Part shown: positions 1-64,000 of the stretch, in pieces
Position numbering within the stretch: position 1 is the stretch's first letter
Layout of the letters: each line of letters begins with the position of its first letter
NCBI RefSeq assembly: GCF_001049755.1
Contig: NZ_CVLB01000001.1
Location: forward strand, 1,382,995-1,446,994
Direction: 5' to 3'
DNA from: Brachyspira suanatina
Lineage (GTDB): Bacteria > Spirochaetota > Brachyspiria > Brachyspirales > Brachyspiraceae
Length of the DNA: 64,000 nucleotides
The notes under the pieces: generated by a model
What the model was told of the DNA's origin: nothing
What the model saw: the letters and a program-made list of their open reading frames with translations, nothing else
The model's database searches: none
Made by a program: the position numbers and the translations under genes

Positions 1-857
1 AGTATAGCCTCTTTAACATTTAAAGATTTAGGATATTTTTTTATTGCTGATAATAATACAGTTGAAGCATTATCGTATTTATTTATATTATAATAGCATT
101 TACCCATATAAAATATAGAATTTTCAGCAACATCAGCATCTGAACTTTTAATCAAATTATTAAATGCTTTTAATGAATTAACATAATCATTATTATTATA
201 TAATTCAACAGCTTTATTATATGCTGGATCATTTATTACCGCTTTAGTCTGAGTTTTTTGAGTTGAAACAGGAGCATTTGAAACAGGAGGTGCTATATCA
301 CTGTCATCTGTAATATCTAATTCATCTTTACATTCTTCAATTTTTTCTTTTGCTGTATTGTAAAATGCTGAATCTTCATCTGCATACTGTATATATCTCT
401 TATATGCATAAAGAGCATTTCTATATTTTTTATTTTTAAAATAGAACTCCCCTATTCCGTATAATCCTTCCAATGGATCTTGTCCTTCATCACTTATATC
501 ATTTTCAACAAGTTCTCTTACTCTTTTATTGATTCTTCTAAGCTGATTTGAAAATACCTTTAACATCTTTATGATGATAGGCTTATTTTTTTCAACCAAG
601 CTTTCAAATTCTTCATAAGTAATAATAATAACAACACAATCTGTTAAGCACTGAACAGTATCTTCCTGTGGATAAGTACCAAGTATACTTTTTACCCCAA
701 AAAACTCGCCTATATTAATAAGTTCCCTAGTTTCATAACCTGTTTCTTCTGATAAAAATATACTTTGAGCCTGACCTTGTTTCAAGATATAGACTCTATC
801 TGAGGTATCGCCTGTAAAATATACTATAGAACCTGCTTTATATACTCTTGTTTGCAT
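1..857 (-). CDS. Cyclic nucleotide-binding domain protein with TPR-like repeats (3' end outside window)
   Basis: My translation of the minus strand from ATG at 855-857 stays open for 285 codons to the window edge. Residues about 1-125 read as a cNMP-binding beta-roll (MQTRVYKAGSIVYFTGD, YILKQGQAQ, IGEFFGVKSILG). The phosphate-binding cassette is not an obvious match to the CRP/PKA Arg-containing consensus. From about residue 135 there are helical pairs typical of tetratricopeptide repeats (GLYGIGEFYFKNKKYRNAL; later AVELYNNNDYVNSLKAFN and FYMGKCYYNINKYDNAS), joined by a Pro/Thr-rich linker around residues 195-215. No HTH is visible, so this is a sensor/scaffold rather than a CRP-type regulator. 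GAGGAAAAAAGTTA upstream supplies a ribosome site. The ligand is unknown. Confidence 0.75.
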   Translation of the reverse strand, partial: MQTRVYKAGSIVYFTGDTSDRVYILKQGQAQSIFLSEETGYETRELINIGEFFGVKSILGTYPQEDTVQCLTDCVVIIITYEEFESLVEKNKPIIIKMLKVFSNQLRRINKRVRELVENDISDEGQDPLEGLYGIGEFYFKNKKYRNALYAYKRYIQYADEDSAFYNTAKEKIEECKDELDITDDSDIAPPVSNAPVSTQKTQTKAVINDPAYNKAVELYNNNDYVNSLKAFNNLIKSSDADVAENSIFYMGKCYYNINKYDNASTVLLSAIKKYPKSLNVKEAI

Positions 858-971
858 TAACTTTTTTCCTCAACTAATAATTTAATTATATCTAAAGTTT
901 TTTAGAATAAAAAAAGATTATTTTATTTTTTTTATTCTATCACTTATAATACTTTTTTCAAGTTATTTTTT

Positions 972-1559
972 TCATTTTCTTAGTTTATTTATCATATCTA
1001 CAGTTTCAATATCAATATCTTCTGATCTTCTATTTAGATCATCTATTATAATTTTTATCTCCTCATCCGGCATATTCTGACCAAATTTTGCTTTTGCTGT
1101 AATATTTTCTACTTTTATAACTCCTATAAGCATATTATTTTGAGCATAATCAAACATTTTATTATCAATAGATAGATTATCATTATTTGGTTCGTATTTT
1201 TTTACTATTTCATATAAAATTTCTTTTCTTCTTGATATATCATCTATAGTTTCAAATTTTCCTTCTATAAAAACTGAAAAGAAAAACTGTGTTGGTATCA
1301 TTTTTTTATTTAAAAATTCAGATGGTATATATGAATATGGCTTTGAAGCACTAAAAGATACTTTAGGATTATTTTTTAAAATTTCATACTTTCTTCCTGC
1401 CATAGCACCATGAAAATATATTTCATTATTTTTATAGCAAAAACTTATAGGTACAGCATAAGGTATATTATCTGGTAAAGCCATAACACCAAATTCTATA
1501 CTATTAAGCATGTTATATATTTCTTCTTTATCTTCAAATATAAAATCTTTTCTTCTCAT
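972..1559 (-). CDS. Pyridoxamine 5'-phosphate oxidase-related FMN-binding protein (NimA-like)
   Basis: The translated product (MRRKDFIFEDKEEIYNML start, about 195 aa) has the split-barrel pattern of the PNPOx-like/NimA family. These are a short N-terminal helix, then GVMALPDNIPYAVPISF, YFHGAMAGRKYEIL and VSFSASKPYSYIPS, where the flavin-binding strands lie. Such proteins bind FMN or haem and usually act as small-molecule reductases; the substrate is not predictable. The open frame extends to a TTG at 1587-1589, but ATG at 1557-1559 starts the conserved MRRKD N-terminus normal for the family. It is a single gene, convergent with nothing and divergent from nadE. Confidence 0.75.
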   Translation of the reverse strand: MRRKDFIFEDKEEIYNMLNSIEFGVMALPDNIPYAVPISFCYKNNEIYFHGAMAGRKYEILKNNPKVSFSASKPYSYIPSEFLNKKMIPTQFFFSVFIEGKFETIDDISRRKEILYEIVKKYEPNNDNLSIDNKMFDYAQNNMLIGVIKVENITAKAKFGQNMPDEEIKIIIDDLNRRSEDIDIETVDMINKLRK

Positions 1560-1701
1560 ATACCAATAAATAGTCTTTATAATTATCAATTATAATTGTA
1601 GACTAAATTAATAAATTTTATTATAATATATATAACGGTTTATTATGTTTTTTCTTTAAAAAATAAATTAATTATATAATTATATTTGGAGTTCATTTAG
1701 T

Positions 1702-3594
1702 ATGAAAATAGCTATTTCACAATTAGAAATAATACCATCTATGCCTTGCGATAATACAGTAAGAATAATAAGTTTTATAAGCAAAGCTAAAAAAGAAAAT
1801 GCTGATATAGTAATATTTCCAGAATTATGCATTTCAGGATATATGATTGGAGATATGTTTGAAAGTGAAGGATTCGTAAAAGAATGTGAGGAACTTGGAG
1901 AAGAAATAATAAAATCTTCAAATGGAATATATGTTATTTTCGGAAATATTGCTTCTGATAGAAATAAAAAGAATTTCGATGGAAGAATGAGAAAATATAA
2001 TGCTATGTTTGTAGCTAAAGATGGTAAATTAATACATAATAATACTACTGAATATCCATTTATAATAAAATCATTACTTCCTAATTATAAAGAATTTGAA
2101 GATCCAAGGCATTTTTTCAGCTTAAAAGACTTAGCTTTTGAAAATAATACTGATGTAAAAGAATATTTAAAACCTTTAGAAATAGAATGTAATGGTGAAA
2201 AAATAAAATTGGGTTTAACAATATGTGAAGATGCATGGAGTAAGAATTATACATTTTCTCCTATGAATATTATAAATTCTAATAAAGATGTAGATTTATT
2301 CATTAATATATCAAGCTCTCCTTATACTTTGGTTAAAGATGCTAAAAGACATAGTATGTATGGAGAAATTGCAAGTAAACATAATACTCCTCTTGTATAT
2401 ATTAATAATGTAGGAATACAAAATAATGGTAAAACAGTATATACATTTGACGGCAGAAGTTCTGTTTATGATAATAATGGTAATTTATTATTAACAGGAA
2501 AAAGATATGAAGAAGATTTGTACTTTATTGATATAGATGTAAAAAATAAAGTATTTGGAAAAACTATAGAAATAAAAGAAGAAAATGAATACAAATTAAT
2601 ATATGATACTGTTATTTACGGAATAAGAAAATTTATGAAGTCTATCGGCATAAATAAGGTTGTTATAGGCGTATCAGGAGGTATTGATTCAGCATTATCA
2701 TCTGCAATGTATGTAAATGCCATTGGAAAAGATAATGTATTACTTGTTAATATGCCTAGTAAATTCAATTCTGATACAACAAAAAACCTTGCCAAGACTT
2801 TATCTGATAATCTAGGCTGTGCTTATATGGTAGTTCCTATACAGGAATCAGTAGATTATACTGTAAAACAATTAGAAACCTCCCCTATTATAAAAGATGG
2901 CAAAGAAGATCATTTAAAATTATCATCTTTTGTTATAGAAAATATACAGGCAAGAGACAGATCTTCAAGAGTATTATCTGCTATAGCTGCTAGTTTTGGC
3001 GGCGTATTTACATGTAACGCCAATAAAACAGAAACAATGGTAGGATATTCAACTATGTATGGAGATGGTGCTGGATTTTTTGCTTGTTTAGCTGATTTAT
3101 GGAAATATCAGATATACGGACTTGCTAATTATGTTAACAAAGAAGTATTTAAAAAGGAAATTATTCCTGAAGGTACTATAAATATTGTTCCAAGTGCTGA
3201 ACTTTCAACTGCTCAGGCTGTAGATGAAGGTAAAGGAGATCCTATAAAATATGATTATCATGATTATTTATTTAAATATTTAATGGAATCTTGGAACAGA
3301 GCCATATTAGAAGATATACTAGAGCTATATATAGAAGGAAATTTGGAAGATAAAATAGGATGCCAAAAAGGAATATTAAAAAAATATTTTAAAAGCGGTG
3401 CTGAATTTGTAGATGATTTAGAGAGATGGTGGAAGCAATATATGGGAATGGCTATATCTAAAAGAATACAGGCTCCTCCAATACTTGCAGTAAGCAGAAG
3501 AAGTTTTGGATTTGGAAACAGAGAATCACAAAATAGAATTTATTATACAGCAAAATATTTGTATTTGAAAAATAAAATTTTTGAAATTAATTAA
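1702..3594 (+). CDS. nadE: Glutamine-dependent NAD(+) synthetase
   Basis: This two-domain enzyme converts nicotinic acid adenine dinucleotide to NAD+, using ATP and glutamine-derived ammonia. Residues 1-275 are a nitrilase-type glutaminase domain: the catalytic Glu is in FPELCISGY and the nucleophile Cys in LTICEDAW. Residues about 300-630 are the synthetase domain with the P-loop-like GVSGGIDSALSSAMYV and the NKTETMVGYSTMYGDGAG segment. The length (630 aa) fits glutamine-dependent NadE rather than the short ammonia-dependent form. ATG at 1702 follows TTTGGAG. It stands alone, with about 130 bp before the chemotaxis operon. Confidence 0.95.
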   Translation: MKIAISQLEIIPSMPCDNTVRIISFISKAKKENADIVIFPELCISGYMIGDMFESEGFVKECEELGEEIIKSSNGIYVIFGNIASDRNKKNFDGRMRKYNAMFVAKDGKLIHNNTTEYPFIIKSLLPNYKEFEDPRHFFSLKDLAFENNTDVKEYLKPLEIECNGEKIKLGLTICEDAWSKNYTFSPMNIINSNKDVDLFINISSSPYTLVKDAKRHSMYGEIASKHNTPLVYINNVGIQNNGKTVYTFDGRSSVYDNNGNLLLTGKRYEEDLYFIDIDVKNKVFGKTIEIKEENEYKLIYDTVIYGIRKFMKSIGINKVVIGVSGGIDSALSSAMYVNAIGKDNVLLVNMPSKFNSDTTKNLAKTLSDNLGCAYMVVPIQESVDYTVKQLETSPIIKDGKEDHLKLSSFVIENIQARDRSSRVLSAIAASFGGVFTCNANKTETMVGYSTMYGDGAGFFACLADLWKYQIYGLANYVNKEVFKKEIIPEGTINIVPSAELSTAQAVDEGKGDPIKYDYHDYLFKYLMESWNRAILEDILELYIEGNLEDKIGCQKGILKKYFKSGAEFVDDLERWWKQYMGMAISKRIQAPPILAVSRRSFGFGNRESQNRIYYTAKYLYLKNKIFEIN

Positions 3595-3650
3595 AAAACT
3601 TTAATTAAACATATTTTTACTGTAAAATTATAGTGTAATAAAAATTTTAC

Positions 3651-3679
3651 TTGCAAAAAGCAATAATAAATGTTATATT
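3651..3679 (+). promoter_or_regulatory. Candidate sigma70 promoter of the chemotaxis operon
   Basis: TTGCAA (3651-3656), a 17-nt spacer and TATATT (3674-3679) precede the GTG start at 3726 by about 45 nt. It is a moderate match. I see no clear sigma28 (FliA) element. Confidence 0.4.
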
Positions 3680-3725
3680 TATATCGTAATATATAATTTT
3701 TTAGAATGTTGGGAAATTATAAAAA

Positions 3726-5654
3726 GTGGCAACAACTATTATAGATAATAACATAAGGCAGGATATCCTTGACTATTCTGCAATATTAGAAACAACTGTA
3801 AAAGATATTAACTCTTTTCTTGAAGAAGTTGGAAGAGTATATAGTTTTATAGGTGAAAAGTTTCCTATGATTGAACAGGAAATGAAAAATGAAAACGAAA
3901 AAGCCAATAAGCTGCTTTCATATTTTACCAACAAAGAAAAAGGTGAAAAAAACTTCTCAAATGATTTGGATGAAAACCAGGAAGACTTTTTTAGATCATT
4001 TGATAGAATGCAAAGTTTTATATCACAGGATAATGAACTTTCTGACTCCTTAGTTGAAGACGTTGGCAGAACAAGTAATATTATGGACTCCATAGAACAG
4101 ATTAGGATGCTTGCTGACCAAATTAAGGTTTATTCATTAAATGCCATTATTATATCTTCTAAATATGGTGCAGGTGGTAAAGCTTTTGGAGAAATATCCA
4201 AAAACATAATCAAAATGTCTGAAACATCAAATGAACAGGCAGATCAAATGAATAGAATTGGTAAGGAATTATTTGTCAGATTTGAATCATTTAAAACTGA
4301 AATATTGAAAACAAATGAATTGCAAAGACAGAATTTTACAATCATGAGAGAACAGCTTGATAAAGAGCATAATAATATGGTTAATTCCTTTGCAGTATTT
4401 TCTAATATTATATCTGATATAATATCAAGAGTTGATAATACTTATGATTTCATATTTGAAGTAATGATGGTTCTTCCTCGTGAAGATATAGTAAGACAGC
4501 AGACAGAACACATAATAGAATCAATGAATTCTATAGTTTATGAAAATAGAAATTTTATTGAGTATTATGGAAAAGAAGTAGAAACTATGGATGCTGCAGA
4601 TCTTGAAAAAGAGGAAAATCAGAGTTTGGAGCATAAACTTCTTGACTTGCTTACTTTTGATGATGTTGTTCTAACTTTGATAATAGAAAACTTCAAATCT
4701 ATACATGAGGAAATAGATCTTACTAACTCAGATATTTATAAAAGCTTAAAAGGTTTAAAAGATGCATTAACAGATATTACATTAGATAGAACTACTATAG
4801 TTGAATATATGATTGGAGGGGAAAGCGGTAAATCAGAATTTCCTTTTACCGTTTCAGAATCATTATTTAATGAATATATGGGATTTATAAAACTTTATTT
4901 GGAAAACTTTAAGTTATTTTTAACTAATAAATATAGAATATCTGACAGCAATATAGCTATAATAGACTCGATAGAAGAATTGGAAAGTATGTTCTTAGAA
5001 ACAAAAAACATTGCCAAAACTTTTAACTCTATTAACTTTTTAGCTAAGATAGAACTTGAGAAGAACAGTAATATATTCAATAATTCACAGACATTCTCTA
5101 TAGAAAGTGTAGAATCAATAGCTACTAACATTACAGAAACAGTAGATGGATGTTTAGAGCAATTCCATAATATTAAATCTGCTATTTTCAGTTCCATTAA
5201 TAAGTTTAAATCTAATATTAATCAGCAGTCAAGCGAGCATTCTTTTATAGAATCTATGACAGACAGTGTAAGTAAACGTTTGGATGAATCTAAATATATT
5301 ATTAATAATAATATAAAAAGATTAGATAGTTATGCTGATGAGTTATTTGGACTTATAGATAAAACTCTAATAGATTTAAGCTCTTTAAGTACATTGCTTA
5401 CAAAAATCAATGAAATAATAGAAATCTTTAATAGCATGAGAAATGTTATAAGAGATAAAAAGAATGAATATTATAACTTGTTGGGTATAGAAAATTGGAA
5501 AATAGAAAGTGATAAATATTTGGATATAGTTAATTCTTATACAATCAAAAAAGAAAGAGCTATTGCTAATAGTATTTTATCTGGAGAAGATGCGCCAAAT
5601 GTCGATATAAGTATAGATGTAGGTGCTGATAGCGGTGACTTTACTATGTTTTAA
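3726..5654 (+). CDS. Soluble, divergent chemoreceptor-like signalling protein
   Basis: A 642-aa, mostly helical protein with no signal peptide or membrane segment, first gene of the chemotaxis operon. Residues about 130-185 resemble a degraded chemoreceptor hairpin tip (QIKVYSLNAIIISSKYGAGG, then KAFGEISKNI), where canonical receptors have [27 protein letters not shown] segment with LPREDIVRQQ (about residue 255) resembles the 'QD-x-x-RQ' motif of some soluble receptor-like proteins. A second, weaker hairpin-like stretch occurs at about 435-480 (IAKTFNSINFLAKIELEKN). The start is GTG. It probably couples to the CheA/CheW encoded downstream, or organises the array. The function is inferred from fold similarity and position only. 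Confidence 0.6.
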   Translation: MATTIIDNNIRQDILDYSAILETTVKDINSFLEEVGRVYSFIGEKFPMIEQEMKNENEKANKLLSYFTNKEKGEKNFSNDLDENQEDFFRSFDRMQSFISQDNELSDSLVEDVGRTSNIMDSIEQIRMLADQIKVYSLNAIIISSKYGAGGKAFGEISKNIIKMSETSNEQADQMNRIGKELFVRFESFKTEILKTNELQRQNFTIMREQLDKEHNNMVNSFAVFSNIISDIISRVDNTYDFIFEVMMVLPREDIVRQQTEHIIESMNSIVYENRNFIEYYGKEVETMDAADLEKEENQSLEHKLLDLLTFDDVVLTLIIENFKSIHEEIDLTNSDIYKSLKGLKDALTDITLDRTTIVEYMIGGESGKSEFPFTVSESLFNEYMGFIKLYLENFKLFLTNKYRISDSNIAIIDSIEELESMFLETKNIAKTFNSINFLAKIELEKNSNIFNNSQTFSIESVESIATNITETVDGCLEQFHNIKSAIFSSINKFKSNINQQSSEHSFIESMTDSVSKRLDESKYIINNNIKRLDSYADELFGLIDKTLIDLSSLSTLLTKINEIIEIFNSMRNVIRDKKNEYYNLLGIENWKIESDKYLDIVNSYTIKKERAIANSILSGEDAPNVDISIDVGADSGDFTMF

Positions 5655-5678
5655 TAAAAGTAATGGAGGTATTTATTT

Positions 5679-5942
5679 ATGTCAGTTATAGAGATAAATG
5701 ATAATCTTAATATAAGAACTATGAGTAAATATTTTAAGAATGTCATAAAAAGTGCTAATTATAACGAAGATATGACTGTAAAGTTTAATTGTGAGGGCGA
5801 GGCTCATGTGGATTTAGCAGGACTTCAAATACTGTATGCTATGAAAAAAGAGCTTGCTAAAAATCAAAAAAACCTTATAGTAGAAGGTATGGATAATTTA
5901 TTTGTAGAATATTTAAATATAATTAATGATAAAAATAATTAA
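5679..5942 (+). CDS. Single STAS-domain protein
   Basis: This 87-aa protein has the STAS (anti-sigma-antagonist/MlaB-like) core. The signature VDLAGLQILYAMKKEL matches the D-[S/T]-x-G-L loop, but the residue after Asp, normally the phosphorylated Ser/Thr, is Leu. A phosphoswitch is therefore unlikely, and it may be a constitutive binding module. It starts 24 nt after the receptor-like gene, with GGAGG before the ATG, and ends 19 nt before cheY. This places it in the chemotaxis operon. Its partner is unknown. Confidence 0.7.
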   Translation: MSVIEINDNLNIRTMSKYFKNVIKSANYNEDMTVKFNCEGEAHVDLAGLQILYAMKKELAKNQKNLIVEGMDNLFVEYLNIINDKNN

Positions 5943-5961
5943 TGATTAAGAGGTTAAATCT

Positions 5962-6330
5962 ATGGCTAAAACAATACTAATTGTAGACGATTCTAATACA
6001 GCTAGAGCATCTGTTGAATATACTTTGAAGAAAGGCAGCTATACTGTGGTGTCTGCAGATGATGGTACTACAGGATTGGAGGTTCTTGGTAAAACACCAA
6101 ATGTTGATATGATAATAACAGACCTCAATATGCCAAAAATGGACGGTATAGAATTTATTAAGCATGTAAGAAAGGTGGATCAGCATAAATATACCCCTAT
6201 TCTGATGCTTACAACAGAATCTCAAGATGAGAAAAAAATGGAAGGTAAAGCTGCAGGTGCTAGCGGATGGCTGGTAAAACCATTTAACCCAACTCAGCTT
6301 TTAGACGTAGTAAAACGTTTTTTAAATTGA
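5962..6330 (+). CDS. cheY: Chemotaxis response regulator CheY
   Basis: A 122-aa stand-alone receiver domain. The acid pocket is D9/D10 (ILIVDDSN) and the phosphoacceptor D54 (MIITDLNMPKMDG), with the switch Thr in LTTES and the conserved Lys in LVKPFNP. Phospho-CheY is expected to bind the flagellar switch in the cytoplasm. It lies between the STAS gene and cheA, preceded by AAGAGG. No phosphatase gene (cheC/cheX/cheZ) is seen in this operon. Confidence 0.93.
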   Translation: MAKTILIVDDSNTARASVEYTLKKGSYTVVSADDGTTGLEVLGKTPNVDMIITDLNMPKMDGIEFIKHVRKVDQHKYTPILMLTTESQDEKKMEGKAAGASGWLVKPFNPTQLLDVVKRFLN

Positions 6331-6382
6331 TTTCTAACCATCTTATTATATAATAAGGATTTTATAAAGGTAGAGGTGCTAT

Positions 6383-8557
6383 ATGTTTGATAGTGATGAA
6401 TTTATTTCGATATTTCTAAGTGAAGCTAATGAAATTGTAGAAGGTCTTGAAAACGATCTTGTTTTGTTGGAAGACAATAAAAGTGATGAAGATCTTTTAA
6501 ATAAAATATTTAGAAGTGCTCACACTCTTAAATCTTCAGCAGGTACAGTTGGTTTCACTACTATGAGTGAGTTAAACCACGTTGCTGAAAACTTATTAGA
6601 AAAAGTTAGAAGCGGTAAATTGGATGTTACTCCTCAAATGATTACAGTATTACTGGAGTTCTTAGATACTGTAAAATTAATGCTGCAAAATATTGTAGAC
6701 GGCAAAAGTGAAACTGAAGGTGTTACTAATATAGATTCACTAAAAGCTAAAATAAAAGCTATAGCTGACGGTAATGATGTAAGTACCGCTGCAGCTGCAC
6801 CAAAAGCATCTCCTGAACCTAAAAAAGAAGAGCCTAAAAAAGAAGAGGCTAAAGCAACAGAAGCTAAACCTGAAGAAAAAAAAGAAGAGGCAAAAACTGA
6901 ATCATCTTCTGCTTCAGGCGGAGAAAATTCATTCCATATCGAAATGGGATTTAAAGCTACTATTTTTGATAATGGTATAGACCCTCTTATGTTCTTAAAT
7001 GACCTTAGAGCTATAGGTACTATAAGTAACTTAAAAATAGAATGTAATAGCTTACCTACTATCTTAAATCTTGAAGATCCTTATGTTTGTTATACCCAGT
7101 TCTCTTTAGATTTTGAAACTAATGCTCCTGAAGAACAAGTTCAGAACATTTTCTTATTTGTAATAGATGATAACGATATTAATATCATCAATACAAAAGC
7201 TGATATAAAAGATGATGAAGAAGCAAACAAATCAGATGAAGCAAAAGAAGAACAACCAGCAAAAGAAGAAGCTAAAGAAAACACAGCTAAGGTAGAAGAA
7301 AAACCTGCAGAAACATCTGCAGCTGCTAGTAAGCCCGCAGCCGCTCCTAAAGCAGGTACAAAAGTTCAGGCTCCTTCAACAGTAAGAGTTGATACAAGAA
7401 AATTAGACAGCTTAATGAACTTAATTGGAGAGCTTGTTATAGCACAATCAAGAATAATGCAGCTTACTCAAAGTTTAGATATAGATAATGGACTTAAAGA
7501 GGCTGTAAGTTCAATGGATAGAACTTCTAGACAAATACAAGAAGAAGTTATGAATATCCGAATGATGCCTATCGGTCCTATATTTACTCAGTTCCATAGA
7601 TATGTTAGAGATTTGAACTTAGAATTAAATAAAGAAGTAAAATTAGTTCTTAAAGGAGAAACTACAGAAATAGATAAAAATATGTTAGAGCAGTTATCTG
7701 ACCCTCTTAAACATATTATAAGAAACTCTATGGACCATGGTATAGAAAAAACAAAAGAAGAAAGAATAGCCAGAGGCAAACCTGAATATGGTACAATAAC
7801 AATGTCTGCTGCTCACCAAGAAGGACATGTTGTTATAGAAGTATCAGATGATGGTAATGGATTAAATAAAGAAAAAATCTTTAATAAAGCTGTGGAAAAA
7901 GGCTTGCTTTCAAGAGATGGAAAATATTCTGACATAGAAATATATAGAACTATTTTCTCTCCTGGTCTTTCTACTGCTGAAAAAATAACAGACATATCAG
8001 GAAGAGGTGTTGGTATGGACGTTGTTAGAGCTAATGTAGAGAAGATGAAAGGTAAAATAGAAATTAAGTCTGCTGAAGGTCAAGGCAGTACCTTCATAAT
8101 TAAACTTCCTTTAACATTGGCTATTATTGAAGGTATCACTTTTGCTTTAGGTAAGCAAATATACATAATGCCTTTGATTTCAATTATAGAGCAAATAAAA
8201 GTAAAAAATGAACAGGTAAAACCTTTTGAAGGCAAAGGTGAAATGATAAAAATCAGAGATGAGTATTTGCCTTTGATTAGACTTCATAAAGTATTTGAAA
8301 TAGATACCCAAGTTGAGAATATAGATGATGGTATAGTTGTAGTTGTTGAAGCTGGATATAGAAAATGTGCTATATTTGTTGATGAACTTTTGGATCAGCA
8401 ACAAGTGGTTATAAAATCTTTAGATTCAGCATTTAGTAAACATGCAGGAATAGCCGGAGGTACTATACTTGGAGACGGAAGAATAGCTCTTATTATAGAT
8501 ATACAGGGGCTAGTGAATATGTCTTTACAAGGAAAAATAAATAACGGCGTAAAATAA
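6383..8557 (+). CDS. cheA: Chemotaxis histidine kinase CheA
   Basis: A 724-aa kinase. The domains in order are: HPt with phosphorylated H47 (AHTLKSSAG); a Lys/Glu/Ala-rich linker at about 130-180; a globular middle domain at about 185-275 (FDNGIDPLMFLNDLRAIG) that may take the place of P2; a second charged Ala/Pro/Glu linker at about 280-330; the P3 dimerisation helices (RKLDSLMNLIGELVIAQSRI); the ATP-binding HATPase (N-box HIIRNSMDHGIE, G-box VSDDGNG and GRGVGMDVV); and a C-terminal CheW-like P5 domain. It autophosphorylates in complex with receptors and CheW and passes phosphate to CheY/CheB. The two low-complexity linkers are unusually long. AGAGG precedes the ATG. Confidence 0.95.
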   Translation: MFDSDEFISIFLSEANEIVEGLENDLVLLEDNKSDEDLLNKIFRSAHTLKSSAGTVGFTTMSELNHVAENLLEKVRSGKLDVTPQMITVLLEFLDTVKLMLQNIVDGKSETEGVTNIDSLKAKIKAIADGNDVSTAAAAPKASPEPKKEEPKKEEAKATEAKPEEKKEEAKTESSSASGGENSFHIEMGFKATIFDNGIDPLMFLNDLRAIGTISNLKIECNSLPTILNLEDPYVCYTQFSLDFETNAPEEQVQNIFLFVIDDNDINIINTKADIKDDEEANKSDEAKEEQPAKEEAKENTAKVEEKPAETSAAASKPAAAPKAGTKVQAPSTVRVDTRKLDSLMNLIGELVIAQSRIMQLTQSLDIDNGLKEAVSSMDRTSRQIQEEVMNIRMMPIGPIFTQFHRYVRDLNLELNKEVKLVLKGETTEIDKNMLEQLSDPLKHIIRNSMDHGIEKTKEERIARGKPEYGTITMSAAHQEGHVVIEVSDDGNGLNKEKIFNKAVEKGLLSRDGKYSDIEIYRTIFSPGLSTAEKITDISGRGVGMDVVRANVEKMKGKIEIKSAEGQGSTFIIKLPLTLAIIEGITFALGKQIYIMPLISIIEQIKVKNEQVKPFEGKGEMIKIRDEYLPLIRLHKVFEIDTQVENIDDGIVVVVEAGYRKCAIFVDELLDQQQVVIKSLDSAFSKHAGIAGGTILGDGRIALIIDIQGLVNMSLQGKINNGVK

Positions 8558-8568
8558 AGGATTGTAAT

Positions 8569-9099
8569 ATGTTAGATAATCAAAAAATAAATGCAGCTAA
8601 TATACCTCAGGTTGGAGGTACATCTTTGGAACATGATGAAAACATTTCTATTGAACCTAGTCAACAATTTTTAGTGTTTAAAATTGATAATGAGGAATAT
8701 GCTCTTGATGTATTAAGTATTGAAGGTATTGTAGGTGTAACTAATATAACTCCTGTTCCTGGAAGTCCTAAATTTATGAGAGGTCTCATGAATTTAAGAG
8801 GTAATATTCTTCATATAGTTGATATAAGAATAAGATTTGGTTTGGATAGAAGAGATGATCATTCTATAGAAGATGATGTTATTATAGTTATATCCACTAC
8901 TAATAGAAAATTTGGTATATTGGCAGATATGGTAAGTGATGTTATTACAGTTTATGAAAGCCAGATGACAGAAACTCCTATTGATAATATGAGAGGACTT
9001 CAAATTTCTAATGTTATTAGATTAGAAAATAAGATTATTATGGTTCTTCCTATAGAAGAAATCATAAAATCTAATGAAACAACCAATCAAACAGTATAA
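8569..9099 (+). CDS. cheW: Chemotaxis adaptor CheW
   Basis: A 176-aa SH3-like CheW domain (LVFKIDNEEYALDVLSIEGI; PGSPKFMRGLMNLRGNILHI with the conserved Arg; FGILADMVSDVI) preceded by a roughly 30-residue polar N-terminal extension. It bridges receptors and CheA. It starts 11 nt after the cheA stop and 19 nt before cheR. Confidence 0.93.
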   Translation: MLDNQKINAANIPQVGGTSLEHDENISIEPSQQFLVFKIDNEEYALDVLSIEGIVGVTNITPVPGSPKFMRGLMNLRGNILHIVDIRIRFGLDRRDDHSIEDDVIIVISTTNRKFGILADMVSDVITVYESQMTETPIDNMRGLQISNVIRLENKIIMVLPIEEIIKSNETTNQTV

Positions 9100-9118
9100 T
9101 ATCATTGAGGTATAAAAA

Positions 9119-9970
9119 ATGGAAGATATGAATGAGCATATGCCGGCTTTGAGTGATGCTGAGTTTAATGAATTAGTTAAAATTATTTATGACAAGACTA
9201 GAATACAAATGACTAGCCATAAAAGGGCTTTAGTAACCTCTAGATTAAGTAAGAGGCTAAGAGCCTTAAAAATGGACTCTTTCAGGGAATATATAGACTT
9301 TGTCAAAAATGCAAAAGATGAAGAGTTAACTAATTTTGTTAATGCTGTTACCACAAATAAAACTGACTTTTTTAGAGAAAATAAGCATTTTGAGTATATG
9401 AAAAGCACATTTCTTCCAGATTGGGAAAAAAATTTTAAAGCTGGTAAAGTTAAAAATCTTAGAATATGGTCTGCAGCCTGCTCTACAGGAGAAGAACCAT
9501 ATACTATACAAATGACTTTGCATGAATATTTTGGCACAAATTATGATAAATATGATATAAAAGTTTTAGCTAGTGATATAGATACAAATGTATTAGCACA
9601 TGGAAGAGCAGGTATTTATAAAGAAGAATCTGTAGAACCTATACAAGATAATATATTGAGAAAATACTTTTTAAAAGGTACTGGTGATAAAGAGGGATTA
9701 TATAAAGTTAAAGATATATTAAAAAAGAATTTATTTTTTAGACAATTAAATTTTAAAGATGAAGATTTTGATATCCATACTCAATTTGATTTAATATTTT
9801 GTAGGAATGTTATTATTTATTTTGATAAAGAATTCCAAAAGGAATTATTTAATAAATTTCATAGATATTTGAAAGAAGACAGTTTAGTATTTATAGGGCA
9901 TTCAGAAACATTATTTGGTGTGTCTGATAAATTTAAATATGTAGCAAGTAATATCTATAAAAAGATTTAA
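9119..9970 (+). CDS. cheR: Chemoreceptor glutamate methyltransferase CheR
   Basis: A 283-aa SAM-dependent enzyme that methylates receptor glutamates. The N-terminal helical domain ends in NAVTTNKTDFFRE. The Rossmann domain has the SAM motif IWSAACSTGEEPYT, the acidic ASDIDTNVL, and the family signature FDLIFCRNVIIYFD, then FIGHSE. The length is normal. It belongs to the che operon with cheB as the opposing enzyme. Confidence 0.95.
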   Translation: MEDMNEHMPALSDAEFNELVKIIYDKTRIQMTSHKRALVTSRLSKRLRALKMDSFREYIDFVKNAKDEELTNFVNAVTTNKTDFFRENKHFEYMKSTFLPDWEKNFKAGKVKNLRIWSAACSTGEEPYTIQMTLHEYFGTNYDKYDIKVLASDIDTNVLAHGRAGIYKEESVEPIQDNILRKYFLKGTGDKEGLYKVKDILKKNLFFRQLNFKDEDFDIHTQFDLIFCRNVIIYFDKEFQKELFNKFHRYLKEDSLVFIGHSETLFGVSDKFKYVASNIYKKI

Positions 9971-9986
9971 CTAGGGGTGTGTAATA

Positions 9987-10580
9987 ATGATTGATTTTCC
10001 AGCAGCGGCTAATAGCAATTTTAAAAGAATCACAATATATATAGGTGGTTATTATGCTTCAAAAGAACCTGCTGTAATAAAAACAGTTCTAGGCAGTTGT
10101 ATATCTGTATGCCTGTTTGAGAATAAATTAAAATTTGGGGGTATGAATCACTTTATGCTTCCTGAAATGAGAGAATGGGAAAATCCGGCTGAAGATTATA
10201 ATAATACTAGATATGGTGTTTTTGCTATGGAGGTTCTTATAAATGAAATTATAAAATTAGGTGGAAAAAAAGAAAATCTTACAGCTAAAATATTTGGAGG
10301 TGGACATGTACTTTCAGGTATGACTAGCAATATTCTTCAAGTGCCTGATAAGAATATACAGTTTGCTAAGAAATTTTTAGCAGATGAAAAAATACCTATA
10401 GTTAGTGAGGATATAGGAGGTTCTTGGCCTAGAAAAGTATTCTTTTTCAATACTGAAAACAGAGTTCTTATGAAAAAACTAGAAGGTAAAACTAAAGAAT
10501 TCTCAGCTGAACAAGAAATTAAATATTCTAAAAATTTACAGCATAAACTTGAAGAAAAATCAGACATTACATTGTTTTAA
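9987..10580 (+). CDS. cheD: Chemoreceptor glutamine deamidase CheD
   Basis: A 197-aa deamidase. The catalytic Cys lies in KTVLGSCISVCLFE and the His in GGMNHFMLPE; FGGGHVL and NIQFAKKFL follow as in the family. CheD usually works with CheC, but no cheC is visible here. A C-terminal Lys/Glu-rich tail of about 30 residues extends past the core. It is close to cheR (16 nt) and cheB (24 nt). Confidence 0.92.
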   Translation: MIDFPAAANSNFKRITIYIGGYYASKEPAVIKTVLGSCISVCLFENKLKFGGMNHFMLPEMREWENPAEDYNNTRYGVFAMEVLINEIIKLGGKKENLTAKIFGGGHVLSGMTSNILQVPDKNIQFAKKFLADEKIPIVSEDIGGSWPRKVFFFNTENRVLMKKLEGKTKEFSAEQEIKYSKNLQHKLEEKSDITLF

Positions 10581-10604
10581 TATATTAATAATTAAGGATT
10601 TTAT

Positions 10605-11738
10605 ATGGCTACAAAAATTAAAGTATTAGCTATTGATGATAGCGCACTAATTAGACAATTACTTACTAAAATTGTAAACTCAGATCCTGCATTAGAAATG
10701 GTAGGAACTGCTGCAAATCCAATTTTAGCTGAAAATAAGGTTAAAAACCTTAAGCCTGACATTATTACTTTAGATATTGAAATGCCGGAAATGGATGGTA
10801 TTACATATCTTAAAAAACTTATGCTTAACAACCCTATTCCTGTAATAATGTTTAGTTCGCTTTTGGATAAACATAGAGAGTTAGCTTTAGATGCTTTAAA
10901 TATTGGAGCTTTTGATTATGTAATAAAACCTTCTGCTAATGTTAGAGACGGTGTAGAAGAATTAGCTACAGATTTAGTTGAAAAAATAAAAAATGCTTAT
11001 GCAAACAGAGCTAAATTTTATAGAAAACATGGTGTTACAGTTCCAACAGAACCTGTTGCAACTACTGAAAGAAGTTCTATTAGTTTAGAAGCACCTAAAA
11101 CAGCTGGTTTTAAAGTTTATCAGAAAAATACTGCTGATATCATACTTCCTCTTACACCTTCAAGAGAAACTCCTATGGATAAAATAATTCTCATAGGTTC
11201 TTCAACAGGCGGTACAGAGGCTTTAATAGAGTGTCTTAAAAATGTTACTCCTTCAGCTCCGCCTATCGTCATTGCTCAGCATATGCCTGAACACTTTACA
11301 ACTTCATTTGCCAAGAGATTAAATAGTATTCTAAAAATAGATGTATTTGAATCTGAAGATGGTATGAGTGTAGGAAGAGGACAGGCTGTATTAGCCAGAG
11401 GTGCTAAACATACTATGATTAAAGTTAGAGGCGGTAAATACTATATAGAAGTAAGAGATGGAGAACCTGTTACTAGACATAAACCTTCTGTAGACGTACT
11501 TTTCAGAAGTGGTGCTGTTTATGCTAAAAACAAAGCTATCGGAATAATACTTACAGGTATGGGTGATGATGGTGCCAATGGTATGAAAGAAATGAAAGAT
11601 GCAGGAGCTTACAACATAGCACAAAATGAAGAAACTTGTACTGTTTTTGGAATGCCTAGAGAAGCAATTGCAAGAGGTGGTGTTGATGAAGTTTTACCAT
11701 TAGATAAAATACTTGCTGCAGCACTAAAAAGAGTATAA
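10605..11738 (+). CDS. cheB: Chemotaxis methylesterase/response regulator CheB
   Basis: A 377-aa protein. The N-terminal receiver carries D11/D12 (LAIDDSAL), the phosphoacceptor Asp in ITLDIEMPEMDG and Lys in DYVIKPS. The C-terminal methylesterase has the Ser/His/Asp triad in GSSTGGTEAL, IAQHMPEHFT and GMGDDGANGM. It removes receptor methyl groups when phosphorylated. A linker at about 145-185 joins the domains. It is followed after 7 nt by the NTase-like gene. Confidence 0.95.
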   Translation: MATKIKVLAIDDSALIRQLLTKIVNSDPALEMVGTAANPILAENKVKNLKPDIITLDIEMPEMDGITYLKKLMLNNPIPVIMFSSLLDKHRELALDALNIGAFDYVIKPSANVRDGVEELATDLVEKIKNAYANRAKFYRKHGVTVPTEPVATTERSSISLEAPKTAGFKVYQKNTADIILPLTPSRETPMDKIILIGSSTGGTEALIECLKNVTPSAPPIVIAQHMPEHFTTSFAKRLNSILKIDVFESEDGMSVGRGQAVLARGAKHTMIKVRGGKYYIEVRDGEPVTRHKPSVDVLFRSGAVYAKNKAIGIILTGMGDDGANGMKEMKDAGAYNIAQNEETCTVFGMPREAIARGGVDEVLPLDKILAAALKRV

Positions 11739-11745
11739 ATATAAA

Positions 11746-12561
11746 ATGGATAAAAATATAGATTTATATGAATATATAAATAGATGGGTAAGCGGTTTTA
11801 CAGCTTACCCATATTATAAAATTGAAAAAAAATTGGATTTTATATCCAAATTGATATCATCTCATAAAGACTTCAATAATATTTCTATTATTCCTACTGG
11901 TTCAAAAAGAAATAGAACTGATGTAAATTATATGGAGTATCTTAATATATTTTTAATATTAGATCATAGTAATAATTCATCTGACTCTAGAAAATTTAAA
12001 TCCTCTATACTAGAATTAATTAAAAATAATGATCTATACTCAAATAAAGTTAATGTTACATCATCAACTTTAATTTTAGAATATGAAACTGAAAAAATAG
12101 TATTAATACCATCATTTAAAAATCTAGATAATAATGTTGAAGGTGCTTTAGTAACAGACTCTAATGGAAAAAATGAAATATTTTATCCAAAATTAGATAA
12201 TAAAAACTTTGATAAAAAAGAACATGACTGTGGGTCTAATTTTATTAATTTAATAAAATTATTTAAGAATTTATTTTTGACTTTTTCTTCAGAAATTAAA
12301 TATATTAATGAATTAACTCCTGGTATAACAGAAGCACTTATATGGAATATGCCTGATGAATATTTTAAATTCAAAGACTATGATGATGCTATATTAAAAT
12401 CTCTTGAATATATTTATCAAAGAATAGCTAGCGATGATTATATGTCTCTTTCTGAAATCAATGATATAAAAGTTTTATTTTCAGCTAGAAACAACATTGA
12501 TAGAAAAGAATTATTGAAAGCATTATACAAATTAAAACAATTTATACATGAAAATATATAA
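11746..12561 (+). CDS. Degenerate nucleotidyltransferase-fold protein (pseudo-CD-NTase-like)
   Basis: A 271-aa protein with no clear annotation. The order of motifs fits the CD-NTase/OAS-type nucleotidyltransferase fold: the GS loop (IIPTGSKRNRT, then V), a strand at the D-x-D position, the VDLVPAF-like strand as IVLIPSF, and a C-terminal helical LIKLFKNL...GITEALIWNMPDEYF block that recalls the 'SYLIECLVYNVP' motif of these enzymes. The catalytic acids are missing: the D-x-D site reads YLN and the third-Asp strand reads V. Catalysis is therefore unlikely. It starts 7 nt after cheB and is very likely co-transcribed with the che genes. The fold call is my motif reading only. Confidence 0.5.
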   Translation: MDKNIDLYEYINRWVSGFTAYPYYKIEKKLDFISKLISSHKDFNNISIIPTGSKRNRTDVNYMEYLNIFLILDHSNNSSDSRKFKSSILELIKNNDLYSNKVNVTSSTLILEYETEKIVLIPSFKNLDNNVEGALVTDSNGKNEIFYPKLDNKNFDKKEHDCGSNFINLIKLFKNLFLTFSSEIKYINELTPGITEALIWNMPDEYFKFKDYDDAILKSLEYIYQRIASDDYMSLSEINDIKVLFSARNNIDRKELLKALYKLKQFIHENI

Positions 12562-12598
12562 AATTTTTATTTTTTTCTCATAACTTCTAATAGTAATA

Positions 12599-12626
12599 TT
12601 GAATTAATTTAAACTAATGATATAAT
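12599..12626 (+). promoter_or_regulatory. Candidate promoter of glnN
   Basis: TTGAAT (12599-12604), a 16-nt spacer and TATAAT (12621-12626), about 57 nt before the glnN ATG. Confidence 0.45.
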
Positions 12627-12682
12627 AATTGCATTTATATTATAATTTTTTTATAATAAATTTCTTAGGAGAAATACATAAA

Positions 12683-14770
12683 ATGAAAAAAATCCCAGAA
12701 ATTTTTGGTAGTATGGTTTTTAATGACAATGTGATGAAGGATAAACTTCCTAAAGACATTTATAAAAAACTTATAAAAACCATAAAAAATGGAGAGCGTT
12801 TAAATTTAGAAGTTGCCAATGTTGTAGCTCATGCTATGAAAGAATGGGCTATAGAAAAAGGTGCTACTCATTTTACTCATTGGTTTCAGCCTATGACAGG
12901 AATAACAGCTGAGAAACATACAAGTTTTATTACTCAAACTGATGACGGATCAATTCGTATGGAATTTACAGGTAAAGAATTGGTTCAGGGAGAACCAGAT
13001 GCTTCCAGCTTCCCTTCAGGAGGACTCAGAGCTACATTTGAAGCTAGAGGATATACTGCTTGGGATCCTACTTCTTATGCATTTATAAAAGATGATACTT
13101 TATGCATACCTAGCGCCTTTTGTTCATATAGCGGAGAATCTTTGGATAAGAAAACTCCCCTACTTCGCTCTATGGAAGTAATAGAAAAAGAAGCTAAAAG
13201 AATATTAAAATTATTCGGTCATAATAATGTTAATAGAGTATTTACTACAGTAGGTGCTGAACAAGAATATTTTTTAATAGACAGAGATTTGTATTTACAA
13301 AGACCTGATTTGAGATATTGTAAAAGAACATTATTTGGTGCTTGCCCTCCTAAAGGACAGGAATTGGAAGATCATTATTTTGGCGCTATAAAACCTAGAG
13401 TACTTGCATTTATGAAAGAACTTGACAATGAACTTTGGAAACTTGGAATAGTTGCTAAAACAGAACATAATGAAGCTGCACCTGGACAATATGAATTAGC
13501 TCCTGAATTTACACTCACAAATATGGCTACAGATCAGAACCAGATTACTATGGAACTTATGAAAGTAATAGCCGAAAAGCATAATTTAGCATGCATACTT
13601 CATGAAAAACCTTTCACAGGTGTAAATGGAAGTGGTAAACATAATAACTGGTCTATTGCTACAGATACAGGACTAAATCTTCTAGATCCGGGAGATAATC
13701 CTTCTAAAAACAAACAATTCTTATTATTTTTAATTGCTATAATAAAGGCTGTTGATGAATATCAGGATCTTTTAAGAATAACTACTGCTAGTGCTAGTAA
13801 TGATCATAGACTTGGTGCTGCTGAAGCTCCTCCTGCTATTATATCTATATTTCTTGGCGATGAGCTTACAGAGATACTTGAATCTATGGAAAGCTCTAAA
13901 AAATATAAAGGAAAAGAAAGAGTTGAAATGGAAATGGGTGTTAATTCTTTAGCAAGACTAACTAAAGATACAACAGATAGAAACAGAACTTCTCCTTTAG
14001 CATTTACAGGAAATAAATTCGAATTTAGAATGGTAGGTTCAAGCCTTTCTGTATCAGGACCTAATATCATTTTGAATACTATAGTAGCTGAAGCATTATC
14101 ACAATTTGCAGATATCTTAGAAAAATCTAATAATTTAGAAAAAGATATTGATGAGTTAATAAGAGAAACTTTTAGAAAACATAAAAGAATAATATATAAT
14201 GGCAACAATTATTCTAATGAATGGGTTAAAGAAGCTGAAAAAAGAGGTTTATTCAATTTAAAAACTACTCCTGAAGCATTACCTCATTTCATATCCAAAA
14301 AGAATATTGAAGTATTAACTAAACATAAAGTTTTAACAGAAATAGAAATACATTCAAGATACGAAATAAGTATGGAAGAGTATGTTAAAGAAATTAATAT
14401 AGAAGCACTTACATTAATAGATATGGTGCATAAACAAATACTTCCATACTCAATAGAATATGTTGGTGAGCTTGCAAATACAGCTGATAAAAAAAGAAAT
14501 TTAAAATTAAAATTTGATGTTGAAAAAAAGTTAATTAATAAACTCAATGATTTGATAAAAGACCTTGATTCTAAATTAGAAAAATTAGAAGGATATACTG
14601 CAGAATCTAAAAAAATTAATGATATAGCTAAATCAGCAAAATTCTCAAGAGATAAAATATTTGCTTGTTTAGAAGATATGAGAGTTACAATAGATGAATT
14701 AGAAAGAACAGTATCAAAAAAATATTGGAAACTTCCGACTTACGGCGATATGTTATACAGCTTATCATAA
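12683..14770 (+). CDS. glnN: Type III glutamine synthetase
   Basis: A roughly 695-aa enzyme making glutamine from glutamate and ammonia. The large size, [83 protein letters not shown] and [14 protein letters not shown] are diagnostic of GSIII rather than GSI. The frame can be extended to a TTG at 12629, but ATG at 12683 has TTAGGAG at good spacing and starts the usual [11 protein letters not shown]-terminus. It is a single transcription unit with its own promoter and terminator. Confidence 0.95.
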
Positions 14771-14782
14771 AGTAAAATTAAC

Positions 14783-14820
14783 AAAGGGCATAGATTATAT
14801 AATTTATGCCCTTTTCTTTT
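14783..14820 (+). terminator. Intrinsic terminator after glnN
   Basis: Ten-bp stem AAAGGGCATA/TATGCCCTTT (14783-14792 and 14805-14814) followed by a T-rich tail. It lies 12 nt after the glnN stop and may also act for the convergent WYL gene. Confidence 0.8.
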
Positions 14821-14836
14821 TTATATTTCATTTATT

Positions 14837-15853
14837 TTATTCATTCATAATATATAATGAATAGTTTAAATGCTCTATAAGTTCATCATTAAATTTTTTT
14901 GGTGATATTATTTTGAAAGAACCAAGCCAAGGACTTGCAAATATTCTAAACTCTGTAAAAGATGAAAAATCAAAATTAACTATTATAGAACTGTCTTCTA
15001 ATTCTTTTTTTATTTTTTGATTGAATCCGTAATCTCTATTCTTAAAATAGTGAGAGACATCTGAATTAAAATGAATAGTAGTTTTTATTAATTCATTATC
15101 ACTCCAATATATACTTCTTTTTTTCTCTATTAATTTTATTAATTTTTCTCTGTATTCAATTCTATTTTTATGTTCCTTGTCATATTCTTCTTTTTCTTTA
15201 TTATTATTGAATTTTAATTTTTGTATTATTTCTATATTGGATATACTGCTAATAGAATAAGTTTTTATCTTATTATATTTTTTATCAAAAGCAACTAAAT
15301 ACCATATACCCTGAAAATAATAAATGAGATATGCTATAGCTTTAACTTTATAATTAATATTACCGCTTTGAATATAATAATCAAAGCTAATATCATGTAA
15401 ATCTTTAACACAATAAAGTAATTTATCTATATTTTCACTATCGCCGGATATATTATTTATCTCATTATTTGAAATGACAATAACATCATAGTATTCATGA
15501 TCTACGTTTTGAGGAAGTAATTTTGATATTGTAGAATGAGGTATAAGAGATAAATTTGAACTTACTTTTTTCATAAATACAGAAAACAATATATCTACAT
15601 TTTTTTTAAGATCGTCATTATCAAGATTAATACCTCTTCTTAATTTTTTTAAATCTTCTTTTTTTACTACATATTTGTCATTTTCTAAAATCAAATCTAT
15701 TTGTAAATATCTCTGTATTTCTTCTATATCTCTCTGTACAGTTCTTAAAGATGTATTATTATAATGCATGAGTTTATTTTTATCTACAAATCCATCTAAT
15801 AATAAAGAAGTATACAGCTGAAATAATCTTTCAAATTTTTTCTTATCCGGCAT
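14837..15853 (-). CDS. HTH/WYL-domain transcriptional regulator
   Basis: A 338-aa YafY/PafC-type protein. The N-terminal winged HTH contains TSLRTVQRDIEEIQRYL. The central WYL domain spans about 145-215 (YYFQGIWYLVAFDKKYNKIK, with WYL as W-Y-L), followed by a C-terminal WCX-like segment (FASPWLGSFKIISP). WYL domains bind nucleic acid or nucleotide ligands and regulate stress or defence genes, though many are housekeeping. AGAGGG precedes the ATG. It is the last gene of a three-gene operon with the unknown membrane protein and the YqhQ-like protein; its targets are unknown. Confidence 0.8.
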   Translation of the reverse strand: MPDKKKFERLFQLYTSLLLDGFVDKNKLMHYNNTSLRTVQRDIEEIQRYLQIDLILENDKYVVKKEDLKKLRRGINLDNDDLKKNVDILFSVFMKKVSSNLSLIPHSTISKLLPQNVDHEYYDVIVISNNEINNISGDSENIDKLLYCVKDLHDISFDYYIQSGNINYKVKAIAYLIYYFQGIWYLVAFDKKYNKIKTYSISSISNIEIIQKLKFNNNKEKEEYDKEHKNRIEYREKLIKLIEKKRSIYWSDNELIKTTIHFNSDVSHYFKNRDYGFNQKIKKELEDSSIIVNFDFSSFTEFRIFASPWLGSFKIISPKKFNDELIEHLNYSLYIMNE

Positions 15854-15865
15854 ATAATATCCCTC

Positions 15866-16993
15866 TTAAAATACACTATGTACAAATTCTTTAACGGCAT
15901 TACCATTAATATTAAACTGTTCATTATTTATAGTGAAATATCCGTCTAATATACCTTTAGTAGTTTCCATATCTATTTTACTAAAGCTGCCAAAAGACTC
16001 ATATAAATAATTTCCTGTAACTGTAAATACAAAACTAAAACCTTCTTCTTTAGAATAATAATCTATAACATCCTTATATTCATGAGATTCAAAATTTTTA
16101 TATACATACCATTTATTATTGAATAAAAATTTAATCATTCTAGAATTTTGTGATTCAGGCTTAGAATCATATATAAATACAGGAATAGGTTCTGTAGTAT
16201 AAGAAGTATAAACCAAAGCTGCTATTATATTATGAGTATATCTTGAAGGATTTTGCCCTACTGTATTAATGGCTATAACTGAACTTGTATCTGTTATAGC
16301 ATTTTCACTTCCAGGAACCACTAAATATCCGCTTGGAAGACCATAATAAAATGCTGTATATAAAGCTTTATTATATTTCCAATTAACCATTGATGCTGTA
16401 AAATTAGTGAATTTAAACGAAAACTTTGCATTAATCAAATTGCTTATAGAAGATTTTATATTTATTTTGGTATTATAAAAATTAGGAATTTCAATATCCA
16501 ATTCTCCAATATTTTTTCTAAATTGCGCCCTTACAAAATTATCATAAAAATCCAAAAAATCTTTTTCATTTTCTTTTATAATAAAAGACTGAGAATCTCC
16601 ATCAAGTATATTAAAAGCGTAATATAAAAAATATCTTTTTAATCCATACTTGTATAACTTCCAAAATATTATATGATTATCATGGAACAAATACAGATAT
16701 AAATTTTCAACCATATCATCATTTATATGTATAGATTTTGGAATATTGGTAAAATCTCCTGTATAATAAATACCATTATTATTAGTAATAGAAACTGCAT
16801 TAGCATCAAGTATAGGAGTGTCATTTCTCATATATGACTTTGAAGGAACTATCCTATAATTAACATGCACAAATATAATTACAGATAATAAAATAAATAA
16901 AGCTGCAGCTATAAGAACAATATATTTTCTTATATAGCTTGAAGAATATTCATAATAATTATCGTTTGCTATAAGCCTTTTCTTTATACGCAT
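15866..16993 (-). CDS. Single-pass membrane protein of unknown function
   Basis: A 375-aa protein I do not recognise. Residues 1-25 are basic and cytoplasmic. One transmembrane segment lies at about 28-48 (IVLIAAALFILLSVIIFVHV), and the remaining 325 residues are predicted to be extracytoplasmic, with several Tyr/Phe/Asn-rich strands and no cysteines. Its start overlaps the end of the upstream yqhQ-like gene by 10 nt, and the WYL regulator follows after 12 nt, so translation is probably coupled. Confidence 0.7.
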   Translation of the reverse strand: MRIKKRLIANDNYYEYSSSYIRKYIVLIAAALFILLSVIIFVHVNYRIVPSKSYMRNDTPILDANAVSITNNNGIYYTGDFTNIPKSIHINDDMVENLYLYLFHDNHIIFWKLYKYGLKRYFLYYAFNILDGDSQSFIIKENEKDFLDFYDNFVRAQFRKNIGELDIEIPNFYNTKINIKSSISNLINAKFSFKFTNFTASMVNWKYNKALYTAFYYGLPSGYLVVPGSENAITDTSSVIAINTVGQNPSRYTHNIIAALVYTSYTTEPIPVFIYDSKPESQNSRMIKFLFNNKWYVYKNFESHEYKDVIDYYSKEEGFSFVFTVTGNYLYESFGSFSKIDMETTKGILDGYFTINNEQFNINGNAVKEFVHSVF

Positions 16994-18048
16994 AATTTTT
17001 CTTCTGTTGCATTATCCTTTATATTATCATTATTATTTTCTAAAACTTTTTTCATATCAGCCTGAACTTCTTCTTCTGTTCTTTGCTCTATTGAAGTATC
17101 TAATAACTTACTTAAAGCAAATAATGCTACTTCTATCTCATCATCTTGAGGTCTTCTAGTAGTAATTTTTTGAAGAGCCAAACCAGGAAGTATTGCAAGT
17201 CTCATAAGAGGGAAATTATAAAACTTAAATCCTAATTTTAATATTTCATATGATATACCTGAAACTATAGGAAGTAAAATTATATTTATACCTAACACAG
17301 TTAAATTTCCAACTATTTTAGGCGGAGTATATGAAGCATATATATAAGTATATACAAAATAGCTTGTAAACATATATAATAATATAGATACAGTCAATAC
17401 TAAAAACATAAATGTAGTACCGCATCTAGGATGTATAGTTGTATAATCTCTTATGTTTCCTGTATCAGGATCTAGCCCATGTTCATAAGCATTAACAACC
17501 ATATGCTCTGCTCCATGATATTCAAATACTCTTTTTATATCTTTAAAAAACGATATTATAAGAAGATATAAAACAAATATAGATAATTTTATACATCCTC
17601 TTACTAAATTAAATACAACAAAATTACTTTTCTCATCTATTCCAATAAGCGTAGTTATAAAATAAGGTAAAGCAATAAAAAGCCCTACAGCAAATCCTAA
17701 GGACACCAACATACTTAAAGTCATAGCTAGATTTTCGCTTTTTTCTGATTTAGGCTTACTATCTTTTTTATTATTTTCTTCTTCGATACCTGCAGTATTA
17801 GCAGAAAATACCAAAGTTTTATAACCCAATTTCATCATATCTACAAAATTTACAACACCTCTAATAAAAGGCATTTTACTTAAATTGTTTTTATTTTCAG
17901 GAATAGCCGCTTTAATAAAATCTATTTCCTTATCAGGCTTTCTAACAGCTACAACATAATGACTTTTATTTCTAAGCATTATACCTTCTATAACAGCCTG
18001 ACCGCCTACTCCTTCTTTGATTCTATTTTCATCTAATTTTTTACTCAA
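16984..18048 (-). CDS. DUF1385 (YqhQ-like) membrane protein
   Basis: The family signature is complete: GGQAVIEGIMLRNKSHYVVA near the start, EYHGAEHMVVNAYEHG with conserved His, and HPRCGTTFMF. At least four hydrophobic segments follow, as in YqhQ. The function is unsettled; a metal-dependent role has been proposed from the His/Cys residues. The frame is open to an ATG at 18118-18120, but that ATG has no ribosome site. TTG at 18046-18048 is preceded by GAGGTG with 6-nt spacing and starts just before the conserved region, so I prefer it (about 354 aa). Confidence 0.8.
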   Translation of the reverse strand: MSKKLDENRIKEGVGGQAVIEGIMLRNKSHYVVAVRKPDKEIDFIKAAIPENKNNLSKMPFIRGVVNFVDMMKLGYKTLVFSANTAGIEEENNKKDSKPKSEKSENLAMTLSMLVSLGFAVGLFIALPYFITTLIGIDEKSNFVVFNLVRGCIKLSIFVLYLLIISFFKDIKRVFEYHGAEHMVVNAYEHGLDPDTGNIRDYTTIHPRCGTTFMFLVLTVSILLYMFTSYFVYTYIYASYTPPKIVGNLTVLGINIILLPIVSGISYEILKLGFKFYNFPLMRLAILPGLALQKITTRRPQDDEIEVALFALSKLLDTSIEQRTEEEVQADMKKVLENNNDNIKDNATEEKLCV

Positions 18049-18129
18049 ATTATACACCTCATCTATTTTAAAGTTAAAGTAAGGTATATAATATACTAAA
18101 TACAATATTCTTTCAAGCATAAAAAAAAC

Positions 18130-18157
18130 TTGAATTTGTAAAAATAATTTATATATT
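18130..18157 (+). promoter_or_regulatory. Promoter ending 7 nt before the ATG of a lipoprotein gene
   Basis: TTGAAT (18130-18135), a 16-nt spacer and TATATT (18152-18157). The ATG is at 18165, so the expected transcription start falls on or next to the start codon. No Shine-Dalgarno sequence is present. Confidence 0.4.
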
Positions 18158-18164
18158 ATATAAT

Positions 18165-18593
18165 ATGAAGCCCTTACTAATATTAATTATTAATTTTATT
18201 ATTCTTGCTTTTATTTCATGCAAAAGCACTAATATGCAAATGACAGAAGTGCGAGAATATCATAATAAAGAAATTAAACAAACAGAAGAAAAACCAAAAG
18301 CAACCATTTTAAAAGATAGAGCCGGATACTATAAAAGTAAAAGCCCATATTTTACATTTGATGCTGATTTAAAAGAAAATGGATATGCTTATGTAGTATT
18401 AAAGGGATGGATGGTTTATAGGGGCTATGTAAAAGTTGGAGATCCATCATCTGAAGCAACAAAATTTAGACTAGATATTGATAATGTTACTTATGTAATG
18501 TTAGAGTTTAAAGATTTAAACAATGCTAAGGCTTCTATAGTATTAGAAAATGTAGTTCAGCAAGTATTGCCAATGACAAAGATACAGCAATAA
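18165..18593 (+). CDS. Small putative lipoprotein
   Basis: A 142-aa protein with a lipoprotein signal peptide: basic start, hydrophobic core, and lipobox AFISC at residues about 15-19. The mature part (about 123 aa) has a polar Lys/Glu-rich linker, then a compact beta-rich region (YVVLKGWMVYRGYVKVG). The family is not recognised. The gene is flanked by the divergent yqhQ-like gene and convergent gpsA, 5 nt past its stop. Confidence 0.65.
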   Translation: MKPLLILIINFIILAFISCKSTNMQMTEVREYHNKEIKQTEEKPKATILKDRAGYYKSKSPYFTFDADLKENGYAYVVLKGWMVYRGYVKVGDPSSEATKFRLDIDNVTYVMLEFKDLNNAKASIVLENVVQQVLPMTKIQQ

Positions 18594-18598
18594 TAATA

Positions 18599-19600
18599 TT
18601 AAAAAAATCCTTCACTTTTAGCATCTTTGCTCATAAGTTCTGTTAGTGTATCTTGTATATTCGCATCATTAAAAAGTATATTGTATATTGCTTCAGTTAT
18701 AGGCATATAAATATTGTTTTTCTGAGCATACTCATAAGCTGCAGTAGTAGCATATACTCCTTCGGCAACCTGACCATGATTTTCAGCTATTACATCTTGA
18801 TATTTTTTACCTTTAGCAAGTTCTCGTCCTAATCTATTGTTCCTACTAAGTCCGCTTGAACATGTTACTATTAAATCGCCTATTCCAGAAAGTCCGTACA
18901 TAGTATCTATTCTAGCACCTTTACTCAATGCAAATCTTACTATCTCATGCAAACCTCTTGTTATAAGAGCCGCTTTTGTATTATCACCGAGTTTAAGCCC
19001 ATCTACTATACCGCCTGCAATAGCTATAATATTTTTTAAAGCCCCGCCTATTTCTACTCCTTTCTGATCTGTAGAGTTATAAATTCTTAATTTAGGAGGT
19101 ACTGTCAATGTATCTCTTACATATTCAGAAACACCTTTCTCCCCTCCTACAACTACTGCAGTAGGTACCCCCTTAGCTGTTTCTTCAGCATGTGAAGGTC
19201 CTGAAAGAGTTAATATTGATAAATCTCCTGATATTATGCTTCTTGCAACCTCACTCATAGTTTTTCCTGTTTTTCTATCAAGCCCCTTAGTTGCAGATAC
19301 TAATATTTGATCATTACTTATATAAGGCTCTATATTTATACAAGCATCAGCAAAAGCAAATGAAGGAGTTACTATTATAACGATTTCACTGTCATTTACA
19401 GCTTCTCCTACATCTGTTGTAAATTTTATACTCTTATTTAATTGTATATTTTCTAAATAATTATCATTTCTATATGAAGTGCTTAATAATTTGTAACTGC
19501 TCTCACTATGCACCCATACTTTAACATTATGCTTTTCTGAAAATATATTAGCAAGTGCAAGTCCCCATCCGCCGGCACCTATGATTCCAACATTTATCAT
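18599..19600 (-). CDS. gpsA: Glycerol-3-phosphate dehydrogenase [NAD(P)+]
   Basis: A roughly 333-aa cytoplasmic enzyme that reduces dihydroxyacetone phosphate to sn-glycerol 3-phosphate for phospholipid synthesis. The N-terminal Rossmann motif is GIIGAGGWGLALA. VSATKGLDRKTGKTMSEVA, LSGPSHAEETAKGVPTAVVV and the catalytic Lys in GGALKNIIAIAGGIVDGL follow. An in-frame ATG at 19612 exists, but ATG at 19600 has GGGGT at good spacing and gives the normal N-terminus. Confidence 0.95.
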   Translation of the reverse strand: MINVGIIGAGGWGLALANIFSEKHNVKVWVHSESSYKLLSTSYRNDNYLENIQLNKSIKFTTDVGEAVNDSEIVIIVTPSFAFADACINIEPYISNDQILVSATKGLDRKTGKTMSEVARSIISGDLSILTLSGPSHAEETAKGVPTAVVVGGEKGVSEYVRDTLTVPPKLRIYNSTDQKGVEIGGALKNIIAIAGGIVDGLKLGDNTKAALITRGLHEIVRFALSKGARIDTMYGLSGIGDLIVTCSSGLSRNNRLGRELAKGKKYQDVIAENHGQVAEGVYATTAAYEYAQKNNIYMPITEAIYNILFNDANIQDTLTELMSKDAKSEGFF

Positions 19601-19689
19601 AAAATACCCCATAATCCATTTTTATAATATAGTATATATAAAAAATAACTATTATCAATATATAATTGTAAAAATATTATGTAAACTAT

Positions 19690-20250
19690 TTATTTAAATG
19701 ATTTTTCAAGTAAAATGCATATATTATTTAGTAAATCTCCTTTATTTATCTTATTATTATCCTTAACCCAGCAGAATATAACGGAAACTAAAGCACCGGA
19801 AAAAAATTGAGAAGTTATTTTTGTATTTTCAATATTATCTTCTTTCATAGTTTCACCTAAATAGTCTATAAATATTTTATGTAATGATGAAACAAATAAA
19901 ATGGTATTATTATGATCTATTAATGATACATTGAAATATTGTTTATTATCATCGAAGTAATTAAGAACTTTTTCTAATATTTTTCTATAATTTTTTTTGA
20001 AATCATATATTGAATTATCTTTCTTTAATTCTTTTATAATATCTTGTTTAATATCTTCTATAATAGAATTTAGTAATTCTTCTTTATTATTGAAATGATC
20101 ATAAAATGTAACTCTATTTATCATAGCATTATCGCATATTTCTGTTACACTTATATCTTTTAATGAATTAGTTTTTAAAAGTTCAAGCAAGGATTCTTTT
20201 AATAATTTTTCAGTTTTTAATATTCTTAAATCTTTTTTATCATTTTTCAT
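19690..20250 (-). CDS. TetR-family transcriptional regulator
   Basis: A 186-aa protein. The N-terminal HTH (LKDISVTEICDNAMINRVTF, followed by YDHFNNKEELLNSI) is a clear TetR_N domain. The helical C-terminal ligand domain resembles the TetR_C group seen near DhaS-like regulators. Its ligand and targets are not evident. It is divergent from the PadR gene across 146 bp, so it may control itself and its neighbour. Confidence 0.88.
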   Translation of the reverse strand: MKNDKKDLRILKTEKLLKESLLELLKTNSLKDISVTEICDNAMINRVTFYDHFNNKEELLNSIIEDIKQDIIKELKKDNSIYDFKKNYRKILEKVLNYFDDNKQYFNVSLIDHNNTILFVSSLHKIFIDYLGETMKEDNIENTKITSQFFSGALVSVIFCWVKDNNKINKGDLLNNICILLEKSFK

Positions 20251-20290
20251 AAATAATGCAAAGTATTAGAAAATATATTTTGTTTAAATA

Positions 20291-20318
20291 ATATTACAAT
20301 AAAAATTAAGTTTGTCAA
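20291..20318 (-). promoter_or_regulatory. Candidate promoter of the tetR-family gene
   Basis: On the minus strand, TTGACA (20313-20318), a 16-nt spacer and TAATAT (20291-20296), about 40 nt before the ATG at 20250. Confidence 0.5.
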
Positions 20319-20338
20319 AGAAAAATTATTTCTTAATA

Positions 20339-20367
20339 TTGATATATTGTGTATTACACAGTATAAT
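20339..20367 (+). promoter_or_regulatory. PadR gene promoter with overlapping operator palindrome
   Basis: TTGATA (20339-20344), a 17-nt spacer and TATAAT (20362-20367). A near-perfect palindrome, TATAtTGTGTA-T-TACACAgTATA (20343-20365), fills the spacer. A bound repressor would block RNA polymerase, consistent with autorepression by the PadR protein encoded 30 nt downstream. PadR binding is inferred. Confidence 0.6.
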
Positions 20368-20396
20368 ATACTAAACAATATATAAAGGATTTAATA

Positions 20397-20738
20397 TTGA
20401 ACTATGATGATATAGTATCAAATTTGATGCAGGAACTAAGACGCGGAACATTGATAATAGTTGTACTTAGTCAATTAAAAAAAGAAGAATACGGATACAA
20501 TTTGATAACGAAATTAAAAGAAAATGGCATCACTGTTGAAGCTAATACTTTATATCCTCTTTTAAGAAGATTAGAAAATCAAGGGCTTTTAAAAAGCGAA
20601 TGGAATACCAAAGAAGATAAGCCAAGAAAATATTATTCCATAACAAAAGACGGAAAAGAAGTTTTAAAGAAAGCTGTTCATCATTGGAAAGAATTTTCAT
20701 CTAATGTGAATAAAATAATAGATGAACAATTTTTTTAA
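20397..20738 (+). CDS. PadR-family transcriptional regulator
   Basis: A 113-aa winged-helix protein. The pattern LRRGTLIIVVLSQLKKEEYG, YNLITKLKENGI, EANTLYPLLRRLENQGLLKS and KPRKYYSITKDGKEVL is a textbook PadR domain with a short C-terminal dimerisation helix. The start is TTG at 20397, supported by AAAGGA eight nt upstream. The downstream membrane-protein gene starts 22 nt after its stop, the usual PadR/HAAS pairing. Confidence 0.92.
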   Translation: MNYDDIVSNLMQELRRGTLIIVVLSQLKKEEYGYNLITKLKENGITVEANTLYPLLRRLENQGLLKSEWNTKEDKPRKYYSITKDGKEVLKKAVHHWKEFSSNVNKIIDEQFF

Positions 20739-20760
20739 TTTTTTAATAATAGGAGTTTAT

Positions 20761-21744
20761 ATGATTAACAATAAAAAAGCAGAAGATATTATTGAAAGAT
20801 ATATTTATACCGTTACAAAATCAATGCCGGATAAAATTAAAGAAGATGTTTCAAATGAAATAAGAACTCTTATTGATGATATAATCAAAGAAAGATTTTC
20901 AAACTCAGAGTATAAAATAAATGATATAAAAAATATTTTAATGGAAATCGGAAATCCTTATGAACTTGCCTATAAATATGATAATGATTACAATAAATGT
21001 TTGATAGGATATCCTTATTATATATATTATAAACTTGTATTAAAAATTGTTTTATCTTCAACATTGCTTGGAATAATAGTTTCATCAATCATAAATATAT
21101 TTCTAAATAATGAAGCTTTAAATCTGATTAATATAGCAAGTAATATTTTTACTGCATTGTTATTAGCATTTTCATTTGTAACATTAATATTTGTATTTAT
21201 TTCAAATAATAATATAGATATTTCTAGTATCACAATAGATTTTGATAATCTTCCAAAACCTACTAATAAAAAAAGAAATTTATATAATTCAATTATTAAA
21301 ATATCAGCAGCAATTATATTCTTATTGCTTTTATTTTTATCTCCAAATATATTTTCAATAAAAATCAATAATGAATATTTTGCATTCTTCAATATAGACA
21401 TTATAAAGAATAGTTTTTTATTTCCTTTAATATTTATTTTAATGCTTATATCAAGAGAAATTATAAAAATGTTTACATACACTTATAATAAAAAAACAGT
21501 TACATTGTTTATTGGTATTGATATAGTATCAGCTATTGCATCATCATTATGGCTATTATCATACAATGTAATTAATATTAATTTTATAGATGCATTGACA
21601 AAATTAGAATCAGAAAATTCTGCTGCTTTTAATATATTTAATAATTTTCAGTTATTTTGTTTAATATGTATATTATTTGCTTTATTGCTTGATGGTATAT
21701 ATGTTTTATTAAAATTAAAAAATAACCTTGCATATAAAGGCTGA
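20761..21744 (+). CDS. PadR-associated membrane protein (HAAS/DUF1700-like)
   Basis: About 327 aa. The N-terminal 85 residues form a helical HAAS-like domain (AEDIIERYIYTVTKSMPDKI; EDVSNEIRTLIDDIIKERF; IKNILMEIGNPYELAYKY). Six or so hydrophobic segments follow (for example ILSSTLLGIIVSSIINIFL and [18 protein letters not shown]). ATG at 20761 is chosen because AGGAG lies 7 nt upstream; an upstream in-frame ATG at 20722 lies inside the padR gene. Such proteins are usually controlled by the adjacent PadR; the molecular role is unknown. Confidence 0.75.
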   Translation: MINNKKAEDIIERYIYTVTKSMPDKIKEDVSNEIRTLIDDIIKERFSNSEYKINDIKNILMEIGNPYELAYKYDNDYNKCLIGYPYYIYYKLVLKIVLSSTLLGIIVSSIINIFLNNEALNLINIASNIFTALLLAFSFVTLIFVFISNNNIDISSITIDFDNLPKPTNKKRNLYNSIIKISAAIIFLLLLFLSPNIFSIKINNEYFAFFNIDIIKNSFLFPLIFILMLISREIIKMFTYTYNKKTVTLFIGIDIVSAIASSLWLLSYNVININFIDALTKLESENSAAFNIFNNFQLFCLICILFALLLDGIYVLLKLKNNLAYKG

Positions 21745-21759
21745 TATATGCAAGGCTTT
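21726..21759 (+). terminator. Terminator overlapping the stop codon of the PadR-linked membrane protein
   Basis: Ten-bp stem CCTTGCATAT/ATATGCAAGG (21726-21735 and 21746-21755) followed by CTTTT. The TGA at 21742-21744 lies in the loop. Confidence 0.65.
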
Positions 21760-21801
21760 TAATAACGATAATAAAAATTTATATGAAGGATCAATCTGCA
21801 A

Positions 21802-23466
21802 TTAATTATTATATAGTACTATAGATTCATAAGGTCTTAACTTTAATGTATTATCAAGTACTGCCTCATCATAATTTGAAAGAAGGTATTTCGATTTTTT
21901 TATGTCGAAATCAATATTGCTTAAATCTATAGTGCACTCATTACCATAAAAATTATTTATTACTAAAAGTTTTTCATTATTATATTCTCTTATGAAGGCA
22001 AATACATTTTTATCATCTTTTAGTATAGGTATAGTTTTACCTTCTGAAATAACTTTATAATCTTTTCTTAATTTTATTAATTTTTTATAATGATTAAATA
22101 TAGAGTTTTCATCATTAATATTATTTTCAGCATTAATATCTTTATAATTATCAATAACTTCTATCCAAGGCTTAGCATTTGAAAATCCTGCATTCTCTTT
22201 GTCATTCCATTGCATAGGAGTTCTTGAATTATCTCTTGATCTACTTTGAAGTATTTTATATATTTCTTTTTCTTCTATGCCATTATTTTTAAGTATATTG
22301 AAATAGTTTATTGACTCAACATCTTTGTACTGATTAATATTATTAAAATAAGCATTAGTCATACCTATTTCTTCGCCTTGATAAATATAAGGAGTACCTC
22401 TCAAACAATGCATAACAGTAGCAAGCATTTTAGAAGATTCTTTATGATATTTTTTATCATCTCCGAATCTTGATACTATTCTAGGCTGATCATGATTGCA
22501 CCAAAATAAAGCTGACCATGCATTATTATCCTGCATTCCTTCCTGCCAAGAGAATAAAATATTTTTCAACTCTTTAAAATCAAAATCCATTAACTGCCAT
22601 TTATCATTATTTTTATAATCAACTTTCAAATGATGAAAGCTAAATACCATACTAAGTTCATTTTCTTTTTCACCTGAATATTTAATGCAGTTTTCTATGC
22701 TTGTTGATGACATTTCACCTACTGTGATAGCATTATCATATTTTCCAAAAGTATTTTTATTTAACTCTTTTAAATATTTATGTATATTGTGTCCGTCAGT
22801 ATAGAAACGTCTTCCATCTCCTTCAAAATCATCTTCAAAAACTTCAGGCTTTGATATAAGGTTTATAACATCAAATCTGAATCCATAAACTCCTTTTTTT
22901 ATCCAGAAGTTAACTATATTAAAAATTTCTTTTCTTACTTCTTCATTATCCCAATTCAAATCAGCCTGACTAACATCGAATAAATGCAAATAATACTCAT
23001 CAAATTTTTCTACATACTGCCAAGCATTGCCTCCGAATTTAGATACCCAATTTGTAGGAGGTTCTTTTTTTCCGTTAACTACTCTGCCCTTTTTGAATAT
23101 ATAATAATTTTTATATTTTTCTTCTCCATTCATAGCCTTCTTAAACCATTCATGCTCTGTGGAAGTATGATTGAATACCATATCAAACATTATATCTATA
23201 TTTCTTTTTTTAGCTTCTTTTATAAGTTCTTCAACATCTTCCATAGTTCCATAAGAAGGATCAACATTATAATAATCAGCAACATCGTATCCATTATCTT
23301 TTTGAGGAGAAACAAAGAAAGGAGTACTCCAAATAATATCTACACCTAAATTTTGTAAATAGTCTAATTTTGATATTATTCCTTTTATATCTCCAAATCC
23401 ATCATTGTTGCTGTCCATAAAAGATTTTGGATATATTTGATAAACAACTTTATTTTTAAAATTCAT
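21802..23466 (-). CDS. treC: Trehalose-6-phosphate hydrolase (GH13)
   Basis: A 554-aa GH13 alpha-glucosidase. Conserved regions are MFDMVFNHTS, the nucleophile Asp in GFRFDVINLI, the acid Glu in TVGEMSSTS, and FWCNHDQPRIVSRFGDD. The stretch FEGDGRRFYTDG is typical of TreC/TreA rather than oligo-1,6-glucosidase. It would split imported trehalose 6-phosphate into glucose and glucose 6-phosphate in the cytoplasm. The link to the upstream treP (121-nt gap, same strand) and to treR supports the substrate call. The start is ATG with AGGA upstream. Confidence 0.9.
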   Translation of the reverse strand: MNFKNKVVYQIYPKSFMDSNNDGFGDIKGIISKLDYLQNLGVDIIWSTPFFVSPQKDNGYDVADYYNVDPSYGTMEDVEELIKEAKKRNIDIMFDMVFNHTSTEHEWFKKAMNGEEKYKNYYIFKKGRVVNGKKEPPTNWVSKFGGNAWQYVEKFDEYYLHLFDVSQADLNWDNEEVRKEIFNIVNFWIKKGVYGFRFDVINLISKPEVFEDDFEGDGRRFYTDGHNIHKYLKELNKNTFGKYDNAITVGEMSSTSIENCIKYSGEKENELSMVFSFHHLKVDYKNNDKWQLMDFDFKELKNILFSWQEGMQDNNAWSALFWCNHDQPRIVSRFGDDKKYHKESSKMLATVMHCLRGTPYIYQGEEIGMTNAYFNNINQYKDVESINYFNILKNNGIEEKEIYKILQSRSRDNSRTPMQWNDKENAGFSNAKPWIEVIDNYKDINAENNINDENSIFNHYKKLIKLRKDYKVISEGKTIPILKDDKNVFAFIREYNNEKLLVINNFYGNECTIDLSNIDFDIKKSKYLLSNYDEAVLDNTLKLRPYESIVLYNN

Positions 23467-23515
23467 AAATGATTCCTAATGAAATAATTTTATAATAATA
23501 TTCATAAGTTTCATA

Positions 23516-23549
23516 ACGGCAGCTAAGTAACATAATATTTAACTGCCGT
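23516..23549 (-). other. Intercistronic hairpin between treP and treC
   Basis: Inverted repeat ACGGCAG (23516-23522) / CTGCCGT (23543-23549) with additional pairing inside. It lies after the treP stop and before treC and lacks an immediate U-run, so it is more likely an mRNA stability or processing hairpin than a full terminator. Confidence 0.5.
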
Positions 23550-23587
23550 GTATATAATAAAAACCTATAAATATTTACCCCGCTTTC

Positions 23588-25516
23588 TTATTTTATTTCT
23601 ATAATTTTTCCTTCACCATTTTTTATGATAGTATTTTCCTTTAATAAATTAATTTTAGTTCCATCTGTAAATACAACAGGAGATACTAGAGATTTTCCAT
23701 GATTTTTTACGTATTCTAAATCAACCTTAGCTATTTTATCTCCTTTTTTTATTTTGTCTCCCGCTTTTACAAAAGATTCAAAACCTTCACCTTTAAGTTC
23801 TACAGTATCCATACCTATATGAATAAGTATTTCATTTCCGTTTGCAGTTTCTATACCATAAGCATGTTTTGTAGGGAAAGCAGCTATTATTTCACCATCG
23901 CAAGGAGCAGTAACTATACTATCATCTAATTCTATTGCAAAACCTTCACCCATAGCACCGCTTGAAAATGCTTCATCTGCTATATCTGATAATTTATAAA
24001 CTTTTCCATTCATAGGAGAAACAAAATTATCATCATCTAAAGTTATAGCTTCTGCAGTTGATGCATTATCTGAAACAGTTTCTGAAGCTTCTATATTATC
24101 AGTTAAATCTTCTGGTTTTAATTTTTTCTTTCCTACTATAAGAGTTAATACTAATGGTATAGCTATAGCAAAAATCATAGCAACAGCAAACATTAACATA
24201 TGCTTTGGCTGTATTGAAAGTATTCCCGGTATTCCGCCAATACCAATAGATGTAGCCATAACCTTAGAACCAACTGATATAATTGCAGCTACACAAGAAC
24301 CAACTAAACCGCATATAAATGGAAAACCATATTTTAAGTTTACACCGAATAATGCAGGCTCTGTAACTCCTAAATAACATGATATAAATGCCGGTATATT
24401 TATTTGTTTAGCCTTGTTATTTCTTTTCTGAAGTATAGACATAGCAACTACTGCAGAACCTTGAGCTATATTTGATAAAGCTATCATAGGCCATAACATA
24501 GTGCCGCCAAACTGACTCATAAGCTGTAAGTCAATAGCATTAGACATGTGATGAAGTCCTGTTATTACTAAAGGAGCATAGAAGAAACCAAATACACCAG
24601 CAAATAAAACTCCAAATTTTGATGTTAAGCCAGTATATACAACATAAGAAACTGCCTCACCTATTTTCCAACCTATAGGACCAACAACAGAGTGTGCTAT
24701 AATAACTGTTGGTATTAATGAAGCAAAAGGTATTATAACCATAGAAACATATTCAGGTACAATCTTCCTCCAAAACTTCTCTAAATAAACTAAAATAAAT
24801 CCTGCCATTATAGCCGGTATAACTTGTGCCTGATAACCAACCATAGGCATTTTAAATATTCCGAAGTCGTAAAATTTAGGATCAACAGTACCAACCAAAT
24901 AAGCGTTAACAAGCTGAGGAGAAACCAATGTTATGCCTAAAACAATACCCAAGATTTGAGTAGTTCCCATTTTTCTAGTGATAGACCAAGTAATACCTAC
25001 AGGAAGAAAATGGAAAATTGCCTCACCTATTAACCATAAAAAATCATTTGTACCAGCCCAGAACTGAGATATTTGAGTTAAACTCTTTGTACCCTCTTCA
25101 AAAAATTTTATATCTGATATTACGCTTCTAAAACCTAATATAAAACCTCCGCATATAATTGCAGGAATAAGTGGTGAAAATATTTCTGCTATGTTAGACA
25201 TTAAACGCTGCAAGAATGTTTGATTGCCTTTTGCTGATTCTTTTACAGCATCTTTACTTACTCCCTCTATTCCTGAAATCTTAACAAATTCATTATAATA
25301 TTCTGAAACTTCATTACCTATTATAACTTGAAATTGTCCTGATTGAGTAAAAGTACCCTTAGTAGATTTTAAATTTTCAATAGCTTTAATATCTGCTTTT
25401 TTAGGGTCTATTAAAACAAAACGCATTCTTGTAACACAATGAGTTATTGCCTTAACATTTTCTTTTCCGCCAACATATTTTAATAGAAGTGTGGCGTCTT
25501 CGGTGAATTTTCCCAT
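23588..25516 (-). CDS. treP: Trehalose PTS permease, fused IIB-IIC-IIA
   Basis: About 643 aa. The IIB domain comes first, with the phosphorylated Cys in ITHCVTRMRFVL (about residue 27). The roughly ten-helix IIC membrane domain follows (for example IFSPLIPAIICGGFILGFRS and YAPLVITGLHHMSNAIDLQL). A C-terminal glucose-type IIA domain has its His in ILIHIGMDTVELKGEGF. It imports and phosphorylates a glucoside, here trehalose judging by treC and treR. A longer frame reaches 25603 but runs through the operators; ATG at 25516 with GGAGG is the real start. A fused IIA domain is unusual for TreP, which often borrows IIA-Glc. Confidence 0.9.
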   Translation of the reverse strand: MGKFTEDATLLLKYVGGKENVKAITHCVTRMRFVLIDPKKADIKAIENLKSTKGTFTQSGQFQVIIGNEVSEYYNEFVKISGIEGVSKDAVKESAKGNQTFLQRLMSNIAEIFSPLIPAIICGGFILGFRSVISDIKFFEEGTKSLTQISQFWAGTNDFLWLIGEAIFHFLPVGITWSITRKMGTTQILGIVLGITLVSPQLVNAYLVGTVDPKFYDFGIFKMPMVGYQAQVIPAIMAGFILVYLEKFWRKIVPEYVSMVIIPFASLIPTVIIAHSVVGPIGWKIGEAVSYVVYTGLTSKFGVLFAGVFGFFYAPLVITGLHHMSNAIDLQLMSQFGGTMLWPMIALSNIAQGSAVVAMSILQKRNNKAKQINIPAFISCYLGVTEPALFGVNLKYGFPFICGLVGSCVAAIISVGSKVMATSIGIGGIPGILSIQPKHMLMFAVAMIFAIAIPLVLTLIVGKKKLKPEDLTDNIEASETVSDNASTAEAITLDDDNFVSPMNGKVYKLSDIADEAFSSGAMGEGFAIELDDSIVTAPCDGEIIAAFPTKHAYGIETANGNEILIHIGMDTVELKGEGFESFVKAGDKIKKGDKIAKVDLEYVKNHGKSLVSPVVFTDGTKINLLKENTIIKNGEGKIIEIK

Positions 25517-25555
25517 AATATGCCTCCATAGCTTTATATATTTTTTATTATCATT

Positions 25556-25591
25556 AACTTGTACGTACATACTAACATATACGTACAAGTT
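25556..25591 (-). promoter_or_regulatory. Two TreR-type operators on the treP promoter
   Basis: Arms of a perfect 12-bp inverted repeat lie at 25556-25567 (AACTTGTACGTA) and 25580-25591. Each arm is the outer half of an 18-bp palindrome-like box (25556-25573 and 25574-25591) close to the B. subtilis tre operator AACTTGTATATACAAGTT (as I recall it). One box fills the promoter spacer, and the other covers and follows the -10. Confidence 0.7.
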
Positions 25592-25597
25592 TGTCAA
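25569..25597 (-). promoter_or_regulatory. treP promoter
   Basis: On the minus strand, TTGACA (25592-25597), a 17-nt spacer and TAGTAT (25569-25574), about 53 nt before the treP ATG and interleaved with the operator boxes. Confidence 0.65.
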
Positions 25598-25683
25598 TTC
25601 CATTTTTATGATTTTTTATTAATTTTAATCATTGATAAATACTTATAGAAGATTATAATTATTTTATATTTACATCATAAGGT

Positions 25684-26412
25684 ATGCTAATTATGGGATT
25701 ATTAAATGATTTCACTAAAAAACTTATTCCTAATTTTTTATATACTGATTCACTTAGAGGAAAAGTAGGAGAATTTGAAGTAGATAATGCTTTAAATCCA
25801 TTATTTTTTGGTAAAGCAGAACATAGGCAAATAAATAACTTAGTAATAATTGATGATAATGGAAAAAGTCATCAAATAGATCATATAGAAATAAGAGCAA
25901 ATGGTATATTTTGCATAGAAACTAAAAATTACAGCGGACTTATATTTGGCAATGAAAATCAGGAAAAATGGACTCAATGTTTAAGACATGGTAAAAAGAA
26001 CTATTTTTATAATCCTTTAAAACAAAATAAATCTCATATATTTCATTTAAAAAAATTATTGGATAATAAATATAATGTTTATTCATTAATTGTATTTACT
26101 CAAAATAATGCTGATAAAATAAATATAAATAATGTAATTAATTTATGCGATTTAAAAAATTATTTAAATAATTTTAATGAAGGAAACAATTATACTACTG
26201 ATGAAATGAATGATATTTATAAGAAATTAATATCAAATCATAATAATATTTCAAATTCAAAACATATAAAAAATATAAATGATACTAAGCAAGAAATAAG
26301 TAATGGTATATGTCCGAGATGCAAAGGAAAATTAATTTTAAGAGAAGGAAAATACGGACAATTTTACGGATGCAGTAATTATCCAAATTGTAAATTCACA
26401 ATAAAAAAATAA
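25684..26412 (+). CDS. NERD-domain protein with C-terminal topoisomerase-type zinc finger
   Basis: A 242-aa protein. The NERD (nuclease-related) domain spans about 18-125: GKVGEFEVDNAL, then IDHIEIRANGIFCIETKNYS with the D-...-E-x-K acids of restriction-like nucleases, and WTQ. A C4 zinc finger at 210-242 (CPRCKGKLILREGKYGQFYG, then CSNYPNC) is of the topoisomerase I type. It probably acts on or binds DNA. It sits on the opposite strand between treP and treR, with its ATG about 90 nt from the treP operators. ATG at 25693 is an alternative start with better spacing from AAGG. Confidence 0.8.
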   Translation: MLIMGLLNDFTKKLIPNFLYTDSLRGKVGEFEVDNALNPLFFGKAEHRQINNLVIIDDNGKSHQIDHIEIRANGIFCIETKNYSGLIFGNENQEKWTQCLRHGKKNYFYNPLKQNKSHIFHLKKLLDNKYNVYSLIVFTQNNADKININNVINLCDLKNYLNNFNEGNNYTTDEMNDIYKKLISNHNNISNSKHIKNINDTKQEISNGICPRCKGKLILREGKYGQFYGCSNYPNCKFTIKK

Positions 26413-26415
26413 TAA

Positions 26416-27123
26416 CTATCTTCTTGCAAAATCTCTGAATTTAAATTTATCTGGTCTATGTCTTGCAGATGTGAGCTGAAAAACTCTAGTATCTGATAAA
26501 AAAGTCCTAGATTCTACATTTATAACCATATCATAATCTTTTAAATCTAAAAGCTTTTTATCATTATTATTTATTTTTTCACATGATATTTCTCTTTCAG
26601 CATAAGATATTTTTAACTGAAGATTTTTTTCTATATGTTCATATAAAGAGTCTTTTAAAATATTTTCATCTATAAACGGTATAATAGATGCATTGATAAA
26701 GTCTATATCAAGTATAATATTTTCTCCGTCTATATTTCTTATTCTCTCTATAGCCCATACTTTATCATCATCATTTAGTTTCAATGCTTTTTTTACTAAT
26801 GCATCAGGTTTTATGCATTCACATCTATGCACTATAGTTTCTACTTTACCATACATTTTTGATGCAACTTCTTTAAAACTGAATATTCCCCCAAATTCAA
26901 AATTATATATATTTGAATTGATAACTATAGAACCTTTTCCTTTATGTTTTTGAATGCATCCATTATTAGATAAAAGCTGCAATGACTTTCTTATAGTGTC
27001 CCTTGAAGCATCATATTCCTTCATCAAATCATATTCGCTTGGAAGTATATCGCCTTTTTTATAGTATCCAAATCTTATTTTATCGAGCAAACTATTATAA
27101 ATTTCTTCGTACTTTGATGCCAT
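26416..27123 (-). CDS. treR: Trehalose operon repressor, GntR/UTRA family
   Basis: A 235-aa regulator. The N-terminal GntR winged helix is KGDILPSEYDLMKEYDASRD, followed by TIRKSLQLLSNNG. The UTRA ligand domain ends in SARHRPDKFKFRDFARR, the hallmark C-terminus of TreR. The family binds trehalose 6-phosphate as inducer. The palindromic boxes at 25556-25591 are the obvious operators. It is separated from treP by the NERD gene on the other strand, so treR has its own promoter. Confidence 0.92.
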   Translation of the reverse strand: MASKYEEIYNSLLDKIRFGYYKKGDILPSEYDLMKEYDASRDTIRKSLQLLSNNGCIQKHKGKGSIVINSNIYNFEFGGIFSFKEVASKMYGKVETIVHRCECIKPDALVKKALKLNDDDKVWAIERIRNIDGENIILDIDFINASIIPFIDENILKDSLYEHIEKNLQLKISYAEREISCEKINNNDKKLLDLKDYDMVINVESRTFLSDTRVFQLTSARHRPDKFKFRDFARR

Positions 27124-27222
27124 AACAACCTCTATTTTGAATTGAAATATTATAATATAAAAAGTTATGTTTGTAAATATATGTTTTTTATAGGCTTAAT
27201 TTACAAAAAATAAAAAATGTAG

Positions 27223-27259
27223 TTTATCATACAATAGTAATTTTATTGTACTTGATAAA
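27223..27259. promoter_or_regulatory. Inverted repeat between treR and the efflux operon
   Basis: TTTATCA-T-ACAATA (27223-27236) pairs with TATTGT-ACT-TGATAAA (27244-27259): 13 bp with a small bulge in the 186-bp divergent gap. It may be an operator for either side or, on the minus strand, a leader hairpin followed by a T-rich tract. I cannot decide which. Confidence 0.45.
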
Positions 27260-27309
27260 AAAAACAAAAATAATAAAATATATACAATATTTTTAATAGG
27301 TGTTAGAAA

Positions 27310-28815
27310 GTGTTTAGGAAATTGATATATATTATTGTTTTGCATTCTGTTCTTTTTAATTTTTTTATTTTCGCACAAACTAATGAAACTGCTATATTAC
27401 CTTATACTCAATATATGGAAAGAATAAAAGCACTAATACCAGAGATGAAATTAACTGCATCTCAGGAAAGTAATGCAGCAAATAATTTAACAAAGGCTAA
27501 AAGTTCAGGAGATGTTAAATTTGATTTGCAGGCTGGTGCTATAGGAATGCAAAGTCATTTTGATGAATACAATTTTATTCCTACATCAGATTTTAATTAT
27601 AATGGTTTTAGAATAGGTGCAGGATTCAGCGGACTTGTACCATACTCTGGAACTAGATGGTCTGTAGAAATAAAGCATGATAGTTTTTTTGGAGACTTTA
27701 ATACGGGAGATATTTCTTTACCAGTTGATACTCCTTTTGGCACAATAAATGGAAAACTTCCAAATTTAAGTACTAATAATTTTAAATACTATTATCCAAG
27801 CATTAAAATACAAATAGCACAGCCTATATTAAGAGATTTTTTCGGTAAACTGGACAGATACCCTATAAAAGATGCAGAATATCAGCTTACTATAGCAAAA
27901 TTAAAAAGAATAATAGACGACAACAGCGTATTAACATCTTATCAGAAAATTTATTATCAATGGATAATGGCAAGAAAATTAATAGCTTTGTATGATGAAA
28001 TGATAAGAGAAGCTAGAACATTTGAAAATCAAGTTTATAAAAGATATACAAGCGGTGTTATAGATAATGACTCATATCAGAATGCAAAAAGACAAACTCT
28101 AAAATATATAGAGGCAAAAGACAAATCAGAATTAATGTTAAAAAAGATAATTAGAAATATTCAATTCTTTATACCGGAAGAAAATATTATACCAAATGAA
28201 GATGATTGGACTCAAACACTTGATACTTCAATAAATGCTAAAATAGATATAGTACCATTTTTAGAAAGTGCTCAAGGTCAAATGGCTTATCAATTAAAAT
28301 TGAGAAGTGAATATGCTTTATCAATAATGAAAAATAATGCATTGCCTGATTTATCTATAGTAGGAAGCGTATCATTATCAAGTTTAGATGACAGCGGATA
28401 TTTTAAATCTTTTTCTAGTATGACTAATGTTGATTATTTTGTAGGGCTTATGTTTTCCTACCCTATAGGCGGACGTGATGCTAAAGCTAAAATGGAAGAT
28501 GCCTATGCTGCTTTGAATGCAGTTACTGCTGATTTTGACAGAGTTAATAGGGATTTTGATGTTCAAATAGGAACTTATTATGATGAGTTTGAGGCATACA
28601 AAAAAATGCTTGAGAATAAAAAATTAGAAGTAAATGCAATAGTATCAAGAATAAGAACACAGAATACAAAATTCAGACAGGGACGACTCCCTATAGATGA
28701 AATAATAAATGCAAGGCTTGATTTAGCACAGGCAAGAGCGGAACTCCTTAATTTGGAATATATGATAATAAGTACTGTTATGGATTATAATTCTCTAGTA
28801 CTTCTAAGTAATTAA
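27310..28815 (+). CDS. TolC-family outer-membrane efflux protein
   Basis: A 501-aa protein with an N-terminal signal peptide cleaved near IFAQ-TNE (about residue 23). Two long helical halves with the TolC pattern are present, for example YQWIMARKLIALYDEMIREA and FRQGRLPIDEIINARLDLAQ. It forms the outer-membrane channel for the RND pump encoded next. The start is GTG at 27310, with AGGTG eight nt upstream. It is first in a two-gene operon, 40 nt before the pump. Confidence 0.88.
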   Translation: MFRKLIYIIVLHSVLFNFFIFAQTNETAILPYTQYMERIKALIPEMKLTASQESNAANNLTKAKSSGDVKFDLQAGAIGMQSHFDEYNFIPTSDFNYNGFRIGAGFSGLVPYSGTRWSVEIKHDSFFGDFNTGDISLPVDTPFGTINGKLPNLSTNNFKYYYPSIKIQIAQPILRDFFGKLDRYPIKDAEYQLTIAKLKRIIDDNSVLTSYQKIYYQWIMARKLIALYDEMIREARTFENQVYKRYTSGVIDNDSYQNAKRQTLKYIEAKDKSELMLKKIIRNIQFFIPEENIIPNEDDWTQTLDTSINAKIDIVPFLESAQGQMAYQLKLRSEYALSIMKNNALPDLSIVGSVSLSSLDDSGYFKSFSSMTNVDYFVGLMFSYPIGGRDAKAKMEDAYAALNAVTADFDRVNRDFDVQIGTYYDEFEAYKKMLENKKLEVNAIVSRIRTQNTKFRQGRLPIDEIINARLDLAQARAELLNLEYMIISTVMDYNSLVLLSN

Positions 28816-28855
28816 TAATATTAAAATAAATTTATATATTTAATTGGATTTGAAT

Positions 28856-31800
28856 ATGGATAGAATAATAGAACTATTTGCAAAAAACAGATTATTAGTT
28901 AATGTTATTATTTTGGTTACTTTAGCTGTTGGAATATACTCTTATCTTAATATAAAGAAGGAAGCTTTTCCATCAACTAACTTTGATGTTATGATAGTTC
29001 AGGTTATATATCCGGGTGCTTCTCCAGAAGACGTTGAACAATATGCTATGATTCCAATAGAAGATGAGCTGCAAACTATAGCAGGCATTGATGAATTTTA
29101 TTCTATAATAATAGAAAATGCTGGAATACTCACTATAAGAATAGACATGAACCTTAAAGACTCAAGACCTGTAAAAGATGAAATATTCAGACGTCTTCAG
29201 AATGCTCCTAATGTATCAAAAGATGTTTCAGAGATAAAAATTTTTGAAGCTAATGCTAACAGACTTCCTATATACAATCTTGGTTTAAGATTCAAAAAAG
29301 GAATGGAAGGCAGCGAAAAAGAACTTTATGATATATCCAAAAGATTTGAAAAAGAATTAAAATATGTAGACGGAGTTGCAAATATTGAAGTATATGGAAG
29401 AACTGATCCTGAAATTCAAATACTTGCAGATCCATATAAATTAAATGAATATTATACTTCATTAACAGAAATTATACAGGCATTATCTTTAAGAAATATA
29501 CGTTCTACAAGCGGAAATATGAAGCCTGATGAAAATGCTGATTTAGAAGAAAAAAATAAACTTCTTGTAACTACAGGACAATTTCAAGATCCATTATCTA
29601 TTACAAATGTTATTATACGTTCTATATTTAATGGTCAGCCGGTAAGAATTGGAGATGTAGCAAGAGTTGAAGAATTATTTGTTGATAAAAGTGTATATAT
29701 GAGAGTTAATAGTCAGCATGGATATTCAATAAATATAATAAAAAAAGAAGATGCTGATATATTAAAAACTATAGACAATGTTAATAAATATTTTGAAAAC
29801 AACAAAGCAACTATACCAAATAATATAGAAATAGTACCTATGGCTGATAACTCAAGAACTATTAATGATTTGCTTAATGCAGTTTCTTCAAATATTATTA
29901 CAGGATTCATAATCATATTTGTAATACTTATAATATTTTTGGATTTCAAAAGTGCAATATTTACTTCGCTTGGAATGCTTATAGTTATTTCCGTTTCTCT
30001 TATTTATATGACATACTCTGGAATAACTTTCAATATAATTTCTTTAGGCGGTATTATAACGGTTTTAGGTATGATAGTAGACAACTCAATAGTAGTTTCA
30101 GAAAATATTTTTAATTATCATCAAAGAGGAATAAAAGGACTTGATGCCACCAAAAGTGCTGTAGGCGAAGTATTCATGCCTATGCTTGTTTCTACTCTCA
30201 CAACCGTTGCATCTTTTGCACCTATAATATTTGTTACTGGAACTATGGGAAGATTAATCAATCAATATCCTAGAGTTGTAATAGTAGCTTTGATTGTAAG
30301 TATATTTCAGGCAGTACTTCTTTTGCCTAATAACTTGATAACAAAAGAAGAACTTACTGGAGAACATAAAAGAAAAAGATTTAATTTCAAAAATCCTCTT
30401 GATTTTGATAAAGATAAATTATTCGATAAATTAAAAATACCTTTTATTAAATTTTTAAGATTTACATTAAAATTCAGATATGCTGTATTAATATTTTTTG
30501 TAGTGACATTACTCATCACTTTAGCAATAGCAAAAGTAATATTTGCAAAATTTACTTTAGTTTATGATACTAGTGCTGATGTTATAGTTGTTAATATGGA
30601 TACAGGAGTTGGAAGTTCTTTATATAAAACAGAAAAATATCTTCAGCAGGTAGAAAATATTATTTATGAAACTGTAAATACTAATGATATAATAGCTGTA
30701 TACAGTTTATTAGGAAAGCAATTAGATAAAAACACTGTGGAAGTGTCCGAAGAAATGGATAATCTTGCCGGTATTATGATATATTTAGTTCCTGCCAATA
30801 ACAGGAAAAAAATAGCTTATGATATAGTAGATGATTTAAATCTAGCTATAGAAAAAAGCGGTATAAAAAAAGAATTGGCATTAATAACAGTAAACACTAA
30901 ACTTCCAATAAACCCTGGTAAAGCAGTTGATATAAAAATAATAGGAAATGATACTGCTATAGTTAAAGAAGTAAAAGATAAAATGAAAGAGCATCTTTTA
31001 AGTTTAAATGGAATAATAAACTATGATGATGATGATAAAATCGGACAGGAAGAATTAAGAGTAATATTTAATTATGACAGAATGGGAGAACTAGGTGTTA
31101 ATGTTGCTTATGCTGCAAGAGAATTAAGGGCTGCCTATGCCGGAATAGTAGCTACTTCAATTCAGCAGTTTGAAAATAAATTAGACTTCAGAGTAAGATT
31201 AGATAAAAAATATACTTATGATACAAATGTACTTAATAATCTTTATATACCAAATACATATAACAGACTTATACAATTAAAAGATATAGCACACATATAT
31301 ATTACAAACAATCAATCAAGCATAAGACATTATAACGGTAAAAAATCTATAACGATGACAGCGGATATTGAACAGGGAAAAAATACTGCCATACAAGTAA
31401 CTTATGCAATGCAGGATTATTTTAATTCTATATCAAAAGATTATCCTAATATAAGCGTAGAGTTTGCAGGAGAGGTAAAAGAAACTAGAGGTTCTATAAT
31501 AGGTATTGCCTGGGGATATGTTGTTGCTATAATTGCAATATATGTAATACTTCTTCTTCAATTTAATAAATTTGTTCAGCCTTTCATGATTTTGGGTATA
31601 ATACCATTTGGAATAATAGGAGTTATACTAGGATTTGCAGCACATAGAATGCCTATGTCTTTTGTAGGAGCTGTTGGTATAGTTGGACTTGCAGGTGTAG
31701 TTGTAAATAATGGTATTATAATGGTGGACTTAATAAACAGAATACTTGAACAAGGAAACATACATACAAAAGAAGATGTACTTAATGCGGTAGTAGAAGG

Positions 31801-32026
31801 TGCAGGCGACAGATTCAGAGCAATATTTCTAACAACAGTTACTACAATATTCGGACTTCTTCCAACTGTTTATGGTATAGGCGGAAGTGCTGATTTGATA
31901 GTACCTATGGTTATGGCTATGGCTTACGGGCTTTTATTCGCTGCCCTTTTGACATTGATACTGTTGCCTTCTCTATTCATGATATCAGCGGATTTGAAAC
32001 TTATAAAAATAAATTATAAAAACTGA
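28856..32026 (+). CDS. RND-family efflux pump
   Basis: About 1056 aa with the AcrB-like layout: TM1, a large periplasmic loop, TM2-6, a second loop and TM7-12. The N-terminal ASPEDVEQYAMIPIEDEL region is typical. In TM4 the motif reads GMIVDNSIVVSEN, so the second Asp of the AcrB VDD pair is Asn, and TM10 has VVVNNGIIMVDL where AcrB has Lys. This is the common 'VDN/VNN' subclass, whose proton relay differs from AcrB. The frame starts at a TTG 12 nt earlier, but ATG at 28856 begins the usual MDRIIELF. No membrane-fusion protein gene is next to it. Confidence 0.9.
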   Translation: MDRIIELFAKNRLLVNVIILVTLAVGIYSYLNIKKEAFPSTNFDVMIVQVIYPGASPEDVEQYAMIPIEDELQTIAGIDEFYSIIIENAGILTIRIDMNLKDSRPVKDEIFRRLQNAPNVSKDVSEIKIFEANANRLPIYNLGLRFKKGMEGSEKELYDISKRFEKELKYVDGVANIEVYGRTDPEIQILADPYKLNEYYTSLTEIIQALSLRNIRSTSGNMKPDENADLEEKNKLLVTTGQFQDPLSITNVIIRSIFNGQPVRIGDVARVEELFVDKSVYMRVNSQHGYSINIIKKEDADILKTIDNVNKYFENNKATIPNNIEIVPMADNSRTINDLLNAVSSNIITGFIIIFVILIIFLDFKSAIFTSLGMLIVISVSLIYMTYSGITFNIISLGGIITVLGMIVDNSIVVSENIFNYHQRGIKGLDATKSAVGEVFMPMLVSTLTTVASFAPIIFVTGTMGRLINQYPRVVIVALIVSIFQAVLLLPNNLITKEELTGEHKRKRFNFKNPLDFDKDKLFDKLKIPFIKFLRFTLKFRYAVLIFFVVTLLITLAIAKVIFAKFTLVYDTSADVIVVNMDTGVGSSLYKTEKYLQQVENIIYETVNTNDIIAVYSLLGKQLDKNTVEVSEEMDNLAGIMIYLVPANNRKKIAYDIVDDLNLAIEKSGIKKELALITVNTKLPINPGKAVDIKIIGNDTAIVKEVKDKMKEHLLSLNGIINYDDDDKIGQEELRVIFNYDRMGELGVNVAYAARELRAAYAGIVATSIQQFENKLDFRVRLDKKYTYDTNVLNNLYIPNTYNRLIQLKDIAHIYITNNQSSIRHYNGKKSITMTADIEQGKNTAIQVTYAMQDYFNSISKDYPNISVEFAGEVKETRGSIIGIAWGYVVAIIAIYVILLLQFNKFVQPFMILGIIPFGIIGVILGFAAHRMPMSFVGAVGIVGLAGVVVNNGIIMVDLINRILEQGNIHTKEDVLNAVVEGAGDRFRAIFLTTVTTIFGLLPTVYGIGGSADLIVPMVMAMAYGLLFAALLTLILLPSLFMISADLKLIKINYKN

Positions 32027-32145
32027 TTGAATATTTATAGTTTTATAGTATATACCTAAACAATTATATTTTGTCAAAATAATTTTTTCTAATTTAAAAT
32101 ATTTGCAGGGCTTTGCCCTTACGAAGTACACAGAGTGCAGCCCCC

Positions 32146-32241
32146 CACTTCTTTTGTTGACACAAAGAAGCTTATATCCTCGACAAGCTCGGATACGTTT
32201 CGCGAACAACTGCATTTTTAACCTAAAATTATGGTATTACA
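32146..32241 (-). repeat. Repeat module A, copy 1 (minus orientation)
   Basis: About 95 bp. Read on the minus strand, it aligns with 34721-34817: TGTAATACC, then AGGTTAAAAATGCAGT, TTCGCGAA, CGTATCCGAGC, TGTCGAGGATATA and TCTTTGTGTC, with scattered mismatches. It is richer in G+C than the surroundings. Confidence 0.75.
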
Positions 32242-32260
32242 CCATATTTGATAGATATTC

Positions 32261-32304
32261 TTAAAATATAAAATTATAGCAATTGCGTTTTCGCGAAGCG
32301 TGCC
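32261..32304 (+). repeat. Repeat module B, copy 1
   Basis: The 44-bp sequence matches 34913-34956 at 40 of 44 positions in the same orientation. The core is AATTGCGTTTTCGCGAAGCG. Confidence 0.8.
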
Positions 32305-32454
32305 TGTGGCAGCAACTTTGACGAAGTCTGCAGAGCGTGTGCGGCAAAAAAGTTGCAAAAAAATTGACAAAATATAGTTGTTTAGGCATATACAATTAAA
32401 AAATGAGTTCGCTCACATTAATATAAAATGTAATTAAAAAATTATTAATATTAT

Positions 32455-33327
32455 TTAATACTCTAGTAAATTGCTATTAAGTATTGCACCAAGTTCATAT
32501 CTGTTATTGTCGCTGCTGTAATTATATATATAAAATGTTAAATAATCATATTTATAATCAGCCATTTTTTGTCCTACATATAAAAGTCCATTAGCAGGTA
32601 TGGAACTTAATATATGAACTTCTTCTAAATTTCTATATTTTACTATATCATCAAAAATTTCATCTATCTTTTTAGTAAATAAATAATAACATCTTTTATT
32701 TACCAAACTTTTATGTGAATGCTCTTCTAATATAACTTGATGTGTTATTGTGATGATATTGCTGTATGAATAATCGAATCCTTTATTAAGAATAAGATTT
32801 TTATCATCTTTATAAACTTGTTCTATATCATTAATATTTGATTGTCCTGATAATATTATCCCTATTGGGTGATTAATATTATCTATTCTCATAACATTTG
32901 ATTTGCTTTCTACAAAACTTTTTAATTCAGGCTCATCTATTTCTATATCTTTAAATCCCCAAGATAATGAATCTTTTGGCTTTGGGAGAAAAACAAAATT
33001 ATATCCGTATTTCTCTAATATATAAGCAATAGAAACAAGTATGCTGTTAGGAGCTATTGCATAAAGGACTATAGGATAATCTTTAGTTATATTTTTTTCT
33101 TTAAACTTTGATAATATGATATTTTTTAATTTCTTTATAACATTATCTATTTTATTTTCTTTTTCATTTTTGTATTCTTTATATTCTTTATCTAAATCTA
33201 TTTCCAAATCAATAGGGGGCATTTCTCCGAAGTTCTGAGCATTTCCTCTTATAGAATGAAATATTTTCACTCTTTTAATATTATCATCTTCAGTCATATA
33301 ATCAAAAATTTTATTATTATCTTTCAT
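32455..33327 (-). CDS. Orphan SAVED-domain-like protein
   Basis: A 290-aa soluble protein. Two Rossmann-like halves carry SAVED-type landmarks: IVLYAIAPNSILVSIAYILE with LPKPKDSLSWGF (about 85-125), a middle strand GIILSGQSNINDI (about 152-165), and VHILSSIPANGLLYVGQKMA with the final ELGAILN strand (about 235-290). SAVED domains sense cyclic oligonucleotides in CBASS effectors, normally fused to a nuclease or other effector. Here residues 1-80 are a charged, helical stretch with no nuclease motif. No active cyclase gene is adjacent. The ATG follows GAGAGTAAAG. The fold is inferred from motif order; the role is unknown. Confidence 0.6.
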   Translation of the reverse strand: MKDNNKIFDYMTEDDNIKRVKIFHSIRGNAQNFGEMPPIDLEIDLDKEYKEYKNEKENKIDNVIKKLKNIILSKFKEKNITKDYPIVLYAIAPNSILVSIAYILEKYGYNFVFLPKPKDSLSWGFKDIEIDEPELKSFVESKSNVMRIDNINHPIGIILSGQSNINDIEQVYKDDKNLILNKGFDYSYSNIITITHQVILEEHSHKSLVNKRCYYLFTKKIDEIFDDIVKYRNLEEVHILSSIPANGLLYVGQKMADYKYDYLTFYIYNYSSDNNRYELGAILNSNLLEY

Positions 33328-33460
33328 GCTTTACTCTCTATACATGTTTTATAAATTATCAAAATAAACTATTTACAAATAATATAAAAAAATATATATT
33401 ATAGAAACATTTTCGTAATAATTTTAACATAAAATAGAATAAATTGATATTGGAGATAAA

Positions 33461-34483
33461 ATGAAAATATTAGGTATAGACACTTCATGCGATGATACTT
33501 CTGCTGCTATAGTTGAGGACGGAAAAAATGTACTTTCTTCAGTATTAAGCTCATCAATAGATGCACATAAAGAATTTCAAGGAGTAGTTCCTGAAATTGC
33601 TGCAAGAAAACATTTGGAAGCAATACTCTATGTAATAGATAAAGCATTAAAAGATGCAAATACCACTTTAGATGATATAGATTTATTTGCAGTTACAAAC
33701 AGACCAGGACTCTTAGGCTCTTTGCTTGTTGGAGTGGCAAGTGCAAAATCATTGGCATTTTCTTTAAACAAGCCGTTATTAGCTTTGGATCATATAGCTG
33801 CACATATTTACTCGCCTCATCTTACAAATGATATAGAGTTTCCTTATATAGCATTGGTTGTATCTGGAGGACATACTATAATAACCGAAGTGCATGATTA
33901 CGGTGAATATAAAGTTGTGGGTACTACTTTAGATGATGCTGTGGGCGAAGCTTATGATAAAGTTTCAAAGTTTTTAAATCTAGGATATCCGGGCGGCCCT
34001 ATAATAGACAGATTAGCTAAAGAAGGAAACAAAGAAGCAATAAAATATCCTATTGTATTATTAAACGGCATAGATGAATTTAACTTCTCATACAGCGGAC
34101 TTAAAACAGCATGCGTTTATTCTACAAAAAAATATCTTAAAGAAGGATACGAAGCAACTAATGAAAATATAGCTGCCGCATTTCAAATAAGTGCAATAGA
34201 GCCTTTATATATCAAAACTTTGAAATATGTTGAAAAAAGCGGTATTAAAAGAGTTACATTATCCGGCGGAGTGGCATGCAATAGTTATTTAAGAGAGAGA
34301 TTTGGAAACTCTAAAGACTTTGAATGTTATCTACCTGCTTTAAAATACACAACAGACAATGCTGCTATGGTTGCGGGACTTGCTTATCATATGAAAGATA
34401 AACAGGATTTTGCTGATTATAATTTAGATTGTTTCTCAAGAGTTTTAAATAAAAAATATAACAAAAATAAAAGTGCAAAATAA
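33461..34483 (+). CDS. tsaD: tRNA N6-adenosine threonylcarbamoyltransferase
   Basis: A 340-aa ASKHA-fold enzyme that transfers the threonylcarbamoyl group to A37 of ANN-decoding tRNAs. The N-terminus is MKILGIDTSCDDTSAAIVED. The metal-binding His pair lies in LDHIAAHIYSP, with VSGGHT, FNFSYSGLKTA and LSGGVACNSYLRE. GGAG precedes the ATG. It is divergent from the SAVED-like gene and followed by element E2. Confidence 0.97.
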   Translation: MKILGIDTSCDDTSAAIVEDGKNVLSSVLSSSIDAHKEFQGVVPEIAARKHLEAILYVIDKALKDANTTLDDIDLFAVTNRPGLLGSLLVGVASAKSLAFSLNKPLLALDHIAAHIYSPHLTNDIEFPYIALVVSGGHTIITEVHDYGEYKVVGTTLDDAVGEAYDKVSKFLNLGYPGGPIIDRLAKEGNKEAIKYPIVLLNGIDEFNFSYSGLKTACVYSTKKYLKEGYEATNENIAAAFQISAIEPLYIKTLKYVEKSGIKRVTLSGGVACNSYLRERFGNSKDFECYLPALKYTTDNAAMVAGLAYHMKDKQDFADYNLDCFSRVLNKKYNKNKSAK

Positions 34484-34720
34484 AATTATAATTGACTGGA
34501 AATTTATTTACTAGCTTAGATTATAAAATAGACTTGTTTCAAAACTTATTTATAAAATTAGTTATATAATTATTAGTATAATCAGTGTATAACTAAACAA
34601 CTATATTTTGTAAATTTTTATATTTTGTAAATGTATTATCAACTTTTTTTGTCGCACAAAAAAGTTGCAAAAAATACAAGTGCTACAACCTTATATCATT
34701 ACAATACGTATTAAATGTAT

Positions 34721-34817
34721 TGTAATACCTAAAATTTAGGTTAAAAATGCAGTCTTTCGCGAAGCGTATCCGAGCCTGTCGAGGATATAGGTTCTTTGTG
34801 TCTACAAAAGAATTTGG
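34721..34817 (+). repeat. Repeat module A, copy 2 (plus orientation)
   Basis: This is the inverted counterpart of 32146-32241, with the same order of conserved blocks including TTCGCGAAGCGTATCCGAGC and TGTCGAGGATATA. Confidence 0.75.
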
Positions 34818-34912
34818 GGTCGGAGCTAGCCACCGAAAATAATAGCAATATAAAAACTAATTTTGACAAAGTTAAAAAATTTTAGTATATATCATACATT
34901 TAATAAACATCA

Positions 34913-34956
34913 TTAAAATATAAAGTTCTAGTAATTGCGTTTTCGCGAAGCGTACC
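34913..34956 (+). repeat. Repeat module B, copy 2
   Basis: It matches 32261-32304 at 40 of 44 positions and has the same orientation, although module A is inverted between the two elements. Confidence 0.8.
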
Positions 34957-35111
34957 GATGAAGTTCACCTCGCAGTAGGTGTCGGCAACAACTTTGGAAA
35001 AGCTCGGCAAAAAAGTTGATAATTCTACATAAAGTAAATCAGTTAACAAACTTTAAAAATTATTTATAAATAGTTTTGAAATAAGTCTAATAATTAAAAT
35101 TGATGCAATAA

Positions 35112-35156
35112 AAAAGAATGATAACTAATTATTTTATAATCAATTATCATTCTTTT
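35112..35156. terminator. Bidirectional terminator between tsaD and purB
   Basis: Thirteen-bp perfect stem AAAAGAATGATAA (35112-35124) / 35144-35156, with T-rich tails on both strands. It lies 18 nt beyond the purB stop. Confidence 0.85.
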
Positions 35157-35173
35157 ATTTTATTTAATTAAAA

Positions 35174-36466
35174 TTATATTCCAAATCTTTTCATTATAAC
35201 ATCAATATTTCTTAGATAGTATGCATAGTCAAAACAGTCGTCAATTTCCTGAGAGCTTAAATATTTTGTAATGTCCTCATCTTTGTGAACATTCTCTCTA
35301 AAGTCTTCGTTATTGAGCCATCTTTTCATTGCATTTCTTTGTACCCATCTGTAAGCATTATCTCTGTCAATGCCTTTATTAACTAAGCTTATCAAAATTC
35401 TTTGGCTGAAAATTAAACCGCCTGTCTTTTCAATATTTGCTTTCATAGCTTCAGGATAAATTAAAAGCTTATCTACTATATCAATGAATTTATTAATAGC
35501 ATAATCAACAGCAATAGTAGAATCTGGAAGTATAACTCTTTCTACTGATGAATGGCTTATATCTCTCTCATGCCAAAGCGTAATGTCTTCCATAGAAGCT
35601 AATGCATTACCCCTTACTATTCTTGCTAAACCTGATATTCTTTCGCAAGTGATAGGGTTTCTTTTATGAGGCATAGCAGATGAACCTTTTTGCTTTTCAC
35701 TGAAATATTCTTCTGCTTCTCTTATATCTGTTCTTTGAAGGTTTCTTATTTCTGTAGAAAATTTTTCTAATGAACTAGCAACAATAGCTAAAGTTGTAAG
35801 ATACTGTGCATGTCTGTCTCTTTGTATTATTTGAGTAGAAACTCTATCTGCTTCTATACCTAATTTTTTACAAACTATTTCTTCTATTCTAGGATCAATA
35901 TTACTATAAGTACCAACAGCACCAGAAAGTTTCCCAACAGAAACCTGTTTTTTTGCTTCTTCAACACGCTTAATATTTCTTTCATTCTCATCATACCATA
36001 ATATAAATTTTAATCCCAATGTCATAGGCTCAGCATGTATACCATGAGTACGTCCTATACAAGGAGTATATTTATGTTCCTTAGCTCTTCTTAATAAAAC
36101 TTCTGATAATCTTTTTAAGTCATCTAATATAATTTCAGCAGATCTTTTCATCATAACAGCTAATGCAGTATCTTTTACATCGCTTGAAGTTAAGCCTTTA
36201 TGTATATATTGTCCGCCCTCGCCTACATTCTCTTGAACAGCGGTTACAAATGATATAATATCATGATTAGTTTCTTTTTCTATTTCAGCAATTCTTTCTA
36301 CTGTGAAAGTTGCTTTTTCTTTAATATTCTTCACTGCCTCTGCAGGAATCTCTCCTATTTCAGCCATAGCCTCACAAGCAGCAATTTCAACATCAAGCAT
36401 AACCTGAAACTCATTTTGCAAGCTCCAAAGTTCACCCATCTCTTTTCTAGTATATCTCTTTATCAT
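35174..36466 (-). CDS. purB: Adenylosuccinate lyase
   Basis: A 430-aa fumarase/aspartase superfamily enzyme. It acts twice in purine synthesis, cleaving SAICAR and adenylosuccinate. Motifs are MIKRYTRKEMGELWS, the HGIHAEP site with THG, IIQRDRHAQYLT, and the signature GSSAMPHKRNPITCE. It has its own terminator and an upstream region shared with the divergent aldolase gene. Confidence 0.97.
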   Translation of the reverse strand: MIKRYTRKEMGELWSLQNEFQVMLDVEIAACEAMAEIGEIPAEAVKNIKEKATFTVERIAEIEKETNHDIISFVTAVQENVGEGGQYIHKGLTSSDVKDTALAVMMKRSAEIILDDLKRLSEVLLRRAKEHKYTPCIGRTHGIHAEPMTLGLKFILWYDENERNIKRVEEAKKQVSVGKLSGAVGTYSNIDPRIEEIVCKKLGIEADRVSTQIIQRDRHAQYLTTLAIVASSLEKFSTEIRNLQRTDIREAEEYFSEKQKGSSAMPHKRNPITCERISGLARIVRGNALASMEDITLWHERDISHSSVERVILPDSTIAVDYAINKFIDIVDKLLIYPEAMKANIEKTGGLIFSQRILISLVNKGIDRDNAYRWVQRNAMKRWLNNEDFRENVHKDEDITKYLSSQEIDDCFDYAYYLRNIDVIMKRFGI

Positions 36467-36611
36467 AGATTATTATCCTTAATATAAAATATTGAATTAT
36501 TATAGACAGAATTATAAATTATTTCAATTATTTTTTAATAGTTGTAATTTATAAAAAAGAATTAAAATTATTGCATCAAAAATATGTTTTTAATATATGG
36601 AGTAATTAAAA

Positions 36612-37634
36612 ATGGAAATTTATGATTTAAGAAGCGATACCATAACAAAACCAAGTGAAGAAATGCGTAAAGCAATATACAATGCTGAATGCGGCGATGA
36701 TGTGTATATGGAAGATCCTACAGTAAATAAACTTCAGGAAATGGCAGCAGATATTACAGGAAAAGAAAAAGCAATATTTGTTTCTAGCGGTACTATGGGT
36801 AATTTAATACCTATGATGGTATTAGGAAGAAAAACAAAACAGATACTTTTAGAGGAACAATCTCATATAATACATTATGAAGTTGGAGGAGTTTCATCTT
36901 TGGCAGGTTTAATACCATTGCCTGTTAAAGCTGAAAGAGGAATATTAACTAAAGATATCATAAAAAATTATTTGAATAATCAAGCTACTTATGCAACAAC
37001 AGTTAATATAGTAGAGATAGAAAATACTCATAACAGACATGGAGGAAGTGTTTATCCTATAGAAGTGTTAAAAGAATTACATGAGTTTACAAAATCAAAA
37101 AATGTTCATCTTCATATGGACGGTGCAAGAGTATTTAATGCCTCTATAGCAAGTAAAGTATCAGTAAAAGAAATATCTTCGCATACAGACTCAATTACTT
37201 TCTGTTTATCTAAAGGTTTGGGAGCTCCAATGGGTGCTATGATATGTGCGGATAAAGATTTTATTAATGAAGCATTTAGAATGAGAAAATTAATAGGCGG
37301 AGGAATGAGACAAATAGGACTTATGGCTGCTGCCGGAATATATGCATTAGAAAATAATATAGCTTCATTAGAAGAAGATCATCAAAAAGCAAAAAAAATA
37401 GCAAAAGCAATATTAGAATCTGGAATGGGAACATTAAATTTAGAAGATGTAGAAACTAATATAGTTATAACTAATACAAAAAAATTATCAACAGAAATAT
37501 TATCAAAACTTTCAGAAAAAGGTATTAAGGCAAATTCTTTCGGTGATTATAAAATAAGATTTGTTACTCATAGAGACATAAGTATGCAAAAAATAGATGA
37601 AGTTTGCGAGATCATAAAAAATTTAAAAATATAA
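36612..37634 (+). CDS. ltaE: Low-specificity L-threonine aldolase
   Basis: A 340-aa PLP enzyme that splits L-threonine/allo-threonine to glycine and acetaldehyde. The start YDLRSDTITKPSEEMRKA and GDDVYMEDPTVNKLQ are characteristic. HMDGARVFNA contains the cofactor-facing Asp, and the PLP Lys is in FCLSKGLGAPMGA. GGAG precedes the ATG. It is monocistronic, ending at a strong terminator. Confidence 0.95.
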   Translation: MEIYDLRSDTITKPSEEMRKAIYNAECGDDVYMEDPTVNKLQEMAADITGKEKAIFVSSGTMGNLIPMMVLGRKTKQILLEEQSHIIHYEVGGVSSLAGLIPLPVKAERGILTKDIIKNYLNNQATYATTVNIVEIENTHNRHGGSVYPIEVLKELHEFTKSKNVHLHMDGARVFNASIASKVSVKEISSHTDSITFCLSKGLGAPMGAMICADKDFINEAFRMRKLIGGGMRQIGLMAAAGIYALENNIASLEEDHQKAKKIAKAILESGMGTLNLEDVETNIVITNTKKLSTEILSKLSEKGIKANSFGDYKIRFVTHRDISMQKIDEVCEIIKNLKI

Positions 37635-37644
37635 TTAATAAAAA

Positions 37645-37683
37645 AAGAGTATGCTTAATATAAAAAGCATACTCTTATATTTT
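37645..37683 (+). terminator. Terminator after ltaE
   Basis: Twelve-bp perfect stem AAGAGTATGCTT/AAGCATACTCTT (37645-37656 and 37665-37676) with an A-tract before and TATATTTT after, so it can serve both converging genes. Confidence 0.8.
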
Positions 37684-37685
37684 AT

Positions 37686-39503
37686 TTATTTGAAATTACT
37701 ATCTAATTTGAAATATTCCAATTCAGAAGATAAATTATTAGTTCCATTGACTACATCTTTTCCAAGCAATGAACTATCATTAACTAATTCAGCATTTTCC
37801 TGAGTAATTTTATTTAATTCATTCATAGCCATATTAATTTGTCTTACACTTTCTTCTTCTTCAGCTGTAGCTTCTGATATATTAATTAATATATCAGAAA
37901 CTTCTTTGGCAGAATTTTCTATCGCTATAAGTATATCTAAAGATCTTTTTACAGACTCATCTCCAATTTCTATTTTAGATACAGTATTTTCTATTATGTT
38001 TGTAATGCTTCCTGCCGCTTCATTAACATTCTGGGCTAAACTTCTTATTTCTGAAGCTACAACAGCAAATCCTCTGCCCTGTTCTCCAGCCCTTGCTGCC
38101 TCTACAGCTGCATTGAGTGCTAATATATTAGTTTGAAAAGCTATAGATTGTATTAATTTAGTAATATTTGATATTTCCTTACTAGATTCTGAAATTTCAG
38201 TCATATTATTTGATATTTCATTAACTGCTGATACTCCGCTTTGTGTAGATTCAGTAACTTTAGAACTCATATTTTTAGCATCATAAGAATTTTTTGATGT
38301 ATTTGAAATAGCTGTAAGCAAATTTTCTATAGAACTAGTTATTTCTTCAACAGCCGCAGCCTGAGAAGATGTTCTGTCAGATAAATTATCTATACCTCTT
38401 GATATTTTTTCAGATGAATTATTAATTAATGATATATTTTCCTTTAATTCAGAAACTATAGTGAACATAATATGCTGCATATCATTAATTGAATTAGCTA
38501 AAGTACCTGAAACATCTTTTCTTTTTAAATCTTTCTCTTCAAATTGACTGTCGAATCTTCCGTCCTGCATCAATGTCATTATTGTAATAGCATGATATAA
38601 ATTATTTGATAATGGTATTACTATTCTGGCAACCAAAAGGAATTCTAATACTATAAGTAAAAATATACATAAAAAGAAACTTAACATTAAGAATCTAAAT
38701 TGAGAATAAAATATTTCAGCGCTTCCTTTAAATACTAGTATCCAAGGAGCATTATCTGTTCTTTTAATAGAATACCATTCATTACCTATTATATCTAAAT
38801 CGCCTATATGAGATGATAAATTATTTTTAAAATCAGCAAATATGGGATATGTAAATAAATTATTAGTTTCATCTAGGATATAATCTTTATTATCATGTGT
38901 CATAAAAATACCCTTATCAGAAACTATATAAATTTCATCTTCAAAATTTTTCTTTAAACTTTCAGTGATGGTGTTTATATTGGCAAAATCTATTGCACAT
39001 ACCCCTTTTAAACTACCATTAGTATAAACAGCCTTTCCAAATGTAACTGTAAGCTTATTAACAGCAAAATCTATATAAGGATCACTGATCATTATATTAT
39101 TAGTGGCAACAGAATATTTATACCAATCTCTAGAAGTTTGATCATAAGTAATAGGATAAACTTCCAAAGTATTCATAAAAACCCCACCCTGAGGATATGG
39201 AGTGCTGTTTCCAAAATATACATTCAAATAACCTTCATTAAGTTTCTGAACATTAGTAATAAAATTACCAAATTCTACCCAATTAGGATTAGATGATAAA
39301 TATGCCTCCATAACATAAATAGTATTTTTTAACTCTTCAACATACCCTTCTGTTCTAGTTTTAGCCTCTAATGCTTGAAGATTTTTTTCTCTTAAAAATC
39401 TAGATTTATATAAAGGCTTATAAAAAATATATATAACAACAAATAACAACAGAAGAAATATTATAAAAGGAGCTAAAAATTTGATCATTAATTTATTTTT
39501 CAT
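37686..39503 (-). CDS. Methyl-accepting chemotaxis protein (Cache type)
   Basis: A 605-aa transmembrane receptor. TM1 is at about 9-28. A periplasmic dCache-like sensor spans about 35-275 ([39 protein letters not shown]). TM2 is at about 280-303, followed by a weak HAMP. A long cytoplasmic coiled coil carries the near-canonical hairpin [20 protein letters not shown]. Ligands of such Cache domains are often amino acids or organic acids; this one is unknown. It is an isolated gene. Confidence 0.92.
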
Positions 39504-39604
39504 AATGGCAACCTTTATAGAAATTTAGTGTCCATTTTAAATATATAAAATAATGTCCTTAAAGTCAAAAATAATGATAATTTTTTGTACAAAATTCTGC
39601 AATT

Positions 39605-40495
39605 TTAAAGATTTGATATTACTCTTATGTTTTCTCCATAAGACCATATGTTATTATTATCTTTATAATCAATAAATACAGATTTTGGAGAAATAAGCAT
39701 ATTTAAAGCAAAAAGAGAAAAAGAAAAAACATTATTTATATTAGGCAAACTACCTTCTAATATATTTGCTCTAAGCATTTCATTATTTACAGGGACTTTA
39801 TAATTACTGTAATTAGATTCTATTATATTTAATCCTACTTTTTCTATAAATTTTATAAGATTATCCTTATTAAAATTCACAATATGCTCAGTAGATAAAT
39901 ATCTCATAAGCATATCATAGCTGCATTGATCTTTCATAGGTGAATTAGGCACTTCAATATATAAATATCCATTAGGTTTAATCATATTTTTAATTTTTAA
40001 TAATATTTCAGATGGATTTTTAAAATGCTCTATTACATGTGAAAGCATTATTATATCATATTTATCTTCACTTTCTAAAAAATTAGGTTTTAAATCAATG
40101 TTGTATTTATTTTTTGCATAAAGCCTGGCATTATCATTGAGTTCATAACCGTAAACATCACAGCCATATTTTTTAAATATACTCAACAATAAACCATCAA
40201 AAGCACCTATTTCACATACTTTTTTATTTTTACAGTCAATATAATTATTTACAAAATTAAACTGAGATAAGCTTCTAGCATAACGCATTTTGCTTTTAGC
40301 TTTTTCAAATAATTTATTTTTTATATTATTATGATATTCATTCTTATACAGAAGATATATTTCTTCATCAGTGGGCTGATCTATAAAATAAAGCCCGCAA
40401 TTACTGCATTGATAAACCTTTTTGTGATTCTTCCATATATTTTTTATAATGCCGATTTCAGTATAATTGTTACTTCCACAAACCTCACATATCAT
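39605..40495 (-). CDS. SAM-dependent methyltransferase with N-terminal zinc ribbon
   Basis: 296 aa. Two Cys pairs near the start (CEVCGSNNY, CSNCGLYFIDQP) form a zinc ribbon. A class I methyltransferase fold follows (KVCEIGAFDGLLLSIFKKYG; DIIMLSHVIEHFKNPSEIL; NGYLYIEVPN). Proteins of this layout often modify sugars or surface polysaccharide precursors. It starts 24 nt after the nusA stop on the same strand and is probably part of the rimP-nusA transcript. It has a paralogue at 52194-52997. Confidence 0.85.
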   Translation of the reverse strand: MICEVCGSNNYTEIGIIKNIWKNHKKVYQCSNCGLYFIDQPTDEEIYLLYKNEYHNNIKNKLFEKAKSKMRYARSLSQFNFVNNYIDCKNKKVCEIGAFDGLLLSIFKKYGCDVYGYELNDNARLYAKNKYNIDLKPNFLESEDKYDIIMLSHVIEHFKNPSEILLKIKNMIKPNGYLYIEVPNSPMKDQCSYDMLMRYLSTEHIVNFNKDNLIKFIEKVGLNIIESNYSNYKVPVNNEMLRANILEGSLPNINNVFSFSLFALNMLISPKSVFIDYKDNNNIWSYGENIRVISNL

Positions 40496-40518
40496 AAAAA
40501 TATACTCTATTATTACTA

Positions 40519-42009
40519 TTATTCAAAAGAAAGCTCAATTCCGCATTTAGGACATTTAGTCATATCTTCTGTAATGCTAGATCCGCAGTTAGGACATTCA
40601 TAAACTTCTATCTCTTCAACAACCTCTTCAGAAGTAGTTTCATATTCATCATCAGAAGCCTCTACAACCTCAACAACATCTTTCATTACAAGCATTAAAT
40701 TATCAACAACATCTTTTTCGAGATTAGTTTTTTCCATAACATCTTCTACAGACATATTATATAATTCTTCTATAGAATTGATATTATTATCTATAAGAGT
40801 TTTTATTATAGCTTCATCAATACCCTGTAATGAATATAAATTACTTTCAAATACTTCTGCTGTTTCTAACTCTTCATCAGCAGCCTGAACTTCTTCTGCA
40901 GTATCTGAGAATATTTGATTCAAAGGAACTATATCTTTTAACAATTCAGGATTTTCTTTAATATCTGTTTCTGTTTTTATATCAAAATAATATCCTGTAA
41001 GCTGAGAAGCTAATTTCACATTATAACCGCTTTTACCCAAAGCAAGAGAAAGCTGTTCATCTGGTATAATAATCATAGCTTCTTTTTTTTCCGGATCTGT
41101 AATAATAATTCTTATAGGTTTAGCTGGAGTGATAGCCTCAGCGATATATTCTCTTATATCTTTAGACCATTTTACAACGTCTATCTTTTCGCCTTCTATT
41201 TCTTTAATTATAGATTGTATACGAATACCTTTTTGCCCTATACAAGCACCTATAGGATCAACTTCAGGCTTATTAGATGCAACTGCAACTTTTATTTTTA
41301 ATCCAGGCTGTCTTACTACATTTTTAATTTCTATAGTACCATCAGCAATTTCTGGTATTTCTAATTCAAAAAGCTTCTTTATAAAGTCAGATTTTGTTCT
41401 AGTAAGCAATATTTTTGTATGAACCTCTTTACCTTTTTCATCTTTACCCCCCTGAACTTTATATATATAAGCTCTTATTCTATCTCCAACAGTATAATGT
41501 TCTCTAGGAGATTGGTCTTTCTTCTGTAATTCCCCTTCTGTCTTTCCTAAATTTATATAGATAGTTCCTCTATGTTCTCTTTGGAAATATCCGTTTACAA
41601 GCTGATTTTCTCTTCTTTTAAATTCATTATATATAAGATTTTTTTCTAATTCAGAAATTTTTTGGAAAAATGCAGTTCTTGCTACTGTACTTTCTATTCT
41701 TCCGAATGCTTCTACCTGATCAACAAGTATTAAAACTTCATCACCCAAATTAATATCCTGATCTAATTTCTTAGCCTCTTCTAAAGATATTTCTTTATTC
41801 TTATTTCTAACTTCTTCTACAACACTAGCACCCTTATATACAGTAGGATTATTTTTATTGTCAAAATGAATATGAAATTTTATATCATCACCATATTTCT
41901 TCTTTAAAGCTAATTCCATAGTGGATGCTATTACTTCTTTTAAAAGCTCCACACTAATATCTTTTTCATCAGAAAGCTGCTGTAAATAAGTTCCAACATT
42001 TTCAAACAT
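40519..42009 (-). CDS. nusA: Transcription termination/antitermination factor NusA with C-terminal zinc ribbon
   Basis: 496 aa. The N-terminal RNAP-binding domain is followed by S1 (VGDRIRAYIYKVQGGK) and two KH domains (DPIGACIGQKGIRIQSIIKE; LSLALGKSGYNVKLASQLTG). After about residue 365 there is an acidic linker, one helix-hairpin-helix-like module (LQGIDEAIIKTLIDNNINSI), and an extra C-terminal zinc ribbon CPNC-x10-CPKC at 474-493. The zinc ribbon is not a standard NusA part. GGAG precedes the ATG. It follows rimP after 53 nt; the usual downstream infB is not present. Confidence 0.95.
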   Translation of the reverse strand: MFENVGTYLQQLSDEKDISVELLKEVIASTMELALKKKYGDDIKFHIHFDNKNNPTVYKGASVVEEVRNKNKEISLEEAKKLDQDINLGDEVLILVDQVEAFGRIESTVARTAFFQKISELEKNLIYNEFKRRENQLVNGYFQREHRGTIYINLGKTEGELQKKDQSPREHYTVGDRIRAYIYKVQGGKDEKGKEVHTKILLTRTKSDFIKKLFELEIPEIADGTIEIKNVVRQPGLKIKVAVASNKPEVDPIGACIGQKGIRIQSIIKEIEGEKIDVVKWSKDIREYIAEAITPAKPIRIIITDPEKKEAMIIIPDEQLSLALGKSGYNVKLASQLTGYYFDIKTETDIKENPELLKDIVPLNQIFSDTAEEVQAADEELETAEVFESNLYSLQGIDEAIIKTLIDNNINSIEELYNMSVEDVMEKTNLEKDVVDNLMLVMKDVVEVVEASDDEYETTSEEVVEEIEVYECPNCGSSITEDMTKCPKCGIELSFE

Positions 42010-42062
42010 TTTGACTTCTCCATTTTTTATTTTTTATTAAACATATTTATAGTATATAAATA

Positions 42063-42626
42063 TTAACAATTTAATCTTGCTTTTATGATATCTTTTTTTA
42101 ATATTTTTATATTTTTTTCATTAATAACATTATCTTCATCTGTTACAGTTATTATAATGTAATCATCTTCAGACTTTTTCAACATTGCATAAGCAGTAAT
42201 AAATTCTTCACCGTTTCTATATTTTATTTTTATAGGCATATCTTCAAATAATTCATATCTGTCATTAAATTTCCACCTAAATCCGGCAGAAGAAACTGTT
42301 ATGGTATAATCTCCCTCATCATAACCATTAGCTTTTATGCAATCCTGAATCTTTCTAGTAGTTTCTATACAATGAGTATGAGATACACTTTCTTTTTTCT
42401 TAAAAATAACAGCATATACTTTTTTATTATCAGAAATAGCTCTCACTTTCAAATCAAGCAGATATATATTACTTTTCTCTAAAATATCTTTTATACCGTT
42501 ATATAATATAATTTCATCTATTATATTATTATCTGCTTTCTTAGTAACTTTATCTTTTTTTAATTTCTTTTTTTTAGGCTCTCTGCCATATTCTTTTTGT
42601 TTCTGAGGTCTAGTTTTATTATTCAT
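42063..42626 (-). CDS. rimP: Ribosome maturation factor RimP
   Basis: About 187 aa. A basic Lys-rich N-terminal tail (to about residue 32) precedes the two RimP domains (IYLLDLKVRAISDNKKVYAV; SHTHCIETTRKIQDCI; YTITVSSAGFRWKFNDRYEL; SAG replaces the usual SPG). It supports 30S subunit maturation. The open frame extends to ATG at 42704, but that part encodes the terminator hairpin and has no ribosome site, so ATG at 42626 is taken. It is first in the rimP-nusA operon. Confidence 0.85.
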   Translation of the reverse strand: MNNKTRPQKQKEYGREPKKKKLKKDKVTKKADNNIIDEIILYNGIKDILEKSNIYLLDLKVRAISDNKKVYAVIFKKKESVSHTHCIETTRKIQDCIKANGYDEGDYTITVSSAGFRWKFNDRYELFEDMPIKIKYRNGEEFITAYAMLKKSEDDYIIITVTDEDNVINEKNIKILKKDIIKARLNC

Positions 42627-42658
42627 ATAAATGCTGTTTTTTATTATTTTCCTAATAT

Positions 42659-42699
42659 AAAAAAAGAGTGTCAGTTTTTGCTGCCAAAAACCAACGCCC
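42659..42699 (-). terminator. Intrinsic terminator (attenuator) in the rimP-nusA leader
   Basis: On the minus strand, a 15-position stem (42699-42685 with 42680-42666; 14 of 15 pair, counting three G-U) around GTTTTTG-GCAG-CAAAAAC is followed directly by seven T (42665-42659). It lies between the promoter and rimP, so it should stop a fraction of transcripts before the operon. Confidence 0.8.
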
Positions 42700-42729
42700 T
42701 TCATTACAAATATTTTCGGAAGTATTTTT

Positions 42730-42757
42730 ATTTTACCCTACTAATGATTTTTGTCAA
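42730..42757 (-). promoter_or_regulatory. rimP-nusA promoter
   Basis: Minus-strand TTGACA (42752-42757), a 16-nt spacer and TAAAAT (42730-42735). The expected start near 42723 leaves a leader of about 97 nt containing the terminator. Confidence 0.7.
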
Positions 42758-42867
42758 GTACTTTAATAAAATTTATTATTATGTTAATATTATTTAATTG
42801 ACTTTTATTATTTTCTATTTTATTATAAATAAACTATGAATAGTATTTATTAAATGATTGGTAAAAG

Positions 42868-44394
42868 ATGATATTTTATATATTAACAATTATATTTTTC
42901 TTATATGTGGTATCTATAGCTATAAAAATGCTGCTTGAAAACAGACCTCCTTATTCATTTATAGCCTGGCTTACTGTTTTAGTATTTTTGCCTTATATTG
43001 GTGTAATATTTTATATATTCCTTGGAATGGATTGGAAAAAATCAAAAAAGAAAATTTCTGCTAAACTTCCAGAGGATATGATAAAAAATTATTTTTCTTC
43101 ATTGCTTAAAGAACAAATAAAAATACTTGATAATATGCAGGGTAATTATGGGAAGCATATAAATTTGGTTAAGCTTGCAATAAAAAGCGGATACTCACCT
43201 ATTACAGTTCAAAATGAAGTTTATGTATTTGATGATGGCGAAAAACTCTTTGATGCTATAATTCAAGATCTAAAACTAGCAGAAAAAACTATACATATGG
43301 AATATTTTATATGGAGAAGCGATAAACTTGGAAATAGAATAAAAGATGTTCTCATAAAAAAAGCAAAACAAGGAGTTGAAATAAGGCTTATATTTGATGG
43401 TGTAGGATCATTAAAGAGAATAAGCAGAAAATACAGAAGAGAATTGAAAAAAAATGGAATAAAATTTTTATATTATCATGACCCTTTTTCTATATTATGG
43501 ACTAGATTTGTAAATTACAGAAATCACAGAAAAATAGTTGTAGTTGATGGTGTTGTAGCATATATGGGAGGAATGAATTTAGGACAGGAATATATAGACG
43601 GAGGAAAACGATTTAATTCTTGGAAAGATGTACATATGAGAATAGTTGGAGATTCATGCAATCTTATACAGAATGTTTTCGTTTGCGATTGGTATAATGC
43701 AGGCGGAAGAGATTTAGAAATTTTTAATGTTGAAGAAAATAAACATAAGCATTTAAGAAGAATAAAATATGCTAATAAGGAATTAAACGAAGAAAAAGTA
43801 TCAATTATAAGAAAAGATTTATTTCCGCAGTCATTTACCGATAAATTTCTGCCTGTTCAGATAATAACTTCAGGTGCAGACTCTAAATGGGACAGCATAC
43901 AAAAAGTATATTCTAAAATGATAGAAGAAGCTAAAGAAAGTATTTACATAGAAAGCCCATACTTTGTACCTGATGACGGATTTTTAAGAACTTTAGAGAA
44001 TGCTGCATTATCCGAAGTAAATGTAAACCTTATGATAACAGGAAACCCTGATAAATTAGTTGCTTGGTGGGTGGCCCAGACATATTTTGAAACTTTACTA
44101 AATGCTGGTGTAAATATATATTTATATGAAAAAGGTTTCTTGCACAGTAAATTCTGTGTAATGGATGGAAGAATAGTATCATGCGGTACTTGCAACATGG
44201 ATATAAGAAGCTTTTATTTACATTACGAAATGAATGCTGTTATATATGATATTGATATAGCTAAAAAATTTGAGGATATATTTAAAAAAGATATGCTTGA
44301 TTCCCATAAAATAACTATAGAGGAATATTCTAAACAGCCTATGCTTGTAAGACTTAGAAATTCGGCTTGCAGAATTATAGCTCCTGTTTTATAA
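42868..44394 (+). CDS. cls: Cardiolipin synthase (phospholipase D family)
   Basis: A 508-aa membrane enzyme that joins two phosphatidylglycerols. Two N-terminal TM helices (ILTIIFFLYVVSIAIKMLL; WLTVLVFLPYIGVIFYIFLG) precede two HKD motifs: HRKIVVVDGVVAYMGG (about residue 220) and HSKFCVMDGRIVSCGT (about 430). The length is as in bacterial Cls. It is divergent from rimP. Confidence 0.93.
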   Translation: MIFYILTIIFFLYVVSIAIKMLLENRPPYSFIAWLTVLVFLPYIGVIFYIFLGMDWKKSKKKISAKLPEDMIKNYFSSLLKEQIKILDNMQGNYGKHINLVKLAIKSGYSPITVQNEVYVFDDGEKLFDAIIQDLKLAEKTIHMEYFIWRSDKLGNRIKDVLIKKAKQGVEIRLIFDGVGSLKRISRKYRRELKKNGIKFLYYHDPFSILWTRFVNYRNHRKIVVVDGVVAYMGGMNLGQEYIDGGKRFNSWKDVHMRIVGDSCNLIQNVFVCDWYNAGGRDLEIFNVEENKHKHLRRIKYANKELNEEKVSIIRKDLFPQSFTDKFLPVQIITSGADSKWDSIQKVYSKMIEEAKESIYIESPYFVPDDGFLRTLENAALSEVNVNLMITGNPDKLVAWWVAQTYFETLLNAGVNIYLYEKGFLHSKFCVMDGRIVSCGTCNMDIRSFYLHYEMNAVIYDIDIAKKFEDIFKKDMLDSHKITIEEYSKQPMLVRLRNSACRIIAPVL

Positions 44395-44425
44395 TATGGC
44401 ATATTTTTTTATATGGTAAATAATT

Positions 44426-45379
44426 ATGATGAAGAAAATAAAAATATCAGAATTAGATAATCAAGCCCTTTTCGAATTGGGATTTTCAAAAGAGAGACAT
44501 ATTCTTTTTGTAGATGATATAGGTATAAAAAAGGATAATATACCAACTCTAAATGAACTTCTAAAAACTAGAGAAGATTTCTTTATTAACTTATCGTCAG
44601 AAAAGGATGAAAGCAATAAAAATTATATAAGCGGTAATGATCTGCTTACAGCTTTGCCTGAAATGAGAAATCTTATATATCATGCATCGTTAAAATATCC
44701 TTTAAAAAATATTTCTATATTTGCTAAACTTATCAATTTGAGAAGTTTGCATCTATACGGTGATTTGCCTAAAGATATGGAATTAAAGCCTCTTGATAAT
44801 ATAGAAAATTTAGAAAGTATTTATATAGAAAATGGGCTTACATTAAGACAAGATGTTTATTTATCTATGAAAAGTACAATAAGAGAAATAGGTGCTGGAA
44901 CATTCAGAATGGAGTCTTTTGATAAGAATCCTAATCTTAAAAAAATAGCCGTTCTTACAGGAGTTTCTCATGAGGAAGAAATGCCTAAAAAACTTCCAGA
45001 ACTAGAAGAACTCTATATTGAAAAAGGCAAGAATATAAGATCATTTAATTTTATATCAGAAATGAAAACTCTTAAAACTTTGGAATTGAATAATATACCT
45101 ACATTAAAAGAAATTCCTGATTTAAGTAATTTAGAAGATTTAAAAAAGGTTATTTTAACTAATCTTAGAAATCTTGAAAATATGGATGCTATATTAAATC
45201 ATCCTAGAATAAGAATTTTAATATTAGAAAATATAAAATGCTTTAATGTAGATATGCTTTCAAAGGAAACAGCTCCTAAATTAAAATATGTATCTGTTAT
45301 AAGCGATGATAAAAATTGGGATAAAAGAACAAAGAAATTACTGGAAGAAAAAGGATATAAAGACTATAATGAAGATTAG
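44426..45379 (+). CDS. Leucine-rich-repeat-like protein
   Basis: A 317-aa cytoplasmic protein with no signal peptide. From about residue 85 on, irregular leucine-rich repeats of 20-24 residues appear (LINLRSLHLYGDLP; IENLESIYIENG; LPELEELYIEKG; MKTLKTLELNNI; LEDLKKVILTNL; HPRIRILILENI). The N-terminal 80 residues are not recognised. It is probably a protein-interaction scaffold. Its end overlaps the start of the nitrilase gene by 11 nt, so the two are likely co-translated. Confidence 0.7.
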   Translation: MMKKIKISELDNQALFELGFSKERHILFVDDIGIKKDNIPTLNELLKTREDFFINLSSEKDESNKNYISGNDLLTALPEMRNLIYHASLKYPLKNISIFAKLINLRSLHLYGDLPKDMELKPLDNIENLESIYIENGLTLRQDVYLSMKSTIREIGAGTFRMESFDKNPNLKKIAVLTGVSHEEEMPKKLPELEELYIEKGKNIRSFNFISEMKTLKTLELNNIPTLKEIPDLSNLEDLKKVILTNLRNLENMDAILNHPRIRILILENIKCFNVDMLSKETAPKLKYVSVISDDKNWDKRTKKLLEEKGYKDYNED

Positions 45380-46160
45380 TGCCTTTGAATTCTATATACA
45401 AAAAGATAAATATAAAAATCTAGAAATAATAAATAATCATTTAAAAAATATAAGTACCAAAGAAAAATCTGATTTAATAGTACTTCCTGAATTATCTTCT
45501 AATGGTTATTTATTTGAAAACAGAGAAGAATTAATACTTACTGCTGAAAATATAAAAGACGGCATATTTATAAATAGCCTATCTGAAATGTCAAAAAAAT
45601 ATGATACCTCTATAATTGCAGGATTCGCTGAAAAGTTTGAAGATAAAATTTATAATTCTGCTGCAATAATAGAAAAAGGAAATATAAAAGGCATATATAG
45701 GAAAATACATTTATCCGATTTTGAAAAGAAATTTTTTGATATTGGAGAAATAAATAATGCTGATTTAGTCTTCAATATAAACGGCATTAATATATCAGTA
45801 CAAATATGCTTTGATTTATGGTTCAATGAAATATCAAGAAAGCAAATATTAAATGGAAGTAATTTAATATGCGTACTTGCTAATTTTGGCTCCAACACTA
45901 CTTTTGAAATAGCTAGAATAAGAGCAATAGAAAATTTAACTCCTCTAGTATTATGTAATCGCATAGGTATAGAAAAAAATTCAATTATGGAAGCTTCTTT
46001 TATTGGCAAAAGTTTTATATGCGATGAAACAGGAAAATTACTCACAAATATAAACGAAAATCAAAACAATAAGATAATAACTGCTGAAATAGAAATAAAA
46101 AACAATAGACAAAATATAATATGTTCTGATTTTATAGAAGAAATAAAAAGACATTATTAA
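45369..46160 (+). CDS. Carbon-nitrogen hydrolase (nitrilase superfamily)
   Basis: About 263 aa (MKISAFEFYIQ start). The catalytic triad is visible: Glu in LIVLPELSSNGY, Lys in YRKIHLSDFEKKFF, and Cys in VQICFDLWFNE. It probably hydrolyses an amide such as an omega-amidase or N-carbamoyl substrate; the specificity is unclear. Upstream in-frame ATG 45306 lies in the LRR gene and is not used. Its start overlaps the LRR gene. Confidence 0.88.
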   Translation: MKISAFEFYIQKDKYKNLEIINNHLKNISTKEKSDLIVLPELSSNGYLFENREELILTAENIKDGIFINSLSEMSKKYDTSIIAGFAEKFEDKIYNSAAIIEKGNIKGIYRKIHLSDFEKKFFDIGEINNADLVFNINGINISVQICFDLWFNEISRKQILNGSNLICVLANFGSNTTFEIARIRAIENLTPLVLCNRIGIEKNSIMEASFIGKSFICDETGKLLTNINENQNNKIITAEIEIKNNRQNIICSDFIEEIKRHY

Positions 46161-46167
46161 TAAAATA

Positions 46168-46201
46168 GAATGAGCATGATTTTGTATAATCAAGCCCATT
46201 C
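46168..46201. terminator. Hairpin between the nitrilase and chemoreceptor genes
   Basis: GAATG-a-GC-a-TGATT pairs with AATCA-a-GC-c-CATTC (46168-46201). The U-rich tail is weak on both strands; it probably limits read-through of the converging genes. Confidence 0.5.
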
Positions 46202-46228
46202 CAAATATAATTTTTATATTATCAAGTT

Positions 46229-48082
46229 TTACAATTTGAAATAACTTACAACGTCTATTAATTTCTGAGCCTCGCTGCTTAAAGTTATACTAGCTTCTTT
46301 TGACTGCTCTACTAAGCTAGCATTTTCTTGTGTGCTTGCATCCATTTTCAATACTGCCTGATTAACCTGATCAACTCCGCTTTGCTGTTCTACTGCTGTT
46401 GTAGAAATATCTCTCATTATATTGGCTGTATTTTCTATTTTATCCTTAATATCAACAAATATTTCCTGAGATTTTCTTGCTGCTTCTGTTGCTACTCTTA
46501 TTTTCTCATCTGAATCAGCTATTAAGGAAGTAATATCTTTTACAGATGTTTGAGTATTCTGTGCTAAAGTTCTAACTTCAGAGGCTACAACAGAGAAACC
46601 TCTGCCCTGCTCTCCTGCACGTGCTGCTTCAACTGATGCATTTAATGCTAATATATTAGTTTGAAAAGCAATATCTTCTATTAATTTTGTTATATTAGTT
46701 ATTTTTCTGCTTGCTTCATAAACATCTTCCATACTTCTTGTTGTACTGTCTATTATAAGTCCTGCTTCTTCTACAGACTTTTTAGAATCATTCATCATAT
46801 TATTTCCTATAACAGATTTTTCTGCAGAATTTTTTATTGTAGAAGCCATTTGCTCCATAGAACTAGCAGTTTGTTCCAATGATGATGATTGAGATTGAGT
46901 TCTTAAAGCTAAATCATTATTTCCGCTTGCTAATTCTTTTGATGTCAATTCTATATTATTAGAAGAATCAATTATATTGCTTACTATATTTTTTAACTTT
47001 TCTATAGTATTATTAAATCCATTAGCTATTATTCCAAATTCATGATTTTGATATTTATTAGTCAAAAATTTAGTTGGTGCTGATACAGTTAAATCTCCGT
47101 TTCCAAGTCTGTTCAAATCGCTTGCTATTCTTGATAATACTCTTGATATATTTTTATTAACATAAACTATAACTATAAATGATGTAATAATAAGAAGTAA
47201 TAAACTCAACACTATAGTTATTTTTATTAAAGTATTTTTATTATCAAAAAATTCACTATCAAGCATAGTAACGCACATTATCCAATCTATATTTTCAAGT
47301 CTTGAAAAAGCCATTATTTTTTTACCTTCATCCTCATAATGTAAAGCACCTTTTCTCTGTGAGGCTGCAGCAGATAAAGCATTTTTAGAACCTATAGATA
47401 TAGTATTAACTTTTTTAACTTCTTTATGAGCTACTCTCCTTCCTTCTTCATTAACAATATATATATTACCTGTTTTTCCTATAGTAATTTCAGAAAAATA
47501 TTTTTGAACAAAAGAATCCCATCTCAATTCAGCATATAAAACTCCGGCAGGTCTTGCATTAGTATCAAATACTCCGGCCAAAACACCTATAACATAGTTT
47601 CCTGTAACTGATGACAAATAAATCTCATCTTCAATAGCATACTTATAATTATTGTTTTGAAGCTCTTTCCATATAGTTTTTTGACTTATAGTATTCAAAT
47701 GTTCATTAGAAGCAGTATCTAAAACAACTTTTCCATTTAAATCTATTAAAGCAAAAGCTGAGAAATGAGATTCTAATTCTTTTAGAAGCTCTGTAAATTC
47801 ACCGTTTGCTATAGATAATGTATATTGATTAGGATTTTCAAAATAATCTAAAAATTCAGATTCTTTTGATATAACAGAAGTCAAATCTGCCTGATCTTCA
47901 ATCCATATAGAAACTAAATCTCTATATCCGTCAGCAGTTTCCATAAATCCGCTTATAGCAGTTCTCTCCATAAATATTGCCGAAGCAGATATTATTACTA
48001 TAATAAGAACCAAAAGCATTACAGCTACAGATGATATAATAGTAAAAGGCATTTTAAATTTCAAAGTTTGCATAAATTTCAT
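46229..48082 (-). CDS. Methyl-accepting chemotaxis protein (dCache type)
   Basis: About 617 aa. TM1 at about 12-35 ([20 protein letters not shown]) is followed by a dCache sensor ([60 protein letters not shown]), TM2 at about 283-305, HAMP, then the signalling coil with [20 protein letters not shown]. The frame opens at 48106, but ATG at 48082 has GGGGG upstream. It is an isolated gene; the ligand is unknown. Its hairpin differs from the 37686 receptor by one residue in this window. Confidence 0.92.
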
Positions 48083-48267
48083 AAATAACCCCCATATATA
48101 ACTCAATTATTACAATAATAGTATATGATATTTTTTTAAAAAAGTCTATATATTTGTAAATATTTTTTACTAAAATCTTTAAAAATCTTTTATTTTTTAC
48201 ATATAAAGTAAATATTCGGTAAATTTACAACTTAATTGTAAATATTTTTTATTTTTAATATTTTTCT

Positions 48268-48296
48268 TTGACAAAATTAATATAATTGTATATCAT
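48268..48296 (+). promoter_or_regulatory. galK promoter
   Basis: TTGACA (48268-48273), a 17-nt spacer and TATCAT (48291-48296), 30 nt before the galK ATG. Confidence 0.6.
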
Positions 48297-48325
48297 AATA
48301 GTATTATTAAAATTAAGGATTCAAT

Positions 48326-49609
48326 ATGTATAATATCAGCCAATTAAAAGACTATTTAAAAGAGAAAAAGATGGATGAAAAATTTTCTTCTATTTATGGA
48401 AATGATGCATACAGTATATCTGAAGCATATAACAGATTAAGTGATACTATAAAACATTTTGAAAGTATAGAAAAAACTCAGGAAATATATGTTTTTAGTG
48501 CTTCAGGAAGAACTGAACTTTCAGGTAATCATACAGATCATAATAATGGATGTGTATTAACTGCTTCTATAAATTTAGATAAGTTGGCAGTAGTTGCAAA
48601 AAGAGATGATAATAAAATAGTTGTTTATACTGACTATTCTAATAATCCTGACATCATAGATATTAATGACTTGAATATAAATAAAGATGAGTATGGAAAA
48701 TCTAATGCTCTAACAAGAGGCGTTTGTGCCGGAATAAAAAATAAAGGATACAATATAGGCGGATGTACAGTAACTTTAAATAATAAAGTACTTATAGGAA
48801 GCGGATTAAGCAGTTCAGCGAGCTTTGAATCTTTGATTGGCGAAATACAGAATGCACTATACAATGAAGATAAAATAAGCAAAGTTGATATAGCAAAAAT
48901 TGGGCAGTATGCTGAAAATGTTTATTTTGGAAAGCCTTGCGGACTTATGGATCAAATGGGATGTTCTGTAGGCGGTATTATGTCTATAGATTTCAAAGAT
49001 AATGATAACCCTATAATAGAAAAAGTTGAATATGATTTTGAAAGCAAAGGTTATGCTCTTATGATAGTTGATGCTAAAGGAGATCATAGCGGACTTACAA
49101 ATGAATATGCTGCTATAAGAGAAGAAATGAATGCTGTTGCAAATTATTTAGGAAAAAAAGTATGCAGAAGGATAACTAAAAAAGAATTGATTGATAATGC
49201 TTCTAAATTAAGAGCTGAAGTTGGAGATAGAGCTATAATGAGAGCTTATCACTTTTTAGAGGAAAATGAAAGAGTTATCAATCAAATAAATGCACTTAAA
49301 AAAGATGATATAAATACATATATAAAACTTATGAACGAATCAGGACTTTCAAGCTTTATGTATTTACAAAACTGCTATTCTGTTACAAGTTCAAAAAATA
49401 TGGGAGTAGCTTTAGGACTTACTCTAACAAAAGACTTTTTAAAAGACGAAGGTGCTTGCCGTGTACATGGAGGCGGATTCGCTGGAACTATACAGGCTTT
49501 AATACCTGTAAATAAAGTTGAAGAATATAAAAAATATATGAATTCAATATTTGGCGAAGGAAGTGCTGTAAAAATAAGAGTGAGACAATCTCCTGTTTGT
49601 GCAATCTAA
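48326..49609 (+). CDS. galK: Galactokinase
   Basis: A 427-aa GHMP kinase that makes galactose 1-phosphate. Motif 1 is GRTELSGNHTDHNNG (the usual form is GRVNLIGEHTDYN), motif 2 VLIGSGLSSSASFESLIGEI, motif 3 CRVHGGGFAGTIQ. The catalytic Asp is in GLMDQMG. It is longer than the usual 390 aa by about 35 N-terminal residues. No other Leloir-pathway gene is next to it. Confidence 0.92.
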   Translation: MYNISQLKDYLKEKKMDEKFSSIYGNDAYSISEAYNRLSDTIKHFESIEKTQEIYVFSASGRTELSGNHTDHNNGCVLTASINLDKLAVVAKRDDNKIVVYTDYSNNPDIIDINDLNINKDEYGKSNALTRGVCAGIKNKGYNIGGCTVTLNNKVLIGSGLSSSASFESLIGEIQNALYNEDKISKVDIAKIGQYAENVYFGKPCGLMDQMGCSVGGIMSIDFKDNDNPIIEKVEYDFESKGYALMIVDAKGDHSGLTNEYAAIREEMNAVANYLGKKVCRRITKKELIDNASKLRAEVGDRAIMRAYHFLEENERVINQINALKKDDINTYIKLMNESGLSSFMYLQNCYSVTSSKNMGVALGLTLTKDFLKDEGACRVHGGGFAGTIQALIPVNKVEEYKKYMNSIFGEGSAVKIRVRQSPVCAI

Positions 49610-49647
49610 AAAATCATAACTGATAATTATAACTAACAATAAAAAAT

Positions 49648-49683
49648 AAAAGACAAGTCTAATTTTATAGTCTTGTCTTTTTT
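49648..49683. terminator. Terminator after galK
   Basis: Ten-bp stem AAAAGACAAG/CTTGTCTTTT (49648-49657 and 49672-49681), with T-run on the plus strand and A-tract before. It probably serves the converging flavodoxin-like gene as well. Confidence 0.8.
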
Positions 49684-49707
49684 ATATAATTAATTTCTAA
49701 TTCAAAA

Positions 49708-50403
49708 TTAATTTTTCCAAGGTACTGTATTGTTTAACCAGCCTCTATCATTCCAATAATTAAAATCATTCTCAGTGAAATTTTTCTTCTTATGCAATGA
49801 TTTTATTATTTTAAAAAATATCTTTGTTTTTATAGAAGGATTAACTTTACCATATTCCCTTTTTATTTTTTCTGCAGCTAAATCCATTTTTCTTGCAATA
49901 GAATCTTTTATTTCATCTTTAACATTATTCCAAGTAACTTCTCTTACTGCAAATCCATAACTATATGTTTTTGCTACTCCCCAAAAGAAAGTACTATCAG
50001 ACATATCTTTACAAGTGTTTTTCATTCCTCCACCTGCAGCAGTAGAAATACATACAGCCTGTTTTTTGAACATTGATTCATTTGGTCTGTGGACTATCCA
50101 TCTATAACCATAATGATCTAAAAAAGCCTTCATAGCACCTGTTACATGATACACATACACAGGACTTGCTAATATTATTATGTCAGCATTGTCCATAGCA
50201 TCTGTAATAGGTTTTAATTTATCATAATGAGGACATAAAGTTTCAGATTTTATAAAACAATTATTACAGCCTACACAAAAAGAGCTAAAATCTCTAGGAA
50301 GAAAAAACTCTGTAACTTCTCCTCCCAATCTATCATAAAGCATTTTTGCTGCATGATATGTTGAACCTTTATGATTCTGTCCATGTATGACTGCTATTTT
50401 CAT
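49708..50403 (-). CDS. Flavodoxin-fold NAD(P)H:FMN reductase
   Basis: A 231-aa flavodoxin-like protein. The phosphate-binding loop is HGQNHKGSTYHAAKML. A cysteine cluster FCVGCNNCFIKSE...C (about 43-57) resembles the Fe-S flavoprotein family. ADIIILASPVYVYHVTGAMK and AVCISTAAGGGMKNT are further FMN contacts. It is the last gene of the long minus-strand run, 23 nt after fapA-like. The electron partner is unknown. Confidence 0.82.
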   Translation of the reverse strand: MKIAVIHGQNHKGSTYHAAKMLYDRLGGEVTEFFLPRDFSSFCVGCNNCFIKSETLCPHYDKLKPITDAMDNADIIILASPVYVYHVTGAMKAFLDHYGYRWIVHRPNESMFKKQAVCISTAAGGGMKNTCKDMSDSTFFWGVAKTYSYGFAVREVTWNNVKDEIKDSIARKMDLAAEKIKREYGKVNPSIKTKIFFKIIKSLHKKKNFTENDFNYWNDRGWLNNTVPWKN

Positions 50404-50426
50404 TGTTTAATTTACACCTTAAAAGA

Positions 50427-52163
50427 TTAATCTCTCTTTATCTCTCTAGGGAAATCATACTCTTCTAAAGGAAGCAATTTAGGAGCTTTCTCTGAAATAT
50501 CTCTAAGTTCTTTTGAATAGAAATATTCTGTTCCTGAAATCTTTTTAGATATATATTTTCTTAAACTTGAAATATATATTGTAACTCCAGGGAAAAATCC
50601 TTCCATAGAAGTGATGCTGCTATGTGATAATTTTTCAAATTCAGCACTCATTTCATCTCTTTTAGCCTCTAATTGAGCTGTTTCTCTTACAAGATTTGTA
50701 ATTCTTCTAAGTATATCTTTTATTCCTTCTCTTTTATTAGGCGGTATTCTCTGTATAAATGCTTTTGGATTTTTAAAATACTCTGTACCTAAAAGAGATT
50801 TAATCTTACTCATCTCTTCTTTATTAGTTTTAACTGTAGCAACAATATTTTTAAACTCTGCATCAGCTTCAGCATCTCTACCAACTGTAATAGTAGTTTT
50901 TGATTCACTCATAGAACCAATACTTTTAGCCCAGACACCATTCAAAGCCTTAACATTTCCTCCAATAATAACACCTTTACCTTCAAGTACAATAACTCTG
51001 TCATTTCCAGCTATTTCAGCATTAACAAGCTGCTGAGATAATACATCCCCTTTACATATTATATTAGCATTTCTAATGAATTGAGAATACATCTTTCCAT
51101 TAACATGTATTGTACTGTTAGGACCTCCTATTATACCGCCGGAAACTATTAAATTACCTGCACATTCTATATATGCATCCTCAATATTACCATGTACATA
51201 TATATCGCCCTCTGTTTTTATAGAAAATCCAGGAGCAACATTATCTTTAATAATAAGAGAACCATTAACTTCTATATTACCTGTTGATAAATCTACTTTA
51301 TCTATTTCTGCTACAGTACTTACTGATAAAGTATTATTGTGATTGCTTAATATACCTCTTATACCGCTTCTAATAGTAATACCATCAGGATCAACAACAA
51401 CATTTTTTCCTAATTTATAGCAGGGATCATCATCATGATGAGCTTCCATTAACACATCATATATATCAAGTCCATCAATAGAAGGTTTTTCCTCCATGAA
51501 GTGAGCTATTTGAATTCCTGCTTCTATATTATGAATGAATCCTCTTTCTTTAAAGTCTATGGCACCTGTTTCTGATTCTTTTCCACTGTCCAAAGTAAAA
51601 TCATAGTCAAGTATAACTTTTTGAACGTTACCATCTATAGGTTTTCTGCCTTCAACAAAGACACACATAACACCTTCATCATATTTCAAATTATACTCTA
51701 CAAGTTCAGTTATTTTATCATAATTAACCATTAATTTTATAGGTATTTGGGATATAATAGTTTGTATTTCCTCAAGTACAAGCTGTTTTTTCTGACGCTT
51801 TTGAGGAGGAAGAACCATTACCCCTCTCCATTTATCAGCTACATTGATAACAGGAATAATAGAAACAGACTTAAGCTCATCATAAAATACATATCCATAA
51901 ACAGTACTTTTATAAAGTCCTGTCATTTTATCAAATTTTACATTCTTACTAGCTTTTACACCTTCTCGTTTTGAAATTGATTTTAATACGGCATCTCCAG
52001 GACGAACATAATTTTTTAAAAGTTCCTCATATAAATTTTGATCATTGCTATCAACATCAACAATTTGATCGTAAATTTCTCTTGTATTTACAAGATTATC
52101 ATAATAAAATTCATAATTATTAGGATCAATTGATAATGTTTGTGTTGTAACTTCTTTAGCCAT
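50427..52163 (-). CDS. FapA family protein (DUF342)
   Basis: 578 aa. A helical N-terminal part precedes a right-handed beta-helix-type repeat region (NGSLIIKDNVAPGFSIKTEG, DIYVHGNIEDAYIECAGNLI, GGNVKALNGVWAKSIG), then a C-terminal coiled coil (residues about 455-525) and end segment. The family's role is unsettled, with polymer-forming or flagellar-assembly-linked members. AAGGAG is 5' of the ATG. Its place in the gene run next to the methyltransferase does not specify the job. Confidence 0.82.
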   Translation of the reverse strand: MAKEVTTQTLSIDPNNYEFYYDNLVNTREIYDQIVDVDSNDQNLYEELLKNYVRPGDAVLKSISKREGVKASKNVKFDKMTGLYKSTVYGYVFYDELKSVSIIPVINVADKWRGVMVLPPQKRQKKQLVLEEIQTIISQIPIKLMVNYDKITELVEYNLKYDEGVMCVFVEGRKPIDGNVQKVILDYDFTLDSGKESETGAIDFKERGFIHNIEAGIQIAHFMEEKPSIDGLDIYDVLMEAHHDDDPCYKLGKNVVVDPDGITIRSGIRGILSNHNNTLSVSTVAEIDKVDLSTGNIEVNGSLIIKDNVAPGFSIKTEGDIYVHGNIEDAYIECAGNLIVSGGIIGGPNSTIHVNGKMYSQFIRNANIICKGDVLSQQLVNAEIAGNDRVIVLEGKGVIIGGNVKALNGVWAKSIGSMSESKTTITVGRDAEADAEFKNIVATVKTNKEEMSKIKSLLGTEYFKNPKAFIQRIPPNKREGIKDILRRITNLVRETAQLEAKRDEMSAEFEKLSHSSITSMEGFFPGVTIYISSLRKYISKKISGTEYFYSKELRDISEKAPKLLPLEEYDFPREIKRD

Positions 52164-52193
52164 ATATTCTCCTTACAAAACGAATCAGTATAT

Positions 52194-52997
52194 TCAAACT
52201 TTTTTACATAAGAAGAGCATAACATCTCCTCTATTAAATAATTTAACATATTTATCAAAAAAAGTTTTAATAAATTTATTGGGCTTCTTCTCTATAGGTA
52301 TAGAACCCCAAGAAAAATCACTGATTATATTAAAACCTATACTTTTCATATATTTAGACAATGTTGTCTTTGAAAATAGCCATAAATGCTGTGGCATTAC
52401 AGCTCTCCAAGCTCCTCCATATTTTTTAGCAAACATACCATCAGCATTTGGTGTTGTGATTGCTAAATACCCACCTTTTGCAAGTATTCTGTAAATTTCT
52501 TTAAGAGTGTCTGCAGGATTAGGAACATGCTCTATGACATGTGAAAAATGTATGAAAGAAAAATAATCACTTTCAAATCCTACATCAAGCAAAGGCTTTT
52601 CATGCACTGTTATACCATAATTTTTTCTAGCATACTCAGCAGATGATGAGCATATTTCAATACCTTGTGCATTATAACCTTTAGTCTTCAAATAATTTAA
52701 CATCATACCTGTAGCACAGCCTATATCAAGAACATTTTTATTAGGAAGTTCGCTTTCTATTTTATCAAATCCTATATCTTTCATAGCAAGCTTCATAAGA
52801 CCAAAAAAATTTTCCTGATTGGCTACCTCATATTCAAAATAATTATCACTATATATATCATTTATTTCTTCCTGAGTCAAAACAGGATATTGATATATAA
52901 GTCCGCAATTTAAACATTTATTGTAACTTACCAAATCTGTTTTTATATAAACTTTAGACTTAGTGCTACCACAAAATTCACATTCTTTGTTTTCCAC
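52194..52997 (-). CDS. SAM-dependent methyltransferase with N-terminal zinc ribbon
   Basis: About 267 aa. Cys pairs CEFCGSTKSK and CLNCGLIYQYP form a zinc ribbon, then the Rossmann fold VLDIGCATGMMLNYLKTKG, FIHFSHVIEHVPNPADTL and GGYLAITTPNADG. The open frame begins at TTG 53012, but GTG at 52997 sits 8-9 nt after GGAGAG and gives the short VENKECEFCG N-terminus. The layout matches the protein at 39605-40495, so both probably methylate related substrates. Confidence 0.82.
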   Translation of the reverse strand: MENKECEFCGSTKSKVYIKTDLVSYNKCLNCGLIYQYPVLTQEEINDIYSDNYFEYEVANQENFFGLMKLAMKDIGFDKIESELPNKNVLDIGCATGMMLNYLKTKGYNAQGIEICSSSAEYARKNYGITVHEKPLLDVGFESDYFSFIHFSHVIEHVPNPADTLKEIYRILAKGGYLAITTPNADGMFAKKYGGAWRAVMPQHLWLFSKTTLSKYMKSIGFNIISDFSWGSIPIEKKPNKFIKTFFDKYVKLFNRGDVMLFLCKKV

Positions 52998-53074
52998 TGT
53001 ATAACTCTCCAATATTATATTCGGAAAAAAAGATTGTTTCTTTACATATTACACAAATATTATTGCATTTAAGA

Positions 53075-53701
53075 TTATTTGTTATTAACTGTTAAAATTA
53101 TCTCAGTATTAACACCTACTACTTCATCTGCAGCAGGAATTTGTGATAATACAACATCATTTTCATACATATCATCAGTTATGGTTACTTTAGGCAGAAT
53201 ATTAACATTTGTCATAGTATTTAAAACCTCATTACTAATTATACTAAGAGCTTTATCATACTTCATACCTGTAACATCCGGCATCTTCATAAGTGCTTGT
53301 TCAGCAACATTTACTACCAAATATACAGTTCTTCCTCTTTTAACCTTTACTCCACCTTTAGGCTCCTGACTTACAATAGTACCCAACGGATAATTATCAA
53401 AATAGTGTGTCTGCACATTGAGATTCATACCCTCTTTTTCCAATAAATTAAATGCTTCAAATATTTCTTTTCCTTGAACATCTGGAAGCTCAAAAGATTC
53501 ACCACCAGATTTAACAACTATAAATACTATTAAAGTTACAACGATAGCTTGTAAAACAAAAAGCAAAACAGCGAAAAGTATCAATCTTCTAAATACCAAA
53601 AATGACTTAGGATCAGTTATTATTCCATCAGGCAAAATTTTATTTATGATTCTTTTTAAAAAGGATATTATTTTATTAAAAAAGTCTTTTATTTTAGCCA
53701 T
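53075..53701 (-). CDS. PASTA-domain membrane protein
   Basis: A 208-aa protein: a short basic cytoplasmic N-terminus, one TM (residues about 32-57, ILFAVLLFVLQAIVVTLIVF), then two PASTA domains (FELPDVQGKEIFEAFNLLEK...; KMPDVTGMKYDKALSIISN...). PASTA repeats bind muropeptides or lipid II. No kinase domain is attached, and none is beside it, so it is not a PknB-type kinase. It lies 22 nt before fmt in the order of transcription: fmt, PASTA, methyltransferase. Confidence 0.85.
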   Translation of the reverse strand: MAKIKDFFNKIISFLKRIINKILPDGIITDPKSFLVFRRLILFAVLLFVLQAIVVTLIVFIVVKSGGESFELPDVQGKEIFEAFNLLEKEGMNLNVQTHYFDNYPLGTIVSQEPKGGVKVKRGRTVYLVVNVAEQALMKMPDVTGMKYDKALSIISNEVLNTMTNVNILPKVTITDDMYENDVVLSQIPAADEVVGVNTEIILTVNNK

Positions 53702-53723
53702 AATTTACAATCATACTCCACTT

Positions 53724-54662
53724 TTAATTAAAATATTCTCCAACAACTAGTTTATTTCCACATAAAAACTCTTTAACGGTCTGTCTTTTCTTTCCTTCTC
53801 TTTGAAGTTCCTTTATAACATATATTCCATTAAGAGCATTTATATAAATACCATTATTATTAACATCAACTATCTTACCAAAATCAGTATTATTCTCAAA
53901 TTTACATACATATTCACTACTAAAAACTTTTATAGAAACATCTTTGTAAAAACAGTAAGCTGTAGGCCATCTAACAAAAGCTCTCGTCATATTATGCAAA
54001 CTAAGTGCATCCTTTGAAAAATCAAGTTTTCCATCTTCTTTTTTTATCTTACTGCAATATGTAGCTAATGAATCATCTTGCTTTATCATATTAGATATAT
54101 GCTTATCAGTATCTTTAAAAAACTCTTTAAGCAAATATACACCACTTTCTTTTATTTTATCATATAAATCATTAAACTTCCAATCTTTATCTATATTAAC
54201 CTCATGCTGAAGTATAATATCGCCTTCATCTAATTTTATATCCATTTTTTGTAAAGTAGTTCCGCTTTTTTCAAATCCATAAAGCAAAGCATGCTCAACA
54301 GGGCTAGCACCTCTAAGTACAGGCAAAAGAGATCCATGAATATTAAGAGGCATAATCTTAGGCAATGATAATGTTCTTTTATTTAGAATCTTACCATAAG
54401 CTACCACTATTAAAAAATCAGGGGATAAATCTGATAAAATATTATAGAAATCATCTTTATTTATGCTTTCAGGCTGAAAAAGATTAAGATGCTTCTCTAA
54501 TGCAATTTCTACTACAGGCGAATTGATAATATTACCCTTTCTATCTTTTTTAGTATCTATAGGAGCTATTACTCCATTAAGATTAACATTATCTAATTCC
54601 ATTAATTGTAAGATACAATCTCTTGTAAAATCGGTTGAACCAGCTATTATAACATTATACAT
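53724..54662 (-). CDS. fmt: Methionyl-tRNA formyltransferase
   Basis: 312 aa. The formyl-transfer site is PLNIHGSLLPVLRGASPVEH with the Asn-His pair, followed by the catalytic Asp in LDEGDIILQ. The C-terminal oligonucleotide-binding-like domain ends with RQTVKEFL. It formylates initiator Met-tRNA. The typical partner def (deformylase) is not adjacent. Confidence 0.94.
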   Translation of the reverse strand: MYNVIIAGSTDFTRDCILQLMELDNVNLNGVIAPIDTKKDRKGNIINSPVVEIALEKHLNLFQPESINKDDFYNILSDLSPDFLIVVAYGKILNKRTLSLPKIMPLNIHGSLLPVLRGASPVEHALLYGFEKSGTTLQKMDIKLDEGDIILQHEVNIDKDWKFNDLYDKIKESGVYLLKEFFKDTDKHISNMIKQDDSLATYCSKIKKEDGKLDFSKDALSLHNMTRAFVRWPTAYCFYKDVSIKVFSSEYVCKFENNTDFGKIVDVNNNGIYINALNGIYVIKELQREGKKRQTVKEFLCGNKLVVGEYFN

Positions 54663-54725
54663 AATAGATTGATTATATATTTTTATTGTTAAAAGTCAAA
54701 TATAATTACGAAATAAATTATAATG

Positions 54726-56174
54726 TTATTCCTCTATAATATCAACACCCTTTACATTTGATAAGAATTGTATAAACAAATCTAATACTATAGGATCTAC
54801 AGCTATTTTATTTTCTGTGAACATCTTTTTCATAAAAAATACTACTTCTTCAGGATTTTTATTTCTGCTTCCTTCCATAAATGTTAATGTATCGTATATA
54901 TCCACTACTTCTAACATTTTAGCTGGAAAATAAGCAAAACATTCAGCATTTATTATATCTTCAGGCTCAAAAGACATTAGAAAATCAACTTTATGTTTAG
55001 GATCATTTATCTTTTTATCAAAGAAATTCTTCAATATTCCGCTTCCATAACCATAACATTCATGATGAAGTCCAACTGATAAGCAGGATTCTTCTCTTTG
55101 ATTTAGAACATATTTTAAAAAATAGTACGCTTTAGCAGTATGGAAATCTTTAAAATCTCCGTCTTTAATAAAATCATCTGTAGGAACAAAATCTATCATA
55201 TTAAGCATAGCAACATCATGATAAAAAGCACCTATAGCATAACTTACTATTTCAGAACCTGTAAATTTTCTTATTCCAAGTCTATACACATTTTCTAGTT
55301 TCTCTATACTTTTTACAAGATTAAATCTGCTTAAAATAGTTTTATATTTTTCAAAATAAAGATTTTTATAATCCTGTCTTAATTTACTGCTCAATCCCTT
55401 ATTAAATATATTATTATAATAGTATAAGAATTCTATCATAAGTATACAAACTCTATTACTATGACTTAATATATTAGGATCATCAAGCATATCTAAATTA
55501 TCAAATATATCTCTATAAAAATATTCTTTTTCCAAATATGTTACTATACTATTCATTATACTAGAAATCATAATTTCAGTTTCTGTATTAACAGTATCAT
55601 TACGATTTTTACTGGAACTTTTTATATATTTTAGATGTCTTATAAAATCTAATCTTCCAACAATACCCATACCAGTCAATAAACGCTCTATATTTGGTGC
55701 TATTTCAGGAGTTACTTTAGGTGTTTTAGCTTCTAACTTTAATTGATCTAAATATGGCTTTAATAAATAAAGTCTATTACTTGGTTTCTCTTTTACCATT
55801 CTGTTTAAAAGATTATCATTAGCTATTTTTAATTTCTCATTTTTTGATATACAATTTTTATATATATGATAAAAATATTCATATTCATTGAATTTACTAT
55901 CATCTGATCCTTCAACTACATTATTTTTATTTGTTTGAGGGTTATTCAAATTAAAAAATTTATTAGAAAATGATGATATGTAATATTTAGAATCTTTTAA
56001 TAAAACATTATCTTTTTCTTGTAAAAGAATATCTAAACAATTACCAGGCACAATAATACTTATACCTTTAGGATTAACACAGGTTAATTCTATATTTTCT
56101 TTAGATATCATTTCTTTTAGTTCTATGAGTTTATCAAGATTAATCTCATAGTATTTATTCATCGCCTTAAACAT
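54726..56174 (-). CDS. HD-GYP-like protein with altered motif
   Basis: A 482-aa protein. The C-terminal half has the HD-GYP layout: HSNRV (first His), FYHDVAMLNM (HD pair, about residue 318), LHHECYGYGSGILKN (second His pair, about 369) and VVDIYDTLT. The GYP triplet reads GYG, and the usual DG before it is absent. Metal ligands look kept. HD-GYP proteins hydrolyse cyclic di-GMP; this one may be a variant. The N-terminal 220 residues are not recognised. GGAAG precedes the ATG. Confidence 0.65.
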   Translation of the reverse strand: MFKAMNKYYEINLDKLIELKEMISKENIELTCVNPKGISIIVPGNCLDILLQEKDNVLLKDSKYYISSFSNKFFNLNNPQTNKNNVVEGSDDSKFNEYEYFYHIYKNCISKNEKLKIANDNLLNRMVKEKPSNRLYLLKPYLDQLKLEAKTPKVTPEIAPNIERLLTGMGIVGRLDFIRHLKYIKSSSKNRNDTVNTETEIMISSIMNSIVTYLEKEYFYRDIFDNLDMLDDPNILSHSNRVCILMIEFLYYYNNIFNKGLSSKLRQDYKNLYFEKYKTILSRFNLVKSIEKLENVYRLGIRKFTGSEIVSYAIGAFYHDVAMLNMIDFVPTDDFIKDGDFKDFHTAKAYYFLKYVLNQREESCLSVGLHHECYGYGSGILKNFFDKKINDPKHKVDFLMSFEPEDIINAECFAYFPAKMLEVVDIYDTLTFMEGSRNKNPEEVVFFMKKMFTENKIAVDPIVLDLFIQFLSNVKGVDIIEE

Positions 56175-56209
56175 AATTTACTTCCAATTTTTAATTTTTT
56201 TATGATTAA

Positions 56210-56824
56210 TCAATTTTCCATTTCTTGTAAAATTTCATCTATATGTTTAAGCTGCCTATCTGCTGTTTTATTATAGTCTATTTCTCCAAGTGCTATTTTA
56301 TATGCTTTATCAATTAAATTGTCCATTTCTAATTTAGCTTTATTTTTCATAACTTTTTCTGCTAATTCTTTAGTAACTGCCCATCTTTCCTTAGCTAAAT
56401 TATAGAAAAATACAGCATATTCAAAACTTTTCTTTATATCCTCATCGAATTGAGAATTATAGAAATAATAATTTTTTTTATCATAAAGTCCGGCAAGATA
56501 AATATAATTTTGAGTTATAAGATAATTAAACTGCATGTGCATGAGATCTTTATATCTTGTATATGCTTCCTCTGTTTCTATAATAGTTAAAGCTCTATTA
56601 ACAAAATCAAAAGGTGCATCTAATGCTCTTTCAAGATAATCTACATTTCTAAGCAAGTCATATTCAGCATAATAGGATGGTAATGCATAAAGTCTATAAT
56701 AATCCTCAGCATAAACTATATAACCATAGTCTTTTTTCTCTACTATAGTTGATTCTTTCATACCTATTTTAGGATATAGGCTTATACTAAATATAAAAAC
56801 AAATAATAATATTATTTTCTTCAT
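56210..56824 (-). CDS. Small exported protein of unknown function
   Basis: 204 aa. A clear signal peptide (MKKIILLFVFIFSISLYP) is followed by a mostly helical, Tyr-rich mature part (RLYALPSYYAEYDLLRNVDY; YAVFFYNLAKERWAVTKELA). No cysteine lipobox. It is not recognised. It sits between the ankyrin protein (65 nt) and the HD-GYP-like gene (35 nt), suggesting a common transcript. Confidence 0.65.
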   Translation of the reverse strand: MKKIILLFVFIFSISLYPKIGMKESTIVEKKDYGYIVYAEDYYRLYALPSYYAEYDLLRNVDYLERALDAPFDFVNRALTIIETEEAYTRYKDLMHMQFNYLITQNYIYLAGLYDKKNYYFYNSQFDEDIKKSFEYAVFFYNLAKERWAVTKELAEKVMKNKAKLEMDNLIDKAYKIALGEIDYNKTADRQLKHIDEILQEMEN

Positions 56825-56889
56825 GATTCGCAGCTTATAATTTAAATTATCACTGCTTTCATTAACGGTATAAATAGTATAATACTTTA

Positions 56890-58812
56890 TTAATTATTAT
56901 TCTGTTTTTCTTCGGCTTCTTTTAATATCTCAAATATAGCACTGTTATTATTATCTCTGGCTATATCTATAGGATAGTTTCCTCTGTTATTTCTAACCAT
57001 AACATCAGCACCAGATAATACTAATTCGCTTACTATATCAACACTTCCAGAATTAACAGCTTTATGTAAAGGAGTATCTCCATTTTGATCTTGTATATTA
57101 AGATTAGGCTTTTTTTCTAATAACATTCTTACAATAGGAAGCTTTGAATATTCAGAAGCTATATGTAAAGCTGTATCACCATATTTATCAACGGCATTAA
57201 TATCTACTTTCTGAGTTAATAAGATTCTAGCTATATTTTCAGCTCCGCTTTTTGAAGCTATCATTAAAGGAGTATAGCTTGATATACCAGCATAGTTTAT
57301 ATCAGCCCCTGCCTCTACTAATATCTGAAGTAAATCAACATTATCATTATTAATAGCATATTCAATTAAACTCTCTCCATCTTTAGTTACAACTGAAAGA
57401 TTAGCTTTATTAGCTATTAATAACTTTGTAAGCTCAACATCATTATTCATAACAGCAACAGTTAAAGGACTAAGCCCATTACTGTCTTCCACATTGATAT
57501 TTGCCTTATTTTCTATTAAAAGATTTATCATATCATTTCTGCTTGATTCTATAGGGCTGTTCATAGCATATAAAAGAGGTGTTTTTTCTTCATAGCTTTT
57601 AGCATTAACATTGGCTTTATTTTCTATTAAAACTTTAGCAAGTTCAATATCACCGTTATTAGCAGCATACATTAAAGAAGTCCATCCGTCATTATCAGCT
57701 GAATTTACATCGGCTCCATTTGTAAGAAGCACTTTTACAGTATCTATGTATGAATTTCCAGAAGCTATTATTAATGCATTTTTTCCATTGATGAGTCTAT
57801 TTAAAGTATTTTTATTTATATTTGTGATTATTTTACTCATAACTTTGGCACTGTCTGCTGATTTCTGCTGAACTAATACTAAATCAACAGGAGATGAACT
57901 TGTATTATTGAATTTAGAGCCGGCTGCAGCCATTATTATATTTCCATACATATCGCTTTCACCAGCATCCTCTATTTTAGCACCTTTAGATACAAAATAA
58001 TCTACTAATGCAGGATTAAGCGATAAAACTGCATTATAAAGTACAGTAGTTCCATCAGCATTCTTATAATTGATATCTGCTCCATTATCTATTAAATAAC
58101 GCACTATGCTTTCATCACTATTAGCAATTGCATAACTTAAAAGTGAAGGTTCTCTTTTTAAATCAAATGAATTTTTTAATAGAAGTTCTATCATAGTTTT
58201 ATTAGTTTGAGAAACAGCATAATACATTGGATATTTTGCTATATCATTACCTGTATAAGAACCGTATACATTTGCCTTACCTTCTTTTATAAGAAGTTCA
58301 GCAATTTTTGTATTATTATTGCTTATAGCTAGTATTAGAGGAGTAATTCCTGAATCATTAGCTATTTCTGCATCAGCTTTATTTTCTATTAGAAATTCTA
58401 CAGCTTTTATATTATTATTTTGTACGGCATAAAATAATGGGCTTTGATTATTATCACCTGTTTCATTAACATCAGCACCATTATTATTAACCATTTCTTT
58501 TACAATACTATCTCCATACTTTTTCTTATATATTTCTTCACTGTATATTTCATAGTTTATAACCATTTTCTCCATATCAGATTTGCTCTTTACAAATAAG
58601 AACAAACCTACAAGTATACCAGCACCTACAAGAAGTACAAATACAATAGCACAAGCTACTACGGCTACTTTAAATATATATTTTTTATTTTCTTCAGCTT
58701 CTTTAGCCTTATCCACTTTTTGAATGGTAGAATTTAAATTATTATTTGAATTATCTTGATTATTATTAATCAAATTATTATTGTTATTATTATCCAAATT
58801 TTCCATAAACAA
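56890..58812 (-). CDS. Membrane-anchored ankyrin-repeat protein
   Basis: 640 aa. An Asn-rich N-terminus (residues 1-35, many Asn codons) and a TM at about 47-72 (VAVVACAIVFVLLVGAGILV) precede about 15 ankyrin repeats from residue 105 to 635 (for example DGWTSLMYAANNGDIELAKV, YGDTALHIASEYSKLPIVRM). The repeats probably face the periplasm and bind a protein. The start is TTG at 58812, because GGGG lies 6 nt upstream; an ATG at 58806 is 6 nt later. Followed by a small exported protein. Confidence 0.85.
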   Translation of the reverse strand: MFMENLDNNNNNNLINNNQDNSNNNLNSTIQKVDKAKEAEENKKYIFKVAVVACAIVFVLLVGAGILVGLFLFVKSKSDMEKMVINYEIYSEEIYKKKYGDSIVKEMVNNNGADVNETGDNNQSPLFYAVQNNNIKAVEFLIENKADAEIANDSGITPLILAISNNNTKIAELLIKEGKANVYGSYTGNDIAKYPMYYAVSQTNKTMIELLLKNSFDLKREPSLLSYAIANSDESIVRYLIDNGADINYKNADGTTVLYNAVLSLNPALVDYFVSKGAKIEDAGESDMYGNIIMAAAGSKFNNTSSSPVDLVLVQQKSADSAKVMSKIITNINKNTLNRLINGKNALIIASGNSYIDTVKVLLTNGADVNSADNDGWTSLMYAANNGDIELAKVLIENKANVNAKSYEEKTPLLYAMNSPIESSRNDMINLLIENKANINVEDSNGLSPLTVAVMNNDVELTKLLIANKANLSVVTKDGESLIEYAINNDNVDLLQILVEAGADINYAGISSYTPLMIASKSGAENIARILLTQKVDINAVDKYGDTALHIASEYSKLPIVRMLLEKKPNLNIQDQNGDTPLHKAVNSGSVDIVSELVLSGADVMVRNNRGNYPIDIARDNNNSAIFEILKEAEEKQNNN

Positions 58813-58898
58813 ACTATTCCCCGCAGATTAATTTTTGAATATGATAACATATTTTAAATAAATTAAAAGAGATTAATGTAAAAAATATATATACTACC

Positions 58899-61505
58899 CT
58901 ATTGTAATACAAAATTCCTAGTTTCTATATAAGGTGTCTCATCTGCAATATATGATTCTATAACAACAATATAATTTCCTCTAGGAAGTGATGATAATTC
59001 TTCTTTTGGTATAGTGAGTTTGAATACATCATTTTCTAAAACAGCATTATATTCCTTTTCGCCTCCATTAGGTAATTGAAGCAATATTTTTACTGTTGTA
59101 TTAGGATCTGGCATCTCTAATGCATTATCCGGATAATTATATGAAGAAACATAAATATCTATATTCATGTCATTGTTTCTATCTGCTATAGCAGGCATAT
59201 CAATATCTTCTATTCTGCTCATTTTTGTAGATAATTTTTCAATCCAATATTCAGCAGTGTAGCCATAATCTTTAAATGCACTTAATTCTATATAATTAGC
59301 TTTAGAATCTATTCTTGAAATGAAGAAAGGTCCATTTGATATATAAGCATGTCCGTATTTATCTATAAAATCAATAGCAGACTGATATCTTTTAACAGCT
59401 TCTTCTTTTGTTATAAAATCTTCTATTCCGGCAGGTATATACTGAGAATCACGCATTTCTATCAATTTCTCTTTTATGTCAGATACACATGTAGGATTTT
59501 TTACATCTATAGAAGTTAAAGACTGATCCTGAGAAATAGTATAAACATTTCCAGATTTAGAACCCTCAAGAACAATTTTCATTATAGCTTCATTTATCTC
59601 GAAAGGAATAACAGTATTTCTATTAGGATTTCCTATTTTAGGACCAACTGAAGCAATACCTATTTGTCTATTCATATCCATAGGCCAATAATAATTTCCA
59701 TAAACAGTAAAACTTCCGTCTTCATTGATTACACTTCCAACAGCCCCGTCCATAGCAGAAAGATATCTTCCAGCCATAGCAGAATCATAATATTTATCGT
59801 TTTCATTAGTTTTTGTTATTATATTAGCGATGAATACACTTCCATACATTAAATCAACTAAAGATGAATCTATACCATGATGCCATTTAAAACTCTTAGG
59901 CTTGAAATCACATTTTACATAGGCAGTAAGATTATCTGATTTTGTATAAACTAATTCGCCTTTATCATTAACTTTAACAGTTAAACCCTCTTCCCATTTT
60001 TGAGTATAAGGATTGTACATTTTAGCATTTCGCGGAACTTTTACAGTACCAACAGGTATACCATTATTTCCTGCTCTAACTCCTATTTCTAAACTATTAG
60101 TATCAGGATCTCCAAGTATGAATTCTGTTTTTGCTGTAGAAGGCGATTCAAATGAAGCACCTGCATCAGAACAAGGACCTATCATTATAGCAGAATAAGC
60201 ATCAGAAAATCCTCCAACTCCTACAGGATCCCAAGGACTTATAAATAATGAACCTTGTGCGGAATGCTGAAGAACTCTCAATACTTTTTCACCATTTCTG
60301 TTTGGTTTTATATCAGCACTTCTTATAGACCAATCATTTATACCATCGCCTACACCATAAAGCATTCTTCTATTGAATCTTTCTTTATTTGCCACAAAAA
60401 ACTGAGTTTGAGAGTTTAAATATATTCTGATAGCATCTTCAAGCCCTATTTCCTGCAAACGCATATTACCATTCCAATATTCATCTGCAGTCAAAAACCA
60501 GCCATTTGAATTTTTATCACTTATCCTAGAAGCCTCTTTATTATCATAGTTCCAAAACTCTGCAACATTAGCTCCAGGCATATAGTTGCCTTCTCTTACA
60601 TACATCTGTCTTAATGTAACGTCCCACCAAGCACGAGTAGCACCTGCCCCCCAAGCCTCTGTTATAATATTCCATCCATAATCTTTTGGGTCTGAACCGT
60701 ATACAACTTGAGTAGATTTATTTCTATCATATAATAATTTTTCAACTTTTATTCCTGTTTTCTCTATTAAATCGGATATTGCATTACCTGCCGGAAGTCT
60801 TCCTGTAGGATCATCAACCCTTATAACAAATTTAATAGTTACTACTTCTCCGTTATATTTCCACCAGCCATTTTCTTTTACTAGTTTCCCCCTATTCTCT
60901 GGAAGATTAGCTGCTTTCTCCATAGCTTTATTTATATCATTAAGAGCTTTTTCCTGATTGCCGTTTTCTGTAATACCCATTTTTGAAGGTATAAGATTAT
61001 ATCTGTAAGTACCCGGCTGTCCCGGTGTAGCTTGTGTAAATGAAGGCTGTCCTGCTCCTCTTAAAATTTCATCAACAAGTTTTTTTCTATCAATTAAGAA
61101 ATTCATAGCGAATCTTACTTCTTTTATAGCTAAAGGATTAAAATGAGTTTTTCCGTCTATTGTTGTAACTGTATATGGGGCTTTATTTGGTACAGGGTTA
61201 AATAATAATGACCATGAACCTGAAGGTACTGCATAAGTATCGAGCTTTTCTAAATCACTCTCGCCTAATGATAAATATGTACTTCCGTCTATTCCGCTTG
61301 CCATTAAATCAGCTCTGCCGTCTGCCACATCTTTAATGGCTATTGTCATATCTGTTCTCACTTCATATATTATTTTATCTATTAATGCACCGCCTCTATC
61401 TATTTCTTTATGTTGAATTTCTTCCTGACTATTGGAACATGACAATAATATTATAAATAGTATTAATATTGGAAATTTATATAAAATTTTATCATTCAAT
61501 TTCAT
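58899..61505 (-). CDS. Large peptide-binding lipoprotein of the SBP family 5
   Basis: 868 aa, against about 520-600 for most OppA/DppA. The lipoprotein signal ends in ILLSCSNS (Cys at about 23). The core shows SBP_bac_5 features (VRFAMNFLIDRKKLVDEILR; GINDWSIRSADIKPNRNGEK). The last roughly 110 residues form an Ig/fibronectin-like beta-sandwich (LQLPNGGEKEYNAVLENDVF) outside the family core. No ABC permease or ATPase gene lies near it. It probably delivers a peptide or other ligand to a distant transporter, or senses it. Confidence 0.78.
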   Translation of the reverse strand: MKLNDKILYKFPILILFIILLSCSNSQEEIQHKEIDRGGALIDKIIYEVRTDMTIAIKDVADGRADLMASGIDGSTYLSLGESDLEKLDTYAVPSGSWSLLFNPVPNKAPYTVTTIDGKTHFNPLAIKEVRFAMNFLIDRKKLVDEILRGAGQPSFTQATPGQPGTYRYNLIPSKMGITENGNQEKALNDINKAMEKAANLPENRGKLVKENGWWKYNGEVVTIKFVIRVDDPTGRLPAGNAISDLIEKTGIKVEKLLYDRNKSTQVVYGSDPKDYGWNIITEAWGAGATRAWWDVTLRQMYVREGNYMPGANVAEFWNYDNKEASRISDKNSNGWFLTADEYWNGNMRLQEIGLEDAIRIYLNSQTQFFVANKERFNRRMLYGVGDGINDWSIRSADIKPNRNGEKVLRVLQHSAQGSLFISPWDPVGVGGFSDAYSAIMIGPCSDAGASFESPSTAKTEFILGDPDTNSLEIGVRAGNNGIPVGTVKVPRNAKMYNPYTQKWEEGLTVKVNDKGELVYTKSDNLTAYVKCDFKPKSFKWHHGIDSSLVDLMYGSVFIANIITKTNENDKYYDSAMAGRYLSAMDGAVGSVINEDGSFTVYGNYYWPMDMNRQIGIASVGPKIGNPNRNTVIPFEINEAIMKIVLEGSKSGNVYTISQDQSLTSIDVKNPTCVSDIKEKLIEMRDSQYIPAGIEDFITKEEAVKRYQSAIDFIDKYGHAYISNGPFFISRIDSKANYIELSAFKDYGYTAEYWIEKLSTKMSRIEDIDMPAIADRNNDMNIDIYVSSYNYPDNALEMPDPNTTVKILLQLPNGGEKEYNAVLENDVFKLTIPKEELSSLPRGNYIVVIESYIADETPYIETRNFVLQ

Positions 61506-61710
61506 TATTTAGCCTCATTACTATATACAGATTAACATAATATATAATAATAGTATAAACAATAAAAGTCAATAAAATAATATCTATAAATTATATTCAA
61601 AATATTTTTACAACCACAAATAATATAAAAATTATATCATTATTAATAAAATATTTTTTATTAGTAGTATATGTATAATAAAACATCTATAAAATAAATA
61701 AAATATGTCC

Positions 61711-61739
61711 TTGACAAATATAAAAAAGAAAATTAGAAT
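61711..61739 (+). promoter_or_regulatory. nrdBA promoter
   Basis: TTGACA (61711-61716), a 17-nt spacer and TAGAAT (61734-61739), 49 nt before the nrdB ATG. I see no clear NrdR box in the 283-bp divergent gap. Confidence 0.6.
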
Positions 61740-61788
61740 ACCTAATTAAACTCAAAATTATTTTGAAATAAAAGATCTCGGAGAAAAT

Positions 61789-62859
61789 ATGAAAGTAATA
61801 GATATAGACAAAAAACCTGAAAATGAAAAAATATTTTTTGGAGATTTTGGACACTATTTAAGAATAGATTCCGTAAGTCATGAAGTGGCTAGAAAATTGA
61901 AAGAAGCTAGTGAGGGAAATACTTGGTTTTCAAAAGAAGTTGATTATAAATCTGATAAAACAAGATTCTCTTCATTGCCTCAAGATGCACAAAGAGCTTT
62001 CAAACTTAATATAGCATATCAAACTTTGATGGACAGCGGGGTTACATCAGGATTTTCATCAATATTGAACAGAATAGTTACAAGCTCAATATGGTCTATT
62101 TTATATGCAAGAATAGCTATAGAGGAAAATATACATGCTGAAAGTTATTCTTACGGACTTTCTGAAGTATTCGGACATGAAGCAACAGATACATTAGATT
62201 TAGTATACAATGATGAATTTGTCAAGCATAGAATGGAGAAAGAGGTAGAATTATTCGGAAATGTTGATGAACTATGTAATTTAGAAAATTCTCCGGCAAC
62301 ATTAGATGAAAAAAAACAGGCAGTATTAAAATTACTTATGGGGATATATTTGCTTGAAAGTGTGAAGTTTCCATTCTCTTTTCTTGTAACTTTCACAATT
62401 AATAATAATTATGACAATGCAATAGCAGGATTCACAAAGACTATTAAATTGATAGCACATGATGAATTAAATACACATGTACCTACTGGTAAAAATGTAA
62501 TGAATATACTTAGAAAAGAAAATGATCAAGGTTTTACACATTTATTTAAAAGCGGTTGGTTTAATGATATGGCTAAAGCTATGACTGAATTTACTGTTAA
62601 TGAAGAGATAAAATGGGCTAAATACCTTTTTGACGGATATGAGGTAGCAGGTATTAATTCTTCAGTAAGCGAACATTTTATTAAATATTGGGCAGGGGTT
62701 AGATTAAGAGATTTAGGAGTTGAATCTCAATATAATGAGAAAAAATCAGATATCATAGACTGGTTTAATAGCTATAGAGATATAAACAAGCAAAATGCTG
62801 CGTTACAGGAAACAACTAACACCTCTTATCAAAAAGGTGCTTTGAAAAACGATTTATAA
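61789..62859 (+). CDS. nrdB: Class I ribonucleotide reductase beta subunit
   Basis: A 356-aa diiron-tyrosyl protein. Ligands align with E. coli NrdB: Asp in YQTLMDSGVTSG, Glu/His in IEENIHAESYSYG (with the radical Tyr conserved), Glu in YLLESVKFPFSF, and Glu/His in HDELNTHV. It generates the radical for NDP reduction. CGGAG precedes the ATG. It lies upstream of nrdA, the reverse of the common order. Confidence 0.92.
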   Translation: MKVIDIDKKPENEKIFFGDFGHYLRIDSVSHEVARKLKEASEGNTWFSKEVDYKSDKTRFSSLPQDAQRAFKLNIAYQTLMDSGVTSGFSSILNRIVTSSIWSILYARIAIEENIHAESYSYGLSEVFGHEATDTLDLVYNDEFVKHRMEKEVELFGNVDELCNLENSPATLDEKKQAVLKLLMGIYLLESVKFPFSFLVTFTINNNYDNAIAGFTKTIKLIAHDELNTHVPTGKNVMNILRKENDQGFTHLFKSGWFNDMAKAMTEFTVNEEIKWAKYLFDGYEVAGINSSVSEHFIKYWAGVRLRDLGVESQYNEKKSDIIDWFNSYRDINKQNAALQETTNTSYQKGALKNDL

Positions 62860-62906
62860 TTTATGCTTAATTTTCAAAATAAAAAAATAATTATCAGGGT
62901 TAAATT

Positions 62907-64000
62907 ATGATAGAACTTACAAAAGATAAAAAACATATAATCATTAAAAGGGACGGCAGAGAAGAGCCTTTTAATGAAGAAAAATTAAGAAAAGTTATAG
63001 ATTGGGCTACAGAAGGTAAAGAGGCTTTCACTAATCAGCTTCTTGAAGGGCTTAATATTAAAATAAATGATAAAATGAAAATAGAAGTATTATATGATGA
63101 ACTCATAAATACTGCTGTTAACATGATAAGTCCTTTATACCCTATGTATGATACAATAGCAGAAAAACTTTATTTAATGAAAATATATAAAGAAACATGC
63201 GGATTAAAAAAAATAGGTTCATATCCTCATATAAAAAATTTCTTAAAAAAAGGTATAAAATATAAAATATATGATAAGGATATAATTCAGCTTTTCACAG
63301 ATAAAGAATTAGATAAAATAAATTCTATGATAGATCCTAACAGAGATTTATTATTCACATATAAAGGACTTGCAATATTCTATAAAAAATATTGTAAAAA
63401 CATAGGAAACAAAAAATTAGAGCTTCCTCAAATAACATATATGGTAGCTGCTATGTTCTCATTCTATGATGATTATTATAAAGGCGAAAACAAAGATAAA
63501 TTAGAAATAAGCAAATCTGAAAGACTTAAATATATTAAGAGAACTTATGATATGCTTTCAAAACATGAAATTACTTTTGCAACACCTAGAATAGCAAATA
63601 GTATGACAATAAAAGCACAATTAGCTAGCTGTATATTAAACACCCCTGCTGATGATACTTGGAGCTTGAATCAAACAGATGGAAATATGGCATTATACTC
63701 AAAATTTTCAGGCGGTATAGCTTATGATGCTTCATATATAAGAGCTGCTGGTTCCACAATACAAACTAATAGAGGACGTTCCGACGGTCCTATACCTTTT
63801 ATAAAAAGAGTTGAGCAAACTATATCATCATTCAATCAGGGCGGAGTTCGTAAAGGCGCATGCGTTATTACTTTCCCTTGGTGGCATTTAGATGTACTTG
63901 ATTTGATTATGCTTAAAGATGCTGGCGGTACTGAAGATACCAGAGCTAGAAAATTAGTTTACTCTATTAGAATAAGCAATATATTCAGAGAAAGAGTTAA
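62907..64000 (+). CDS. nrdA: Ribonucleoside-diphosphate reductase alpha subunit (3' end outside window)
   Basis: My translation from ATG 62907 is open to the window end (about 364 codons). It begins with an ATP-cone (IIIKRDGREEPFNEEKLRKV), then the alpha core: ATPRIANSMTIKAQLASC (with an active-site Cys), GGIAYDASYIRAAGSTI, GGVRKGACVITFPWWH. It reduces ribonucleotides using the NrdB radical. The ATP-cone implies allosteric activity control by ATP/dATP. It starts 47 nt after nrdB. Confidence 0.92.
   Translation, partial: MIELTKDKKHIIIKRDGREEPFNEEKLRKVIDWATEGKEAFTNQLLEGLNIKINDKMKIEVLYDELINTAVNMISPLYPMYDTIAEKLYLMKIYKETCGLKKIGSYPHIKNFLKKGIKYKIYDKDIIQLFTDKELDKINSMIDPNRDLLFTYKGLAIFYKKYCKNIGNKKLELPQITYMVAAMFSFYDDYYKGENKDKLEISKSERLKYIKRTYDMLSKHEITFATPRIANSMTIKAQLASCILNTPADDTWSLNQTDGNMALYSKFSGGIAYDASYIRAAGSTIQTNRGRSDGPIPFIKRVEQTISSFNQGGVRKGACVITFPWWHLDVLDLIMLKDAGGTEDTRARKLVYSIRISNIFRERV

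Follow-up and report, generated by a model that had tools for sequence, protein, structure and literature searches.

A stand-alone SAVED protein with neither a fused effector nor an adjacent active cyclase in Brachyspira suanatina

Most studies of SAVED domains treat them either as switches attached to killing domains or as ring nucleases of CRISPR systems, and the classification of the CARF and SAVED domains is reportedly due to Makarova et al. in 2020. The chromosome of Brachyspira suanatina carries a gene encoding one such domain and nothing more, and the question is what a receptor of this kind does when no linked effector and no intact cyclase partner were found for it. The gene was studied in a stretch of 64,000 nucleotides, below called the window (Table 1). 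The explanation preferred here, with a probability of roughly 0.4, is that the gene encodes an old, vertically inherited stand-alone SAVED protein which would bind a cyclic nucleotide and either hold the signal or cleave it slowly. Such a role is proposed because nothing is attached to the protein. An old, chromosomal and constrained SAVED gene for which neither a killer nor a working cyclase was found is a clean case in which to ask whether such a receptor serves as a sink, a timer or an adaptor. If the cell itself does not produce the signal that the protein reads, the protein would be a guard against signals that mobile elements bring in.

Table 1. Coordinates of the features discussed, given as positions in the window.
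Feature	Position	Strand	Remarks
CdnE-type CD-NTase homologue, 271 aa	11746..12561	+	Catalytic acids replaced; 7 nt behind a cheB-like gene
RND-type transporter gene	28844..32026	+	Tail-to-tail neighbour; named by eye
Dispersed repeat, left copy	32142..32304	.	At least 44 genome matches
Stand-alone SAVED protein, 290 aa	32455..33327	-	Profile and structure matches
CARF-2 motif, residues 236-254 (EVHILSSIPANGLLYVGQK)	32566..32622	-	Homologue and Cap5-type alignments
CARF-2 first strand and loop, residues 155-163 (IGIILSGQS)	32839..32865	-	S160 and S163 invariant; residue 162 aligns with LlCap5 S274
Loop KPKDSLSWG, residues 116-124	32956..32982	-	K116, K118 and W123 invariant; P117 aligns with LlCap5 Arg234
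CARF-1 core motif, residues 85-106 (PIVLYAIAPNSILVSIAYILEK)	33010..33075	-	20 of 22 positions invariant in 9 intact homologues
tsaD-like gene	33461..34483	+	Divergent neighbour; named by eye
Dispersed repeat, right copies	34671..34956	.	Inverted 34671-34819, direct 34876-34956

The SAVED gene and its surroundings

A preliminary description of the locus had proposed a stand-alone SAVED-like protein, and both this assignment and the extent of the reading frame hold. The protein scores above the curated cut-offs of two SAVED families, namely Pfam PF18145 (E=4e-11, 43.4 bits against a cut-off of 26.2) and NCBIfam NF033611 (E=1.2e-41, 143 bits against a cut-off of 33), and matches the PADLOC profile PDLC02017, labelled 'SAVED_TM', over residues 1-290 (E=3.9e-109, 362 bits). 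It is thus a real SAVED protein, matched far above chance, and the only SAVED match in its genome. A search of PDB chains with the protein sequence gave chance matches only and recovered no SAVED chain. Since NF033611 fills residues 4-284 of the 290, there is no room for a fused nuclease, TIR, protease or membrane domain. A fused effector, which the preliminary description had also found to be missing and which would mark a SAVED-type CBASS effector, is thereby ruled out.

Going by its label, the PADLOC profile would describe a protein with a membrane segment. The most hydrophobic part of the Brachyspira protein, residues 86-104 in the CARF-1 core, has a mean Kyte-Doolittle value of 2.02, while the matching stretches of crystallised Cap5 proteins reach 2.13 (DwCap5 from Deinococcus), 1.66 (PsCap5) and 1.26 (AsCap5). 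Judged by hydropathy, the 'TM' of the label may be a false membrane prediction, for which the hydrophobic CARF-1 core is perhaps the reason. A membrane protein is thought unlikely from this comparison of hydropathy with soluble Cap5.

No active CD-NTase gene adjoins the SAVED gene, as had been claimed, and in this respect too it departs from a CBASS effector. Its neighbours, named by eye, are an RND-like and a tsaD-like gene; the CdnE homologue of the window is degenerate and lies 20 kb away, and inspection of the window by eye revealed no cas genes among its open reading frames. In the B. pilosicoli clade the SAVED gene is found elsewhere; an fbp-like gene flanks it on one side, and the genes on its other side vary. 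The two clades thus have no immediate neighbour in common, which speaks against an operon partner. Where the gene is missing, the RND-like and tsaD-like genes may lie 71 bp apart with nothing between them (G004), or other genes, none of them with a SAVED frame, may come after the RND-like gene (G019). One carrier, G009, has a 302-aa open reading frame of unassigned kind on the RND side of the SAVED gene (L002 27-935), perhaps an inserted element.

This neighbourhood bears on the main rival explanation, according to which the protein is only one half, the receptor, of a split system, with the effector and the source of the ligand encoded elsewhere in the genome; stacking of the receptor upon ligand binding would then bring in or activate the partner. 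Several SAVED proteins are described as stacking head to tail under the action of their ligand (PMC8568899; PMC13148439), and the purifying selection on the gene (see below), at a locus without any partner, would agree with a receptor acting in trans. However, no adjacent partner is conserved between the clades, and an unsystematic search found no candidate effector. The data do not separate this sensor from a protein that holds or cleaves its ligand, and it is regarded as possible, if rather unlikely.

Repeat elements bracketing the gene had been taken to fit acquisition or decay. The copies are real, the inverted one matching at 81% over 150 bp. At E 1e-5, however, the left copy matches the genome at least 44 times, a count that takes in its own position and many partial matches and comes from scoring 40 of the 133 first-look candidates. 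The elements resemble common dispersed repeats and tell nothing about acquisition, and as evidence of a mobile origin they are ruled out. Neither acquisition nor decay can be read from the bracketing, the synonymous divergence of the SAVED gene following that of tsaD.

Distribution, inheritance and selection

The SAVED gene is found in 14 of the 26 Brachyspira genomes. It is intact in nine of these (G000, G002, G007, G009, G011, G013, G014, G017, G025) and broken in five (G012, G015, G021, G022, G023), among which G021, G022 and G023 are metagenome bins where assembly error is possible, while G012 is a B. pilosicoli isolate. Twelve genomes are without it, so that an intact copy is lacking in 17 of the 26. 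Three of the broken copies, in G023 (L069 8330-8440), G015 (L014 1520-1640) and G022 (L005), are interrupted at codons about 120-126, beside the pocket loop. Two of the lesions are deletions, one of them short and the other of one base, and the third is a nonsense change; their closeness might be due to chance, assembly error or a hot spot.

Across 392 genomes of the phylum, PF18145 gave 13 positives, all Brachyspira, whose open frames did not exceed 292 aa. The SAVED alignment gave at least 14, again all Brachyspira among the candidates scored, these alignment searches covering at most six first-look candidates per genome. A scan of contigs with two narrow patterns found seven loci, all from Brachyspira (B. 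alvinipulli, B. pilosicoli and uncultured Brachyspira). Two narrow patterns found no relatives in 599 stretches of viral contigs, and no relatives were detected in plasmids or phages at E 0.01. A relaxed search, with E up to 10, returned a Massilia SAVED protein (E 0.2) and a hypothetical protein of one Kosakonia phage (E 6, two records). A hit on a Methanosphaera plasmid yielded nothing of use. An origin from a phage or plasmid thus found no backing in viral contigs, plasmids or phages at the limits used.

The ratio dN/dS of the SAVED gene is 0.017-0.243 over the 55 pairs of 11 sequences (nine intact, two broken), many deep pairs being near saturation (dS near 1) so that close pairs weigh most. 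Unsaturated pairs give 0.02-0.20; examples of close pairs are G011-G013 (0.037) and G000-G007 (0.131). In the six genomes where the SAVED and tsaD genes are adjacent, including G022, whose SAVED copy is broken, the dS values of the two genes agree within 21% in 15 of 15 pairs over a range from 0.07 to 0.97. In six pairs involving G011, where the two genes are not adjacent, they differ by up to 37%. Since the dS of the SAVED gene tracks that of tsaD, a recent separate transfer is ruled out. The gene is regarded as old and vertically inherited, and its frame is kept under purifying selection, which is weaker than that on tsaD (dN/dS 0.02-0.24 vs 0.00-0.08).

These figures also bear on whether the gene is a relic of a lost CBASS on its way out, the copy in the window simply not being broken yet. 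Such an explanation agrees with the many genomes in which the gene is gone or damaged, and with the finding that the one CD-NTase homologue found is degenerate. If the SAVED gene is ancestral, at least seven losses of the intact gene are needed on a midpoint-rooted tree of 20 cyclase-like genes, a tree that has some weak nodes and leaves out G009, G021 and G025. A decaying gene is however difficult to reconcile with a dN/dS far below 1 in all 55 pairs and with a dS that follows that of tsaD. The suggestion that the gene is a leftover, in the sense of a decaying relic, is thus not supported for this genome, given that nine of the 14 carriers have kept the gene intact, and decay is held to be improbable.

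Synonymous divergence differs elsewhere in the window. Among G000, G007, G009 and G025 the dS of cheB (10605-11738) is 0.21-0.32, compared with 0.07-0.16 for tsaD and the SAVED gene, which suggests interspecies recombination in one of the two regions.

Predicted pocket and possible signals

An AlphaFold2 model of the SAVED protein, built on an alignment of four sequences, is of low confidence (mean pLDDT 55). With this model, all 15 Foldseek rows at E<=0.001 are SAVED proteins (Cap14, Cap5 and 3TM-SAVED) with probabilities of 0.85-0.99, among them the SAVED domain of BtCap14 with 2',3'-cGAMP (E 4.2e-5), while SPARTA and Piwi chains enter the ranking from rank 30. Global superposition of the SAVED matches is poor, with TM-scores of 0.19-0.29 and an rmsd of about 19-20 Å. 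A second structural comparison with the same weak model aligned residues 147-285 with the SAVED domain of Deinococcus Cap5 (Z 8.9) and residues 151-290 with the AcrIII-2 structure 9r8s (Z 6.2). Among the matches listed in that comparison no SAVED structure spans residues 7-142, to which other proteins, such as receptor ligand-binding domains, align at Z up to 6.3. The best matches are thus SAVED proteins and no different fold emerged, but at a pLDDT of 55 the model does not confirm the N-terminal half.

The putative ligand pocket was compared by aligning the nine intact homologues with LlCap5, a remote alignment in which the LlCap5 numbering fits six of six residues. The ligand contacts are those given in PMC8568899, where R234 is described as reading the linkage and I208 as stacking on the adenine. 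I208 corresponds to an isoleucine (I91) in all nine homologues and is, in this remote alignment, the only one of the five ligand side chains that is kept. R234, an arginine in all three of the other aligned Cap5-type proteins, is replaced by Pro117 in nine of nine, with an invariant lysine on both sides. The remaining contacts are changed as well, S274 to Q/K/R, R281 to D/N and F304 to H/D. The proline makes a Cap5-like reading of the 2'-5' link unlikely, and the ligand probably differs from the 3',2'-cGAMP of Cap5. The residues around the contacts are nevertheless constant, the invariant fraction within three residues of the six LlCap5 contacts, a width chosen by the analyst, being 0.80 compared with a mean of 0.62. 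In 270 circular shifts no other shift reaches 0.80. Changed contacts in constant surroundings suggest a working cleft for a different ligand.

In the preferred explanation, the SAVED protein would be soluble and would bind a cyclic nucleotide or oligonucleotide in the cleft of its two CARF parts, and its molecules might stack head to tail, as is known from other SAVED proteins. The ligand would then be held, as by a sponge, or slowly cleaved, and whatever makes or uses the signal would be damped. The replacement of four of the five LlCap5 side chains makes the binding of a cyclic nucleotide an assumption. Further points against holding or cleavage are the weak model, the 17 genomes in which the gene is absent or broken, and a constraint lower than that on tsaD.

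Cyclases that might provide the signal were searched for in the genus. The Pfam family PF18144 (SMODS) was found in none of the 26 genomes, compared with 4 of 14 in a control, and it misses the degenerate homologue too. PDLC00780 was likewise found in none of the 26, some of which are drafts, and is uninformative since its control was equally silent. PDLC00801, on the other hand, matches 23 of the 26 genomes, and all its 24 places are the CdnE homologue of the window and its orthologues.

The homologue, here termed the pseudo-cyclase, closes a chemotaxis cluster (5962-12561, genes named by eye). Its relationship to the CdnE family is established by profile matches to the CdnE structures 7x4f (1.9e-13), 7x4c (3.2e-10) and 6e0m (3.2e-7) and to the PADLOC Cyclase profile (3.3e-18), while none of the Pfam CD-NTase families matched. 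It also resembles a Streptomyces cyclase encoded together with a 2TM effector (hhalign probability 71%); hhalign against the Massilia cyclase gave nothing usable, and a single-sequence model reached a pLDDT of only 44. In all 20 aligned proteins the DxD of EfCdnE is replaced by YxN (YxS in G016), and the place of the third aspartate, three residues before a conserved proline and opposite a gap in the 6e0m alignment, is taken by V/M/L/A/I. Lacking the catalytic acids DxD ... D, the protein should be dead as a cyclase. It has no inner stops in 22 of 23 carriers, being frameshifted in G009, and is under purifying selection, its dN/dS being 0.06-0.53 over 190 pairs. In the seven genomes checked (G000, G002, G007, G009, G011, G022, G025) the gene follows cheB at a distance of 5-8 nt. 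A CdnE-like C-terminal fragment was also found at a contig start in a genome of the sister genus (G146, L091), the catalytic half falling outside that contig.

All 14 genomes with a SAVED gene also carry the pseudo-cyclase, and the three genomes without the pseudo-cyclase have no SAVED gene (Fisher p=0.085), while the pseudo-cyclase persists in nine genomes that have no SAVED gene. The co-occurrence is suggestive only, not significant, and the pseudo-cyclase is a possible evolutionary companion of the SAVED gene. In G011, from the B. pilosicoli clade, it adjoins the tsaD-like gene (L038), which in the window adjoins the SAVED gene; the pseudo-cyclase and the SAVED gene may once have been closer together. 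A 'disarmed' CBASS, in which a synthase without catalysis and a receptor without a killing domain have both been kept for something else, is a decidedly doubtful reading of this pair, and equally doubtful is its proposed use, for example the binding of nucleotides without catalysis as a means of tying behaviour to phage or metabolic state. Catalytically dead OAS-like proteins exist in animals, and a dead CdnE behind cheB would be their bacterial counterpart, possibly more surprising than the SAVED gene itself.

The protein might instead have turned from an immune signal to a housekeeping one and now read c-di-AMP or c-di-GMP. A diadenylate cyclase domain is encoded in all 26 genomes, and the PDB titles among the structural matches include Cap5 with 3'2'-c-diAMP. 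However, the 17 genomes without an intact SAVED gene all keep the diadenylate cyclase, which means that the SAVED gene is dispensable, and a receptor for a housekeeping nucleotide is accordingly not a likely solution.

Type III CRISPR, another source of cyclic oligonucleotides to be considered, exists in the genus. Cas10 exceeds the Pfam cut-off in five of the 26 genomes (G002, G008, G021, G023, G024), with a GGDD motif in G002. The genome analysed here has one weak match below the cut-off and none above it; there is consequently no obvious signal to damp, which counts against the preferred explanation. An AcrIII-2/Crn5-like ring nuclease or anti-CRISPR, retained in order to shut down type III signalling, would have its architecture in common with the stand-alone SAVED ring nucleases that PMC12751052 describes, and Cas10 does occur in the genus. 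Nevertheless, an intact SAVED gene is present in one of the five Cas10 genomes, compared with eight of the 21 others (Fisher p=0.63), so that no association is seen, and no virus or plasmid copy was found at the limits used. The catalytic H128, R96 and K99 of AcrIII-2 could not be placed by sequence; the invariant histidines of the Brachyspira protein are H24, H196 and H238. Such a ring nuclease is considered the least probable of the explanations.

Comparison with known SAVED systems

The open literature searched contained no paper joining Brachyspira with 'SAVED domain' or CBASS. The PADLOC profile PDLC02017 presumably contains close relatives of the protein, in which case the family is already catalogued.

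The nearest structural relatives, judged from a weak model, are the SAVED domains of BtCap14 and Cap5, that is of a TM-SAVED and an HNH-SAVED protein, respectively. The motifs can also be aligned with those of a Cap5-type protein from Massilia (hhalign probability 63%, E 7e-5). On the Massilia plasmid, which carries a genuine SAVED CBASS, the genes for a SAVED effector, a nucleotidyltransferase and proteins of the ThiF and Mov34 types follow each other in a row, while none of these partners is found near the Brachyspira gene. Compared with the Cap5 and Cap14 types of CBASS, the Brachyspira protein lacks both an HNH domain and a convincing membrane segment, and its gene has no adjacent CD-NTase, Cap2 or Cap3.

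Members of the superfamily that work without an effector offer further parallels and would serve as precedents for the preferred explanation. AcrIII-2 and Crn5 act as ring nucleases, and stand-alone SAVED genes are called rare in bacterial genomes in PMC12751052. For Csx15, which belongs to the same superfamily, PMC13148439 indicates that some members appear to sequester cA4. Like the Brachyspira gene, AcrIII-2 and Crn5 encode a single SAVED domain without an effector. They differ in their setting, AcrIII-2 being viral and Crn5 being found in type III CRISPR loci, while the Brachyspira gene is neither viral nor part of such a locus. It is found in the chromosome, where a transporter-like and a tsaD-like gene flank it, and no Cas10 exceeds the cut-off in this genome. 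The Brachyspira variant is thus set apart by being chromosomal, vertically inherited and placed outside both CRISPR and CBASS.

Follow-up and report, generated by a model that had tools for sequence, protein, structure and literature searches.

A conserved leader terminator between promoter and rimP-nusA operon in Brachyspira: a likely transcription attenuator with NusA as candidate effector

Why should an intrinsic terminator separate the rimP-nusA operon from its own strong promoter? The question arises in a stretch of 64,000 nt from the gut spirochaete Brachyspira suanatina (GCF_001049755.1, contig NZ_CVLB01000001.1, 1,382,995-1,446,994), which is called the window below and in whose numbering all positions are given. 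A first-pass annotation of this DNA had claimed a strong promoter, a hairpin paired at 14 of 15 positions and a run of seven T before the first gene, and all of these are confirmed on the minus strand (Table 1).

Table 1 Features of the rimP leader and operon in the window.
Feature	Position	Strand	Remarks
-35 element TTGACA	42752..42757	(-)	from sequence; also upstream of the hairpin in relatives
-10 element TAAAAT	42730..42735	(-)	TACAAT, TAGAAT or TATAAT in relatives
37-nt invariant block ACTTCCGAAAATATTTGTAATGAAGGGCGTTGGTTTT	42687..42723	(-)	predicted +1 through 5' stem arm; 17 close congeners
Terminator hairpin	42666..42702	(-)	core GUUGG/CYRAC; one 1x1 mismatch (C.A) inside the stem
U7 tract, where termination is predicted	42659..42665	(-)	invariant in 17 congeners
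AGGAAAA segment	42648..42654	(-)	in read-through RNA, a possible pairing partner for the UUCC at the leader's 5' end
rimP, first operon gene	42063..42626	(-)	ATG at 42626; PF02576 below threshold
nusA	40519..42009	(-)	NusA N-terminal domain, KH domains, HhH-like region, C-terminal zinc ribbon
Third gene, class I methyltransferase	39605..40495	(-)	N-terminal cysteine motif CEVCGSN...CSNC

The two promoter elements lie 16 nt apart and form a near-consensus promoter that matches at 11 of 12 positions. It shares the top score among the 97 promoter-like sites of a 12-kb scan, in which weak matches were about equally common in shuffled sequence. From the promoter spacing, transcription is predicted to start at the A at 42723 (-), and the terminated leader RNA should be about 65 nt long, close to the short RNA of some 60 nt that had been anticipated. 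The stem (42699-42666, minus strand) reaches 14 pairs in 15 positions if G-U pairs are counted and carries the loop GCAG; RNAfold lengthens it to 17 pairs (6+11) flanking a single C.A mismatch, by recruiting part of the U-tract. The leader has a folding energy of -20.0 kcal/mol, as against -9.6 +/- 2.6 for shuffled sequences (z -4.1; none of 200 shuffles as low), and the hairpin-U7 ends 32 nt ahead of the rimP start codon.

Within the window there are nine hairpin-T-tract sites at -14 kcal/mol or better, and only that of rimP has a strong promoter on one side and a gene on the other. The window's 45 ORFs of at least 150 aa were scanned for a hairpin with dG of -9 or below and a T-tract in the 150 nt ahead of their first ATG; a single ORF, not rimP, gave a match, and its hairpin is weak (-9.7). 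The rimP ORF went unscored there, having been taken from an upstream in-frame ATG. When the whole genome was searched with a model of the hairpin, the rimP site (52 bits) was the only strong match and no further convincing copy emerged; the next match (31 bits) was rejected as an ordinary terminator between convergent genes.

Conservation of the hairpin in other Brachyspira had been named as a check on the proposal, and the hairpin passes it. Besides the genome under study, rimP could be located in all but one of 25 further genomes of the genus (named congeners include B. pilosicoli, B. hampsonii, B. innocens and B. alvinipulli), in three others of the family and in two of the order. TTGACA, hairpin and U-rich tract together precede rimP in all 25 genus genomes that have the gene (own included), in all three genomes of two other family genera and in one of the two order-level leaders, TTGACA being found ahead of the hairpin in 29 of the 30 leaders. 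The genus consensus of the stem is GRGnGUURG...CYRACnCUC-U7. Across 19 distinct sequences, twelve stem pairs show 98.7% pairing, four of these pairs with changes on both sides, and the covariation score is equalled by one of 500 shuffles and exceeds that of every slid register. Kinship alone can outscore shuffles in the absence of structure, so the slid control and the level of pairing outweigh the shuffle count. Since position and structure are both kept in every congener with rimP, the element is not a chance occurrence.

It might be supposed that the hairpin merely ends transcription of whatever gene lies upstream, and in B. pilosicoli and one other genus that gene (trxB-like and glnA-like, respectively) is indeed co-directional. 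Against this, the upstream gene here is cls, which is divergent, as are the upstream genes in six of the eight contexts; for B. suanatina itself orientation already refutes such a reading, and in every family member the TTGACA promoter lies between the upstream gene and the hairpin. Other neighbours include metallo-hydrolase, LRR protein, dehydrogenase-like, glycosyltransferase-like and glycosidase-like genes (names assigned partly by eye). Because the neighbours vary while the terminator stays with rimP throughout, it does not belong to an upstream gene, and we give that explanation practically no credence.

In a wider survey that scored the 150 nt before rimP with a threshold of -9 kcal/mol, a terminator was found in 61 of 79 rimP leaders (49 from elsewhere in the phylum and the 30 of genus, family and order, 25 of them from one genus), as against 5 of 396 random control windows from the same loci, a contrast that is somewhat generous given that the control windows mix coding and non-coding DNA. 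Without genus, family and order the count is 32 of 49. Many of the rimP hairpins outside Brachyspira read GAGUCG...CGACUC-UUUU; an exact pattern of this kind has matches in 28 of 149 genomes, about 11 of these close to rimP on the same contig. Two rimP leaders (L086 and L087) from a family, f37, whose genomes are near 1 Mb in size have a different terminator in the same place, AAGGUUCUUUU...CCUUAUU followed by a T-tract; if f37 is Borrelia, published 3'-end data may already include the premature end. Rfam searches returned chance matches only, with no rimP-leader match in the window at the gathering threshold or in the leader at E up to 10. Across 296 spirochaete genomes all RF01770 matches lay below the family's cut-off, and among 14 control genomes it was found in E. 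coli alone.

The gene order rimP-nusA-methyltransferase recurs in all six Brachyspira loci inspected. Elsewhere infB is a further gene of the rimP-nusA operon; here it lies outside the operon, on a different contig, where the gene preceding it extends almost up to infB and the 300 nt upstream, inspected by eye in this genome, hold no hairpin comparable to that of rimP. The RimP of the genus is highly divergent, missing PF02576 at E 1e-3 (with weak matches, about 1e-3, in some congeners), and has a lysine-rich N-terminal extension. NusA ends, after its HhH-like region, in a zinc ribbon (PF13248, residues 470-493, CPNCG...CPKCG), which is not a known feature of NusA from E. coli or B. subtilis.

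A leader intrinsic terminator placed between promoter and rimP-nusA, and conserved through genus and family, has the anatomy of a transcription attenuator, as the first-pass annotation had proposed, and on that ground the element is very probably one. RNA polymerase would start at about 42723 and make the ~65-nt leader, a fraction of polymerases would stop at the hairpin-U7, and read-through alone would yield the rimP-nusA-methyltransferase mRNA; we infer both termination in cells and its partial extent. Pairing of the leader to the 5' arm did not clearly exceed that of shuffles in eight representative leaders (best 8%), and the lack of a conserved antiterminator fits a protein effector. In B. 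subtilis, the leader terminator of ylxS(rimP)-nusA reportedly serves NusA autoregulation (Mondal et al. 2016, reviewed in PMC12288461). With this precedent, with an operon that includes nusA and lacks infB, and with no antiterminator, NusA is the best candidate, and by analogy an attenuator through which NusA autoregulates as in B. subtilis is the reading we consider probable. When NusA is plentiful, polymerase-bound NusA would aid hairpin formation and so increase early termination; when it is scarce, read-through would rise until NusA was restored.

How well the terminator suits such control depends on its quality. NusA-dependent terminators of the B. subtilis type are described as suboptimal, having a weak or non-canonical hairpin and/or an interrupted U-tract (PMC12288461), and by this yardstick the Brachyspira element is mixed: its unpaired stem position fits, and its perfect U7 does not. 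Where the lower stem meets the upper, each of the 16 distinct sequences of the genus has an unpaired position (C.A, U.C, U.U, G.G or C.U), which would keep the terminator slightly suboptimal and hence responsive to NusA; five unpaired states would be expected by chance about 1 time in 10, on our own estimate, so the pattern is no more than suggestive. Genus g2 of the family has a fully paired stem and an interrupted U-tract (UUUUCUUUUU, UUUUAUUUU), and both designs would leave the terminator short of optimal. A further family genus (L036) has neither feature. Against control by NusA it must be said that the mismatch, although genus-wide, is absent from two other family genera, of which one has an interrupted U-tract, and that a strong hairpin followed by a perfect U-tract could terminate without any factor.

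The leader holds more than a terminator. When the 17 close congeners are aligned from 110 nt before the -35 element through rimP, the 37-nt block is the longest invariant run (the next longest is 16), in an alignment where rimP codon positions 1, 2 and 3 are invariant at 67, 73 and 24%. The block includes 22 unpaired nt ahead of the hairpin, which a simple NusA-stimulated terminator would not need. Such invariance was unexpected, and termination alone does not explain it; outside the 17 congeners, the pre-hairpin leader is not conserved and the terminator is. In read-through RNA the UUCC of the leader is predicted to pair with AGGAAA at a probability above 0.5 in 15 of the 17 congeners, a pairing that offers no covariation test because both partners are invariant. 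AGGAAA is not an ordinary ribosome-binding site here, since over 20 nt separate it from the start codon of rimP; it is conserved at such a distance in many congeners and has normal spacing in a few, and in one locus (L025) an in-frame stop separates it from the ATG. A leader peptide from the in-frame ATG at 42704, before the stem, was considered and rejected: hairpin lengths differ by non-multiples of 3, so relatives do not share the frame, and leaders other than those of the 17 congeners lack this ATG.

The leader might instead be an attenuator whose effector is not NusA but, for example, RimP, NusG, an antiterminating RNA chaperone of the cold-shock type, or some protein that reads the invariant leader. 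The 37 invariant nt, 22 of them unpaired before the hairpin, do resemble a recognition site, and the E. coli operon is cold-induced, CspA-family antitermination being cited in that context (PMC6511841); all the same, it is NusA for which autoregulation has been reported, in E. coli as well as in B. subtilis, and beyond the 17 close congeners it is the terminator rather than the pre-hairpin leader that has been kept, so that we think an effector of this kind unlikely. A further reading, also on the unlikely side, is that spirochaetes have a rimP attenuator type of their own with a distinct recognition code, in which a GAGUC-like stem and CGAC(n)CUC 3' arms extend over much of the phylum, the 37-nt leader of one Brachyspira clade would be read sequence-specifically by NusA or another protein, and pairing of leader UUCC with AGGAAA of the read-through mRNA would add a second layer.

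The invariant 5' part, being single-stranded, could alternatively act by pairing in trans, the terminated leader being a small RNA and attenuation secondary; the enterobacterial rimP leader appears among ProQ-associated RNAs (PMC5391140), yet the 5' part is not conserved outside the 17 congeners, and this strikes us as very improbable. Hardly better, and if anything slightly worse, is the case for a repressor-bound DNA operator over the start site with the hairpin as a separate matter. The block does begin at the predicted +1; its invariance, however, runs on into the stem arm, its 25-mer has no second copy within 3 mismatches in this genome, and its 15-mer is no commoner there than a reversed control (54 vs 58). 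Finally, the terminator might sense nothing and act as a constitutive throttle that holds rimP-nusA expression low at a fixed ratio, as the strong hairpin with its perfect U7 and the missing antiterminator would allow; a change of promoter would do the same, and the long family-wide retention and the invariant leader suggest something more, which makes the throttle improbable, though not to the degree of the small RNA or the operator.

If control by NusA is true, leader-terminator autoregulation of nusA reaches another phylum, and NusA-stimulated termination, described as unstudied in Borrelia by those who mapped termination in that organism (PMC10319736), becomes open to a ready assay in spirochaetes. 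The invariant block is in any event a concrete place to seek sequence-specific reading of RNA. In the open-access literature, outside which most subscription journals lie, we found no description for Brachyspira and none of nusA leader control in Borrelia. The layout itself is already known from other bacteria, while we did not find the spirochaete case and its sequence version described; the finding strengthens the view of rimP-nusA attenuation as old and widespread, and no new mechanism is shown.

The closest parallel is B. subtilis ylxS(rimP)-nusA, where a leader intrinsic terminator likewise precedes an operon holding nusA and is reported to autoregulate nusA via NusA (PMC12288461). NusA dependence was measured there and is a prediction for Brachyspira, which differs in its operon without infB, its perfect U7 and its conserved stem mismatch. 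In E. coli, metY-rimP-nusA-infB has leader terminators t1 and t2 and is said to be NusA-regulated (PMC6511841); terminators again stand upstream of rimP, but unlike in Brachyspira the leader region includes a tRNA gene, several promoters and RNase III sites, and infB belongs to the operon. The rimP-leader of Naville and Gautheret 2010 (RF01770) is likewise a short hairpin terminator before rimP-nusA with no visible antiterminator, and the 32 nt from terminator to gene in Brachyspira fall inside the 4-130 nt given for it (PMC2965389). Its GGGc...gCCC signature is absent, however: the stem described here reads GGGCG...CACUC, other congeners have GAGnG...CnCUC, and the Brachyspira 3' arm is CYRACnCUC.
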